Origin: Alphaproteobacteria bacterium
Lineage (GTDB): Bacteria > Pseudomonadota > Alphaproteobacteria > TMED109
Direction: 5' to 3'
NCBI GenBank assembly: GCA_022819905.1
Contig: JAJEGJ010000118.1
Coordinates: forward strand, 1-47,464
DNA: 47,464 nt
The notes beneath the pieces are model-generated. The model saw only the letters and a list, made by a program, of their open reading frames with translations, was not told where the DNA came from and did no database searches. Both the position numbers and the translations under genes were made by a program. How positions within the stretch are numbered: the stretch's first letter is position 1; every line of letters begins with the position of its first letter. This document shows positions 1 through 47,464 of the stretch, piece after piece.

Positions 1-815
1 TGCGCGACCGCCTGAAGTGGGCAGTCGTCGCTTTCTTTGTGTGCTTCGTGATCGCGTACGTCTTCGCCGAAGACATCTACGCATTTCTGGTCAGACCGCT
101 CGCGAAGATCTACGAAGAGCGCGGCGTCGAGAATCCGCGCATGATCTACACGGCGCTGACCGAGGCGTTCTTCACCTACCTGAAGGTCTCCTTTTACGCC
201 GCGCTCTTTGTCTCGTTTCCCGTCATTGCGACGCAGTTGTACAAGTTCGCCGCACCGGGACTGTACCGCACCGAACGCCGCGCATTTCTGCCCTTTCTGG
301 TCGCCACGCCGGTGCTGTTCGCCTTGGGCGCCACGCTGGTCTACGCCTTCATCTTCCCGCTCGCCTGGTCCTTTTTTCTGTCTTTCCAGACCGCCGCGGT
401 CGATACCGGTCTGGCCATCGAGCTCGAGGCCAAGGTCAACGAGTACCTGTCGCTCGTCCTGAAGCTCATGTTTGCCTTCGGCCTGGCGTTCCAGTTGCCC
501 GTCGCCATCACCTTGCTTGCCCGGGCGGGCCTCACGACTGCCGCCGCCCTGCGGAAGCGGCGGAAGTATGCGGTGGTCATCGCATTTGTCGGCGCTGCCC
601 TGCTGACGCCGCCGGACCTGATCAGTCAGGTCGGCCTCGGGATCCCGATCATCGTGCTGTTCGAGATTTCCATCCTGCTGGCCGCCGCAATGGAACGGCG
701 CTACGCGCGGGAGCACGACGATCTTCCGGATGACGGCGATGACGGGGACGACACGCCGCCCGATGACGGGACGGACGACGACATTCCTGAAACCGACTAC
801 CACATGGGCAGATAG
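1..815 (+). CDS. tatC: TatC, twin-arginine translocase subunit (5' end missing)
   Basis: This is the multi-spanning core subunit of the Tat system, which recognises twin-arginine signal peptides and exports folded proteins across the inner membrane. The reading frame is open from the window edge (codons begin at base 3) to a TAG at 813-815, giving 270 visible residues. The N-terminal text ([20 protein letters not shown], then [13 protein letters not shown]) is the classic TatC first helix and following loop, so only a few residues are lost. Several further hydrophobic spans follow. The last 35 or so residues form an unusual Asp-rich tail ([12 protein letters not shown] and onward). serS starts 11 bases downstream, a common alphaproteobacterial pairing. 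Clients are present in this window: the formate dehydrogenase large subunit, its small companion peptide and the isoquinoline-type oxidoreductase all carry Tat signals. Confidence 0.95.
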
Positions 816-826
816 GCTGGCGTTCC

Positions 827-2107
827 ATGTTTGCGATGTCGTGGATTCGGGCGAATCCGGAGCAGTTTGACGCGGGCCTGGCGCGGCGCGGGCTCGAGCC
901 GCAGGCGGCGGCAGTGCTCGAAGTGGATGCCCGCAGGCGCAAATGCCTGACCGATCTGCAAGCCGCCCAGACCGAGCGGAACGCGAGCAGTCGCGACATC
1001 GGGGCGCGCAAGGCTGCCGGCGAGGATGCGGCGGAGCTTGTGCGGCAGGTCGGCATCCTCAAGCGCACCATCTCCGAGCTCCAGACACGTGCCGATGAGC
1101 TGGACGCTGAGGTTCGGACCATGCTGTCGGAACTCCCGAACCTGCCCGCCCCCGACGTCCCGGACGGCCCCGACGAGAGCGCGAACCAGGAACTCCGGCA
1201 TTGGGGCGAGCCGCCGGAATTCGGGTTCGAGGCCCGTGACCATGTGACCCTGGGTGAAGATCTCGGCCTGATGGATTTCCAGCGGTCCGCCCGCATGTCC
1301 GGGGCACGGTTCGTGATTCTGACGGGCGCGCTCGCCCGGCTCGAGCGGGCCCTGACCGCTTTCATGATGGACCTGCAGACCCAGGAACACGGCTACCAGG
1401 AAGTCAGTCCGCCCGCGCTGGTACGCGAAGCCGCGCTGTACGGCACCGGTCAGCTTCCCAAGTTCGCGGAGGATCTGTTTCAGACCACCGACGGGTACTG
1501 GCTCATTCCTACCGCCGAGGTACCGCTCACGAATCTGGTCGCCGGCGAGATTCAGGACGGCGCAACGCTCCCCCTGCGGTACACCGCTCTCACGCCGTGC
1601 TATCGGGCGGAAGCCGGCGCCGGCGGCCGGGACAATCGCGGCATGATCCGCATGCACCAGTTCAGCAAGGTCGAACTGGTATCGATCACCCGTCCGAAAG
1701 ATTCGGACGCTGAACTGCAACGCATGACGCACTGCGCTGAAACCGTGCTGCAGCGACTGGGGCTTGCCTACCGCGTGGTCTTGCTCTCGAGCGGCGACAT
1801 GGGGTTTGCCGCTCGCAAGACTCTCGACCTCGAGGTCTGGCTGCCCGGTCAGGAGGCGTTCCGGGAAATTTCCAGCTGTTCCAACTGCGGCGACTTTCAG
1901 GCCCGCCGCATGAACGCCCGGTATCGTCCTTCGGATTCCGGGGACCTGCAGTACGTCCACACGCTGAACGGATCCGGCGTGGCGGCCGGACGCCTGCTGA
2001 TCGCCGTGATGGAGAACTACCAGGAAGCGGACGGGTCCATCGCCGTTCCCGTCGCCCTGCGGCCCTACCTTGGTGACCTCGAGCGAATTTCCGCTACTTC
2101 AGACTGA
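827..2107 (+). CDS. serS: Seryl-tRNA synthetase
   Basis: Class II aminoacyl-tRNA synthetase that charges tRNA-Ser (and tRNA-Sec where present) with serine in the cytoplasm. At 426 residues it has the normal family length. The N-terminal third is the long antiparallel coiled-coil arm that grips the tRNA variable arm. The class II core follows: motif 2 around residues 258-275 ([21 protein letters not shown]) and motif 3 near residues 395-415 ([20 protein letters not shown]), both intact. The ATG at 827 fits the family N-terminus; an in-frame ATG at 836 is an alternative. A cognate tRNA-Ser(UGA) gene lies about 1 kb downstream. Identification is by motif and full-length similarity and is secure. 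Confidence 0.97.
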
Positions 2108-2135
2108 CAATCAGACCTTCGTCTACAGGAGATCC

Positions 2136-3119
2136 ATGATGGAATACGTGAACTTTGGACATACAGGGACCAAAGTTTCAAAGCTTTGCCTGGGCATGAT
2201 GACGTTCGGCACCCCGGGTTGGCGGGATTACGTGATGGAGGAGGGGCCAAGCCGGCCGATCATCAAGGCGGCAGTCGACGCCGGAATCAATTTCTTCGAT
2301 ACCGCCGACGTCTATGCGCTGGGAGGCAGTGAGGAAGTGACGGGCCGGGTGTTGGGAAGCCTCCTCCGGCGTCACGAGTACGTGCTGGCCACCAAGGTCT
2401 TTCAGCGCATGGGTGATGGTCCGAATGAGCGTGGCCTGTCACGCAAGCACATCATGGAGAGCATCGACGCCTCGCTTCGCCGGCTCGGCACCGACTACGT
2501 CGACCTCTACATCATTCACCGCTGGGACGACGAAACGCCGATCGAAGAGACGATGGAGGCGCTGCACGACGTGGTGCGCGCCGGCAAGGCGCTGTATCTC
2601 GGTGCGTCCAGCATGTACGCCTGGCAGTTCATGAAAGCCCAGGCCGCAGCACGGCAGAACGGTTGGACGCCGTTCGTGTCGATGCAGAATCACTACAACC
2701 TGATCTACCGCGAGGAAGAGCGGGAGATGATCCCGCTGTGCGCCGACCAGGGCATTGCGGTCACTCCCTGGAGCCCGCTGGCCAGAGGCTTTCTCGTCGG
2801 CAATCGACACCGCCAGGGTGGTGGCGGCACCGTCCGCGCCAAGACCGATGACATCGCCCAGAGCATGTACTACCGGGACATCGACTTCGCGATCGCCGAC
2901 CGGGTTGGAGAAGTTGCAGAGCGTCTGGGCGCTTCCCGACCGGAGGTGGCCCTTGGCTGGCTGTTGGCGCAACCGGCCGTTACCGCGCCGATTGTCGGGG
3001 TATCGAGCCAGGAACAACTGGACACACTGTTGAAGGCAGTCGACCGAACGCTCGACGCGGGCGACCTGGAATATCTCGAAGAACTCTACGAGCCGCGCGC
3101 GATAGCCGGGCATTCATGA
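2136..3119 (+). CDS. Aldo/keto reductase family oxidoreductase
   Basis: NADPH-dependent reductase of the aldo/keto reductase superfamily, probably acting on small carbonyl compounds in the cytoplasm; the substrate cannot be read from sequence. It is 327 residues long. The catalytic tetrad is in place: Asp in FFDTADVY near residue 49, Tyr a few residues later, Lys in VLATKVF and His in DLYIIHRWD. The C-terminal part carries the cofactor-binding WSPLARGFL and PIVGVSS segments of the AKR fold. An ATG at 2136 follows an AGGAGA ribosome-binding site; a second ATG is at 2139. It lies 28 bases after serS and could be co-transcribed. The closest well-known relatives are YajO- and YghZ-like enzymes and potassium-channel beta-type AKRs, but the assignment stays at family level. 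Confidence 0.9.
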   Translation: MMEYVNFGHTGTKVSKLCLGMMTFGTPGWRDYVMEEGPSRPIIKAAVDAGINFFDTADVYALGGSEEVTGRVLGSLLRRHEYVLATKVFQRMGDGPNERGLSRKHIMESIDASLRRLGTDYVDLYIIHRWDDETPIEETMEALHDVVRAGKALYLGASSMYAWQFMKAQAAARQNGWTPFVSMQNHYNLIYREEEREMIPLCADQGIAVTPWSPLARGFLVGNRHRQGGGGTVRAKTDDIAQSMYYRDIDFAIADRVGEVAERLGASRPEVALGWLLAQPAVTAPIVGVSSQEQLDTLLKAVDRTLDAGDLEYLEELYEPRAIAGHS

Positions 3120-3130
3120 GTCCGGACCGG

Positions 3131-3217
3131 CGGATGGGGAGGGATTCGAACCCCCGGATTCCTTGCAGAATCGCCGGTTTTCAAGACCGGTGCTTTCGAC
3201 CACTCAGCCACCCATCC
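3131..3217 (-). tRNA. tRNA-Ser (anticodon UGA)
   Basis: Read on the minus strand, an 87-base class II tRNA folds completely. The acceptor stem GGATGGG pairs with CCCATCC, and the D-arm begins GCTGAGTGGTCGAAAGC. The anticodon stem CCGGT/ACCGG encloses loop CTTGAAA with anticodon TGA (plus-strand bases 3181-3183). A long variable arm of serine type follows, then a T-arm with loop TTCGAAT. The discriminator is G, as expected for serine, and CCA is not encoded. It lies between two plus-strand genes and is transcribed against them. Confidence 0.97.
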
Positions 3218-3338
3218 ACTTCGGCCATGACCTGCGGAGACTACGGCCACAACGTCACGCCTGCCAACCTCGGGCCGCTTGCCGACCGTGCGCCGGACGA
3301 GGCCTGAGTACATCAACTGCGAGCCGCGACCCACGACC

Positions 3339-5021
3339 ATGAACAGCAACGAACACGCCATCCCCGTCGGTGACCTGGTCGCCGAATTTCTCGATGTCAT
3401 CGGGGTGACCACGGTCTTCGGTGTGGTCTCGATTCACAATATTCCGATGCTGGATGCGATCGGACGCCGGAACGCGATTCGGTTCGTGATGGGGCGCGGA
3501 GAGGCGGGGGCCGGGCACATGGCCGATGCGTATGCCCGGGTGACGGGCGGGCTTGGCGTGCTGGTCACGAGCACGGGCCCCGGGGCGGCGAACGCCTCGG
3601 GGGCCCTGGTCGAAGCCGGGTTTGCCGGCACCCCGCTGCTGCACCTCACCGGCCAGACCGCGAGCGGGTACCTGGACCGTGCGCAGGGCCCGGTGCATGA
3701 CGTGCCGGATCAGCTCGGCATGCTGGAATCGGTGTCGAAGGCGGCGTTTCGGGTGCGGAGCGCGGAGACTTCCTTCGGGACGCTCGTCAAAGCCGCCACC
3801 CTGGCGCTGACACCGCCGACCGGCCCGGTCAGCGTCGAGATTCCGATCGATATTCAGCGGGAAACGGTCACCCGGCCCGGGGAACTCGAATTCCTGTCCC
3901 TGCCGGTACCGCGTCCCGACCCCGGCGCGACAGCCGGCCTCGATGCGATCGCGGCACGGGTCGCGAACGCGCGCCGCCCGCTGCTATGGACCGGCAACGG
4001 GGCCAAGCATGCCCGGGCTGCGGTGGAACGCTGGCTGGAGCTCGGCATCCCGTTGGCGACGAGCTGGAACGGCCGCGGCGTCGTGCCGGAAGAGGGTCCA
4101 TTGGTTCTCGGTCCCCTCATGACCACGCCCGAGTGCCTCGAGTTCCTGGGCTCCGTCGATCTCTTGGTGGTCGCCGGGTGTCGACTTCGCGGACAGGAAA
4201 CCGTCGACATGAGCATGCCGCTCCCGGCAAGCCGGATTCACATTGACGTGGACCCCGCGGCGTCCGGGCGCACGTACAGCGCTGACCTCTTTCATGTGGG
4301 CGAGGCCGGGGCGGCCCTCGATGCCATCGCCGGTCGCCTGGAAGCAGCATCGCTCTCGATCGACTCCGGGCACGCTGCCACGGTTGCCGGAACCAAGGAC
4401 CGGGCAGTGGCCAACTATACGGACGGACTGAATGCGTACCGGGAGTTCCCGGCCCGCCTGCGCGAAGCGATGCCACGCGATGCCGTCTGGGTTCGCGATA
4501 TCACGCTCGCGAACAGCACGTGGGGCAACCGGATTTTTCCGCTCAGCGATCCGCGCACCAACGTCTTTCCGATCAGTGCGGCGATTGGCCCGGGACTGCC
4601 GTTCGGCATCGGCGCGGCCATCGGGGCCAACGGCCGGAAGGTCGTCTCCATGTGCGGAGACGGCGGTTTCTGCCTCAGCCTGGCCGAGGTGTGGACCGCG
4701 GTGCAGGAACAGTCCGACGTCGTCTTCGTCGTCATGAACGACAACGGATACGGCGTCATCCGGCACATCCAGGACGCGCTGTACGGCGGCCGGCACTTCT
4801 TCGGCGATCTGCTGGCCCCGGATTTTCAGCAGTTGGCGGCGCTGGCCGGGCTGCACTTTGCACGGGTGCAGACGGTGGATCAGCTCGACGGGGCGATGCG
4901 GGAGGCACTTGCGGTAAGTGGCCCGGCGCTGGTCGAAATCGACATGGCGGCGATCGGCGAGTACCCGCGCTACTTCAGGCCCCCGCCGTACACGCGGCAG
5001 AGCGACCGGACAAGTTCCTGA
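3339..5021 (+). CDS. Thiamine diphosphate-dependent enzyme, acetolactate synthase large-subunit family
   Basis: A 560-residue protein with the three-domain layout of the acetolactate synthase / benzoylformate decarboxylase / pyruvate oxidase superfamily: N-terminal pyrimidine-binding domain, central domain, C-terminal diphosphate-binding domain. The catalytic Glu that activates the thiazolium ring is in RGEAGAGHMADAYAR (Glu about residue 55). The metal and diphosphate motif runs from GDGG near residue 440 to NDN near residue 467. No regulatory small subunit (IlvN) is adjacent, so this is probably not the biosynthetic acetohydroxyacid synthase but a catabolic or side-pathway decarboxylase or ligase; the substrate is not determinable here. 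The ATG at 3339 was chosen because the homologous region begins there; the frame is open upstream to a TTG at 3279 without family similarity. Confidence 0.9.
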   Translation: MNSNEHAIPVGDLVAEFLDVIGVTTVFGVVSIHNIPMLDAIGRRNAIRFVMGRGEAGAGHMADAYARVTGGLGVLVTSTGPGAANASGALVEAGFAGTPLLHLTGQTASGYLDRAQGPVHDVPDQLGMLESVSKAAFRVRSAETSFGTLVKAATLALTPPTGPVSVEIPIDIQRETVTRPGELEFLSLPVPRPDPGATAGLDAIAARVANARRPLLWTGNGAKHARAAVERWLELGIPLATSWNGRGVVPEEGPLVLGPLMTTPECLEFLGSVDLLVVAGCRLRGQETVDMSMPLPASRIHIDVDPAASGRTYSADLFHVGEAGAALDAIAGRLEAASLSIDSGHAATVAGTKDRAVANYTDGLNAYREFPARLREAMPRDAVWVRDITLANSTWGNRIFPLSDPRTNVFPISAAIGPGLPFGIGAAIGANGRKVVSMCGDGGFCLSLAEVWTAVQEQSDVVFVVMNDNGYGVIRHIQDALYGGRHFFGDLLAPDFQQLAALAGLHFARVQTVDQLDGAMREALAVSGPALVEIDMAAIGEYPRYFRPPPYTRQSDRTSS

Positions 5022-5121
5022 CGCGATAGGAATCCGCAACTGCGGTCCCCGCTGAGGTTCGACCGGTCGAGGGCCCGGCGCCGGTCCCCGGCTCGTCCGG
5101 TGTCGGGGAAACCCCCTCCTG

Positions 5122-5859
5122 CTATCCGTCGATGGCCGCGAACTGCCTCAGGACTTCCTGATGCATTAGCCGCTCGAACGCGTCTTCCTTGGGTGCGGCT
5201 TCGATGCGGGCAAGCAGCTCCTCGGCCTGGCCCCGGAAATCGTCAGCGTCGAGCTGCAAGAGCCCGATGGCGTAGCCGGCCATCACGATGACATTGTCGG
5301 GTGCGAGTTCCGTCGCGCGCTGGAAGTGGGCGAGCGCCGTATCTTCGCTGGCTCCGTAGATCACGGCTCCCAGGAAACCGGCTGCATCGATGATCTTGGC
5401 GTGCCAGCCGCCGACCGCGAGGTGCCCGTACACGAAGTCGGGATCGATCTCGAGGCCCCGTTTCATCGACTCGATCGTCTTCTCGGCATAGCCGCCACTC
5501 AAGGCTTGGGTGGTCGGGAGCGTTTCCGCGTACCGGCCCATGGCATGCGCCAGCTCCTGATGTGCGAGCTTGTTGGAGGCGTCGAGTTCAACGGCCCGCT
5601 CGCCCAGACCGACGGCCCGGGACAGAACAGCCTGCTTCTCTTCCTTCGTCTCGGCGAGATGGTGCCCGTAGATTGCCAGGGCCTGCGCGGCCAGCGCATA
5701 CCCTTCCGACGTGCCGATCGCTTCGCCAAGATCCGCCGCCTCGAGAAATCTGCCCTCGAAACGGGCGGTCGTCACGTCTTCGATGGTCTGCGCAGCGGCT
5801 GCTCCCGAGGCTAGCATGACAACAGCCAGCAGGGCGGACGGTCTTGCAACTTTGGCCAC
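5122..5859 (-). CDS. Periplasmic TPR-repeat protein
   Basis: A 245-residue minus-strand protein with a Sec-type signal peptide (MAKVARPSALLAVVMLASGA, cleavage probably after AAA-Q near residue 23). The rest is helical and reads as degenerate tetratricopeptide repeats: Ala/Leu/Tyr-rich 34-residue periods such as AVGLGERAVELDASNKLAHQ, TIESMKRGLEIDPDFVYGHL and ALAHFQRATELAPDNVIVMA. TPR proteins are protein-interaction scaffolds; no enzymatic motif is present and I cannot name a specific role. It starts with GTG at 5859 behind a GAGGT ribosome-binding site. It is transcribed away from glpK and towards the ThDP enzyme. Confidence 0.8.
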   Translation of the reverse strand: MAKVARPSALLAVVMLASGAAAAQTIEDVTTARFEGRFLEAADLGEAIGTSEGYALAAQALAIYGHHLAETKEEKQAVLSRAVGLGERAVELDASNKLAHQELAHAMGRYAETLPTTQALSGGYAEKTIESMKRGLEIDPDFVYGHLAVGGWHAKIIDAAGFLGAVIYGASEDTALAHFQRATELAPDNVIVMAGYAIGLLQLDADDFRGQAEELLARIEAAPKEDAFERLMHQEVLRQFAAIDG

Positions 5860-6161
5860 GGGACACCTCTAATGTTGCGTCATGGACTGACATCGATTGT
5901 ACCGGCTGTCACGCCTCGTTCCACCGTGTTCGGCCTGCCGCATCGGGAAGCATCCGCGGGACGGGCTTGTGGTGCCCTGGTGTCGCGGCCTCCGTCGCCG
6001 CACGAGCGGGACGGAGCGGTGCGAGGTCGGGTGCGCGAGTTCACTCCATGCAGTCAGGCGGCTGGCCGGAAAACGGCCGCGGATCTGCAACTGCGTATCG
6101 CCGGTACGGCGCGGCTCAGGCGACCGCGTCTTCGTACTTGCACCCGCTGGAATCGGTTTGG
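5860..6161. other. Intergenic region between divergent genes (302 bp)
   Basis: This stretch separates the minus-strand TPR gene from plus-strand glpK and should hold promoters for both. I found no convincing sigma-70 hexamer pair, operator palindrome or RNA gene. The glpK frame stays open through it, but the translated text is Arg/Ser-rich and unlike glycerol kinase, so I treat it as noncoding. Confidence 0.5.
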
Positions 6162-7664
6162 ATGCACGGCACCGTGACGCAACCTGCCCTCCTCGCCATC
6201 GATCAGGGGACCAGTAGCAGCCGGGCCATCGTATTCAGCCGCGACGGGAGCCCGCTGGTGGTCGCCCAGGAGGCGATCTCCTCACGATATCCCGCCAGCG
6301 GCTGGGTCGAGCAGGACCCGGAGGAGATTTGGCGCGCCACGCTCTCGACATGTCGCGCCGCTGTCCGCGCCGCTGACGATCAGGGACTGGCGATTGTCGC
6401 TGCCGGTATTGCCAATCAGCGTGAGACGACGTTGGTGTGGGACCAGGTCACGGGCCGACCTGTCTATAACGCGATCGTCTGGCAGGACCGCCGGGGGGCG
6501 GCACGCTGCGCCGAGCTTCGACGGGAAGGGCTGGCGCCAGCGATATCGAAGGCGACCGGCCTGGTTCCAGACTCCTACTTTTCTGCGACCAAGCTCGAAT
6601 GGCTGCTCGGGCACGCCGGGGAGGTCGGTGCGGGTTCCGCCAGTCGAGCCCTGTCGTTCGGGACGGTTGACAGCTTCCTCCTGTGGCGCCTTACAGGAGG
6701 CCGCGTGCACGCCACCGACGCCACGAACGCTTCGCGCACCATGCTGTTCAACATCGGTACCCAGCAATGGGACCCGGATCTGCTTGGACTGTTCGGGGTA
6801 GCCCGTTCGGTGCTGCCCGAAGTGCGGGATAGCGTGGCCGACTACGGAACGATTGATTCCGGGTTGTTTGGGGACGGGATTCCGATCCGGGGTGTGGCCG
6901 GTGACCAGCAGGCGGCCGCGGTGGGCCAGGCATGCTTTACGCCGGGCATGACCAAGTGCACGTATGGAACGGGCGCGTTCCTGATGATCAATGTCGGCGG
7001 TGACCAGCCAGACGCCGGGGGCGGGCTGCTGGGGACCGTTGGCTCCCGAATCGGGAATCGCGTCAGCTACGCCATCGAAGGCACGATCTTCAATGCCGGC
7101 GGCACGATGCAGTGGCTAAGCGAAACACTCCGGCTGGTGGCCGACCCCGCCCGTTCCTCGGGGCTGGCCGGGACGGTCCCCGACAACGGCGGGGTCGTGC
7201 TCGTGCCGGCATTTACCGGATTGGGGGCGCCGCACTGGGATCCGGAAGCGCGCGGCGGGATCTTCGGTTTGACGCGTGATACAACACCGGCACACATCGT
7301 GCGCGCAGGCTTGGAAGCAGTCGCCTACCAGACCCACGATCTGGTCACGGCTGCCGGTGGGCTCGGCCGGAATGGCCGGCTTCGCGTCGACGGGGCCATG
7401 GCCAACAACGATTGGCTCATGCAGTTTCTCGCGGACACCCTCGATGCGCCCGTGGAGCGGCCGGTAGTGCGCGAGACGACCGCTCTCGGGGCGGCCTTCT
7501 TGGCGGGTCTCGGTGCCGAGGTCTACCGCGATACCCAGGAATTGAGCCGACTGTGGAAGGAAGACCGCTGCTTTGAACCGACCGGCGCCGATCCTTCCGC
7601 CAACCTTGCGCTCTGGCAGGAATGTGTCCAGCGCGTGCGGCGGTCCGGCGACGAGACGTCCTAA
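6162..7664 (+). CDS. glpK: Glycerol kinase
   Basis: Phosphorylates glycerol to sn-glycerol 3-phosphate with ATP, the entry step of glycerol catabolism. The 500-residue length matches the family exactly when translation begins at ATG 6162; a GTG at 6174 is the other possible start. FGGY-kinase features are present: the N-terminal ATPase phosphate loop AIDQGTSSSRA, the substrate-contact region GIANQRETTLVWD, AIVWQDRR, and the second-domain motifs GVAGDQQAA, TYGTGAFLM and GLGAPHWDP. No glpF (facilitator) or glpD (dehydrogenase) lies nearby, so it looks like a single-gene unit. The identification itself is firm. Confidence 0.95.
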   Translation: MHGTVTQPALLAIDQGTSSSRAIVFSRDGSPLVVAQEAISSRYPASGWVEQDPEEIWRATLSTCRAAVRAADDQGLAIVAAGIANQRETTLVWDQVTGRPVYNAIVWQDRRGAARCAELRREGLAPAISKATGLVPDSYFSATKLEWLLGHAGEVGAGSASRALSFGTVDSFLLWRLTGGRVHATDATNASRTMLFNIGTQQWDPDLLGLFGVARSVLPEVRDSVADYGTIDSGLFGDGIPIRGVAGDQQAAAVGQACFTPGMTKCTYGTGAFLMINVGGDQPDAGGGLLGTVGSRIGNRVSYAIEGTIFNAGGTMQWLSETLRLVADPARSSGLAGTVPDNGGVVLVPAFTGLGAPHWDPEARGGIFGLTRDTTPAHIVRAGLEAVAYQTHDLVTAAGGLGRNGRLRVDGAMANNDWLMQFLADTLDAPVERPVVRETTALGAAFLAGLGAEVYRDTQELSRLWKEDRCFEPTGADPSANLALWQECVQRVRRSGDETS

Positions 7665-7717
7665 GCCAAGCCGAGGCCGGCAGGCGGATCAACTTCCGGC
7701 TGGCCGCGCCGTTCCGC

Positions 7718-7746
7718 TTGCAAAATCCCCTCTTTCCGCCTAGAGG
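7718..7746 (+). promoter_or_regulatory. Possible sigma-70-type promoter for rpsB-tsf
   Basis: A TTGCAA hexamer (7718-7723) is separated by exactly 17 bases from TAGAGG (7741-7746), in the 190-bp gap before rpsB. The match to consensus is moderate at -35 (4/6) and weak at -10 (3/6). Position and spacing are the main support. Confidence 0.35.
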
Positions 7747-7798
7747 AAGGCCAGTACTCACACGGGATCGGCCCGGCGCTGTCTGCGCCCGGCCTTCC
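7745..7798 (+). promoter_or_regulatory. Candidate rpsB leader RNA structure with two competing pairings
   Basis: GGCCCGGCGC (7770-7779) and GCGCCCGGCC (7785-7794) form a hairpin with a 5-base loop and one C-C mismatch. In addition GGAAGGCC (7745-7752) is exactly complementary to GGCCTTCC (7791-7798), which overlaps the 3' arm of that hairpin, so the two pairings exclude each other. Ribosomal protein S2 is known to regulate its own mRNA leader in other bacteria; a regulatory role here is inference. Confidence 0.35.
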
Positions 7799-7854
7799 GG
7801 TGCCGGATTTCCGGTTTCTCCCGTGGTGGTTCAACCGGATAAAGGAGCTCTCAA

Positions 7855-8820
7855 TTGTCCATTCCCCATTTCACCATGCGCCAGCTTCTGGAAGCTGGGG
7901 TGCACTTCGGCCACATGGTTCGCCGGTGGAACCCGCGCATGGCGCCGTACATCCACAGCGAGCGTGACGGCATTCACATTATCGATCTGCAGCAGACGGT
8001 ACCGATGCTGTATGCCGCCCTGGCGTTCTTGCGAGAAATCGCAGCCGGGGGGGGCCGCGTGCTGTTCGTCGGCACCAAGCGGCAGGCGCAGAATCCGGTC
8101 GAGGAACATGCCAGGCGCTGCGGTCAGCACTACGTCAACCAGCGCTGGCTGGGCGGCATGCTGACCAACTGGAAGACCATCTCGAAGTCCATTGACCGCC
8201 TGAAGCAGATGGAACAGCGACTGGAGGAGGATGAAGGCAACCTGCCGAAGAAGGAGATCCTGAACCTGCAGCGTCAGCGTGTGAAGCTGCTCCGGTCTCT
8301 GGGCGGAATCCGCGAAATGGGCGGGCTACCGGATGCGATGGTGGTCGTCGACACCAACCACGAGCGCATAGCGGTGGCCGAAGCAAAGTCGCTCGGTATT
8401 CCGGTTGTGGCGATTCTGGACACGAACTCCGATCCGGTCGGAATTGATTACCCGATCCCGGGCAATGATGACGCGACCCGTGCCGTGATCCTGTACTGCG
8501 AGCTGGCCGCCAACGCCGTGCTGGGTGGGCTGGAAGAAGAACAGAAGCTGGCCGGAGTGGACGTCGGGGCATCGGAGGAAGGTGGCGTTGGAGACGCATC
8601 CCTCGAGGTGATCGACGAGACGAGCGACGAGAGCACCGGTGCCGAAGAGGAGCCGGCCGAAGACGGGTCCGGGCAGGCCGATGATTCCGGCGAGCCTGCC
8701 TCGGCTGGCGGCGATAGCGACGGTGGCGGTGACATCGATAGCCAAGGCGAAGCCGCACCAGCGGAACCCGCGCCGTCCGATCCAACTGCATCGGAAACGG
8801 CTGTGGAGACAACCCCATGA
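7855..8820 (+). CDS. rpsB: 30S ribosomal protein S2 with long acidic C-terminal extension
   Basis: Small-subunit ribosomal protein needed for late 30S assembly and for binding S1. Residues 1-230 are standard S2, starting [19 protein letters not shown], with the [14 protein letters not shown] and [12 protein letters not shown] segments and the core [30 protein letters not shown]. The last 90 or so residues are an extra tail dominated by Glu, Asp, Ser, Gly and Ala, making the protein 321 residues against about 240 in Escherichia coli. The start is a TTG at 7855, positioned by an AAAGGAG ribosome-binding site at 7841; the first ATG (7876) would remove the conserved N-terminus. The stop codon overlaps the tsf start (ATGA). 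Confidence 0.97.
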
Positions 8821-9740
8821 CACAGATTTCTGCAGCACTGGTCAAGCAACTCCGGGAGCAGACGGGCTCGGGAATGATGGATTGCAAGCGCGCGCTTTCC
8901 GAGACGAACGGCGATCTCCAAGCAGCGCAGGACTGGCTGCGCGCCAAGGGCATTGCCGGTGCCGAGAAGAAGGCGGGACGTGCTGCGTCGGAAGGACTCG
9001 TGGGTCTCTCGGTGGATGGCCAACGTGCGGCGCTGGTGGAGGTAAACGCGGAAACCGATTTCGTAGCCCGGAACACGGAATTCCAGGCATTCGTCCGCGA
9101 AGTGGCGGATGCGGGTCTGGACGCCGGAGGTGACTTGGGAGCGCTGTCTACGTCGACGCTGTCCGGCGGCGCCACGGTGGCGGAGCGGGCAATCGAGGTG
9201 AGCGCCAAGACGGGCGAGAACATCGTGGTCCGCCGCACCGAATCCGTGATCGTCGAACGCGGTTTGATCGGAAGCTATGTGCATGGGGCCGTTGCCCCCG
9301 GCCTGGGACGCATCGGGACGCTTGTGGCGGTGGAAACGGACGGGGCCCCTGGGGGCTTCGAGGATTTCGCGAAACAGCTTGCGATGCATGTGGCCGCAGC
9401 GAGACCGCAGGCGCTTCGCCGCGATGATCTGGACCCGGCCACCGTCGATCGCGAACGGGCCGTGCTCATCGAGCAGGCCAGGGAAAGCGGCAGGCCGGAC
9501 AACATCATTGAGAAGATGGTCGAAGGCCGTATGCGCAAGTTCTACGGCGAGGTGGTGCTGACAGAGCAGATATGGGTGATCGACAATAAGTCCAAGGTTG
9601 CCGATATCCTTGCGTCAGTTGCCAAGGGCGCCGGTGTGGCAGCGCACCTGTCCGGCCTTGCCTGTCTCGTGCTCGGCGAGGGGGTGGAAAAACGCGTGTC
9701 GAACCTGGCTGCGGAGGTGGCCGGCACGTTAAGGAGCTAA
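8817..9740 (+). CDS. tsf: Elongation factor Ts
   Basis: Nucleotide-exchange factor that recycles EF-Tu from GDP to GTP form during translation. The 307-residue length is normal. The N-terminal UBA-like domain with [20 protein letters not shown] is the signature region, followed by [15 protein letters not shown] (second signature) and the core subdomains; the C-terminal module includes [19 protein letters not shown]. Translation begins at the ATG that overlaps the rpsB stop, so the two are coupled as in nearly all bacteria. Confidence 0.97.
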
Positions 9741-9774
9741 GCGGATCCGCGAACGCCGCTCGCGAAACAGATTG

Positions 9775-10608
9775 ATGGGTACGCGTGACGGGAAGAAGGC
9801 AGGGGGCCTGGCGTTGCCGCCCGGGCCCTTCTACCGCCGCGTCCTGGTCAAGTTGTCCGGCGAGGCGTTTGCCGGCGCGCAGGGGCACGGGATCGACGGC
9901 GAGAAGGTTAGCCACATCGCCAGAGAGATCCGATCTGTCTATCGTCTCGGCATCCAAGTCTGCATCGTGATCGGCGCGGGCAATATTTTTCGCGGCACTG
10001 AAAGCAAACTGAGATACCTCGATCGTCCTACGGCAGACGAGATGGGGATGCTGGCTACCGTCATCAACGGACTGGCGCTGCACAGCGCACTGCGCGCGCA
10101 AAACATCAAAGCCCATGTGATGTCAGCGATTTCAATGCCGGAAATCTGCGAGCCGTTTGTTCGCTGGCAAGCGCACGCCTACCTTGAGCAGTCAGAGGTC
10201 TTGGTGTGTGCCGCTGGAACCGGATCTCCGCTTTTTACCACTGATACCGCGGCCGCGGTGCGTGCCGCGGAATTGCAGTGCGACGCGATCTTCAAGGGCA
10301 CACAAGTGGATGGGGTCTACGATTCCGACCCGCACCGCAACCCCAACGCCAAACGCTTCCTTTGGATTTCCTACCAGCATGCGCTGGCCAAGAATCTCCA
10401 GGTCATGGATTCGGCTGCCCTGTCGATCGCCAGAGATGCGGAGATACCGATTCTCGTATTTTCGCTCGAAGGCACGAACGCGCTTGTTGACGCCGTGCAG
10501 GGCCAAGGGACGTTTACCATGGTCAGTGACAAGCCCCGCCACTTGGTGCTGCACGACCGCCGTGTCGGCGAGAGGGCATTCGGTATGATGGAAGCTGAGG
10601 AAGGCTGA
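9775..10608 (+). CDS. pyrH: UMP kinase
   Basis: Phosphorylates UMP to UDP with ATP, an essential step in pyrimidine nucleotide synthesis, as a cytoplasmic hexamer of the amino-acid-kinase fold. At 277 residues it is longer than the usual 240 because of an N-terminal segment of about 20 residues before the conserved RRVLVKLSGEAFAG. Other family segments are GAGNIFRG, TADEMGMLATVINGLAL, GTGSPLFTTDTAAAVRA and FKGTQVDGVYDSDP. ATG 9775 was preferred to the TTG at 9772. It sits between tsf and frr in the conserved order. Confidence 0.96.
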   Translation: MGTRDGKKAGGLALPPGPFYRRVLVKLSGEAFAGAQGHGIDGEKVSHIAREIRSVYRLGIQVCIVIGAGNIFRGTESKLRYLDRPTADEMGMLATVINGLALHSALRAQNIKAHVMSAISMPEICEPFVRWQAHAYLEQSEVLVCAAGTGSPLFTTDTAAAVRAAELQCDAIFKGTQVDGVYDSDPHRNPNAKRFLWISYQHALAKNLQVMDSAALSIARDAEIPILVFSLEGTNALVDAVQGQGTFTMVSDKPRHLVLHDRRVGERAFGMMEAEEG

Positions 10609-10612
10609 ACCG

Positions 10613-11170
10613 ATGACCGACTCGAATCTCGCCGATGCCAGACGTCGCATGGAGGGCGCCATTCGCGTCCTCAAGGAAGAGTTCTCCGGACTCCGCTCTG
10701 GCCGGGCCCACACGAGTCTGTTGGAACCCATTCAAGTCGAGGCCTACGGACAGACGATGCGACTTTCGGAGTTGGCGACCGTCGGGGCGCCGGAAGCACG
10801 TCTGCTGACCGTCCAGGTATGGGATCAAGGAAACGTGAAGTCGACTGAACGGGCCATCCGGGAGTCAGATCTCGGGCTTAACCCGATCACCGAAGGGACG
10901 TTGCTCCGCGTCCCATTGCCGGAACTGACGGAAGACCGGCGCAAGGAGTTCGCCAGAACCGCCGACCGGTACGCCGAACAGGCGCGCATAGCCGTTCGAA
11001 ATGTCCGCCAGCACGTGATGCACAGTCTTCGGAGCGCACAGCGGGAAGGGGACCTGTCGGAGGACGAACACCGCCGGGAAGGCGAAGAGGTACAGAAGCT
11101 CACGGATGATTTCGTTGGGCAGATTGACCAGCTGGTAGCAGTCAAGCGTCAGGAAATTCTTCAGGTGTGA
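10613..11170 (+). CDS. frr: Ribosome recycling factor
   Basis: Splits post-termination ribosomes together with EF-G. At 185 residues it has standard length and the tRNA-like two-domain fold: the long three-helix bundle contains LKEEFSGLRSGRAHTSLLEP, and the hinge region has DLGLNPITEGTLLRVPLPEL followed by TEDRRKEF. It starts 4 bases after pyrH ends and its stop codon overlaps the uppS GTG start, so it is in the same transcript. Confidence 0.97.
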   Translation: MTDSNLADARRRMEGAIRVLKEEFSGLRSGRAHTSLLEPIQVEAYGQTMRLSELATVGAPEARLLTVQVWDQGNVKSTERAIRESDLGLNPITEGTLLRVPLPELTEDRRKEFARTADRYAEQARIAVRNVRQHVMHSLRSAQREGDLSEDEHRREGEEVQKLTDDFVGQIDQLVAVKRQEILQV

Positions 11171-11925
11171 GGCGTACGATCAGCCCTCGGTTTTCGGAGA
11201 GCGCGCGGGCTGACCAGTCGAGGGAGCAACCCTCGCACGTTGCCGTGATCATGGACGGCAACGGCCGGTGGGCGGTCCAGCGCGGGCTGGCCCGAGTGGA
11301 CGGGCACCGCAAAGGCGCGGATGCAGTCCGTGAAACGATTGCTGGAGCAATTGCCTGTGAGGTGAGGTACCTCACGCTCTACGCGTTCTCGACCGAGAAT
11401 TGGAAACGGCCTCGTAGCGAGATCGAGGTTCTCATGTCGCTCATGGTTCGACATGTGCACACGGAAATGGACGCGCTGGTGAAGCAGAACGTGCGCGTAA
11501 CGTTTATCGGTGACCGGGCCAAACTTCCGCCAGAAGTGGCGGAGGGAATGGCGATGATGGAGGACAGGACCTCTGCAAACAAAGGCTTACGGGTGATTGT
11601 TGGGCTGAACTACAGTGGCCGGAGCGAGCTCGCATGGACGTTTCGGCAGCTGCTGGAGGACGCGGCGGCAGGTCGTATTGACGCTTCGCAGGTGGACGAG
11701 ACCGCCCTCAGCCAGCGCTTGATGACGGCAGGCGTACCGGATCCTGACCTGGTCATCCGGACTGGTGGCGAGCACCGGATTTCGAACTTCCTCCTTTGGC
11801 AGATCGCATACTCAGAACTGTATTTCACTTCCGTACTATGGCCGGACTTCACCAGGCAGGACTTTCAGGACGCGATCGCGGCATACAACTGCCGCCGCCG
11901 CCGGTTCGGCGGAATTGATGCGTAG
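11167..11925 (+). CDS. uppS: Isoprenyl transferase (undecaprenyl diphosphate synthase)
   Basis: Condenses isopentenyl diphosphate units onto farnesyl diphosphate in cis to make the C55 lipid carrier for peptidoglycan and O-antigen. The 252-residue protein has the cis-prenyltransferase motifs: HVAVIMDGNGRWA with the catalytic Asp at residue 30, GHRKGADAVRE, LTLYAFSTENWKRP, and at the C-terminus DLVIRTGGEHRISNFLLWQ and SELYFTSVLWPDF. The start is a GTG at 11167, overlapping the frr stop. The gene overlaps cdsA by 8 bases. Confidence 0.96.
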   Translation: MRRTISPRFSESARADQSREQPSHVAVIMDGNGRWAVQRGLARVDGHRKGADAVRETIAGAIACEVRYLTLYAFSTENWKRPRSEIEVLMSLMVRHVHTEMDALVKQNVRVTFIGDRAKLPPEVAEGMAMMEDRTSANKGLRVIVGLNYSGRSELAWTFRQLLEDAAAGRIDASQVDETALSQRLMTAGVPDPDLVIRTGGEHRISNFLLWQIAYSELYFTSVLWPDFTRQDFQDAIAAYNCRRRRFGGIDA

Positions 11926-12712
11926 GGAAGCAACGCGGGAGCTCGCCGTTCGAACGGCGTCGGCGGCGGTGCTGGTGCCCCTGGTACTGATCCCCGCATG
12001 GACGGGGAACTGGCCGCTCGCAATCTTGCTGGTTGCTACGGGCTGGCAGATCGGTCACGAATGGTTCCGCATGCTTGGCTGCCGCGGGCTGGAAGCGTAT
12101 GGGCCGCCGTTAACCGCAACTGGCATGGCGCTGGCGGCGTATTACGCCGCAGGGCCCGTCGGCGCCGTAGCAGGTGCGTTTTTCGGAGCTGCCGTAGCGA
12201 GGATCTGGATCTGCTGGCCTGGCCGGACCTGGCCCAATGGCTTACTTGGGATCGCAGTACTCGCGTTTCCGTTGACCTTGATCTGGGAACTTCGCGGTAA
12301 TGGTGAGGAGGGACGCAATCTGCTGTTGTGGTGCCTGCTCGTCGTGTGGACGACCGACACGTTTGCCTATCTGTGCGGACGCGTTCTTCAAGGTCGGCGT
12401 TTGGCGCCGGCGATCAGCCCGGGCAAGACCTGGAGCGGGCTGTTCGGCGGCATCTTCGCAGCGGGCATCGCAGGCGGATTAGCCGGGATAATGCTAGGAT
12501 TCCCTGCGGAAACAGCGGTCATCAGTGCCGTCAGCGTTGGGATGGCCACGATCGTGGGTGATTTGGTCATGAGCGCGGTCAAACGCGCGCATGGGTGCAA
12601 GGACACCGGCCGGCTGATACCCGGTCACGGCGGCGTTCTCGATCGGGTCGACGGATTCCTGTTCGGCGTCACGCTTGTGGCGATTTGGAAGCTAGTCGTC
12701 AAAGGGACCTGA
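11918..12712 (+). CDS. cdsA: Phosphatidate cytidylyltransferase (CDP-diglyceride synthase)
   Basis: Integral membrane enzyme that makes CDP-diacylglycerol from phosphatidic acid and CTP, the branch point of phospholipid synthesis; PgsA, encoded further along this window, uses the product. The 264-residue protein has about eight hydrophobic spans and ends with the CDS signature KRAHGCKDTGRLIPGHGGVL followed by DRVDGFLF. ISPGKTWSGLFGG is also characteristic. The ATG at 11918 lies inside the end of uppS; the frame is open further upstream but without similarity. Confidence 0.94.
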   Translation: MRREATRELAVRTASAAVLVPLVLIPAWTGNWPLAILLVATGWQIGHEWFRMLGCRGLEAYGPPLTATGMALAAYYAAGPVGAVAGAFFGAAVARIWICWPGRTWPNGLLGIAVLAFPLTLIWELRGNGEEGRNLLLWCLLVVWTTDTFAYLCGRVLQGRRLAPAISPGKTWSGLFGGIFAAGIAGGLAGIMLGFPAETAVISAVSVGMATIVGDLVMSAVKRAHGCKDTGRLIPGHGGVLDRVDGFLFGVTLVAIWKLVVKGT

Positions 12713-12716
12713 CGTG

Positions 12717-13877
12717 ATGCAAGCGGGGAAGACGGTCACTGTTCTCGGCTCCACCGGCTCGGTGGGGCAAAGCACTGTCAGCCTGCTTCTTGAGCACCCT
12801 GAGCGGTGGGACGTTGTCGCACTGGCCGCGGGGTCTGACGCCATCAAACTCGCGGAGCAGGCCCGCTTGCTGAACGCGAGGTTTGCGGCCATCGCGGACA
12901 CGGGCCAGGCCAAGGTTCTGGAGGAGGCGCTGGCAGGTACCGGGATCGAAGTGGGTGCCGGGGCGGACGCCGTGGTCGAAGCTGGCGCACGTCCGGCGGA
13001 ATGGGTGATGGCGGCGATTGGCGGGGCGGCGGGGCTCGCGCCGACTGCAAAGGCCCTGGAACGAGGGGCTACGGTAGCCCTTGCCAACAAGGAAAGCATG
13101 GTCTGTGCCGGCGCGCTCCTCAAGCGAGTGGCCGCTCGGTCAGGTGCCAGCATCATTCCGGTAGATTCAGAGCACAGCGCGATTTTCCAGGTATTCGATT
13201 CGGAGCGGCCGGAACGGGTTCGAGCGGTTGTCTTGACTGCGTCCGGTGGTCCGTTCCTTGATCGGAGCCCGGACAGTCTTTCGTCGGTCACGCCCGAAGA
13301 CGCGGTTGCACATCCTGTGTGGAACATGGGAGCCAAGATTTCGGTGGATTCAGCCACCATGATGAACAAGGGGCTGGAACTGATCGAAGCCGCGCATCTG
13401 TTTCCGGTTCGACCCGACCAGCTTGACGTTCTTATCCATCCCCAGTCCCTCGTCCACGGGCTGGTCGAGTACGTCGATGGGACCCTGTGTGCCGTGCTCG
13501 GCATTCCGGATATGCGCGTACCCATCGCATGCGCGCTTGCCTGGCCGGATCGCATGGAGCTGGAGCTTCCTCGCCTCGATCTGGCGGATCAAGGCCAGCT
13601 GACCTTCCGGAAGCCAGATCCGACGCGTTTTCCGGCCCTTCGAATCGCGCGAGAAGCCTTGCAACAGGGGGGGTCGGCTCCTACCATCTTGAATGCTGCC
13701 AACGAGGAAGCTGTAGCCGCGTTTCTTCACGGCGGGCTGCCTTTCCCGAGAATTACCGCCGTGTCCGAGGAGGTCTTGGCGACACTCCCGGATACTCCCA
13801 TCGATGACTTCACCACTGTCGTCGCGGTCGACGCGCGAGCCCGCGCGTCTGCCCGCGCATTGGCCAGTGTGCACTAG
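12717..13877 (+). CDS. dxr: 1-deoxy-D-xylulose 5-phosphate reductoisomerase
   Basis: Second step of the MEP isoprenoid pathway: converts DXP to 2-C-methyl-D-erythritol 4-phosphate using NADPH and a divalent metal. It is 386 residues long. The N-terminal Rossmann motif is TVLGSTGSVGQSTVSLL; the middle has LANKESMVCAG and IIPVDSEHSAIFQ (metal and substrate site), then ASGGPF, MGAKISVDSATMMNKGLE and HPQSLVHGLVEY. ATG 12717 was chosen over a GTG at 12714. Placement between cdsA and rseP is the standard proteobacterial arrangement. Confidence 0.97.
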   Translation: MQAGKTVTVLGSTGSVGQSTVSLLLEHPERWDVVALAAGSDAIKLAEQARLLNARFAAIADTGQAKVLEEALAGTGIEVGAGADAVVEAGARPAEWVMAAIGGAAGLAPTAKALERGATVALANKESMVCAGALLKRVAARSGASIIPVDSEHSAIFQVFDSERPERVRAVVLTASGGPFLDRSPDSLSSVTPEDAVAHPVWNMGAKISVDSATMMNKGLELIEAAHLFPVRPDQLDVLIHPQSLVHGLVEYVDGTLCAVLGIPDMRVPIACALAWPDRMELELPRLDLADQGQLTFRKPDPTRFPALRIAREALQQGGSAPTILNAANEEAVAAFLHGGLPFPRITAVSEEVLATLPDTPIDDFTTVVAVDARARASARALASVH

Positions 13878-13891
13878 GGTTCGTAGCGTTC

Positions 13892-14992
13892 GTGATTTCG
13901 TCCTTGCTCTGGTTCTTGCTGGTCCTTTGCGTCGTGGTATTCGTCCACGAGCTGGGCCATTACTTGATTGCTCGCTGGAACGGCGCCAAGGTGGAGGTAT
14001 TTTCGATCGGTTTCGGGCGCGAGCTGTTCGGGGTGACCGATCGCGCGGGCACGCGGTGGCGATTTAGCCTTATTCCACTCGGCGGATACGTCCGTTTCCC
14101 AAATCCGCCGGAACAGCGAGAAGACGGCAGCGAAGCGGAACCAGGGCCGGACGAAAGCCTTCAGGCGCACGCGCCGATCCGCCGGATCGCGATTCTTGCA
14201 GCCGGGCCCGGCGCGAATTTTCTGTTTGCTGTCGTGGTCTTTTTCGCGCTTTTCCTGGCGTTCGGAAAGGCCGGCACTTCGAATACTGTTGAACAGGTGC
14301 TCCCGGACAGTGCGGCCGCCAGCGCGGGCATCCTTCCGGGTGACCGAATCCTGTCCATTGACGGACAGACCGTGACACGTGCCCAGGAAATCCGGGACGC
14401 AGTAAGCCCGTATCCCGGAATCCCGCTGACGTTTGTCATCGAGCGGGACGGTCGCGTGACCGAGCTTGATGTGACCCCGGTCATGGTCGACTGGACGGAC
14501 CCGCTCGGCACGGTGCATCAGGTTGGCCGGGTAGGGGTGGCCATCGCCCGGCCCGAGCGCGAACCGGCGAGCGTCATTGAAGCCGCCAGGGACGCCTTCG
14601 GAGAGACGTGGTACTTGACCAGTTCGGTGCTGGAAGCGTTCGGCGAAATACTTACAGGGCGCCGCAGTACGGACGAGCTGGGTGGTCCGGTGATGATCGC
14701 GCAGGTATCCGGCGATTTTGCCGAACAGGGCCTGCTCCCGCTGTTCGGCTTTATCGCGTTTCTTTCGGTCAACCTGGGAATCATCAATCTGTTCCCGATT
14801 CCGATGTTGGACGGTGGACAGATCGTGGTGGCGGTGGCCGAACTCGCAAGCGGTCGCAGGCTCAGCGAACGCTTCATGTACTGGTTCCAAATGACCGGCC
14901 TGGTGACGGTCGGAGGGCTCATGCTCTTCGTCCTGGCGAATGACCTCAGTCGGCCAAGTGTGGTGAATTTTGTTAGCGGGTTGTTTCAATGA
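13892..14992 (+). CDS. rseP: RIP zinc metalloprotease RseP
   Basis: Site-2-type intramembrane protease that cleaves membrane-bound substrates such as anti-sigma factors and signal-peptide remnants. The 366-residue protein carries the zinc motif HELGH at residues 19-23 in its first membrane helix and the second active-site motif PMLDGG near residue 305. One PDZ domain lies in the periplasmic loop (VLPDSAAASAGILPGDRILS and following). It starts with GTG at 13892, since no ATG gives the conserved N-terminus, and its stop overlaps the bamA ATG. Confidence 0.96.
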   Translation: MISSLLWFLLVLCVVVFVHELGHYLIARWNGAKVEVFSIGFGRELFGVTDRAGTRWRFSLIPLGGYVRFPNPPEQREDGSEAEPGPDESLQAHAPIRRIAILAAGPGANFLFAVVVFFALFLAFGKAGTSNTVEQVLPDSAAASAGILPGDRILSIDGQTVTRAQEIRDAVSPYPGIPLTFVIERDGRVTELDVTPVMVDWTDPLGTVHQVGRVGVAIARPEREPASVIEAARDAFGETWYLTSSVLEAFGEILTGRRSTDELGGPVMIAQVSGDFAEQGLLPLFGFIAFLSVNLGIINLFPIPMLDGGQIVVAVAELASGRRLSERFMYWFQMTGLVTVGGLMLFVLANDLSRPSVVNFVSGLFQ

Positions 14993-17298
14993 CGGGAAGT
15001 CGAACTGCAAGAACCCTTGGGCTCATGCTCGTCGTTGGAGTGGTGCTGGTATCGGGGAGCCCGGGAACCGGAGAGGCCCAGGAAAACACCATCACTGAGG
15101 TTCGGGTCGAAGGCAATCAGCGCATCGAAGACTCAACAATTTTGTCGAATTTGACCGTTCGGGCCGGGCAGCAGATCGAGCCGGGCAGCTCGTTTGATCC
15201 GCTGCTGCTCGATACCGCGCTTAAGTCCCTGTTCGAGACTGGGCTATTCGCCGACGTAACGTTTGTCCGTGACGGCACGACATTGATTGTCCGCGTGGTG
15301 GAAAATCCGATCGTCAACCAAGTTGTGTTCGAAGGCAATCAGAGGATCGACGACGAGGACCTGGCGGGCGAAATCAACCTTCGACAGCGTACGGTCTTCA
15401 CCCGAAGTCGGGCCCGCACCGATCAGGAACGCCTTCTAACCGTCTATCGCCGCAGCGGCCGGTTCGGCGCTGCGGTCGTGCCGAAGGTGATCTTGCTGGA
15501 CCAGAACCGGGTAAACGTCATCTATGAAATCGATGAAGGGCCCCTCACCGGCATCGAGAGCATCAATTTCGTCGGAAACCGCCGTTTCAGCGATGGCGAC
15601 TTGCGCGATGTCATGCGGACGCGGGAAAGCCGGTGGTGGCGGTTTCTGTCGTCGAGCGACCGCTACGACCCCGACCAGCTGGCCTTTGACGAAGAGCTGC
15701 TGCGCCGGCACTACTTCGACCGAGGCTATCTCCGGTTCAAGATCCTGTCGTCGTCGGCCGAACTGCTGCCGGATGGGGACGCATTCCTGATCACGATTGC
15801 TGTGGAGGAGGGCGCCCACTACACCTTCAGCGACGTGACGGCGACATCAGAGCTTCCCGAGGTGGATGTCGATTCGCTTGTGGAACTCATCGAGACAGAG
15901 ACCGGAGACGAGTACAGCAGGACCGCGATTCAGGACACCATCGGAATCCTCTCGGATGCCGTGGTGCAAGCGGGATTTCCGTTCGTTCAGGTGGACGTGG
16001 AACCAGACATTGATGACGAGGCCAAGACGGTCGCGCTGCGCTACCGCCTGGTGGAGGGCGAGCGACTGTACGTCGACCGAATCGAGATCAAGGGAAATGT
16101 CCGCACCCTCGACCATGTTGTTCGCCGGTACCTCCGCTTGTCCGAGGGTGATCCTCTCAACCGGGGCCTGCTTGCCCGCTCACGAACCCTGGTAGGAAAC
16201 CTGGGATTCTTCTCTGACGTGCAGTTTCAGGAGGTTCCAGGGCGTGCGGCTGATCAGCGCGACATCGAACTCACGGTGGAGGAACGCTCGACCGGTGAAA
16301 TCAGCTTCGGCCTGGGATACTCCACCAGTCGCGGCGCGATAGGAAACATCTCGCTTCGGGAGCGCAACCTGCTGGGTACCGGCAGCAGCCTCACGATTGC
16401 CCTGGAAAACGCACGAACCGGGGGACTGTACAGCCTGGCCTACTCCGAGCCGTACTTCCGCCAACGGGACCTGTCCCTCAGCACGAGCGTGTTCTCGTCC
16501 AATACCGATCGGATCGGAACCGCGTACGAATCGGATGAGCAGGGAGCCCGGATCGGCTTTGGGTTCAGCCTGGGCGAATATCTCCGTCAGCGGCTGACGT
16601 ACGGGCTTACCTGGGTGCGGGTGACCGGTCGGGAGGAAGTTCAGGTTGATCTCGGCCGCAGGGTGATTTCCGCAGTCACTTCCGCCTGGTCGTACGATCG
16701 CCGCGACAGCGCACTGCTTCCCTCAAAGGGATACAACGTCAATCTCTCGACAACCTTGGCCGGCCTTGGTGGCGACGATCGATATGCCCGACTGACCTTG
16801 AACGGCGGCTACTACACCGATGTCCTGTGGGACGAGTGGGTCCTGGGATTGCTGGTGAGTGCCGGAATCATCGAGGGGATTGGCCAGGACGTCAGCATCT
16901 ACGATCGGTTTCTGCTGGGCGACCGAACGTTCCGGGGGTTCGAGTACGCCGGCGTAGGCCCTCGCTACCTGGGAACCGGTCGCTCCAGTGGCTTGGGTGG
17001 AAACATGTTTGCTACGGCGACGGCCGAACTGAAAGTCGACCTCGGCCTGCCGCGGGAACTCGGAATGCACGGGCGGATATTCGGTATCGTCGGTACCTTG
17101 ACGGGAATTGATCGTGCAACGGTCGTCACTAACGGGGGAACCGTGGTGGATTCCGGCTCGGCGCGGGCATCTGCTGGGGTGGGCCTGTCGTGGAGTTCTC
17201 CGGTGGGACCGGTTCGAATTGACTGGACGTCCGCTCTGGCCAAAGAACCGTACGATCGGACTGAAACGATCCTCTTCAGTCTCGGGAGCACATTCTGA
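14989..17298 (+). CDS. bamA: Outer-membrane protein assembly factor BamA
   Basis: Central subunit of the BAM machine that folds beta-barrel proteins into the outer membrane. It has 769 residues: a signal peptide ending about residue 31 (GEAQE), five POTRA domains (the first begins ITEVRVEGNQRIEDSTILSN, later ones VVFEGNQRIDDEDL, INFVGNRRFSDGD, and DRIEIKGNVRTLDHVVRR) and a 16-strand barrel. The barrel contains the RTFRGFEYAGVGPR segment corresponding to the conserved R-G-F loop motif and ends in the outer-membrane signature FSLGSTF with a terminal Phe. Its chaperone Skp/OmpH is encoded next, and lipid A genes follow. Confidence 0.97.
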   Translation: MTGSRTARTLGLMLVVGVVLVSGSPGTGEAQENTITEVRVEGNQRIEDSTILSNLTVRAGQQIEPGSSFDPLLLDTALKSLFETGLFADVTFVRDGTTLIVRVVENPIVNQVVFEGNQRIDDEDLAGEINLRQRTVFTRSRARTDQERLLTVYRRSGRFGAAVVPKVILLDQNRVNVIYEIDEGPLTGIESINFVGNRRFSDGDLRDVMRTRESRWWRFLSSSDRYDPDQLAFDEELLRRHYFDRGYLRFKILSSSAELLPDGDAFLITIAVEEGAHYTFSDVTATSELPEVDVDSLVELIETETGDEYSRTAIQDTIGILSDAVVQAGFPFVQVDVEPDIDDEAKTVALRYRLVEGERLYVDRIEIKGNVRTLDHVVRRYLRLSEGDPLNRGLLARSRTLVGNLGFFSDVQFQEVPGRAADQRDIELTVEERSTGEISFGLGYSTSRGAIGNISLRERNLLGTGSSLTIALENARTGGLYSLAYSEPYFRQRDLSLSTSVFSSNTDRIGTAYESDEQGARIGFGFSLGEYLRQRLTYGLTWVRVTGREEVQVDLGRRVISAVTSAWSYDRRDSALLPSKGYNVNLSTTLAGLGGDDRYARLTLNGGYYTDVLWDEWVLGLLVSAGIIEGIGQDVSIYDRFLLGDRTFRGFEYAGVGPRYLGTGRSSGLGGNMFATATAELKVDLGLPRELGMHGRIFGIVGTLTGIDRATVVTNGGTVVDSGSARASAGVGLSWSSPVGPVRIDWTSALAKEPYDRTETILFSLGSTF

Positions 17299-17332
17299 CC
17301 TCCTACCTGCAATTTTCGCTGAAGGATTCCCC

Positions 17333-17944
17333 ATGATGCACCCCTGCCTACGGGCCCTGGCCGCCGCCGCACTGATCGCGCACGCCGTCGCGGCGCATGC
17401 CCAGGAGGACGAGGCCTCCCCGCCGCCCACCATTGCCGTGCCCGAAGATTTTGCGATCGGCCTCATCGACATTAACCGCATCTTCCGGCTTTCCACCGCG
17501 CTCAACGGCGTGCGGGAAGAGGTCAATGCCCGCGAGCAGCTTTACCGCGAGGAAATCACCGCCGCCGAGGAACGCTTGCGCCAGCAGCAGGAGGAACTCT
17601 CGCAGAAACGCGGGGTGCTCTCTCCGCAAGAGTATGCGGTCGAGGAAGCCAGTTTTCGCAGCGAAGTAGAGGGCTTGCAGAAGCGGGTGAACGAGCGCAG
17701 CCAGGAACTACAGGAGATCATGGCCCAAAGTCAGCAGCAGGTGCAGGAGGAAACGGTACGTATCGTCGCGGAGATCGCGCTGGAACGGAACTTCGCGCTG
17801 GTATTCGATGCCTCCCAACTTGTGATCGCCGCCGAACAGATCAACATCTCGGATGAAGTAGTCGAACGACTCAACGAGCGGGTCCCGCACCTTGAGATTC
17901 CCGAGGCCGGTTCCACGCAGGAGGTTGAGGGCGAGGACGGTTGA
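17333..17944 (+). CDS. skp: OmpH/Skp-family periplasmic chaperone
   Basis: Small periplasmic holdase that carries unfolded outer-membrane proteins to BamA. It is 203 residues long, with a signal peptide ending near AVAAHA-QED (residue 23 or so). The mature part starts with the family strand FAIGLIDINRIF and continues as a long charged coiled coil rich in Glu, Gln and Arg (REQLYREEITAAEERLRQQQ and onward), then the closing strand segment IALERNFALVFDASQLVIAA. Two ATGs at 17333 and 17336 follow a GAAGGA ribosome-binding site. It is slightly longer than the usual 160-180 because of an acidic C-terminal tail. Confidence 0.9.
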   Translation: MMHPCLRALAAAALIAHAVAAHAQEDEASPPPTIAVPEDFAIGLIDINRIFRLSTALNGVREEVNAREQLYREEITAAEERLRQQQEELSQKRGVLSPQEYAVEEASFRSEVEGLQKRVNERSQELQEIMAQSQQQVQEETVRIVAEIALERNFALVFDASQLVIAAEQINISDEVVERLNERVPHLEIPEAGSTQEVEGEDG

Positions 17945-17950
17945 TCGATC

Positions 17951-18997
17951 ATGCCGGACTCACGTTTTTTTTCATCCAGAGGACCGCTCTCGCTCGCAGT
18001 ACTTGCGGAAGTGGGAAGGGCCCAGCTGGTACGGTCGGACGATGGTGACCGACTGATCGCCACGGTTTCGCAAGGCCCTGCCGCTACTGCCGACGCGTTG
18101 GCCTATTGCGCGTCCAGATCAGCTGTTCGGCGTCTGGCAGTCGATGCGGGAGCTTGCGTGACGACCAGCGCATTGGCGGCGGAAGTCCCGCGGGGCGTCG
18201 CCTGTTTGACGGCGGGCAATCCACGCCTGGCGTTCGCCCGTATCGCCGCAGCGTTGTTCCCGGCACCGCCACTTCGGCCCGGCGTGAGCGAACGGGCGGT
18301 GGTGGATCCTGAGGCGTCGTTGGGTCAGGACTGCCGTATTGAGGCCGGGGCGGTGATCGGAGCGAACGCCGAAGTTGGCGCAAGGGCATGGGTAGGACCC
18401 AATACGACGATCGGCCCAGGGGTTGTGCTGGGACCACGTACGCGGGTCGACGCCAACGTTACGATCGTGTGCGCGGTGATTGGCGCTGACGTCCGCATTC
18501 ATGCGGGTGCCCGCATCGGTCAGGACGGATTCGGGTTCGTGCCCGCCAGCACGGATGAGGGACACGTGCGCGTGCCTCAGCTTGGCCGGGTTCGAATTGA
18601 AGACCGGGCCGATATCGGGGCGAACACCTGCATCGACCGCGGCGCTCTCGGAGACACGGTGATCGGTGAAGGTGCCTTTCTCGACAATCTTGTCCACGTT
18701 GCCCACAACGTCCAGGTGGGTCCGCATGTCGTACTAGCCGGTCAATGCGGTATCGGCGGCAGCAGTTCCATCGGCGCATTCAGCACAGCGGGCGGTCAGG
18801 TGGGCATTGCAGACCACATCACGGTTGGGCACCGGTGCCAGATTGGCGGCAAGGCCGGGGTAACGCGCGATCTTGATGATGACGCCAAGGTTGCCGGTAT
18901 GCCAGCAGTCCCGGTAGCCCGCTATCTTCGTCAGGCGGTTGCTCTTGAGCGCCTGGCCGCCCGTCGGGGGCAGGCAGGTGGGGGTGCTGCATCATGA
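17951..18997 (+). CDS. lpxD: UDP-3-O-acylglucosamine N-acyltransferase
   Basis: Third step of lipid A synthesis: N-acylates UDP-3-O-acyl-glucosamine from acyl-ACP. The 348-residue protein has a non-repeat N-terminal domain (about 100 residues), then a left-handed parallel beta-helix made of hexapeptide repeats (VIGANAEVGARAWVGPNTTI and so on), and a short helical tail. The catalytic His is expected in DNLVHVAHNVQVGPHVVLAG, which is intact. The start ATG is 7 bases after the skp stop and the end overlaps the fabZ ATG by 4 bases. Confidence 0.96.
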   Translation: MPDSRFFSSRGPLSLAVLAEVGRAQLVRSDDGDRLIATVSQGPAATADALAYCASRSAVRRLAVDAGACVTTSALAAEVPRGVACLTAGNPRLAFARIAAALFPAPPLRPGVSERAVVDPEASLGQDCRIEAGAVIGANAEVGARAWVGPNTTIGPGVVLGPRTRVDANVTIVCAVIGADVRIHAGARIGQDGFGFVPASTDEGHVRVPQLGRVRIEDRADIGANTCIDRGALGDTVIGEGAFLDNLVHVAHNVQVGPHVVLAGQCGIGGSSSIGAFSTAGGQVGIADHITVGHRCQIGGKAGVTRDLDDDAKVAGMPAVPVARYLRQAVALERLAARRGQAGGGAAS

Positions 18998-19476
18998 CGA
19001 AGCCGGGCGAACACGAAGCCAACGCCAACCTCGCAGCCATCCTGGAGGCGATTCCGCACCGCTATCCGTTCCTGCTCATCGATCGGATCACCGAGTATGT
19101 CGCGTACGAGCACGCGGTGATGTTGAAGAACGTGACGATCAATGAGGGTTTCTTTCAGGGCCATTTCCCCGAGCACCCCGTCATGCCCGGCGTGCTGGTC
19201 GTTGAAGCCATGGCCCAGGCGGCCGGCGTGTTCGCCGTGCGCTCGATCGGCAAAGAGGGACAAGATCACATCGTCTATCTGATGGGTCTTGACAACGTCC
19301 GGTTCCGTCGCCCCGTGGTGCCGGGTGATCAGCTGTGGATTCGCGTGGAGAAGCAGCGTATCCGTGAGAACGTCTGGCGCGTCGGGGCGACAGCAGAAGT
19401 CGACGGGGAGCGCGCTGCGGAAGCGGTCCTTACCGCCATGATCCGACATCGTGACCAGTGGACCGAAGACGGATGA
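18994..19476 (+). CDS. fabZ: 3-hydroxyacyl-[acyl-carrier-protein] dehydratase FabZ
   Basis: Dehydrates 3-hydroxyacyl-ACP during fatty acid elongation; its substrate pool is shared with LpxA and LpxD, which is why the gene sits among them. It has 160 residues in the hot-dog fold. The active-site His is in GHFPEHPVMPGVLVVEAMAQ (His of GHFPEHPVMPG; the catalytic Glu is in VVEAMAQAAG). IPHRYPFLLIDRI at residues 15-27 is the standard N-terminal signature. It overlaps lpxD and lpxA by 4 bases each. Confidence 0.97.
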   Translation: MTKPGEHEANANLAAILEAIPHRYPFLLIDRITEYVAYEHAVMLKNVTINEGFFQGHFPEHPVMPGVLVVEAMAQAAGVFAVRSIGKEGQDHIVYLMGLDNVRFRRPVVPGDQLWIRVEKQRIRENVWRVGATAEVDGERAAEAVLTAMIRHRDQWTEDG

Positions 19477-20288
19477 ATCGCTGGCACCCCACCGCGGTGG
19501 TGGACTCGCGGGCAGAGGTAGCCGACGGAGTGGAAATCGGGCCGTATTGCACGATCGGCCCAGGGGTGCGGATCGGTTCCGGAACCCGCCTCATCTCGCA
19601 CGTCACGATCGAGGGCGAGGCCACTCTGGGCACCGACAATTTGATCTATCCCTTTGTCGCCATCGGCTATCCGGCGCAGGTGAGACCCGCGGTGGACGGC
19701 GTGACGCGGATTGACATCGGTTCCAACAATGTGATGCGCGAGCACGTCACCCTCCATACCGGCACCCCCAGGGGAGGAGGGGTGACGCGGATCGGCAGCA
19801 ATGTGCTCTTCATGGTGGGTACTCACGTTGCCCACGACTGTTCAATCGGCAACCACGTAGTCTTGGCAAACGGTGCACAAGTCGGTGGTCACGCGGTCAT
19901 CGGTGATTTCGCCCAGGTCGGCGCATTGACAGGCGTGCACCAGTTCGTGCGCATCGGCTCGTACGCTTTCATCGGCGGATGCTCCGCCGTTGAGAAACAC
20001 GTGATCCCCTATGTGCTGGCGACCGGCAACCGGGCATGGTTGCGGGGGCTCAACATCATCGGGCTGCAACGGGCAGGTTTCAGCAAGAGCGAGATTGACG
20101 ACTTGCGAAAGGCGTACGGGTTTCTGTTTTCCGGCGACGAACTGTTCCGTCTGCAGGTTGCGAATCTTCAGATCGAGCTCGACGGATCTGAACGAGTTGC
20201 CGAGATCGTGCGCTTCTGCGGGGAAATCGAGCACGTGCCGGAACTCGCCAGGCGCGGCATGTGCCTGCCGCGCGACGGTCGCCTCTGA
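19473..20288 (+). CDS. lpxA: UDP-N-acetylglucosamine O-acyltransferase
   Basis: First committed lipid A enzyme, moving a 3-hydroxyacyl chain from ACP to the 3-OH of UDP-GlcNAc. The 271-residue protein has hexapeptide repeats through residues 8-190 and the helical C-terminal domain. The family segments NVMREHVTLHTGTPRGGGVT, VGTHVAHDCSIGNHVVLANG (catalytic His) and HQFVRIGSYAFIGGCSAV are present. Translation begins at an ATG that overlaps the fabZ stop. Confidence 0.97.
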   Translation: MNRWHPTAVVDSRAEVADGVEIGPYCTIGPGVRIGSGTRLISHVTIEGEATLGTDNLIYPFVAIGYPAQVRPAVDGVTRIDIGSNNVMREHVTLHTGTPRGGGVTRIGSNVLFMVGTHVAHDCSIGNHVVLANGAQVGGHAVIGDFAQVGALTGVHQFVRIGSYAFIGGCSAVEKHVIPYVLATGNRAWLRGLNIIGLQRAGFSKSEIDDLRKAYGFLFSGDELFRLQVANLQIELDGSERVAEIVRFCGEIEHVPELARRGMCLPRDGRL

Positions 20289-20293
20289 TATCC

Positions 20294-21139
20294 GTGTCCG
20301 ACACCGGCACCGAAGACTCCCGGTCTCCGGTTGGGATCGTTGCCGGCGGGGGGTTGTTGCCGGGGCTGGTGGCCGAGGCCTGCCGTTCAGGCGGTCGGCC
20401 GTATTTCCTGCTGGCATTGGCTGGGCAGGCAGATCAATCTGCCAGCAGGTTCAAGCCCGACGCATGGGTTCGTCTCGGCGCGTCCGAGGAACTGCTCGCA
20501 ATCCTTCGCGACGCCGCCGTTGAGACCGTGGTGCTGGCGGGGCACGTACGGCGCCCGTCGCTGGCTGAACTCCGCCCGGATGCGCGTGCGTTGCGCGTAC
20601 TAGCCCGGGCGGCCCGGTTCGCCCTGGGCGACGACGGCCTGCTACGCGCCGTCGTTGATGAATTCGAGCGTGAAGGATTCCGGATCGTCGGGGCCGACAG
20701 TCTTGTGAACGAACTCCTGGCCCCGCCAGGCCTTTGGTCCAGGAGCGAGCCGGACGAACAGGACAGCATTGACATCGCCCGGGGAGCTGCCGTTGCACGT
20801 GCTCTGGGAGCAGTAGATGTCGGCCAGGCCGCCGTGGTTCAGGGCGGCCATGTGCTGGCGGTCGAGGCTTCCGAGGGGACGGCTGAAATGGTCCGGCGGG
20901 CCGGGCAGCAGCGGCGGGCGGGGAGCGGCGGAGTACTCGTGAAAGTCGCCAAGCCCGGTCAGGAGCGGCGTGTCGACCTGCCGACGATCGGTCCTGACAC
21001 CGTGGCTGACGTGGCGGCTGCCGGCCTTGCCGGAATCGCCGTGGAGGCCGGCTCTGTCCTCGTCATCCGCCGGGAAGAAGTCATCCGGCGTGCCGACGCG
21101 CACGGCCTTTTCCTGCTCGGCTGCCGCGTCGACGACTGA
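20294..21139 (+). CDS. lpxI: UDP-2,3-diacylglucosamine pyrophosphatase LpxI
   Basis: Hydrolyses UDP-2,3-diacylglucosamine to lipid X and UMP, the fourth lipid A step; it is the alphaproteobacterial replacement for LpxH and is not homologous to it. The 281-residue protein matches the LpxI (DUF1009) family: SPVGIVAGGGLLPGLVAEAC at the N-terminus, TVVLAGHVRRPSLAELRPD in the first domain, and in the second domain DIARGAAVARALGAVDVGQA, AVVQGGHVLAVEASEGTAEM and VDLPTIGPDTV. The GTG at 20294 lies 5 bases after lpxA. Its presence between lpxA and lpxB is one of the reasons for the taxonomic call. Confidence 0.94.
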   Translation: MSDTGTEDSRSPVGIVAGGGLLPGLVAEACRSGGRPYFLLALAGQADQSASRFKPDAWVRLGASEELLAILRDAAVETVVLAGHVRRPSLAELRPDARALRVLARAARFALGDDGLLRAVVDEFEREGFRIVGADSLVNELLAPPGLWSRSEPDEQDSIDIARGAAVARALGAVDVGQAAVVQGGHVLAVEASEGTAEMVRRAGQQRRAGSGGVLVKVAKPGQERRVDLPTIGPDTVADVAAAGLAGIAVEAGSVLVIRREEVIRRADAHGLFLLGCRVDD

Positions 21140-21143
21140 TCCG

Positions 21144-22310
21144 GTGCCGCACGTATATCTGGTTGCCGGCGAGGCTTCGGGCGACGAGCTCGGAGCACGC
21201 CTGATTCGGGCCCTGACGGCAGAGACGGCAGGAGCGATTCGTCTGGACGGGGTCGGTGGGCCCGGGATGGAGGCTGCAGGCCTGACTCCGCTGTTTCCGG
21301 CCGACGAGATCGCACTGGTGGGAATTGCAGAAGTCCTGCCGCGCGTACCGCGTGTTCTCCGCCGGCTGCGCAGCGTGGAAGCACAGGTACGTGCCCTTCG
21401 ACCCGATGCCGTGGTGACGATTGATGCGCCAGGTTTCAACTTCCGGTTGGGCGCGCGGCTCCGGGGCGCAGGGATTCCGCTCATTCACTACGTTGCTCCC
21501 ACGGTGTGGGCGTGGAAACCGGGACGAGCCCGAAAGGTTGCCCGCTTCCTGAATCGGATGCTGACGCTGTTCCCCTTTGAACCTCCCTATTTCGAGCGCG
21601 AGGGGCTGCCGGCAACGTTTGTCGGACACCCGGTCGTGGAGACCCCCGTTCCCGCGCTGTCACCCGGCTTTCGCCAAGGGTGGGGCGTCAGCGCCGACGC
21701 GCCGGTTCTTCTGGTCCTGCCGGGAAGTCGGGCCGGGGAGGTGCAGCGTCTGGCACCGCGTTTCGCAAGCTGCGCCCGCATGCTCCTGCAGCGCCGCAAC
21801 AATCTTCGGATTGTGGTGGGCGTGGCTCCCGGGCGGAAACGGCAAGTCGAATCCGCTTTCTCCGGCTTGCCCGCCATCCTCGTCGACGGGGACTTCGACA
21901 GGCGGTGTTGGTATGCGGCTGCCGATGTCGCATTGGCCGCCTCAGGCAGCGTGACCCTTGAGCTCGCGCGTTGTCGGACGGCCATGGTGGTCGCCTACCG
22001 GATGGCTCCGGTTTCCTGGGAGATTGTCCGGCGGATGGCGACCATCAAGTACGCGAGTCTCATCAATGTGATGCAGGACGCCGAGGCGATCCCGGAGTTT
22101 CTCCAGCGGTCCTGTCGCCCGGATCGGCTGGCGCGGGCGGTCGACTCGCTCCTGCAAAGCCCGGAGGCCCGGGCGCGTCAGGTCGAAGTCACTTCCACCG
22201 CCATCGAGGATCTCCGGAACGGCGACCTGCCACCCAGCCAGCGCGCAGCCAGGGCAATCCTTGCTACGCTTGATCCACAACCAGATCCACAGAAGGGGGA
22301 AAAACGTTGA
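21144..22310 (+). CDS. lpxB: Lipid-A-disaccharide synthase
   Basis: GT19 glycosyltransferase joining lipid X and UDP-2,3-diacylglucosamine into the lipid A disaccharide at the inner membrane. Its length is 388 residues. It begins HVYLVAGEASGDELGARL, the invariant N-terminal signature, and has YVAPTVWAWKPGRARK, TLFPFEPPYFE, TFVGHPVVE and the nucleotide-binding region LVLPGSRAGEVQRLAPRF. The start is a GTG at 21144, four bases after lpxI, and the stop overlaps the gloA start. Confidence 0.96.
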   Translation: MPHVYLVAGEASGDELGARLIRALTAETAGAIRLDGVGGPGMEAAGLTPLFPADEIALVGIAEVLPRVPRVLRRLRSVEAQVRALRPDAVVTIDAPGFNFRLGARLRGAGIPLIHYVAPTVWAWKPGRARKVARFLNRMLTLFPFEPPYFEREGLPATFVGHPVVETPVPALSPGFRQGWGVSADAPVLLVLPGSRAGEVQRLAPRFASCARMLLQRRNNLRIVVGVAPGRKRQVESAFSGLPAILVDGDFDRRCWYAAADVALAASGSVTLELARCRTAMVVAYRMAPVSWEIVRRMATIKYASLINVMQDAEAIPEFLQRSCRPDRLARAVDSLLQSPEARARQVEVTSTAIEDLRNGDLPPSQRAARAILATLDPQPDPQKGEKR

Positions 22311-22714
22311 CAGCAGCCCGTCCAGACGCCTTTCGCATGCTTCACACGATGATCCGTGTCCGCGACCTCGAACGCTCGCTGGCCTTTTACACCGGTGCCT
22401 TGGGGATGCAGGTGCTCCGGCGCCAGGACTTTCCGACCGGCCGCTTCACGCTCGCGTTTGTGGGCTACGGCCCAGAGGAAAACCACACGGTCCTTGAACT
22501 CACACACAACTGGGATCAAGAGGAAGACTACGCCCAGGGCGATGCGTGGGGGCACATAGCTCTCGGTGTCCCGGACATCTACGGGACATGCGAGCGCCTC
22601 GAAGCTGACGGAATCCGCATCCCGCGCCCGCCCGGCCCCATGCAGCACGGCAGTACAGTGATCGCATTCATCGAAGATCCAGATGGTTACAAGATTGAAT
22701 TGATTGAACGGTGA
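22307..22714 (+). CDS. gloA: Lactoylglutathione lyase (glyoxalase I)
   Basis: Converts the methylglyoxal-glutathione hemithioacetal to S-lactoylglutathione. The protein is a single vicinal-oxygen-chelate domain pair with FRMLHTMIRVRDLERSLAFY, LAFVGYGPEENHTVLELTHN, AWGHIALGV and TVIAFIEDPDGYKIELIE; the metal ligands expected in this family (His of LHTMIRV, Glu of LELTHN, His of GHIALG and Glu of KIELIE) are all visible. A TTG at 22307 overlaps the lpxB stop and follows GAAGGGGG at about 22292; the first ATG is at 22337 and would give the length of the E. coli N-terminus. Either start is possible (135 or 125 residues). Being coupled to lpxB is unusual for gloA. Confidence 0.93.
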   Translation: MTAARPDAFRMLHTMIRVRDLERSLAFYTGALGMQVLRRQDFPTGRFTLAFVGYGPEENHTVLELTHNWDQEEDYAQGDAWGHIALGVPDIYGTCERLEADGIRIPRPPGPMQHGSTVIAFIEDPDGYKIELIER

Positions 22715-22736
22715 GCAGCAGCAGGGCGGTTCATTT

Positions 22737-22752
22737 GCCCCCGTCTGGGGGC
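22737..22752. other. Stem-loop between gloA and gltA
   Basis: GCCCCC (22737-22742) and GGGGGC (22747-22752) form a perfect 6-bp stem with loop GTCT, 23 bases after the gloA stop. No run of T follows, so it is not a standard intrinsic terminator; it may protect the 3' end of the upstream mRNA. Confidence 0.4.
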
Positions 22753-22811
22753 CTAGGTACGGTACTGCGTGATCCCGGAATGCTGACCGCCTTGACGTGA
22801 GAGAGTGACAC

Positions 22812-24119
22812 ATGGCCATGGATGCGGAACGACAGATGGCGCAACTGACGCTTAGCGACGGCCGTAGTCTTCAATTGCCGGAACTATCGGGGACGATCGG
22901 GCCCGATGTGGTCGATGTGCGATCCCTCTATGGCAGCGCCGGTGTGTTTACGTACGACCCGGGCTACACCTCGACCGGTTCGTGTGAATCCAAGATCACG
23001 TTTATCGATGGTGAAGCCGGAATCCTGCTGCACCGAGGCTACCGCATCGAGGATCTGGCTCAGCACTGCGATTTCCTGGAAGTGGCTTACCTTCTCTTGC
23101 GAGGTGAGCTGCCGGACCCGGCCAGCAATGAGGACTTTGCCTACACGATTAGCCGGCACACCATGCTGCACGAGCAACTGACGTACCTGTTCCGGGGCTT
23201 TCGGCGCGACGCCCATGCCATGGCAATCTTGTGCGGCGTCGTCGGAGCGTTGTCAGCCTTTTACCACGATAGTACGGACATAACCGATCCCCACCAGCGG
23301 ATGGTCGCTTCCCACCGGCTGATCGCGAAAATTCCGACCATCGCGACGATGGCCTACAAGTATTCGATCGGCCAGCCCTTCATCTATCCGCGTAACGACC
23401 TCGACTACGCGGAGAATTTCCTGCACATGATGTTCGCGGTGCCGGCCGAGGAATACGTCATCAGCGACGTGCTGGCACGGGCGATGCATCGAATTCTCAT
23501 CCTCCACGCCGACCATGAGCAGAACGCCTCGACTTCCACGGTACGGCTCGCGGGTTCGTCCGGCGCAAACCCCTTTGCGTGCGTGGCTGCGGGGATTGCG
23601 TCGCTGTGGGGACCTGCGCACGGCGGCGCCAACGAGGCAGTGATCAGCATGCTCCAGGAAATCGGTGATGTTTCGCGGGTGAAGTCGTTTATCGACCGCG
23701 CGCGTGACCCCGCCGACCCGTTCCGCCTGATGGGCTTCGGGCACCGTGTCTACAAGAACTACGATCCCCGGGCGCGCGTCATGCAGTCGACCGCCCACGA
23801 AGTCCTCGGCGCCCTCGGTAAAGAGAACGAACCGATGTTTCGGCTTGCCCGGGAGTTGGAGCGCATTGCCTTGGAGGACGACTACTTCGTTGAGAAGAAG
23901 CTGTATCCCAATGTAGACTTTTATTCTGGGATTACGTTGCAAGCCATTGGTTTTCCCCCCAGTTTGTTCACCGTGCTGTTCGCGGTCGCTCGCACGGTCG
24001 GATGGGTCGCCCAGTGGAATGAAATGATCGAAGATCCCGCACAGAGGATCGGACGTCCGCGCCAGCTGTATACCGGCGTGCCAGAACGCCCGTTTGTTCC
24101 AATCGAGGACCGCGGCTGA
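22812..24119 (+). CDS. gltA: Citrate synthase
   Basis: Condenses oxaloacetate and acetyl-CoA at the entry of the TCA cycle. It has 435 residues, the length of the hexameric, NADH-regulated Gram-negative type. Visible family segments: [53 protein letters not shown] (active-site His), [13 protein letters not shown] (active-site His of the oxaloacetate pocket), [15 protein letters not shown], and [10 protein letters not shown] with the catalytic Asp. The ATG at 22812 follows a purine-rich GAGAG. The next gene starts 159 bases later. Confidence 0.97.
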
Positions 24120-24217
24120 CGCGCTGACTCGGCCAAATTCGCCTTTGCCAGCTTGCCGAATCTGGCGCCCCAAACTACAATGGATGAAACCGGGGTCTGT
24201 CGTTGCTCGCTTGCAGC

Positions 24218-24234
24218 TTCGCCACTTTGGCGAA
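24218..24234. promoter_or_regulatory. Inverted repeat upstream of the molybdenum hydroxylase genes
   Basis: TTCGCC (24218-24223) and GGCGAA (24229-24234) are perfect inverted arms around a 5-base spacer, 44 bases before the start codon at 24279. It could be an operator half-site pair or a leader hairpin. A strong GAGGAGGG ribosome-binding site follows at 24268-24275. Confidence 0.3.
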
Positions 24235-24278
24235 ACTGTGTGGTCGGCGGTTCCCCTTTGTATTCCTGAGGAGGGATT

Positions 24279-24740
24279 ATGGCTGTTCTTAACATCAACG
24301 GCGTGTCGCACGTCGTCGATGCACCGGGGGACACCAAACTGCTGTGGGTCATTCGCGAAGGTCTGCGTCTGACCGGCACGAAGTTTGGGTGCGGCATTGG
24401 CCTCTGTGGGGCCTGTACGGTTCACCTTAATGGTGAAGCGGTGCGGTCCTGCCAGCTGCAGTTATCGGACGCCGAAGGTGCGACGATCACTACGATTGAA
24501 GGCCTCGACCCGAAGGGTCAGCATCCGGTGCAGAAGGCGTGGCTGGAGTTGCAGATTCCCCAGTGCGGGTACTGCCAGTCCGGGCAGATGATGAATGCCG
24601 CTGCGTTCCTTGAGTCCAACTCCAGTCCGAGTGACGCAGAAATTCTCGATGCCATGCAAGGCAACATCTGCCGCTGCTCAACGTACGCTCGGATCAAGCA
24701 GGGTGTCCGTCGGGCTGCCCAGATGATGCAGGAGGCCTGA
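24279..24740 (+). CDS. [2Fe-2S] subunit of a periplasmic molybdenum hydroxylase (isoquinoline 1-oxidoreductase alpha-type)
   Basis: Small electron-transfer subunit of a xanthine-oxidase-family enzyme. The 153-residue protein has an N-terminal plant-type [2Fe-2S] domain with GCGIGLCGACTVHLNG and a C-terminal four-helix [2Fe-2S] domain with PQCGYCQSGQMMNAAAFLES and GNICRCSTYARI. The eight expected cluster Cys are present. It has no signal peptide of its own; in related enzymes it is exported together with the large subunit by the Tat system. It overlaps nothing and is followed after 2 bases by the large-subunit gene. Confidence 0.92.
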   Translation: MAVLNINGVSHVVDAPGDTKLLWVIREGLRLTGTKFGCGIGLCGACTVHLNGEAVRSCQLQLSDAEGATITTIEGLDPKGQHPVQKAWLELQIPQCGYCQSGQMMNAAAFLESNSSPSDAEILDAMQGNICRCSTYARIKQGVRRAAQMMQEA

Positions 24741-24742
24741 CC

Positions 24743-27034
24743 ATGACCAAGCACATGAAAGACTTGGGTGGCGCAACGCGCCGCGACATTCTGGTTGGCT
24801 CCGCTGTTGCCGGCACTGGATTGGTGGTCGGCTACTCAGTCCTGCCACACTTGACCGGCGGCGCCCGTGAGGCCCTGGCGGCTGGCAATTTCGAGCCCAG
24901 CCTGTTCCTGACCATGGAGCCCAGCGGGATCGCGACTGTCCACATCACCAAGACGGAAATGGGGCAGCACGTCGGGACCGCATTGGCGCAGGCAGTTGCC
25001 GAAGAGCTGGAAATCGACTGGAACGACGTCCGCATTGATTACCCGGACAGCCACGAAAAGTGGGGTCTGATGATCACCGGCGGTTCGTGGTCGGTGAACT
25101 GGACGTTCGACCGCAACTCGCGGATCGGTGCGGCCGCGCGGATGGCTCTCGTGGAGGCTGGTGCCAACATGCTTGGCGTGCCGGCCAGTGAGTGTTCCGC
25201 TGCAAACAGCACCGTCACTCACACGGGCACCGGTCAGTCGACGACCTATTCCGAAATCATCAGCGGGGGCCCGATCGACCGGACCTTCAGCGAAGATGAA
25301 ATGAAAGCCATCGAACTGAAGAAGTTCGGCGAGTACAAACTCGTCGGCACGTCGGTTCCGGCTCTCGACATTCCGGCAAAGATCGACGGCACCGCCCGGT
25401 ACGGGATCGACGTGTTCGTTCCGAACATGGCCTATGGCCGGATCGTCACCTGGCCCACCCGCTGGGGTGCGATGCCGAACTCGGTCGACGACTCGGCCGC
25501 GAGCGGCATCGATGGCTACATCGGAACCGAGATCATCGAGGATCCGACCGGAGTCCAGCGCGGCTACGCGATCGTGCTCGCAGAGACGATCTGGGCAGCC
25601 GAAAAGGCCGCGGCCGCCGTTTCCGTCGATTGGGACCTCGGTCCGAACGCTAACGTCAGCACTGCAGACATCCTTGGCTACGCCAAGAAGGCAACTGCCG
25701 ACGGCGAAGGATTTGCCTGGGTAATCGACGGTGACACGGACGCAGGCATGAGCAATGCCGCGACCGTCGTCGAGGCCGAGTACGAAACGAGCCTCGGCTA
25801 CCACGGCATGATGGAGCCGATGAACTGCGTGGCCATGGAGCAGGATGGCGTCTGGCACCTCTTCACGGCGTGCCAGTGGTCCACACGATGCACGGCTATG
25901 ACGGCTGAAGCACTCGGCGTGGAACCGGCCAACGTGGTCCACCACCAGCAGTACGCAGGTACTGGCTTCGGACGGCGGCTTGAGCCGGATGCAATGATTC
26001 CAGCGGCCCTGGCGGCCAAGGCAGCCGGGCGTCCCGTCAAACTCGTGTTCACGCGCGAGCAGGACGTGATGTTCGACTTCCACCAGTCGCTCACCTACCA
26101 GACCGTAAAAGGTGGGGTGAACGTCGCTGGCGATCTGGACACGATGGTTCACACAGTCTGCTCCGCTTGGGCGACCAAGCGACAGGCTCCGGGCTTCTTG
26201 GCGGAATCAGTCGACAAGAAGGGCAAGATCGACCCGTTCTCCACGAACGGTTCGGACCACTGGTACAACGTTCCGAACCAGTACGTGCGTTCCATTGAGA
26301 ACATCGTTGGTCAGAGCGCGACCCCTCCGGGACAGCTCCGTGCAGTTGCACCGACCTGGACAATGTGGGCAGTTGAGTCGTTCCTCGACGAGGCCGCACA
26401 CGCAGTCGGGCGCGACCCGCTCGAGTTCCGGACTTCGCTTCTGAAGGCTGTGGGCAAGAACGTCGGTACCCCGCCGAACACGGTGGGTGGCTCGGAGCGT
26501 CTACGCAACGCCCTGCTGGTTGCTGCGGGACGCGCGGGTTATGGCGTGAAGCCTCTCCCCGCCAACACGGGTCAGGGAATTGCCAGCGTTACGTCGCAGG
26601 AGCGTGGCTCCCCGACGTGGACGGCGTGCGTCGCTGAGGTGCACGTTGACCCCGAATCCGGAGAGCCGACCGTAAGGAAGCTTTCCGTCGCGATGGACGT
26701 GGGCACCGCCGTCAATCCCGACGGTGTGCTGGCGCAGATCCAGGGTTCCGCGATCTACGGGACGTCGAGGGTTCTCTACGAGAACATCACGATGAAGGAC
26801 GGTTCGATCGAACAGTCGAACTTCGACACCTGGACGCCAATGCGGATCAACCAGGCGCCTGAAATCGACGTCAGCATCATCCAGAACGGCCACTACCCGG
26901 CCGGGACAGGTGAGCCCGTCGTGACGGTCGTCGGGCCCGCGATTGCCAACGCCATCCAAGCAGCGGTGGGCGCGCGCGTACGTTCTTGGCCGATCACTGC
27001 GGAGAAGGTCAAGGCGGCAATGCAAGAAGCCTGA
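24743..27034 (+). CDS. Molybdopterin-binding subunit of a periplasmic molybdenum hydroxylase (isoquinoline 1-oxidoreductase beta-type)
   Basis: Catalytic subunit, 763 residues, of a xanthine dehydrogenase-family enzyme of the IorB branch, which usually oxidises aldehydes or N-heterocycles in the periplasm. The N-terminus carries a Tat signal (TRRDILVGSAVAGTGLVVGY). Molybdopterin-binding segments include TKTEMGQHVGTALAQAVAEE, GGSWSVNWTF, GTGFGRRLEPD, PGQLRAVAPTWTMWAVESFL and, at the end, AGTGEPVVTVVGPAIANAI with the likely catalytic Glu. There is no FAD subunit and no cytochrome c gene beside it, so the electron acceptor is unknown. The substrate cannot be assigned from sequence. A terminator lies 24 bases after the stop codon. 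Confidence 0.9.
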   Translation: MTKHMKDLGGATRRDILVGSAVAGTGLVVGYSVLPHLTGGAREALAAGNFEPSLFLTMEPSGIATVHITKTEMGQHVGTALAQAVAEELEIDWNDVRIDYPDSHEKWGLMITGGSWSVNWTFDRNSRIGAAARMALVEAGANMLGVPASECSAANSTVTHTGTGQSTTYSEIISGGPIDRTFSEDEMKAIELKKFGEYKLVGTSVPALDIPAKIDGTARYGIDVFVPNMAYGRIVTWPTRWGAMPNSVDDSAASGIDGYIGTEIIEDPTGVQRGYAIVLAETIWAAEKAAAAVSVDWDLGPNANVSTADILGYAKKATADGEGFAWVIDGDTDAGMSNAATVVEAEYETSLGYHGMMEPMNCVAMEQDGVWHLFTACQWSTRCTAMTAEALGVEPANVVHHQQYAGTGFGRRLEPDAMIPAALAAKAAGRPVKLVFTREQDVMFDFHQSLTYQTVKGGVNVAGDLDTMVHTVCSAWATKRQAPGFLAESVDKKGKIDPFSTNGSDHWYNVPNQYVRSIENIVGQSATPPGQLRAVAPTWTMWAVESFLDEAAHAVGRDPLEFRTSLLKAVGKNVGTPPNTVGGSERLRNALLVAAGRAGYGVKPLPANTGQGIASVTSQERGSPTWTACVAEVHVDPESGEPTVRKLSVAMDVGTAVNPDGVLAQIQGSAIYGTSRVLYENITMKDGSIEQSNFDTWTPMRINQAPEIDVSIIQNGHYPAGTGEPVVTVVGPAIANAIQAAVGARVRSWPITAEKVKAAMQEA

Positions 27035-27057
27035 TACCTATTCCCTAGACAAAGCCT

Positions 27058-27090
27058 GGGCGGCGGTCATCCGACCGCCGCCCTTTTTTT
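27058..27090 (+). terminator. Intrinsic terminator after the molybdenum hydroxylase operon
   Basis: A perfect 11-bp stem, GGGCGGCGGTC (27058-27068) with GACCGCCGCCC (27073-27083), closes a 4-base loop ATCC and is followed directly by seven T. This is the clearest Rho-independent terminator in the window. Confidence 0.95.
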
Positions 27091-27560
27091 GTGCCCGCAT
27101 GGCAGGACCGGTCGCCCGCTGTCTGTAATCTGGCAGATGGGGCCCCAGGATCATGCCCCATGGTGGCAATCGAAGGGCGCTTGAAAGCGACCGAGCGCCA
27201 TCACCAGGGCAGTGTCCTCAGCTTCTCTTCGGGACGCAGGTTTGCGCCGCCCGGTCTATCCGGGAAACACCAGGACAGCCCGTTCCAGGCTGGAGTTGGC
27301 GCGGCCGGGTTCCCTCCGGCCTCGTCTTGAATCCGACACCGGCTTCGCGGGCACCCGTGCAAGTGCTTGAACGGCTGATGGTCATCGATACCCCTACGGC
27401 GGTGCGATGTGCGGTCTTGCCGCCATGGAAGCACCGGCAAACGCCGGGCAATGGCACGGTTTTTTCCTTGTCTTCCCACCGAACACCGATTTCAAAATAG
27501 TCCGCGCAATTGCGATCAGGTACCGCTATGCTTCAGGGGTGGTAAACGAAGGAGGAGCGT
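27091..27560. other. Gene-free stretch upstream of the formate dehydrogenase genes (470 bp)
   Basis: No ORF with plausible composition or ribosome-binding site was found on either strand. Structures seen: a hairpin GGCCGG/CCGGCC at 27303-27321 with a 7-base loop, and a perfect 10-bp palindrome CGCAATTGCG at 27505-27514, 46 bases before the first start codon, placed where an operator could lie. A strong ribosome-binding site AAGGAGGAG is at 27549-27557. No confident promoter hexamers. Confidence 0.5.
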
Positions 27561-27773
27561 ATGCCACAAGATTCGACCGATTCTCAGCGCAAGTCCCGCC
27601 GTCGCGGCCTAAGTCGCCGCAACCTCTTCGCCGCAGCAGGTGTCACCGGGGCGGCAGCATTGGCCATACGCCCGTCGACGACCGCCCCCACCTCGTCAAA
27701 GCCCTCCAGATCGCACGCCCGCTACCGTGAAACCGAGCACGTCCGCACGGTGTACCGGTTGGCGCGCTTCTAG
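27561..27773 (+). CDS. Formate dehydrogenase region Tat-target peptide
   Basis: A 70-residue protein consisting of a twin-arginine signal (RRGLSRRNLFAAAGVTGAAA) and a short tail ending YRETEHVRTVYRLARF. That tail is the hallmark of the TIGR02811 family, small Tat-signal proteins encoded immediately before formate dehydrogenase large subunits in many proteobacteria. Its role is not established; chaperone-like or subunit-like functions in formate dehydrogenase assembly have been considered. The ATG is preceded by an excellent ribosome-binding site, and fdhA starts 32 bases after the stop. Confidence 0.85.
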   Translation: MPQDSTDSQRKSRRRGLSRRNLFAAAGVTGAAALAIRPSTTAPTSSKPSRSHARYRETEHVRTVYRLARF

Positions 27774-27805
27774 CGGTTTTCTTCAAGCTTACTGCAGGTG
27801 TCCTG

Positions 27806-30628
27806 ATGTCTTCTCGATCATCCATCGCTGGCACCGCGCTTGACCGCCGGGCCTTTCTTCGCAACTCGGGCGTCGTTGCCGCTGGCTCTGCGCTCGCAGG
27901 ACTCGTCCCGGGAGGGCGGGTTGAAGCCGCGGACACGACGCCCGCCGGTAGCGACGGCATTGAAAACGTGTTGTCCGTTTGCACGCATTGTTCAGTCGGG
28001 TGCGCAGTTACGGCAGAAGTCCAGAACGGGGTCTGGATTGGTCAAGAGCCCAGTTTCGACAGCCCGTTCAACCTGGGAGCACACTGCGCGAAAGGGGCGT
28101 CAGTAAGGGAGCACGCCCACGGAGAGCGCCGTCTCAGATACCCGATGAAGTTGGTTGGGGGGCGCTGGGAGCGGCTCGATTGGGACCGTGCGATCGAAGA
28201 AGTTGGCGCAGAACTTGAACGGATCCGAACGACGGCGGGACCGGATTCGGTGTACTGGCTCGGGTCAGCCAAGCACAATAACGAACAGGCCTACCTCTTC
28301 CGGAAGTTCGCTGCATTCTGGGGCACCAATAACGTCGATCATCAAGCGCGTATCTGTCATTCGACCACAGTTGCGGGCGTGGCCAATACATGGGGCTACG
28401 GCGCAATGACGAACAGTTACAACGATATCCACAATTCCAAGTCCATTTTCTTGATCGGAGGAAATCCGGCCGAAGCGCATCCGGTTTCCATGGTGCATTT
28501 ACTGAAGGCCAAGGAAAAAGGTGCGCCGTTCATCGTGGTCGACCCGCGCTTCACGCGTACCGCTGCGCACGCTGACGAGTATGTCCGCATCCGTCCGGGC
28601 TCGGACGTGGCCCTGGTCTGGGGCATGCTGTGGCACTTGTTCGAAAACGGCTGGGAGGACCAGGCCTTCATCCAGTCGCGGGTGTGGGGACTTGACCAGA
28701 TCCGCGAGGAAGTCGCCCGCTGGACTCCAGCCGAAACCGAGCGGGTCACCGGTGTTCCGGGTGAGCAGGTTCGCCAAATTACCAAGACGATGGCGGAGAA
28801 CCGACCCGGAACGGTCATCTGGTGCATGGGAGGGACCCAGCACACCACGGGAAACAACAACACGCGCGCGTACTGCATCCTCCAGCTGGCCTTGGGAAAC
28901 ATGGGCAAGGCCGGAGGCGGGACGAACATTTTCCGCGGTCATGACAATGTCCAGGGCGCTACCGACCTCGGGGTGCTGAGCCACACGTTGCCAGGCTATT
29001 ACGGGCTCTCGGAAGGCGCATGGAAGCATTGGGCACGGGTTTGGGGGGTATCGTACGAGACCCTCGCCACGCGCTTCTCTTCTTCGGAATTGATGCAATC
29101 GAAGGGAATCCCGGTGTCCAGGTGGGTCGACGGCGTTCTCGAGGACAAAGAGAACCTGGATCAGCCCGAATCCCTCAAGGCAATGATCTTCTGGGGACAC
29201 GCGCCGAATTCCCAGACACGTCTCCCGGACATGCGCCGGGCAATGAACAAGCTCGACCTGCTGGTCGTGGTGGATCCGTATCCCACGTTGACAGCTGTGC
29301 TGCACGAACGACAGGACGGCGTATATCTCCTTCCCGCGGCAACCCAGTTCGAGACCTACGGCTCCGTCACTGCGTCGAATCGCTCGCTGCAGTGGCGCGA
29401 ACGCGTTGTCGAACCACTGTTTGAGTCGAAACCCGATCACGAGATCATTTTCCGGCTCGCGAAGCAGCTCGAAATTGACGGACCACTGTTCCGCAACATC
29501 GAAGTTCAGGACAACGAGCCGGTCATTGAGGACATCACGCGAGAGTTCAATCGTGGAATGTGGACGATCGGGTACACCGGTCAAACGCCCGAACGTCTGC
29601 GCAAGCACATGGCCAACATGGGCACCTTTGACCGCACCACGCTCAAGGCGGAGGGCGGCCCCTGTGACGGTGAGTATTTCGGGCTTCCCTGGCCCTGCTG
29701 GGGCAACGAGCAGCTGGCTCACCCGGGAACTCCCATCCTCTACGACACCTCACAGGCCGTCGCTGACGGAGGGTTGACCTTCCGAGCGCGCTTCGGCGTT
29801 TTAAGGGATGGCGAGAATCTGCTGGCAGACGGTTCATTCAGCAAGGATTCCGAAATCGAAGACGGGTATCCCGAGTTCACTATGGCGATGCTGAAGCGAC
29901 TCGGTTGGGACGGAGACCTGACAGAGGAGGAGCGGGCTGTCATCGAATCGATTGCCGGAGACAAGACCAACTGGAAGACGGATCTCTCCGGCGGGATCCA
30001 GCGGGTGGCCATACGCCACGGTTGCGCACCGTTCGGGAATGCGAAAGCCCGTGCGGTTGTCTGGAATTTTCCGGACCCGGTCCCGCTTCACCGTGAACCG
30101 CTCTACACGACGCGCCGCGATCTTGTGTCGGACTACCCCACTTACGAGGACACGCGCGGATATCGAGTCCCGGTACTTTATCGCTCGATTCAGCAGCGGG
30201 ACTACTCCAAGGACTATCCCATCATCCTGACGACGGGACGGCTCGTGGAATACGAAGGGGGCGGCGACGAGAGCCGGTCGAACCCATGGCTGGCTGAACT
30301 GCAGCAGGAGATGTTCTGCGAAGTTCATCCGCGCGACGCGAACAATGCCGGCTTCCAGGATGGTGACGACATCTGGGTCGAGGGACCGGAAGGAGGGCGC
30401 GTGCTTGTCAAGGCGCTGGTGACCCGCCGGGTCGATCCGGGGGTGGCATTTATGCCGTTTCACTTCGGTGGCCGGTTCATGGGGCAAGATCTCCGTCACC
30501 GGTACCCGGAAGGCGCTGACCCGTACGTGCTCGGAGAATCGTCAAACACCATTGGTACTTACGGCTACGATTCTGTGACCCAGATGCAGGAGAGCAAGGT
30601 GACGCTCTGCCGCATCACAGCGGCCTGA
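27806..30628 (+). CDS. fdhA: Formate dehydrogenase, molybdopterin catalytic subunit
   Basis: Oxidises formate to CO2 in the periplasm, passing electrons through FdhB to the membrane cytochrome. The 940-residue protein has a Tat signal (DRRAFLRNSGVVAAGSALAG), a [4Fe-4S] motif C59-x2-C62-x3-C66-x27-C94, and the bis-MGD-binding DMSO-reductase fold. The active-site metal ligand is Cys184 followed by His185 in ARICHSTTVAGVANTWG, followed by GAMTNSYNDI; so this is a cysteine, not a selenocysteine, enzyme, and no in-frame TGA occurs. The C-terminal dinucleotide-binding domain includes ILTTGRLVEYEGGG and RRVDPGVAFMPFHFGG. It belongs to the Wolinella-type FdhA group by gene layout. Confidence 0.94.
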   Translation: MSSRSSIAGTALDRRAFLRNSGVVAAGSALAGLVPGGRVEAADTTPAGSDGIENVLSVCTHCSVGCAVTAEVQNGVWIGQEPSFDSPFNLGAHCAKGASVREHAHGERRLRYPMKLVGGRWERLDWDRAIEEVGAELERIRTTAGPDSVYWLGSAKHNNEQAYLFRKFAAFWGTNNVDHQARICHSTTVAGVANTWGYGAMTNSYNDIHNSKSIFLIGGNPAEAHPVSMVHLLKAKEKGAPFIVVDPRFTRTAAHADEYVRIRPGSDVALVWGMLWHLFENGWEDQAFIQSRVWGLDQIREEVARWTPAETERVTGVPGEQVRQITKTMAENRPGTVIWCMGGTQHTTGNNNTRAYCILQLALGNMGKAGGGTNIFRGHDNVQGATDLGVLSHTLPGYYGLSEGAWKHWARVWGVSYETLATRFSSSELMQSKGIPVSRWVDGVLEDKENLDQPESLKAMIFWGHAPNSQTRLPDMRRAMNKLDLLVVVDPYPTLTAVLHERQDGVYLLPAATQFETYGSVTASNRSLQWRERVVEPLFESKPDHEIIFRLAKQLEIDGPLFRNIEVQDNEPVIEDITREFNRGMWTIGYTGQTPERLRKHMANMGTFDRTTLKAEGGPCDGEYFGLPWPCWGNEQLAHPGTPILYDTSQAVADGGLTFRARFGVLRDGENLLADGSFSKDSEIEDGYPEFTMAMLKRLGWDGDLTEEERAVIESIAGDKTNWKTDLSGGIQRVAIRHGCAPFGNAKARAVVWNFPDPVPLHREPLYTTRRDLVSDYPTYEDTRGYRVPVLYRSIQQRDYSKDYPIILTTGRLVEYEGGGDESRSNPWLAELQQEMFCEVHPRDANNAGFQDGDDIWVEGPEGGRVLVKALVTRRVDPGVAFMPFHFGGRFMGQDLRHRYPEGADPYVLGESSNTIGTYGYDSVTQMQESKVTLCRITAA

Positions 30629-30641
30629 GGAGGACTTCACA

Positions 30642-31232
30642 ATGGCCCGCATGAAGTTCCTTTGTGATGCTGATCGCTGCATTGAGTGCAATGCCTGCGT
30701 CACAGCGTGCAAGAACGAGCACGAGGTACCGTGGGGAGTAAATCGCCGGCGAGTGGTCACGATCAATGACGGGCAGCCGGGCGAGCGGTCGATTTCGACA
30801 GCCTGCATGCACTGTTCCGACGCGCCCTGCATGGCGGTATGTCCGGTCGATTGCTTCTACCAGACCGATGAGGGCGTGGTACTGCATGACAAGGACCTGT
30901 GCATTGGCTGCGGTTACTGCTTCTACGCTTGTCCGTTCGGAGCTCCGCAGTATCCGCAGGCAGGTAACTTCGGTGGGCGCGGCAAGATGGACAAGTGCAC
31001 ATTCTGCGCCGGAGGCCCCAAGGAGGACGGGTCCGAGGAAGAGTTTGCGCTTTACGGCAGGAATCGCCTGGCCGAAGGAAAGCTTCCTCTCTGCGCCGAG
31101 ATGTGCTCGACCAAGGCGTTGTTGGCGGGGGACGCGGATGCCGTGTCGGACATTTACCGGGAGCGGGTTACAGCGCGCGGTTTCGGGGGCGGAGTTTGGG
31201 GATGGAACACGGCATACGGTTCCGATACCTGA
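30642..31232 (+). CDS. fdhB: Formate dehydrogenase, four-cluster ferredoxin subunit
   Basis: Electron-transfer subunit linking the catalytic subunit to cytochrome b. In 196 residues there are sixteen-cysteine-type motifs for four [4Fe-4S] clusters: CIECNACVTACKNEH (residues 13-27 or so), CMHCSDAPCMAVCPVDC, CIGCGYCFYACPFGAPQ, and KCTFC paired with LCAEMCSTKAL. It lacks the C-terminal membrane anchor of E. coli FdnH, as usual for the Wolinella-type enzymes. The ATG follows GAGGAG. The next gene, a small lipoprotein, starts inside the 3' end of this one (31202). Confidence 0.94.
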   Translation: MARMKFLCDADRCIECNACVTACKNEHEVPWGVNRRRVVTINDGQPGERSISTACMHCSDAPCMAVCPVDCFYQTDEGVVLHDKDLCIGCGYCFYACPFGAPQYPQAGNFGGRGKMDKCTFCAGGPKEDGSEEEFALYGRNRLAEGKLPLCAEMCSTKALLAGDADAVSDIYRERVTARGFGGGVWGWNTAYGSDT

Positions 31233-31399
31233 GCACGCTCTGCTTCGTTGTCTTGGTGGCCCTGTGCGGTTGCAGGGAAAGCGAGCAGGGCCGCCGACTG
31301 GACACCGGCAAGGGAACCTACGCCGGCGCGCCTGACCAGCAGCTGAGTGCGGAAGCCCGAGAGGCGTTAGGGCGCCGTGCTGAATACCAGCGGTTCTGA
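31202..31399 (+). CDS. Small putative lipoprotein of the formate dehydrogenase operon
   Basis: A 65-residue protein in the +2 frame relative to fdhB, overlapping its last 31 bases. After MEHGIRFRY comes a hydrophobic run (LSTLCFVVLVALCGC) that ends in a lipobox-like L-C-G-C, so Cys24 is probably lipidated. The mature part is short and polar (DTGKGTYAGAPDQQLSAEAR and on to EYQRF). The stop codon abuts the GTG of the cytochrome b gene (zero spacing), which argues that it is translated. I recall similar K-G-x-Y-x-G-x-P-D text at the N-terminus of some formate dehydrogenase gamma subunits, but I cannot verify it here. Confidence 0.7.
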   Translation: MEHGIRFRYLSTLCFVVLVALCGCRESEQGRRLDTGKGTYAGAPDQQLSAEAREALGRRAEYQRF

Positions 31400-31405
31400 G
31401 TGGTG

Positions 31406-32494
31406 ATGTCGCAGCAGTTGCGTTCCTTCCTGATGGCGGTCGGCGTCATTGCCGGGTTGACCGCAGCTGGTTACGGGGTCGCCATCATGGGCGCTGCCGT
31501 CGTGATCGGTGATTCTCATGCCGTCGTCGAACAAAGCAGCAAGTCAGACGGATGGCGAGGCGTCCGCACTGGTACCGCTGGTCGAGTATCGATCCCGGAT
31601 CCTCAGGCCGCGTTTCTCATACAGTCGGAAGGTGAGATTTGGCGGTCGATTCGAAACGGGCCGGTTACAGTCATAGGCGCATGGGGCATGTTCGCCATAC
31701 TGGTACTGCTGGTCCTGTTCTATGCGTGGCGTGGGCGTATTTCGCTGGCAGGCAAGCCGGCCCACAGGGAAGTGGTACGGTTCAACGGAATTGAACGCTT
31801 CGCCCACTGGATGACTGCAACCAGTTTCATTGTGCTCGCCCTGTCTGGCCTCAATCTGTTGTACGGCCGGTATCTCTTTATCCCCGTCATTGGTAAAGAG
31901 GCATTCGCGATCGTGACCGAGGCAGGCAAGCTCCTTCACAACTTCGTGGCATTCCCATTCATGTTCGGCGTCGTGCTGATGTTTGTCCTATGGGTGCGGC
32001 ACAACCTTCCCAGCCGAGTTGACCTGAAATGGCTTCGACAGGGTGGCGGCCTGTTCTCGGACCGGCATCACCCGGCCGCGGAGCGGTTCAATGCCGGTCA
32101 AAAGGCGATCTTCTGGATCGTGGTGCTGGGTGGGATATCCGTAAGCCTTTCCGGCCTTGCCCTGTTGCTGCCGTTCGCTTTTCCGATGTTCGGAAAGACC
32201 TTCGCCTTTCTGAATCTGTTCGGTTTCGGTTTTCCGGAAACCCTAACGTCTATGCAAGAAATGCAGCTTGCACAACTGTGGCATTCAGTGGTGTCGTTGG
32301 GGCTGATTGTGGTCATGTTCGCACACATATACATCGGTACAATTGGCATGGAAGGGGCGTTCCAGGCGATGGGGAGCGGCCGTGTAGACGCGGCGTGGGC
32401 CGAACAACATCACAGTCTCTGGGCAGCTAGCGCTGAGGAGGCACCGGCGGAGGACGACGCTGTTCCATCCGCCGTTAGGGAGGGCCAAGGCTAG
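31406..32494 (+). CDS. fdhC: Formate dehydrogenase, cytochrome b556 subunit (gamma)
   Basis: Membrane diheme cytochrome that hands formate electrons to the quinone pool. The 362-residue protein has an N-terminal span, then a second span (VIGAWGMFAILVLLVLFYAW), a soluble stretch, and the FdhC/HydC-type four-helix core with heme-ligand histidines in ERFAHWMTATSFIVLALSGL, GKLLHNFVAFPFMFG, LAQLWHSVVSLGLIVVMFAH and the final HIYIGTIGMEGAFQAM. In-frame GTGs at 31400 and 31403 directly abutting the lipoprotein stop are alternatives to the ATG at 31406; the difference is two residues. It is the last structural gene of the complex. Confidence 0.93.
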   Translation: MSQQLRSFLMAVGVIAGLTAAGYGVAIMGAAVVIGDSHAVVEQSSKSDGWRGVRTGTAGRVSIPDPQAAFLIQSEGEIWRSIRNGPVTVIGAWGMFAILVLLVLFYAWRGRISLAGKPAHREVVRFNGIERFAHWMTATSFIVLALSGLNLLYGRYLFIPVIGKEAFAIVTEAGKLLHNFVAFPFMFGVVLMFVLWVRHNLPSRVDLKWLRQGGGLFSDRHHPAAERFNAGQKAIFWIVVLGGISVSLSGLALLLPFAFPMFGKTFAFLNLFGFGFPETLTSMQEMQLAQLWHSVVSLGLIVVMFAHIYIGTIGMEGAFQAMGSGRVDAAWAEQHHSLWAASAEEAPAEDDAVPSAVREGQG

Positions 32495-32748
32495 CCACAA
32501 CAGAATTCTTCGGCGCTCTCAGATGCGAAGTTCGCTGACGATTAGAGGGCCCAGAGCGCTGCGCTGACGATCGCACGCGAGACCCCGGGCTTCGCGCGAA
32601 TCATCGCCAACAAGTGTTGAATGGTCGTGGACGGCGCGCGGTTGTCACCGCGTCACGTCCGTTATGCGTCAAGTCGCGAAGAAGCACGCCGCGCGAAGAA
32701 CAGGCGGAACGTGGCAGCTGGTCCAACGGTTGCATTGGAGACTTGTCT
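32495..32748. other. Intergenic stretch before the ion channel gene
   Basis: 254 bp without a recognisable gene. The channel frame is open back to a TTG at 32614, but that part is Arg/Ser-rich and has no channel similarity. No terminator with a T-run was found after fdhC. Confidence 0.4.
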
Positions 32749-33684
32749 TTGAAGTTTCATCAGGTTTCGGGCGCATCACATTTGCTGCGGCGGTTACGAC
32801 ATATCGATTCAGTCAGGTCGGCATCCCTCCGAAAATATCTTGCGAACGCCCCGTCCGGCGGGAGCCGAAGTCGAATTGCTCGGCTGCGAGACGGGGTTCG
32901 TCAACTGGTCGATACCAGAGGGTTTCGCTACACGACGATGACCCTGATCGTGCTGAACGCGATTGCTCTGGGTTTCGAAACGTCCCCGTCGGTGATGGCA
33001 GTCGTCGGTGAGGAACTCCGTATTTTTGACCGCTTCGTCATCACAATATTTTGCATTGAGATTGGTCTCAGGATCGCCGCACGCGGGCTCCGGTTCTTTC
33101 TTGATCCCTGGGGGATCTTCGACTTCACCATTGTCGCTATCACGCTTGCTCCCGCTGCAGATTCGTTGTTGGTGCTCCGTGCCCTGCGCGTGCTCCGTGT
33201 ATTGCGTGTGGTCTCGGCAATTCCTCGGCTGCGGAGGGTGGTGGGTGCGCTCTTGCACGCAGTGCCAGGCGTGGCCGCAATCGGAGTGCTGCTGCTGCTG
33301 ATCTTCTACGTCTATGCCGTGATAACCACCAACCTGTTTGGGCAAGCCTTTCCCGCGTGGTTCGGCACGGTCGGCGATTCGATGTTTTCCCTCTTCCAGA
33401 TCATGACCCTGGAGAGCTGGTCAATGGGAATTGTTCGTCCGATTCTGCAACAGTACTCATGGGCCTGGATCGTATTCGTTTCCTTCATCGTCATTTCCAG
33501 CTTTACGGTGCTCAATCTATTCATTGCAATCGTGATTGATTCGATGCAGACCATGCACGCGGAAGAACGTACCGCCGCATCGATGGGAGCAGAAAACGAG
33601 CCCGCTGAACCGGATTCAGTGCTTCACGAACTGCGGTCGCTGCGCAAGGAGTTTGCCGAGTTTCGCGAAGCGCACCGCAAGTAA
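32749..33684 (+). CDS. Voltage-gated sodium channel of the NaChBac/NavMs type
   Basis: Single-domain six-helix ion channel that assembles as a tetramer in the inner membrane. The voltage sensor includes an S4 helix with Arg at every third position (VLRALRVLRVLRVVSAIPRL), and the pore has the selectivity filter TLESWS (Thr220-Ser225), identical to NavMs-type filters, followed by MGIVRPIL. S6 is SFTVLNLFIAIVIDSMQ, and the C-terminus is a short charged linker plus a coiled coil (LHELRSLRKEFAEFREAHRK), as in BacNav channels. There is no ATG before S1. A TTG at 32749 with GGAG eight bases upstream (32737-32740) fits best, giving 311 residues; a TTG at 32614 is possible. Physiologically these channels affect motility, pH response or Na+ cycling. 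Confidence 0.9.
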   Translation: MKFHQVSGASHLLRRLRHIDSVRSASLRKYLANAPSGGSRSRIARLRDGVRQLVDTRGFRYTTMTLIVLNAIALGFETSPSVMAVVGEELRIFDRFVITIFCIEIGLRIAARGLRFFLDPWGIFDFTIVAITLAPAADSLLVLRALRVLRVLRVVSAIPRLRRVVGALLHAVPGVAAIGVLLLLIFYVYAVITTNLFGQAFPAWFGTVGDSMFSLFQIMTLESWSMGIVRPILQQYSWAWIVFVSFIVISSFTVLNLFIAIVIDSMQTMHAEERTAASMGAENEPAEPDSVLHELRSLRKEFAEFREAHRK

Positions 33685-33764
33685 CTGCGCCAGGGGAGGG
33701 GATACGCGGAAAGTAGAACAGGCCTGCAGCCCAGTCGGGCCGATGCCGAGACGCCTAGCGGTGC

Positions 33765-33890
33765 CTACAAGCGTACGTCTGTGCCGACTCGCGCGTCCTG
33801 ACCGTAACAGTCCGCCCAGCTCGGCAACGTCATTGCAGTAAGAACAGCTATCGCGCCCGTGGCGAACAATGCCACCAGAAATGCCTTCAT
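33765..33890 (-). CDS. 41-residue membrane-anchored peptide, function unknown
   Basis: On the minus strand, an ATG at 33890 sits seven bases after a GGAG site and opens a 41-residue frame: MKAFLVALFATGAIAVLTAM, then a 21-residue tail ending GTDVRL. The first part is one membrane helix or an uncleaved signal; the rest is a short polar tail. The composition looks like a real membrane peptide and not random antisense. It lies in the gap between the channel gene and the DUF6494 gene and opposes both. I recall short alphaproteobacterial proteins of this form (start MKA, end VRL) but cannot confirm the family. No function is proposed. Confidence 0.6.
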   Translation of the reverse strand: MKAFLVALFATGAIAVLTAMTLPSWADCYGQDARVGTDVRL

Positions 33891-33981
33891 TAGCATTCTC
33901 CAGCAAGTTGGTTCAGTACGAGCTACATGTATCTTGCACGTATTGGATTGATTCCGCCACCATGGCGGAAAGGAGACCGAC

Positions 33982-34185
33982 ATGGACGAAGAAACACTCA
34001 ATCGGAGCCTGCGTCGTTTTCTGAAGACACTTGGTGTCAACGCCCAGCGCGAAATCGAGACCGCCATTCGTTCGGCCGCTAGCGCCCAGCGGCTGCCCGA
34101 TAGTCCGCTTAAGGCAACTGCCGAGATTCACATTCCGGAAATTGATTTCCGATTCGAACTCAATGCCGTTATCCAGTCTTCGTAA
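33982..34185 (+). CDS. DUF6494-type small protein
   Basis: A 67-residue soluble protein: MDEETLNRSLRRFLKTLGVN, then AQREIETAIRSAA, then a C-terminal strand pair IHIPEIDFRFELNAVIQSS. This layout matches the DUF6494 family of short uncharacterised proteins (N-terminal helix with RxFLKxxGVxxQREIE, C-terminal beta hairpin). GAAAGGAG provides a strong ribosome-binding site. It is 5 bases upstream of fdhD, so it is probably co-transcribed with the cofactor genes; a role in formate dehydrogenase maturation is inference from position only. Confidence 0.75.
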   Translation: MDEETLNRSLRRFLKTLGVNAQREIETAIRSAASAQRLPDSPLKATAEIHIPEIDFRFELNAVIQSS

Positions 34186-34190
34186 GTCAC

Positions 34191-35117
34191 ATGCCTGAAG
34201 AGCGTCACGTGACCGGACTACCGGAATGCTCTGGCCAGGACCTGTCCGGGGAGTTCTTGATCGCTCCCAGTCCTGACGATCCGAACCTGACGCGAGAGGT
34301 CTCAGGAATCGATCACGAAGGCCGGCGAGTGACGACACACGTGGTTGCGGAGCGACCGTTGACCATCTTCCTCAACGACCAGGAAATCGTGACGGCCATG
34401 ACCGTCGGTGACCATCCTGAACTGCTAGCCGTTGGGTACCTCGTGAATCAGGCGATGCTCCGCCGGGATGACACAATCAACTCGGTGGAGTACGACGAAG
34501 AAGGTGAGGCGGTGATTGTTCGGACCGAACGTACGACTGATTACGAAGAAATGATGCGTCATCGCATCCGCACATCCGGCTGCGCGGTGGGGACGATCTT
34601 CGGGCAGGTAATGGAGAGTTTTGAAGACACCGAACTGGATCCGGACGTCCGGTTTCGGACGTCCACGCTGTATTCCCTTAGCCGAAAAATCACCCTGCAG
34701 CCATCTCTGTATCTCAAGTCCGGCGCGATTCATGGCTGTGCGCTCTGCGACGGAGAACGAGTGCTGCTGTATGTCGAAGATGTTGGTCGGCATAACGCCG
34801 CGGACATGATTGCCGGCTGGCTGTGGATCAATCGCGTCGATGCCTCGCGCATGCTGCTCTATACGACTGGACGCCTTACCAGTGAAATGGTCATCAAGAC
34901 AGTACAAATGGGAATCCCAGCCCTGGTGTCGCGATCTGGGTTTACGGCCCAGGGCGTAGAGCTCGCCGAACGGGCCAATCTGACGTTGGTTGGCCGGGCG
35001 CGTGGCCGGCGATTCCTCGCACTGGCAGGAACCCAACGTCTTGTTCTCGATGTCGATCCGGCAAAGGTGCCCGACGATCCGCCAACCAGCATTCGAAAGG
35101 GTGCGGTCCGCCGATAA
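34191..35117 (+). CDS. fdhD: FdhD, formate dehydrogenase sulfurtransferase
   Basis: Carries sulfur from a cysteine desulfurase (IscS type) to the bis-MGD cofactor of formate dehydrogenase and is required for its activity. The protein has 308 residues. Conserved parts: GDHPELLAVGYLVNQAML, the Cys loop TSGCAVGTIFG (E. coli has C-x-x-C here; only the first Cys is present), SGAIHGCALCDGERVLLYVE, VGRHNAADMIAGW, and TTGRLTSEMVIKTVQMGIPA followed by LVSRSGFTAQGVELAE. The stop overlaps the mobA ATG. The gene lies 1.7 kb downstream of fdhC, the complex it serves. Confidence 0.94.
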   Translation: MPEERHVTGLPECSGQDLSGEFLIAPSPDDPNLTREVSGIDHEGRRVTTHVVAERPLTIFLNDQEIVTAMTVGDHPELLAVGYLVNQAMLRRDDTINSVEYDEEGEAVIVRTERTTDYEEMMRHRIRTSGCAVGTIFGQVMESFEDTELDPDVRFRTSTLYSLSRKITLQPSLYLKSGAIHGCALCDGERVLLYVEDVGRHNAADMIAGWLWINRVDASRMLLYTTGRLTSEMVIKTVQMGIPALVSRSGFTAQGVELAERANLTLVGRARGRRFLALAGTQRLVLDVDPAKVPDDPPTSIRKGAVRR

Positions 35118-35752
35118 TGCCCGCCATCATCCATGTCGGCGCCCTGCTGGCGGGCGGAAAAGGCAGGCGCCTGGATCGGGGTGACAAGGGATTGGTCCGC
35201 GTGGGTGATCGTCCCATGATCGCGCGAGCCCACGATTGCCTGATGCCTCAAGTCGATCGAATCGTGATCAATGCCAACGGCGACCCGGGTCGGTTTCAAT
35301 TCTTAAATTCTCCGATTGTGCCAGACAGCTTTGCTGACGAGGGAGGTGCGGGTCCTCTGGCCGGCATACACGCGGTGCTGGCCTGGTCGACGCGCGAAGC
35401 CGGCCCTACAGCACTGGTCACCACCGTTCCCGTCGATGCTCCGTTTCTGCCGACAAATCTTGTGGCCCGTCTTGTTGAAGCTCGCCATTCCAAGGAGGCA
35501 GCGATCTCGGTTGCCGGTTCCGGCGGTCGCCAGCACCCGGTCGTTGCGTGCTGGCCTGTCTCTGTTCTTGCCGAACTCGAGCAGGCCCTGACCGACGGCA
35601 TCAGAAAGATCGATGTGTTCACTTCGAATTTCCGCGTTGCCGTTGTCGAGTGGGACATCACGTCCGTGGATCCGTTTTTCAACGTCAATACCGCGGAAGA
35701 TCTTCGAAAGGCGGACTTGTTCGTAAGCGACTCGCCAACCATGACGGATTGA
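35117..35752 (+). CDS. mobA: Molybdenum cofactor guanylyltransferase
   Basis: Attaches GMP to molybdopterin to give the MGD form used by formate dehydrogenase. The 211-residue nucleotidyltransferase starts GALLAGGKGRRLDRGDKGLV, the signature GTP-binding loop, with the following Lys conserved, and later has ADEGGAGPLAGIHAVLAW and VPVDAPFLPTNLVARL. Overlap with fdhD by one base indicates coupled translation. The molybdenum hydroxylase at 24-27 kb would need the CMP form instead (MocA), which is not in this window. Confidence 0.93.
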   Translation: MPAIIHVGALLAGGKGRRLDRGDKGLVRVGDRPMIARAHDCLMPQVDRIVINANGDPGRFQFLNSPIVPDSFADEGGAGPLAGIHAVLAWSTREAGPTALVTTVPVDAPFLPTNLVARLVEARHSKEAAISVAGSGGRQHPVVACWPVSVLAELEQALTDGIRKIDVFTSNFRVAVVEWDITSVDPFFNVNTAEDLRKADLFVSDSPTMTD

Positions 35753-36105
35753 CACACTCGGCGAGAAGGCCGAGGACGCTTGGACCCTTCATGGATTGTC
35801 GATAACCAAGTTTCTGAGGTGATGGGGCGGGCGCGGTCACGACCGCCGTGATCGTCACCCCGGCAGCTGCGTCTCGCCGCGCGGAACGAACTACGCTGTA
35901 CTGGCGGCGATCCGTCGGTGCCGGGTGATTCCGCTTGGCTTATGCCGGGCCAATTGACGCTACGACCACGCCGGTGACCGGGATCCTCGAGCAAGGTGAC
36001 GCTCGCGATGGATCGCTAGATTTCATGTCCTGCTCGTCGGTGAAAGTGGATTCCCCACTTATACTGCCGGGCGAACTGGAAGCGATCAAACCGGAGGGTC
36101 GGCGC
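35753..36105. other. Intergenic region before the aminotransferase gene (353 bp)
   Basis: The aminotransferase frame is open into this stretch, but the text there is unlike the family. A perfect stem CTCGGC/GCCGAG at 35757-35774 lies 5 bases after mobA and could end that transcript, although no T-run follows. TATACT at 36060-36065 resembles a -10 box without a good -35 partner. An excellent ribosome-binding site GGAGGG is at 36093-36098. Confidence 0.4.
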
Positions 36106-37298
36106 GTGTCGAATCTCGCACTTATGGACGGGATGGAGCGTCTCGGGACCGAGAGCGCATTTGTGGTGCTCGGCCGTGCGGCCGAACTTGAACGGCAGGG
36201 TAAAGACGTCATCAATCTAGGCATCGGTCAACCAGATTTCCGGACTCCCGGCCATATCGTTGAAGCGGCCGTCGGGGCCTTGCGGGATGGCCATCACGGG
36301 TACACGCCAGCCAACGGAATCCTTCCGCTTCGAGAGGCAGTGGCCGCCGATATTTCCGTCCGCCGCAAAATCGAAGTGAACCCGGACCATGTGGTGATCG
36401 TTCCCGGGGGGAAGGTGACCATGTGGCACGCGATTCTCATGTTTGGTGCGCCCGGCCGAGAAATCATGTACCCCAACCCGGGCTTTCCTATCTATGAATC
36501 GGCGATTCGATTTACCGGCGCGACACCCGTGCCGATTGCGTTAGCGGAGGCAGACGGATTCACATTCGACCCCGACGAAGTGCTTGGACAAGTAACGGAG
36601 AAGACGCGACTGATTATTGTCAACAGTCCCGCCAATCCCACCGGTGGCGTGATCCCAGTTCCAGTGCTCGATCGGCTTGCAGAAGGACTCGCCGATCATC
36701 CGCATGTGGCCGTCCTTTCCGACGAGATCTATTCGCGCATCGTGTATCCGGGCTCTGAATTTGCGTCGATGCTGCGCTACTCGCATCTCCGTGACCGTCT
36801 CATCATGCTGGATGGATGGTCCAAGACCTACGCCATGACAGGTTGGCGCATCGGATATGCGATTTGGCCGGAATCGCTTGTTGAGCACGCAGTACGATTG
36901 AACATCAACTCGGTCAGTTGCACGAACGCTGCGACACAGCATGCGGCAATTGCTGCGCTGGAAGGTCCCCAGGACGATGTCGACGCGATGGTCACTGCAT
37001 TTGCCGAGCGCCGTGAGGTGTTGATCGAAGAGGTCAAGACACTTCCCGGGTTGCGGATGATTCGCCCAGAGGGCGCGTTCTACGCCATGCCTAACGTCGA
37101 AGGCACCGGCATCCCGGCGTTGGAATTGCAGGATCGACTGCTGGAGGAGCTGCACATTGCGACGGTGGCTGGAACCAGCTTCGGTGCTCTGGGCGAGGGC
37201 TACATCCGTTTGAGTTACGCTGCGGGCGTCGACGAGATCCGCACGGCCATGAAACGAATTCGCCAGTTGGCTGTAACCGAGGGGTGGGGCCACCACTA

Positions 37299-37299
<1 letters not shown>
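36106..37299 (+). CDS. Class I/II pyridoxal-phosphate aminotransferase
   Basis: PLP enzyme of fold type I, probably aspartate or broad-specificity aminotransferase. It is 397 residues long from the GTG at 36106, which lies seven bases after GGAGGG. Conserved parts: [31 protein letters not shown], the cofactor ring region, [11 protein letters not shown] (Asn and Pro of the substrate pocket), [11 protein letters not shown] with the Asp and Tyr that hold the cofactor, [16 protein letters not shown] with the Schiff-base Lys, and EGYIRLSYA with the substrate carboxylate Arg. The last base of the stop codon is the first base of the uvrB start, so the pair is coupled. Exact substrate is not determinable. 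Confidence 0.9.
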
Positions 37300-39410
<2,111 letters not shown>

Positions 39411-39411
39411 C

Positions 39412-40185
39412 GTGGGGAGCGATTCTGGTCGAGGAATGGCCCTGGTGACCGGGGGGGGCCGCCGCATCGGCGCAGAATTGGTGAGGGCGCTTGCACGGCT
39501 TGGATACCCGGTCGCGATACATCACATGCGCTCCGGAAATGCGGCGTCAAGACTTGTCAAGGAGATAGCAGATGGTGGAGGCGTGGCTCACGCGTTCTCT
39601 GCGGACTTGCGATCGGACGAAGCTGCACAACAGCTATTGCGGGCGGCAACACAGCAGCTTGGTCCTTGTACGATCTTGGTCAACAATGCTTCGCATTTCG
39701 CCCACGACACGCTGCTTACCGGAACTCGGACGTCCTGGGACGACCATCTCGAGCTAAACCTCAGAGCTCCCTTGGTACTTAGCCGTGTGTTTGCAGACCT
39801 GCTGCCTGCCTCCACATCTGGCCTGATCGTCAATCTGCTGGACCCCAGAGTTTGGACTGTGACGCCGCACTACCTTTCCTACAGCGTGAGCCGGGCGGGC
39901 CTGTGGGCCGCGACCCGCATCCTTGCCCTGGAATTGGCCCCGCGAATTCGCGTCAATGCGATCGGCCCCGGGCCGACACTGTCCAGCCAGTCTGAAGGAG
40001 AGGCCGGTTTCCGTGCCACACGCAACCGACTGCCGCTGTCACCTGGTCCGTCGCCGGAAGATATTTCCGACGCGCTGGTTTACCTGGTCAGCGCGAAGTC
40101 AGTTACCGGGCAGATGATTGCACCGGACGGAGGCCAGCATCTTGGCTGGCTTCACCCTGCGCCAGATGAGCCGGTCCGTGGCTGA
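39412..40185 (+). CDS. Short-chain dehydrogenase/reductase, FolM/pteridine-reductase-like
   Basis: NADPH-dependent reductase of the SDR family, 257 residues. The N-terminal TGGGRRIG matches the T-G-x3-R-x-G loop of pteridine reductases and FolM, rather than the usual T-G-x3-G-I-G; with folB next door, reduction of dihydromonapterin or a related pterin is likely. LVNNASHF, and the C-terminal TGQMIAPDGGQHLGW are typical. In the active-site motif Y-x-x-x-K the Lys is replaced by Arg (YSVSR). It begins with GTG one base after uvrB ends and overlaps folB by 20 bases. Confidence 0.85.
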   Translation: MGSDSGRGMALVTGGGRRIGAELVRALARLGYPVAIHHMRSGNAASRLVKEIADGGGVAHAFSADLRSDEAAQQLLRAATQQLGPCTILVNNASHFAHDTLLTGTRTSWDDHLELNLRAPLVLSRVFADLLPASTSGLIVNLLDPRVWTVTPHYLSYSVSRAGLWAATRILALELAPRIRVNAIGPGPTLSSQSEGEAGFRATRNRLPLSPGPSPEDISDALVYLVSAKSVTGQMIAPDGGQHLGWLHPAPDEPVRG

Positions 40186-40531
40186 CTCTCGCACACTGCT
40201 TGTCCAGGGTCTGGAAGTTGAATGCCTGATTGGCGTCCATCGGCATGAACGCAGTAGTGTGCAGCGCGTCCTTGTCAGCGTCGAGTTGGAGGTCGAGCCA
40301 AATCGACACGGCGATGACCTCAAGCGCGTCGTCAGTTACGAGGATGTAGTAGTGGCCGTCCGGCGCTTGGCGGCAGACGGCCATATCCAGTTGGTCGAGA
40401 CGCTTGCCGACCGTGTAGCTACCTGTTGCCTCGGTTTTGACGGCGCTGTCAGCGTCAATGTCACGGTGCTAAAACCTGACGTGCTCCCCGATGCGGCCGC
40501 GTTGGGAGTAAGGGTGCGGCAGACTCGTTGA
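40166..40531 (+). CDS. folB: Dihydroneopterin aldolase
   Basis: Folate-pathway enzyme that cleaves 7,8-dihydroneopterin to 6-hydroxymethyl-dihydropterin and glycolaldehyde. The 121-residue tunnel-fold protein shows LLVQGLEVECLIGVHRHER (substrate Glu in GVHRHER), YEDVVVAVRRLA, the VETLADRVA segment with the catalytic-site Glu, and the C-terminal active-site Lys in VTVLKPDVLPDA. ATG 40166 lies inside the end of the preceding reductase gene; GTG 40178 is an alternative. Confidence 0.9.
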   Translation: MSRSVADSRTLLVQGLEVECLIGVHRHERSSVQRVLVSVELEVEPNRHGDDLKRVVSYEDVVVAVRRLAADGHIQLVETLADRVATCCLGFDGAVSVNVTVLKPDVLPDAAALGVRVRQTR

Positions 40532-40837
40532 AGCCTGATTATGCAAGATGCAAGCGCTACCAACCTGTAGTTGCAGCACTTTTATTCACAAGAGGTAAGT
40601 TTCGTGGTGTGACTGACCAACCAGAGACACCAATCCGGCAGTCGCAGCTTGATCGAGAATTGGGATCACTGGATTAGTATTGTAATTCAACCGGTTAGAA
40701 TCTCATGACTATACTTAGCAATTGCGCTTTCCAAGCAGTTTATCCATTAGACACAAGCGATTGAGCGGGCCACGGTGAGTTTTTCCACAAGGTTTTCCAC
40801 AGTGCCGGTTCAGCGATAAATCGAGGGGAGCGGTTGA
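40532..40837. other. A+T-rich intergenic region with DnaA-box-like sites (oriC candidate)
   Basis: This 306-bp gap holds three exact matches to the relaxed DnaA box TTWTNCACA on the same strand: TTATTCACA (40582-40590), TTTTCCACA (40781-40789) and TTTTCCACA (40793-40801), the last two 12 bases apart. A weaker TTATCCATT is at 40740-40748. Between them lies an A+T-rich stretch (about 40655-40750) in an otherwise GC-rich window. A 12-of-13 match to the IHF consensus (ATTCAACCGGTTA, 40685-40697) and a GANTC methylation site (40698) lie in it. These are ingredients of an alphaproteobacterial replication origin. The alternative is a DnaA-responsive promoter of uvrC. Flanking genes all point the same way, which is not typical of an origin. 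Confidence 0.45.
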
Positions 40838-42793
40838 TTGCCCGCTTTCGGCAAGTCAAAGTCAGGCATGGAACCGCAAACATCTGGTCCTTTGAAACAC
40901 TTGACTCCGTCCGATCGATCTGGCGCCGGCCCGAATGCAGCTGGGCAAAGCGACCTGCAAATCGGGGCGGAAGTGGTGCGCGCCGCAGCGCGCTCACTTC
41001 CTTCCAGACCCGGCGTCTACCAGATGGAAGCGGCAGATCGGGAAGTGCTGTACGTGGGAAAGGCACGTGTGCTGAGGAACCGGGTGGCCACGTACTCGTC
41101 GGTTCAACGTTTGCCGATCCGTCTTCGGCGGATGATCGCACAGGTCAGACATGTCGAGTTCACGGTGACGGAACACGAAGCCGAAGCGTTATTGCTAGAG
41201 GCCAATCGAATCAAGAAGCTTCGGCCTCGATACAACATCCTTCTGCGGGATGACAAGTCTTATCCCTACATTCACCTTCGCACCGATCATGCATGGCCCC
41301 AACTCCTGAAACATCGAGGACGCAAGCGAAGGGACGGTCACTATTTTGGACCGTTTGCCTCTGTCCGCGCCGTCAACGTGACCTTGAACGCCCTCCAACG
41401 TGCGTTTCCCTTACGCACTTGTACCGATCGGGAATTTGAGGCGCGTGACCGACCCTGTCTCCAGTATCAAATCCGTCGCTGTTCCGCCCCTTGCGTCGGG
41501 AAAGTCGAAGATTCCGAGTATGCCGGATTTGTCGAACACCTGAGGCGTTTCCTGGGCGGCGGCGGCAAAGAAGTTCAAGCATCCTTGCGCTCCGCCATGG
41601 ATCGTGCCAGCGCCGATTTAGAGTTCGAACGCGCCGCGGTCCTGCGAGATCGGATTCAGGCGCTGAATACCATCCAGACTGCCCGCGGCGGTGATTTGCA
41701 ACATGTGGGCGATGCGGACGTTTTTGCCGTCGCGGAACAGGGCGGGCAGATCGCGGTCCAGGTATTCTTTTTCCGGGGCGGCAGCAACTTTGGCAATCGC
41801 ACGCATTTCCCGATGCACGGCAAAGAGATTCCTCCTGCCACGGTGCTGGGGGCCTTCATTTCCCAGTTTTACGACACCCAAGCACCGCCGGCGACCCTGC
41901 TGCTCAACGAGAAAGTGCCGGACATGGAACTGTTGGCGGAGGCGCTTTCCATCAAGGTCGGGCGGCGTATCGCGATCCTTGTGCCGCAGCGGGGCGACAA
42001 ACGACAGGCGGTGCGCGCCGGCGAAGACAACGCGAAAGCCGCGTTGGCTCGCCGCATCTCCGAACGTTCCAATCAGCTGGAACTACTGGATGCCTTGGTG
42101 GAAGTCTTCGGCTTACCGCATGTACCACGGCGCGTTGAGGTCTTCGACAACAGTCATTTGCACGGGACCCACCCAGTGGGAGCAATGATCGTCGCCGGGC
42201 CGGACGGCTTTGCGAAAGCATCGTATCGCCGGTTCAATGTCCGAAACGCCGACCCCAGTGATGACTACGCGATGATGCGGGAAGTACTGCTGAGGCGCTT
42301 CAAGAGACTCCAGCGCGAGGATCCAGACCGGAGCAAGGGGCAATGGCCAGACCTGGTTCTGATCGACGGAGGCGCAGGTCACCGCAGTGCCGCGGTCGCG
42401 GCGTTGCGAGAAGTCGGAATCAGCGGACCTGCTGTCATCGGTGTTGCCAAGGGGCCGGACCGCAATGCAGGGCGGGAGCTCTTCTACGCTGGCTTTGAGC
42501 GCCCAATCTCGCTAGCCACGGATGACCCGGTACTGTATTTCCTGCAGCGACTTCGCGACGAGGCGCACCGGTTCGCGATCGAAGGACACCGTGCTCGCAG
42601 ACTGCGTGCGGGAATACAGTCGGAACTGGATCAATTGCCAGGTATTGGGCCTCGCCGCAAGCGGGCGCTGATCTTGCATTTCGGCTCGCTCCGGGCGATT
42701 CGAGATGCGACATTCGCCGAATTGCTGCAGGTAGAAGGCATCAGTGCGACAGTGGCCCGCACCATCCACGATCATTTCTCCAGCGATGTCTGA
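40838..42793 (+). CDS. uvrC: UvrABC excision repair endonuclease subunit UvrC
   Basis: Makes both incisions around a DNA lesion bound by UvrB. The 651-residue protein has an N-terminal GIY-YIG nuclease domain (RPGVYQMEAADREVLYVGKA), the Cys-rich region CLQYQIRRCSAPCVG, a UVR domain (LEFERAAVLRDRIQAL), the RNase H-like second nuclease domain (VEVFDNSHLHGTHPVGAMIV with the catalytic Asp, and DLVLIDGGAGHRSAA) and a C-terminal helix-hairpin-helix pair (LDQLPGIGPRRKRALI, LLQVEGISATVARTI). TTG 40838 was chosen because GAGGGGAG lies seven bases upstream; the ATG at 40868 has a weaker site. uvrB lies 1.4 kb upstream. Confidence 0.95.
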   Translation: MPAFGKSKSGMEPQTSGPLKHLTPSDRSGAGPNAAGQSDLQIGAEVVRAAARSLPSRPGVYQMEAADREVLYVGKARVLRNRVATYSSVQRLPIRLRRMIAQVRHVEFTVTEHEAEALLLEANRIKKLRPRYNILLRDDKSYPYIHLRTDHAWPQLLKHRGRKRRDGHYFGPFASVRAVNVTLNALQRAFPLRTCTDREFEARDRPCLQYQIRRCSAPCVGKVEDSEYAGFVEHLRRFLGGGGKEVQASLRSAMDRASADLEFERAAVLRDRIQALNTIQTARGGDLQHVGDADVFAVAEQGGQIAVQVFFFRGGSNFGNRTHFPMHGKEIPPATVLGAFISQFYDTQAPPATLLLNEKVPDMELLAEALSIKVGRRIAILVPQRGDKRQAVRAGEDNAKAALARRISERSNQLELLDALVEVFGLPHVPRRVEVFDNSHLHGTHPVGAMIVAGPDGFAKASYRRFNVRNADPSDDYAMMREVLLRRFKRLQREDPDRSKGQWPDLVLIDGGAGHRSAAVAALREVGISGPAVIGVAKGPDRNAGRELFYAGFERPISLATDDPVLYFLQRLRDEAHRFAIEGHRARRLRAGIQSELDQLPGIGPRRKRALILHFGSLRAIRDATFAELLQVEGISATVARTIHDHFSSDV

Positions 42794-43349
42794 AGCCAAC
42801 CCATTGAACGCGGCCTTGCTGGTGACCTGCGGGCGTATCGTTCTGGTAATTCCCTTCGTAGCGTGTTTCTATTTGCCTGGGCCTTGGGGGGTTTGGGGTG
42901 CCGGCAGCATATTTGTTGTGGCGGGCATCAGTGATGCGCTGGATGGATGGATGGCCCGTCGCCTGAACATGGTGACCAAGCTTGGGGCGATCCTGGATCC
43001 GGTTGCGGACAAGATCATGCATGCGGCAGCACTGATCATGCTAGCTGCAGATGGTCGCGTTCCGGCGCTGGCCGCAGCAATATTGATTGCCCGCGACTTC
43101 CTGGTGGGCGGCTTGCGGCAAATGGAGGAAGGCAGGGGAGTGTTGACCGTCTCACTCGTCGCCAAAGCCAAGACAGCATTGCAGTTCCTCGCCCTAAGCA
43201 CGATCTTGCTGGCGCCGGGCGTAGCGACAGTTGAATGGCTTGCCGCCGCCGGATTGGGGCTCCTGTGGACCAGCGTTGCACTTAGCATTTGGAGTGGCAG
43301 TCTCTACACCTTGAGATTCGTCCGTGTCCTGAACTCGGAGCGAACTTGA
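42786..43349 (+). CDS. pgsA: CDP-diacylglycerol-glycerol-3-phosphate 3-phosphatidyltransferase
   Basis: Makes phosphatidylglycerol phosphate, the first step to phosphatidylglycerol and cardiolipin, from the CDP-diacylglycerol supplied by CdsA. The 187-residue membrane protein carries the CDP-alcohol phosphotransferase motif exactly as D-x2-D-G-x2-A-R-x8-G-x3-D-x3-D (DALDGWMARR with GAILDPVADK) and four to five hydrophobic spans. The ATG at 42786 overlaps the uvrC stop by 8 bases, the common alphaproteobacterial uvrC-pgsA arrangement. Confidence 0.94.
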   Translation: MSEANPLNAALLVTCGRIVLVIPFVACFYLPGPWGVWGAGSIFVVAGISDALDGWMARRLNMVTKLGAILDPVADKIMHAAALIMLAADGRVPALAAAILIARDFLVGGLRQMEEGRGVLTVSLVAKAKTALQFLALSTILLAPGVATVEWLAAAGLGLLWTSVALSIWSGSLYTLRFVRVLNSERT

Positions 43350-43496
43350 AGTCTTTGGCTTCGCCGCACGAGCGTTGGGACCCCATTTGGGCCGCCTTCT
43401 AGAATGCCGGGGCGCGCAAATCCGCACTCCTGCAAGCCGTGAAGAGCACGAGGCCCCTGGCCTTGACACCGTCACAATTGGCAATCGCGAGGAACG

Positions 43497-44369
43497 ATGT
43501 TGGAACGAGTTATGCCCGGGTACCGCATCCCGCGCACCGTATTCGCTGGTCGGGCCGAAACCGAGGGCGACGGGATTGAAGTCAGACGCCTGATCGGCGT
43601 TCCGGAGCTCGACATGGTCGACCCGTTCCTGTTGCTGGATGTGTTCTCGGTGAACCCTCAAGAAGACCGGAGTGCGGGGTTTCCGCCACATCCGCATCGT
43701 GGGTTCGAGACCGTAACGTATTTGCTCACAGGCGAAGTCCGACACATAGACAGTGCCGGTCATGAAAGCGTGCTCCGGGCCGGGGGCGTGCAGTGGATGA
43801 CCGCTGGCAGAGGTGTGGTGCATTCGGAAATGCCGGAAAGCAAGACTGGATTGGTAGCTGGCCTGCAGCTCTGGGTGAATCTGCCGAAATCGCACAAGCT
43901 GACAGACGCCAACTACCAAGCGTTTGATTCTCATGAAATCCCGGTGGAAGAACGGGGGAGTCAGGTAACGGTCAAGGTAATTGCGGGCACAACTGGGAGA
44001 GGTACCACCGGACCGGTCCGCCAGCCGCTGACCGAACCGCGCTATTTGGACTTTGACTTGGGTGCTGGGGCCGCCGTCCTTGAGCCGATTCCAAGTGATC
44101 ACAACGCTTTCATCTACATGATCAACGGCACGCTGGAGTTTCCCGGCGACGATTTGAGCGTGCAGCCACTCGGCGGTGAGACGTTTGCGGTACTCTCCCA
44201 CGGTACGGAGCTTCGTGTGTCAGCGGGAGCAGACGGAGCCCGGTTCCTGTTAGTCTCCGGACGACCGCTTCGTGAGACGGTTGCGCGCAGCGGGGGGATC
44301 GTCATGAACACGCTGTCGGAAGTTCACGCTGCCCAAGAAGATTTTCGTCGTGGTCGACTGGCGGGCTAG
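43497..44369 (+). CDS. Pirin-family protein
   Basis: Cupin-fold Fe(II) protein; bacterial homologues have quercetinase activity or act as regulators, so no specific role can be given. In its 290 residues the metal-binding residues are visible: the pair His-x-His in PPHPHRGFETVTYLLTGEV, and His and Glu in GRGVVHSEMPES. The second cupin half includes LEPIPSDHNAFIYMINGTLE. ATG 43497 follows a GAGGAA site. It interrupts the usual pgsA-moaD-moaE order, and its end overlaps the open frame leading into moaD. Confidence 0.92.
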   Translation: MLERVMPGYRIPRTVFAGRAETEGDGIEVRRLIGVPELDMVDPFLLLDVFSVNPQEDRSAGFPPHPHRGFETVTYLLTGEVRHIDSAGHESVLRAGGVQWMTAGRGVVHSEMPESKTGLVAGLQLWVNLPKSHKLTDANYQAFDSHEIPVEERGSQVTVKVIAGTTGRGTTGPVRQPLTEPRYLDFDLGAGAAVLEPIPSDHNAFIYMINGTLEFPGDDLSVQPLGGETFAVLSHGTELRVSAGADGARFLLVSGRPLRETVARSGGIVMNTLSEVHAAQEDFRRGRLAG

Positions 44370-44379
44370 GGCGCGGTCC

Positions 44380-44631
44380 GTGGAAGTGCTCTATTTCGCG
44401 TGGGTGCGTGACCGCGTCGGGACGGCCCGGGAGCATGTGAATCCGCCGAACACGGTGACCACAGTAGGCGAGCTGGCTCAATGGCTCGCGACGCAAAGCA
44501 GGGAACATGCTGAAGCTTTCCGGGACTGCGATGTGCTCCGGGCAGCTGTCAATCAAGAGCACGTCTCGTTTGCCCATCCAGTTGCCACGGGCGATGAGAT
44601 TGCTTTTTTCCCGCCCATGACCGGGGGATGA
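44380..44631 (+). CDS. moaD: Molybdopterin synthase sulfur carrier subunit
   Basis: Ubiquitin-like carrier whose C-terminal thiocarboxylate supplies sulfur for the dithiolene of molybdopterin. It has 83 residues, beginning VEVLYFAWVRDRVG as in the family and ending in the obligatory Gly-Gly (FFPPMTGG). The GTG at 44380 gives the standard N-terminus; an upstream GTG at 44350 would add ten residues and overlap the pirin gene. moaE follows after 4 bases. Confidence 0.93.
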   Translation: MEVLYFAWVRDRVGTAREHVNPPNTVTTVGELAQWLATQSREHAEAFRDCDVLRAAVNQEHVSFAHPVATGDEIAFFPPMTGG

Positions 44632-44635
44632 TGCG

Positions 44636-45103
44636 GTGATTCGGGTTCAGGGCGCTGACTTCGAGCCTGGAGCTGAAATCGACCGACTGTTGGATGGGAA
44701 CACCGTTGTCGGCGGTGTGGCGAGCTTCATCGGAGTGGTTCGAGACGATCCTGAGAACGGTCCGGCACTGCGGGCGATGACGTTGGAGCACTACCCTGGC
44801 ATGACTGAGCGCATGCTCGAGGCCATCGAGCAGGAGGCGAACCAGCGCTGGGACCTGTGCGCAAGTCTCATCGTCCACCGATACGGCCGCATGGCACCTG
44901 GGGACCGTATCGTGCTGGTAGTAACGGCCGCTCGCCACCGGCAGGCGGCCCTGGAGAGTTGCCAGTTTCTGATCGACTGGCTTAAAACCAAGGCTCCGTT
45001 CTGGAAACGTGAAGAAACGGAGGATGGTGAACATTGGGTGCAGGCCCAAGCTCGTGACGACGTCGCGGCGGCGAAGTGGAAGGTTGAACCGTCTGTTAGC
45101 TAA
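44636..45103 (+). CDS. moaE: Molybdopterin synthase catalytic subunit
   Basis: Large subunit of molybdopterin synthase, converting cyclic pyranopterin monophosphate to molybdopterin with sulfur from MoaD. The 155-residue protein has GGVASFIGVVRD, LEHYPGMTERML, VHRYGRMAPGDRIVLVVTAA and the active-site Lys region DWLKTKAPFWKRE. It begins at GTG 44636. Both molybdenum enzymes in this window depend on its product. Confidence 0.95.
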   Translation: MIRVQGADFEPGAEIDRLLDGNTVVGGVASFIGVVRDDPENGPALRAMTLEHYPGMTERMLEAIEQEANQRWDLCASLIVHRYGRMAPGDRIVLVVTAARHRQAALESCQFLIDWLKTKAPFWKREETEDGEHWVQAQARDDVAAAKWKVEPSVS

Positions 45104-45236
45104 CTCGAATCGAACGGCCGTGCCCGATCGCCCCGCATTCTATTGGAACAAGATCGATCCCGGATTCACTTACGCAGCGATGGGCTGATCCCATGGCTTC
45201 GGAACAAGCAGCAGACCACTTCTTCCATCGTCGAAG

Positions 45237-46106
45237 TCAGCCGCAGGTAAGCTTGGCGTATTCCTCGATCATTAGCCGGCAGATTTTGCCCGGCTTGTAG
45301 GTGTGCTGCCCGATTACTGACACCGGCGTGACCTCGGCTGCAGTGCCGGTCACGAAGACTTCTTCCGCCCGACTGATTTCGTCGGGCATGATCACTTCCT
45401 CAATTACCTCGATTCCATTTGCCTTGGCGATCCCGATAGCCGTGCGACGGGTAATTCCATCCAGAAAGCAGTCCGGCACCGGTGTGTGAATGACGCCATC
45501 CCGCACAAAAAAAATGTTGGCGCCTGTGGTCTCCGCAACGCGCCCGCGATGATCAAGCATCAATGCGTCGTCGTAACCGTCACGCTCGGCGGCGTGCTTG
45601 GCCAGCGTGCACGTCATGTAGAGCCCGGCGGCCTTTGTATTGACGGGCGCGGTCTCGGGGGACGGACGCCGCCAGTCGGCAAGCGCCAGGCGGATCCCTT
45701 TCAAGCGGGCTTCCGGGGAGAAATAGGACGGCCATTCCCAAGCAGCGACCGCGATGTGGATGGTGTTGCGTTGGGCCGAAATCCCCATCATTTCGCTGCC
45801 GCGCCAAACCACCGGCCGGACGTACCCATCGACGATTCCGTTGGCCTCAAGCACGGCGTGCCGGGCCTGGCTGAGTTCCTCTCCGGAGCAGGGGAACTCC
45901 ATCCCCAGTGTGGTGGCGGAGTGGATCAGGCGATCCGTGTGCTCCTGCTCCTTAAAGATCTTCCCGCCGTAAGCCCGCTCGCCTTCAAACACGGAACTGG
46001 CGTAATGCAAAGCGTGGCTGAGCACGTGTAGCTGCGCTTCACCCCAAGGCAGCAGTTTGCCGTCAAGCCAGAGCTGTCCGGGCAGTCGGCCATAATCTTC
46101 AATCAT
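45237..46106 (-). CDS. ilvE: Branched-chain amino acid aminotransferase
   Basis: Fold-type IV PLP enzyme for the last step of Leu, Ile and Val synthesis and the first step of their breakdown. In 289 residues: LHYASSVFEGERAYGGKIF (substrate-pocket region), RPVVWRGSEMMGI, the Schiff-base Lys in PVNTKAAGLYMTCTLAK, LMLDHRGRVAETTGANIFFV and TGITRRTAI-like DGITRRTAIGIAK for the phosphate group. It is on the minus strand, divergent from marR with a 78-bp gap. Confidence 0.95.
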   Translation of the reverse strand: MIEDYGRLPGQLWLDGKLLPWGEAQLHVLSHALHYASSVFEGERAYGGKIFKEQEHTDRLIHSATTLGMEFPCSGEELSQARHAVLEANGIVDGYVRPVVWRGSEMMGISAQRNTIHIAVAAWEWPSYFSPEARLKGIRLALADWRRPSPETAPVNTKAAGLYMTCTLAKHAAERDGYDDALMLDHRGRVAETTGANIFFVRDGVIHTPVPDCFLDGITRRTAIGIAKANGIEVIEEVIMPDEISRAEEVFVTGTAAEVTPVSVIGQHTYKPGKICRLMIEEYAKLTCG

Positions 46107-46184
46107 GGGAGGTGCCCCGCAGGAATCACTGGTACCGTTCCGGAAAGGACCGCATCGTAGTACCTTACCGCTAGAAACGTCAAC

Positions 46185-46649
46185 ATGGCTGACGCATTTA
46201 TGTCGGACTTCGCTACACGTGCAATCGCAGAACGCCTTTTCTTCGGCTACCGCGCATTTACCGGCGATGCGGACCGCGTCCTGGCTAGTCGCGGCCTAGG
46301 GCGCGCGCACCATAGAGCGCTTTATTTCATTGAGCGTGCCGGAAGCATTCCCGTGCACGAGTTGCTAGCGACGTTAGGAATTACCAAGCAGGCTCTGACC
46401 AGGGTCCTGCGCGAACTCATGGAGGCAAGACTGGTCGAACGGCGGCGGGACCCGACCGACGGACGACGGGGCATTTTGACCCTAACCGACGCTGGCCGCG
46501 CTCTTGAGCTGTCCCTGCTTCATGCGCAAAGAGCGCGGATTGAATCTGCCTTGCAGCACGCTGGCCCAAGCGGCAGTGCAGCGGTTCACGCGTTTCTCGA
46601 AGCGCTCATGGAGCCGGGTGATCGTGAACGGATCGGAACTTCGCTGTGA
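46185..46649 (+). CDS. MarR-family transcriptional regulator
   Basis: Winged-helix DNA-binding protein of 154 residues. The recognition region IPVHELLATLGITKQALTRV with LRELMEARLVERRRDPTDGR (helix-turn-helix and wing) is a textbook MarR pattern. In many alphaproteobacteria this gene sits between ilvE and an OmpR-type two-component pair, as here. Its ligand and targets are unknown; the 78-bp divergent gap to ilvE could hold its operator. The stop codon overlaps the GTG of the next gene. Confidence 0.9.
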   Translation: MADAFMSDFATRAIAERLFFGYRAFTGDADRVLASRGLGRAHHRALYFIERAGSIPVHELLATLGITKQALTRVLRELMEARLVERRRDPTDGRRGILTLTDAGRALELSLLHAQRARIESALQHAGPSGSAAVHAFLEALMEPGDRERIGTSL

Positions 46650-47347
46650 GCAGCTCACTGCATGCCAAGACCCGATCGCTCGATTCCAGGCTGCTTGTCG
46701 TTGACGATGATTCTCGGCTGAGAAATCTCTTGCAGCGGTATCTTTCTGGGCAGGGGTATCTCGTTGATGTCGCTCGAGATGCCGGCGAAGCAAAGGAACG
46801 CCTGAAGGGAATAGCGTATGACCTGATCGTGCTCGATGTAAGCATGCCAGGCGAAGATGGCCTCACCTTCGCGCGTTCGCTGCGCGCGGTGGGCAGCGTC
46901 CCGATCCTGTTTCTGACAGCACGGAAAGAAACCAGGCACCGCATAGAGGGGCTGGAAGCGGGAGCGGACGACTACATGGGAAAGCCGTTCGATCCGCATG
47001 AGCTTTCGTTACGTGTCGCTAGCCTCCTGCGCCGCGTTAAGTCGGACGCCCCTCCAGGATGGGTGCATTTCGGTGAGTACCGATTTGACCTTGAACGCCG
47101 TCGCCTTTGGAATCGTTCGGGACCGGTCATGCTCACCGCGCGCGAGGGTGAAGTGCTGGTGCATTTGGCCAGGGCCCTCGGCAAACCGGTTCGGCGCGAC
47201 AAACTGGGGCACGAGAGCTCACTTGGGGAGCGGAGCGTCGACGTCTGTATTAACCGTCTCCGCCGGAAACTTGGGGAGGACGCCCGTTCAGCTCGTCACA
47301 TCATCTCGATTCGTGGCACTGGTTATGCGCTTCGCGCGAGCCCCTGA
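46646..47347 (+). CDS. OmpR/PhoB-type response regulator
   Basis: DNA-binding response regulator of 233 residues. The receiver domain has the acidic pair in LLVVDDDSR, phospho-acceptor Asp64 in LIVLDVSMPGEDG, and Lys113 in YMGKPF. The C-terminal winged helix (residues 135-230) includes MLTAREGEVLVHLARALGKP and RSVDVCINRLRRKLGED. It starts with GTG 46646 inside the marR stop and ends overlapping the ATG of the sensor kinase, so the three genes are likely one transcript. Confidence 0.95.
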   Translation: MSSSLHAKTRSLDSRLLVVDDDSRLRNLLQRYLSGQGYLVDVARDAGEAKERLKGIAYDLIVLDVSMPGEDGLTFARSLRAVGSVPILFLTARKETRHRIEGLEAGADDYMGKPFDPHELSLRVASLLRRVKSDAPPGWVHFGEYRFDLERRRLWNRSGPVMLTAREGEVLVHLARALGKPVRRDKLGHESSLGERSVDVCINRLRRKLGEDARSARHIISIRGTGYALRASP

Positions 47348-47464
47348 TGAAGCTCCTGCCATTTGAGCGCCCCAGTTTGGAAGTACGGCGCGTACTCCCA
47401 CGAGGGTTCTTTGGACGGGCCCTCGTCATCGTTGCCGTGCCCTTGGTACTCCTGCAACTGCTCC
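47347..47464 (+). CDS. Sensor histidine kinase, N-terminal fragment (runs off the window)
   Basis: The last 118 bases encode the first 39 residues of a membrane protein: MKLLPFERPSLEVRRVLPRG, then FFGRALVIVAVPLVLLQLL, the start of a first transmembrane helix of EnvZ-like kinases. The ATG overlaps the response-regulator stop (TGATG). Position downstream of an OmpR-type regulator makes it the cognate kinase; its catalytic domains lie outside the window. Confidence 0.8.
   Translation, partial: MKLLPFERPSLEVRRVLPRGFFGRALVIVAVPLVLLQLL

Follow-up and report, generated by a model that had tools for sequence, protein, structure and literature searches.

What is the short A+T-rich gap that precedes uvrC in this alphaproteobacterial genome, and why does it carry a cluster of DnaA boxes? 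We analysed the gap within a stretch of 47,464 nucleotides, hereafter the window, for which the original prediction had proposed either a chromosomal replication origin or a site that titrates DnaA or places a promoter under its control. A pattern scan of the 47 kb window recovered the three exact TTWTNCACA boxes that had been described on one strand, at 40582, 40781 and 40793, all on the plus strand, and these were the only exact matches that it contained. The one-mismatch IHF site was found as claimed, as was the A+T-rich composition of the gap (GC 0.47 against 0.62 in the window); given that composition, the expected number of exact boxes in the gap is about 0.023. The weaker box placed at 40740 has to be redrawn: TTATCCATT keeps only seven of nine columns among relatives, whereas an overlapping weak box, TTAGACACA, keeps all nine. 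The features of the gap and its surroundings are as follows.

37284 to 39410, plus strand: uvrB (NF003673, 1024 bits), about 1.1 kb upstream of the gap
40118 to 40531, plus strand: folB-like gene (TIGR00525, E 9.8e-16, below cut-off; TIGR00526 above cut-off)
40556 to 40576, no strand assigned: invariant 21-mer GCTACCAACCTGTAGTTGCAG, directly upstream of box A, holding CTAC-N6-GTAG
40582 to 40590, plus strand: distal DnaA box A, TTATTCACA, exact match, invariant in seven congeners
40680 to 40808, plus strand: match to profile R1, from IHF site to core (24.6 bits local; E 7.2e-5 genome-wide)
40685 to 40697, plus strand: predicted IHF site ATTCAACCGGTTA, one mismatch to WATCARNNNNTTR
40747 to 40755, plus strand: weak DnaA box TTAGACACA, one mismatch, 9/9 columns invariant in seven congeners
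40781 to 40789, plus strand: DnaA box TTTTCCACA, core box III by profile alignment or II by distance to the IHF site
40793 to 40801, plus strand: DnaA box TTTTCCACA, 12 bp past 40781, core box II by profile alignment
40807 to 40815, minus strand: place of the inverted core box (box I of E. coli DARS), absent in the window
40838 to 42793, plus strand: uvrC (TIGR00194, E 1.4e-158), with an in-frame ATG at 40868
42744 to 43349, plus strand: pgsA (TIGR00560, E 1.8e-37; PF01066)

The folB-like gene ends where the gap begins, and the other end of the gap hinges on the start of uvrC, either TTG at 40838 or ATG at 40868. Because pgsA overlaps the end of uvrC, the two probably form one operon. Single exact boxes mean nothing in this genome, since their number (30 in 3.6 Mb) is near that of a reversed-pattern control (36) and therefore at chance level. 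Their clustering is another matter: three of the 30 fall inside 220 bp, an arrangement that about 8e-5 of random placements give. When the gap was aligned among seven congeners, a comparison that could have revealed loss of the boxes, all four boxes were invariant, whereas the spacers kept 16 of 94, 15 of 42 and 15 of 25 columns; invariant boxes between long spacers that have mostly changed indicate that the sites are under selection. The 21-mer beside box A was invariant in all 21 columns of the same alignment, and we recognised no known site in it. A comparison of the gap with plasmids found no similarity.

The same arrangement recurs upstream of uvrC across the class. Among 110 alphaproteobacterial uvrC loci, a count that includes the congeners and a few duplicates, regions of up to 600 bp upstream held a forward box in 75 cases, a reverse box in three and a control pattern in one; after removal of near-duplicates, 65 of 97 upstream regions carried a TTWTCCACA box. 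Exact second boxes occurred only at fixed distances from the core box (-12, -199 to -203, -211 to -213 and, once, -241), the two main distances being roughly one helical turn apart. When a single mismatch was tolerated, 53 box matches fell at -195 to -215, against 3-4 in neighbouring stretches of equal length; most alphaproteobacterial elements have a box at a distance matching that of box A (-196 to -213). Near -99, 52 of 64 uvrC-upstream elements had a match to the IHF consensus with no more than one mismatch, compared with 0-6 of 64 in control stretches; neither of these two position tests selected on the feature being tested. Most elements also have the palindrome TTGCCTAwwwwwTAGGCAA between the IHF site and the core, which fits the Fis consensus quoted in PMC4585315, and most of those outside the window's genus have an inverted box, cGTGGATA, at +14 from the anchor. 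The usual element thus reads as a distal DnaA box, an IHF site about 100 bp further on, a Fis-consensus palindrome and a three-box core with offsets of 12 and 14 bp, the offsets of the E. coli DARS1 and DARS2 cores.

The element is close to unique in copy number and in location. A strict motif, TTATCCACAGNNNNSGTGGATA, was present as a single copy in 45 of 289 genomes, against none for the control, and 25 of the 30 loci fetched adjoined uvrC. We built profile R1 from 47 elements, from IHF site to core; it matched 291 of 385 alphaproteobacterial genomes (about three quarters), mostly with one match each, and 219 of 299 genomes in a phylum-wide sample through which the gammaproteobacteria were covered, but as the profile derives from uvrC-upstream sequences picked for a core box and an IHF site, these counts measure spread and not independent discovery. 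R1 loci adjoined uvrC in 28 of the 30 best matches and in all 15 checked pairs, the 15 all on the same strand, and the match in the window is the only one in its genome. Several alphaproteobacterial families had no R1 match in the class and phylum-wide profile searches. Several genomes outside the class had more than one match; G439, G675, G678 and others had several DARS-type profile matches each, up to nine. One locus outside the class (L347) lies at uvrB. Separately, a full DARS-type core was seen away from uvrC at L221:1501-1522 (G033:C162), flanked by ndk and by a divergent CDP-alcohol phosphatidyltransferase gene, with a weak DnaA/Hda-like match about 2.5 kb from it.

Comparison with E. 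coli identified the nearest known relatives. R1 scored 32.3 bits on DARS1, 18.9 on DARS2, 18.5 on datA and 18.1 on oriC; the window copy, at 24.6 bits, stands modestly above the last two. DARS1, which lies in the bioD-uvrB gap and in the promoter region of uvrB (PMC5835720), has on the other strand a box III, a box II 12 bp on and an inverted box I a further 14 bp on, and DARS2 is laid out likewise. DARS1 and the alphaproteobacterial element share this three-box core and its offsets, a near-identical core sequence (TTATCCACAGGAATaGTGGATA against TTATCCACAGGAATcGTGGATA) and a position beside a uvr gene; the alphaproteobacterial element differs in adding an IHF site, a Fis-like palindrome and a distal box A, and in sitting at uvrC. 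DARS2, upstream of mutH, shares the core geometry. Measured from its core box II, an IHF site stands at about 95 bp and a further DnaA box at about 197 bp; a Fis site is present as well, and DARS2 needs both IHF and Fis (PMC4245941). It differs in that its Fis site is farther from the core than the IHF site, its distal box has the other orientation and its gene neighbour is another one; in addition, a stand-alone Fis was not found in the present set, where HTH_8 matches lay mostly in long open frames, with a few short, weak ones. On these grounds we favour, with moderate confidence, the reading that the gap carries, in the form found in this genus, a DARS-type chromosomal element for DnaA regulation that precedes uvrC-pgsA in Alphaproteobacteria. 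The earlier suggestion of a DnaA-titrating or DnaA-controlled site came near to this reading without coinciding with it: the boxes and the IHF site are conserved in the genus, and the DARS-core geometry is present in most alphaproteobacteria.

The copy in the window departs from the usual form. The inverted pair of boxes I and II at 14 bp, present in most other alphaproteobacterial elements, is missing here, with one of nine columns at its place invariant in the genus; none of the seven congeners has inverted box I, whichever box assignment holds. If the boxes at 40781 and 40793 are III and II, they have the 12 bp spacing and common orientation of a DARS core. The distance to the IHF site would also allow 40781 to be box II and 40793 an added direct box: 40685 is 96 bp from 40781 and 108 bp from 40793, against about 95 bp at DARS2. 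The spacing from box A to the IHF site, 103 bp, is the usual one, and no Fis-consensus palindrome was apparent in the window. Among the genes of the genus are those for IHF beta and further HU/IHF paralogs. Because it lacks inverted box I, a defining feature of the DARS core, we do not class the window copy as a DARS; having two exact direct boxes 12 bp apart instead, it is a derived relative of the DARS-like element. Judged by its sites, it probably still assembles DnaA with IHF, its DARS activity is doubtful, and it may titrate or inactivate DnaA instead of recharging it.

We then weighed other accounts of the gap. The first is that DnaA and IHF simply regulate transcription of uvrC-pgsA, in the way that DnaA and LexA act on uvrB in E. 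coli, and leave DnaA itself unaffected. Almost without exception uvrC follows the element on the same strand, a constant proximity that suits plain promoter control, uvrC and pgsA overlap, and DnaA regulates uvrB in E. coli (PMC6015884). The distance from element to uvrC, however, varies between about 50 and 550 bp, which does not look like a fixed promoter layout; 5 of the 30 motif-bearing loci had no uvrC within the stretch examined; the only promoter-like match in the gap was a single weak one on the minus strand; and the core keeps the geometry of a DARS. We therefore regard promoter control as an unlikely explanation by itself, and it is compatible with a DARS-type element, given the position of DARS1 in a promoter region.

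A second account takes the element to act as datA does, with IHF joining DnaA on box A to DnaA on the core so that ATP is hydrolysed, or with the boxes only titrating DnaA. In E. coli, datA needs two DnaA boxes with an IHF site between them (PMC5835720), and these are same-strand boxes 162 bp apart; box A and the core boxes are also on one strand and flank an IHF site, box A is oriented like datA box 2, which counts against the DARS-type reading, and the window copy has direct boxes only. The spacings differ, with about 200 bp in the element and flanks of about 100 bp on each side of the IHF site in the window; datA has no DARS-type core, whereas outside the window's genus the element has one, with the inverted box at +14; and datA matches R1 weakly, over positions 58-119 only. 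A datA-like site seems improbable to us.

An RNA leader or small RNA upstream of uvrC, with the palindromes as hairpins, is very improbable: the boxes are strand-biased and the two arms of TATCCAC-N6-GTGGATA, which could pair, have changed in concert in L072 and L087, but there was no Rfam match up to E 1, the features are consensus sites for DnaA, IHF and Fis, and the box A distances (about 189-190, 199-203 and 211-213 bp) are close to whole helical turns. Rfam families were accordingly rejected as candidates.

That the gap is the chromosomal replication origin we now hold to have almost no chance, in spite of the box cluster, the A+T-rich gap and the IHF site, because the skew speaks against it, as do the position of the element in other genomes and the existence of a better candidate on another contig. 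DnaA boxes with an IHF site are indeed what the gap shares with a bacterial oriC, but it does not lie at a skew minimum: GC skew is positive on both sides within the window, with no minus-to-plus switch. In G036 the skew minimum falls at dnaA, with uvrC mid-arm at a distance of 1.2 Mb; the equivalent element is mid-arm in G188 and G066 too. The skew of the complete genome G313 (CP070634.1) was erratic and that of G041 weak, and neither was used. A skew minimum elsewhere, named at the outset, together with a coverage peak, as grounds against an origin here, was present in the window's own genome (G000), on contig C13 at about 100-105 kb. Close by, at 106700-107312 (L353:6700-7312), an A+T-rich gap of about 0.6 kb runs from rho to ppsR-aroE-coaE-dnaQ and holds four DnaA-box matches, two of them exact and inverted. 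The ppsR-aroE-coaE-dnaQ neighbourhood is typical of alphaproteobacterial origins, whereas the gap in the window has folB and uvrC-pgsA beside it. The true oriC of this genome is likely to be on C13 at about 107 kb.

Some further observations concern the replication landscape of the genus. In two congeners, G003 and G006, the maximum of cumulative skew falls about 6-9 kb downstream of uvrC, where the skew switches sharply from positive to negative (G003:C1 at about 85-90 kb; G006:C117 at about 100 kb); this switch is terminus-like and marks a candidate terminus. A full dnaA gene was not found in the G000 assembly; all six congeners carry one, on other contigs, and its absence here is probably an assembly gap. 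Exact TTATCCACA boxes lie close to contig ends of the same assembly (C13:55, C20:76026, C30:3297 and C98:370) and are perhaps part of a repeat that breaks it.

We return to the DARS-type element, which, with its conserved sites and fixed geometry, does not lie at the origin. From its architecture we infer binding of DnaA and IHF, looping and nucleotide exchange. By bending the spacer DNA, IHF would bring DnaA bound at box A into contact with DnaA at the core; by analogy with DARS, the resulting complex might alter the nucleotide state of DnaA through release of ADP, and the changed state would tune initiation at the distant oriC. More tentatively, we propose that Alphaproteobacteria recharge DnaA at one ancestral DARS-type locus before uvrC, combining a core of the E. 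coli type with IHF bending and, in place of Fis, another protein that binds the Fis-consensus palindrome, and that the sponge-associated relatives have converted this locus to a direct-repeat form. Such a locus could tie the recharging of the initiator to excision repair and to phospholipid synthesis. Acidic phospholipids, the products of pgsA, have been suggested to recharge DnaA, and since the locus adjoins pgsA, the coupling to phospholipid synthesis is conceivable.

Recharging of DnaA has been worked out in E. coli. Fis and the core of DARS2 have been described as specific to gammaproteobacteria related to E. coli, although one review notes DARS-like sequences in many proteobacteria; our literature search returned no report of such a DARS-type site at uvrC. 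An element that is usually single-copy, present in about three quarters of alphaproteobacterial genomes and found at a predictable place makes restoration of active DnaA directly testable. So, too, are the questions of why in each of two classes the site is next to a uvr gene, uvrB in one and uvrC in the other, and which protein replaces Fis.
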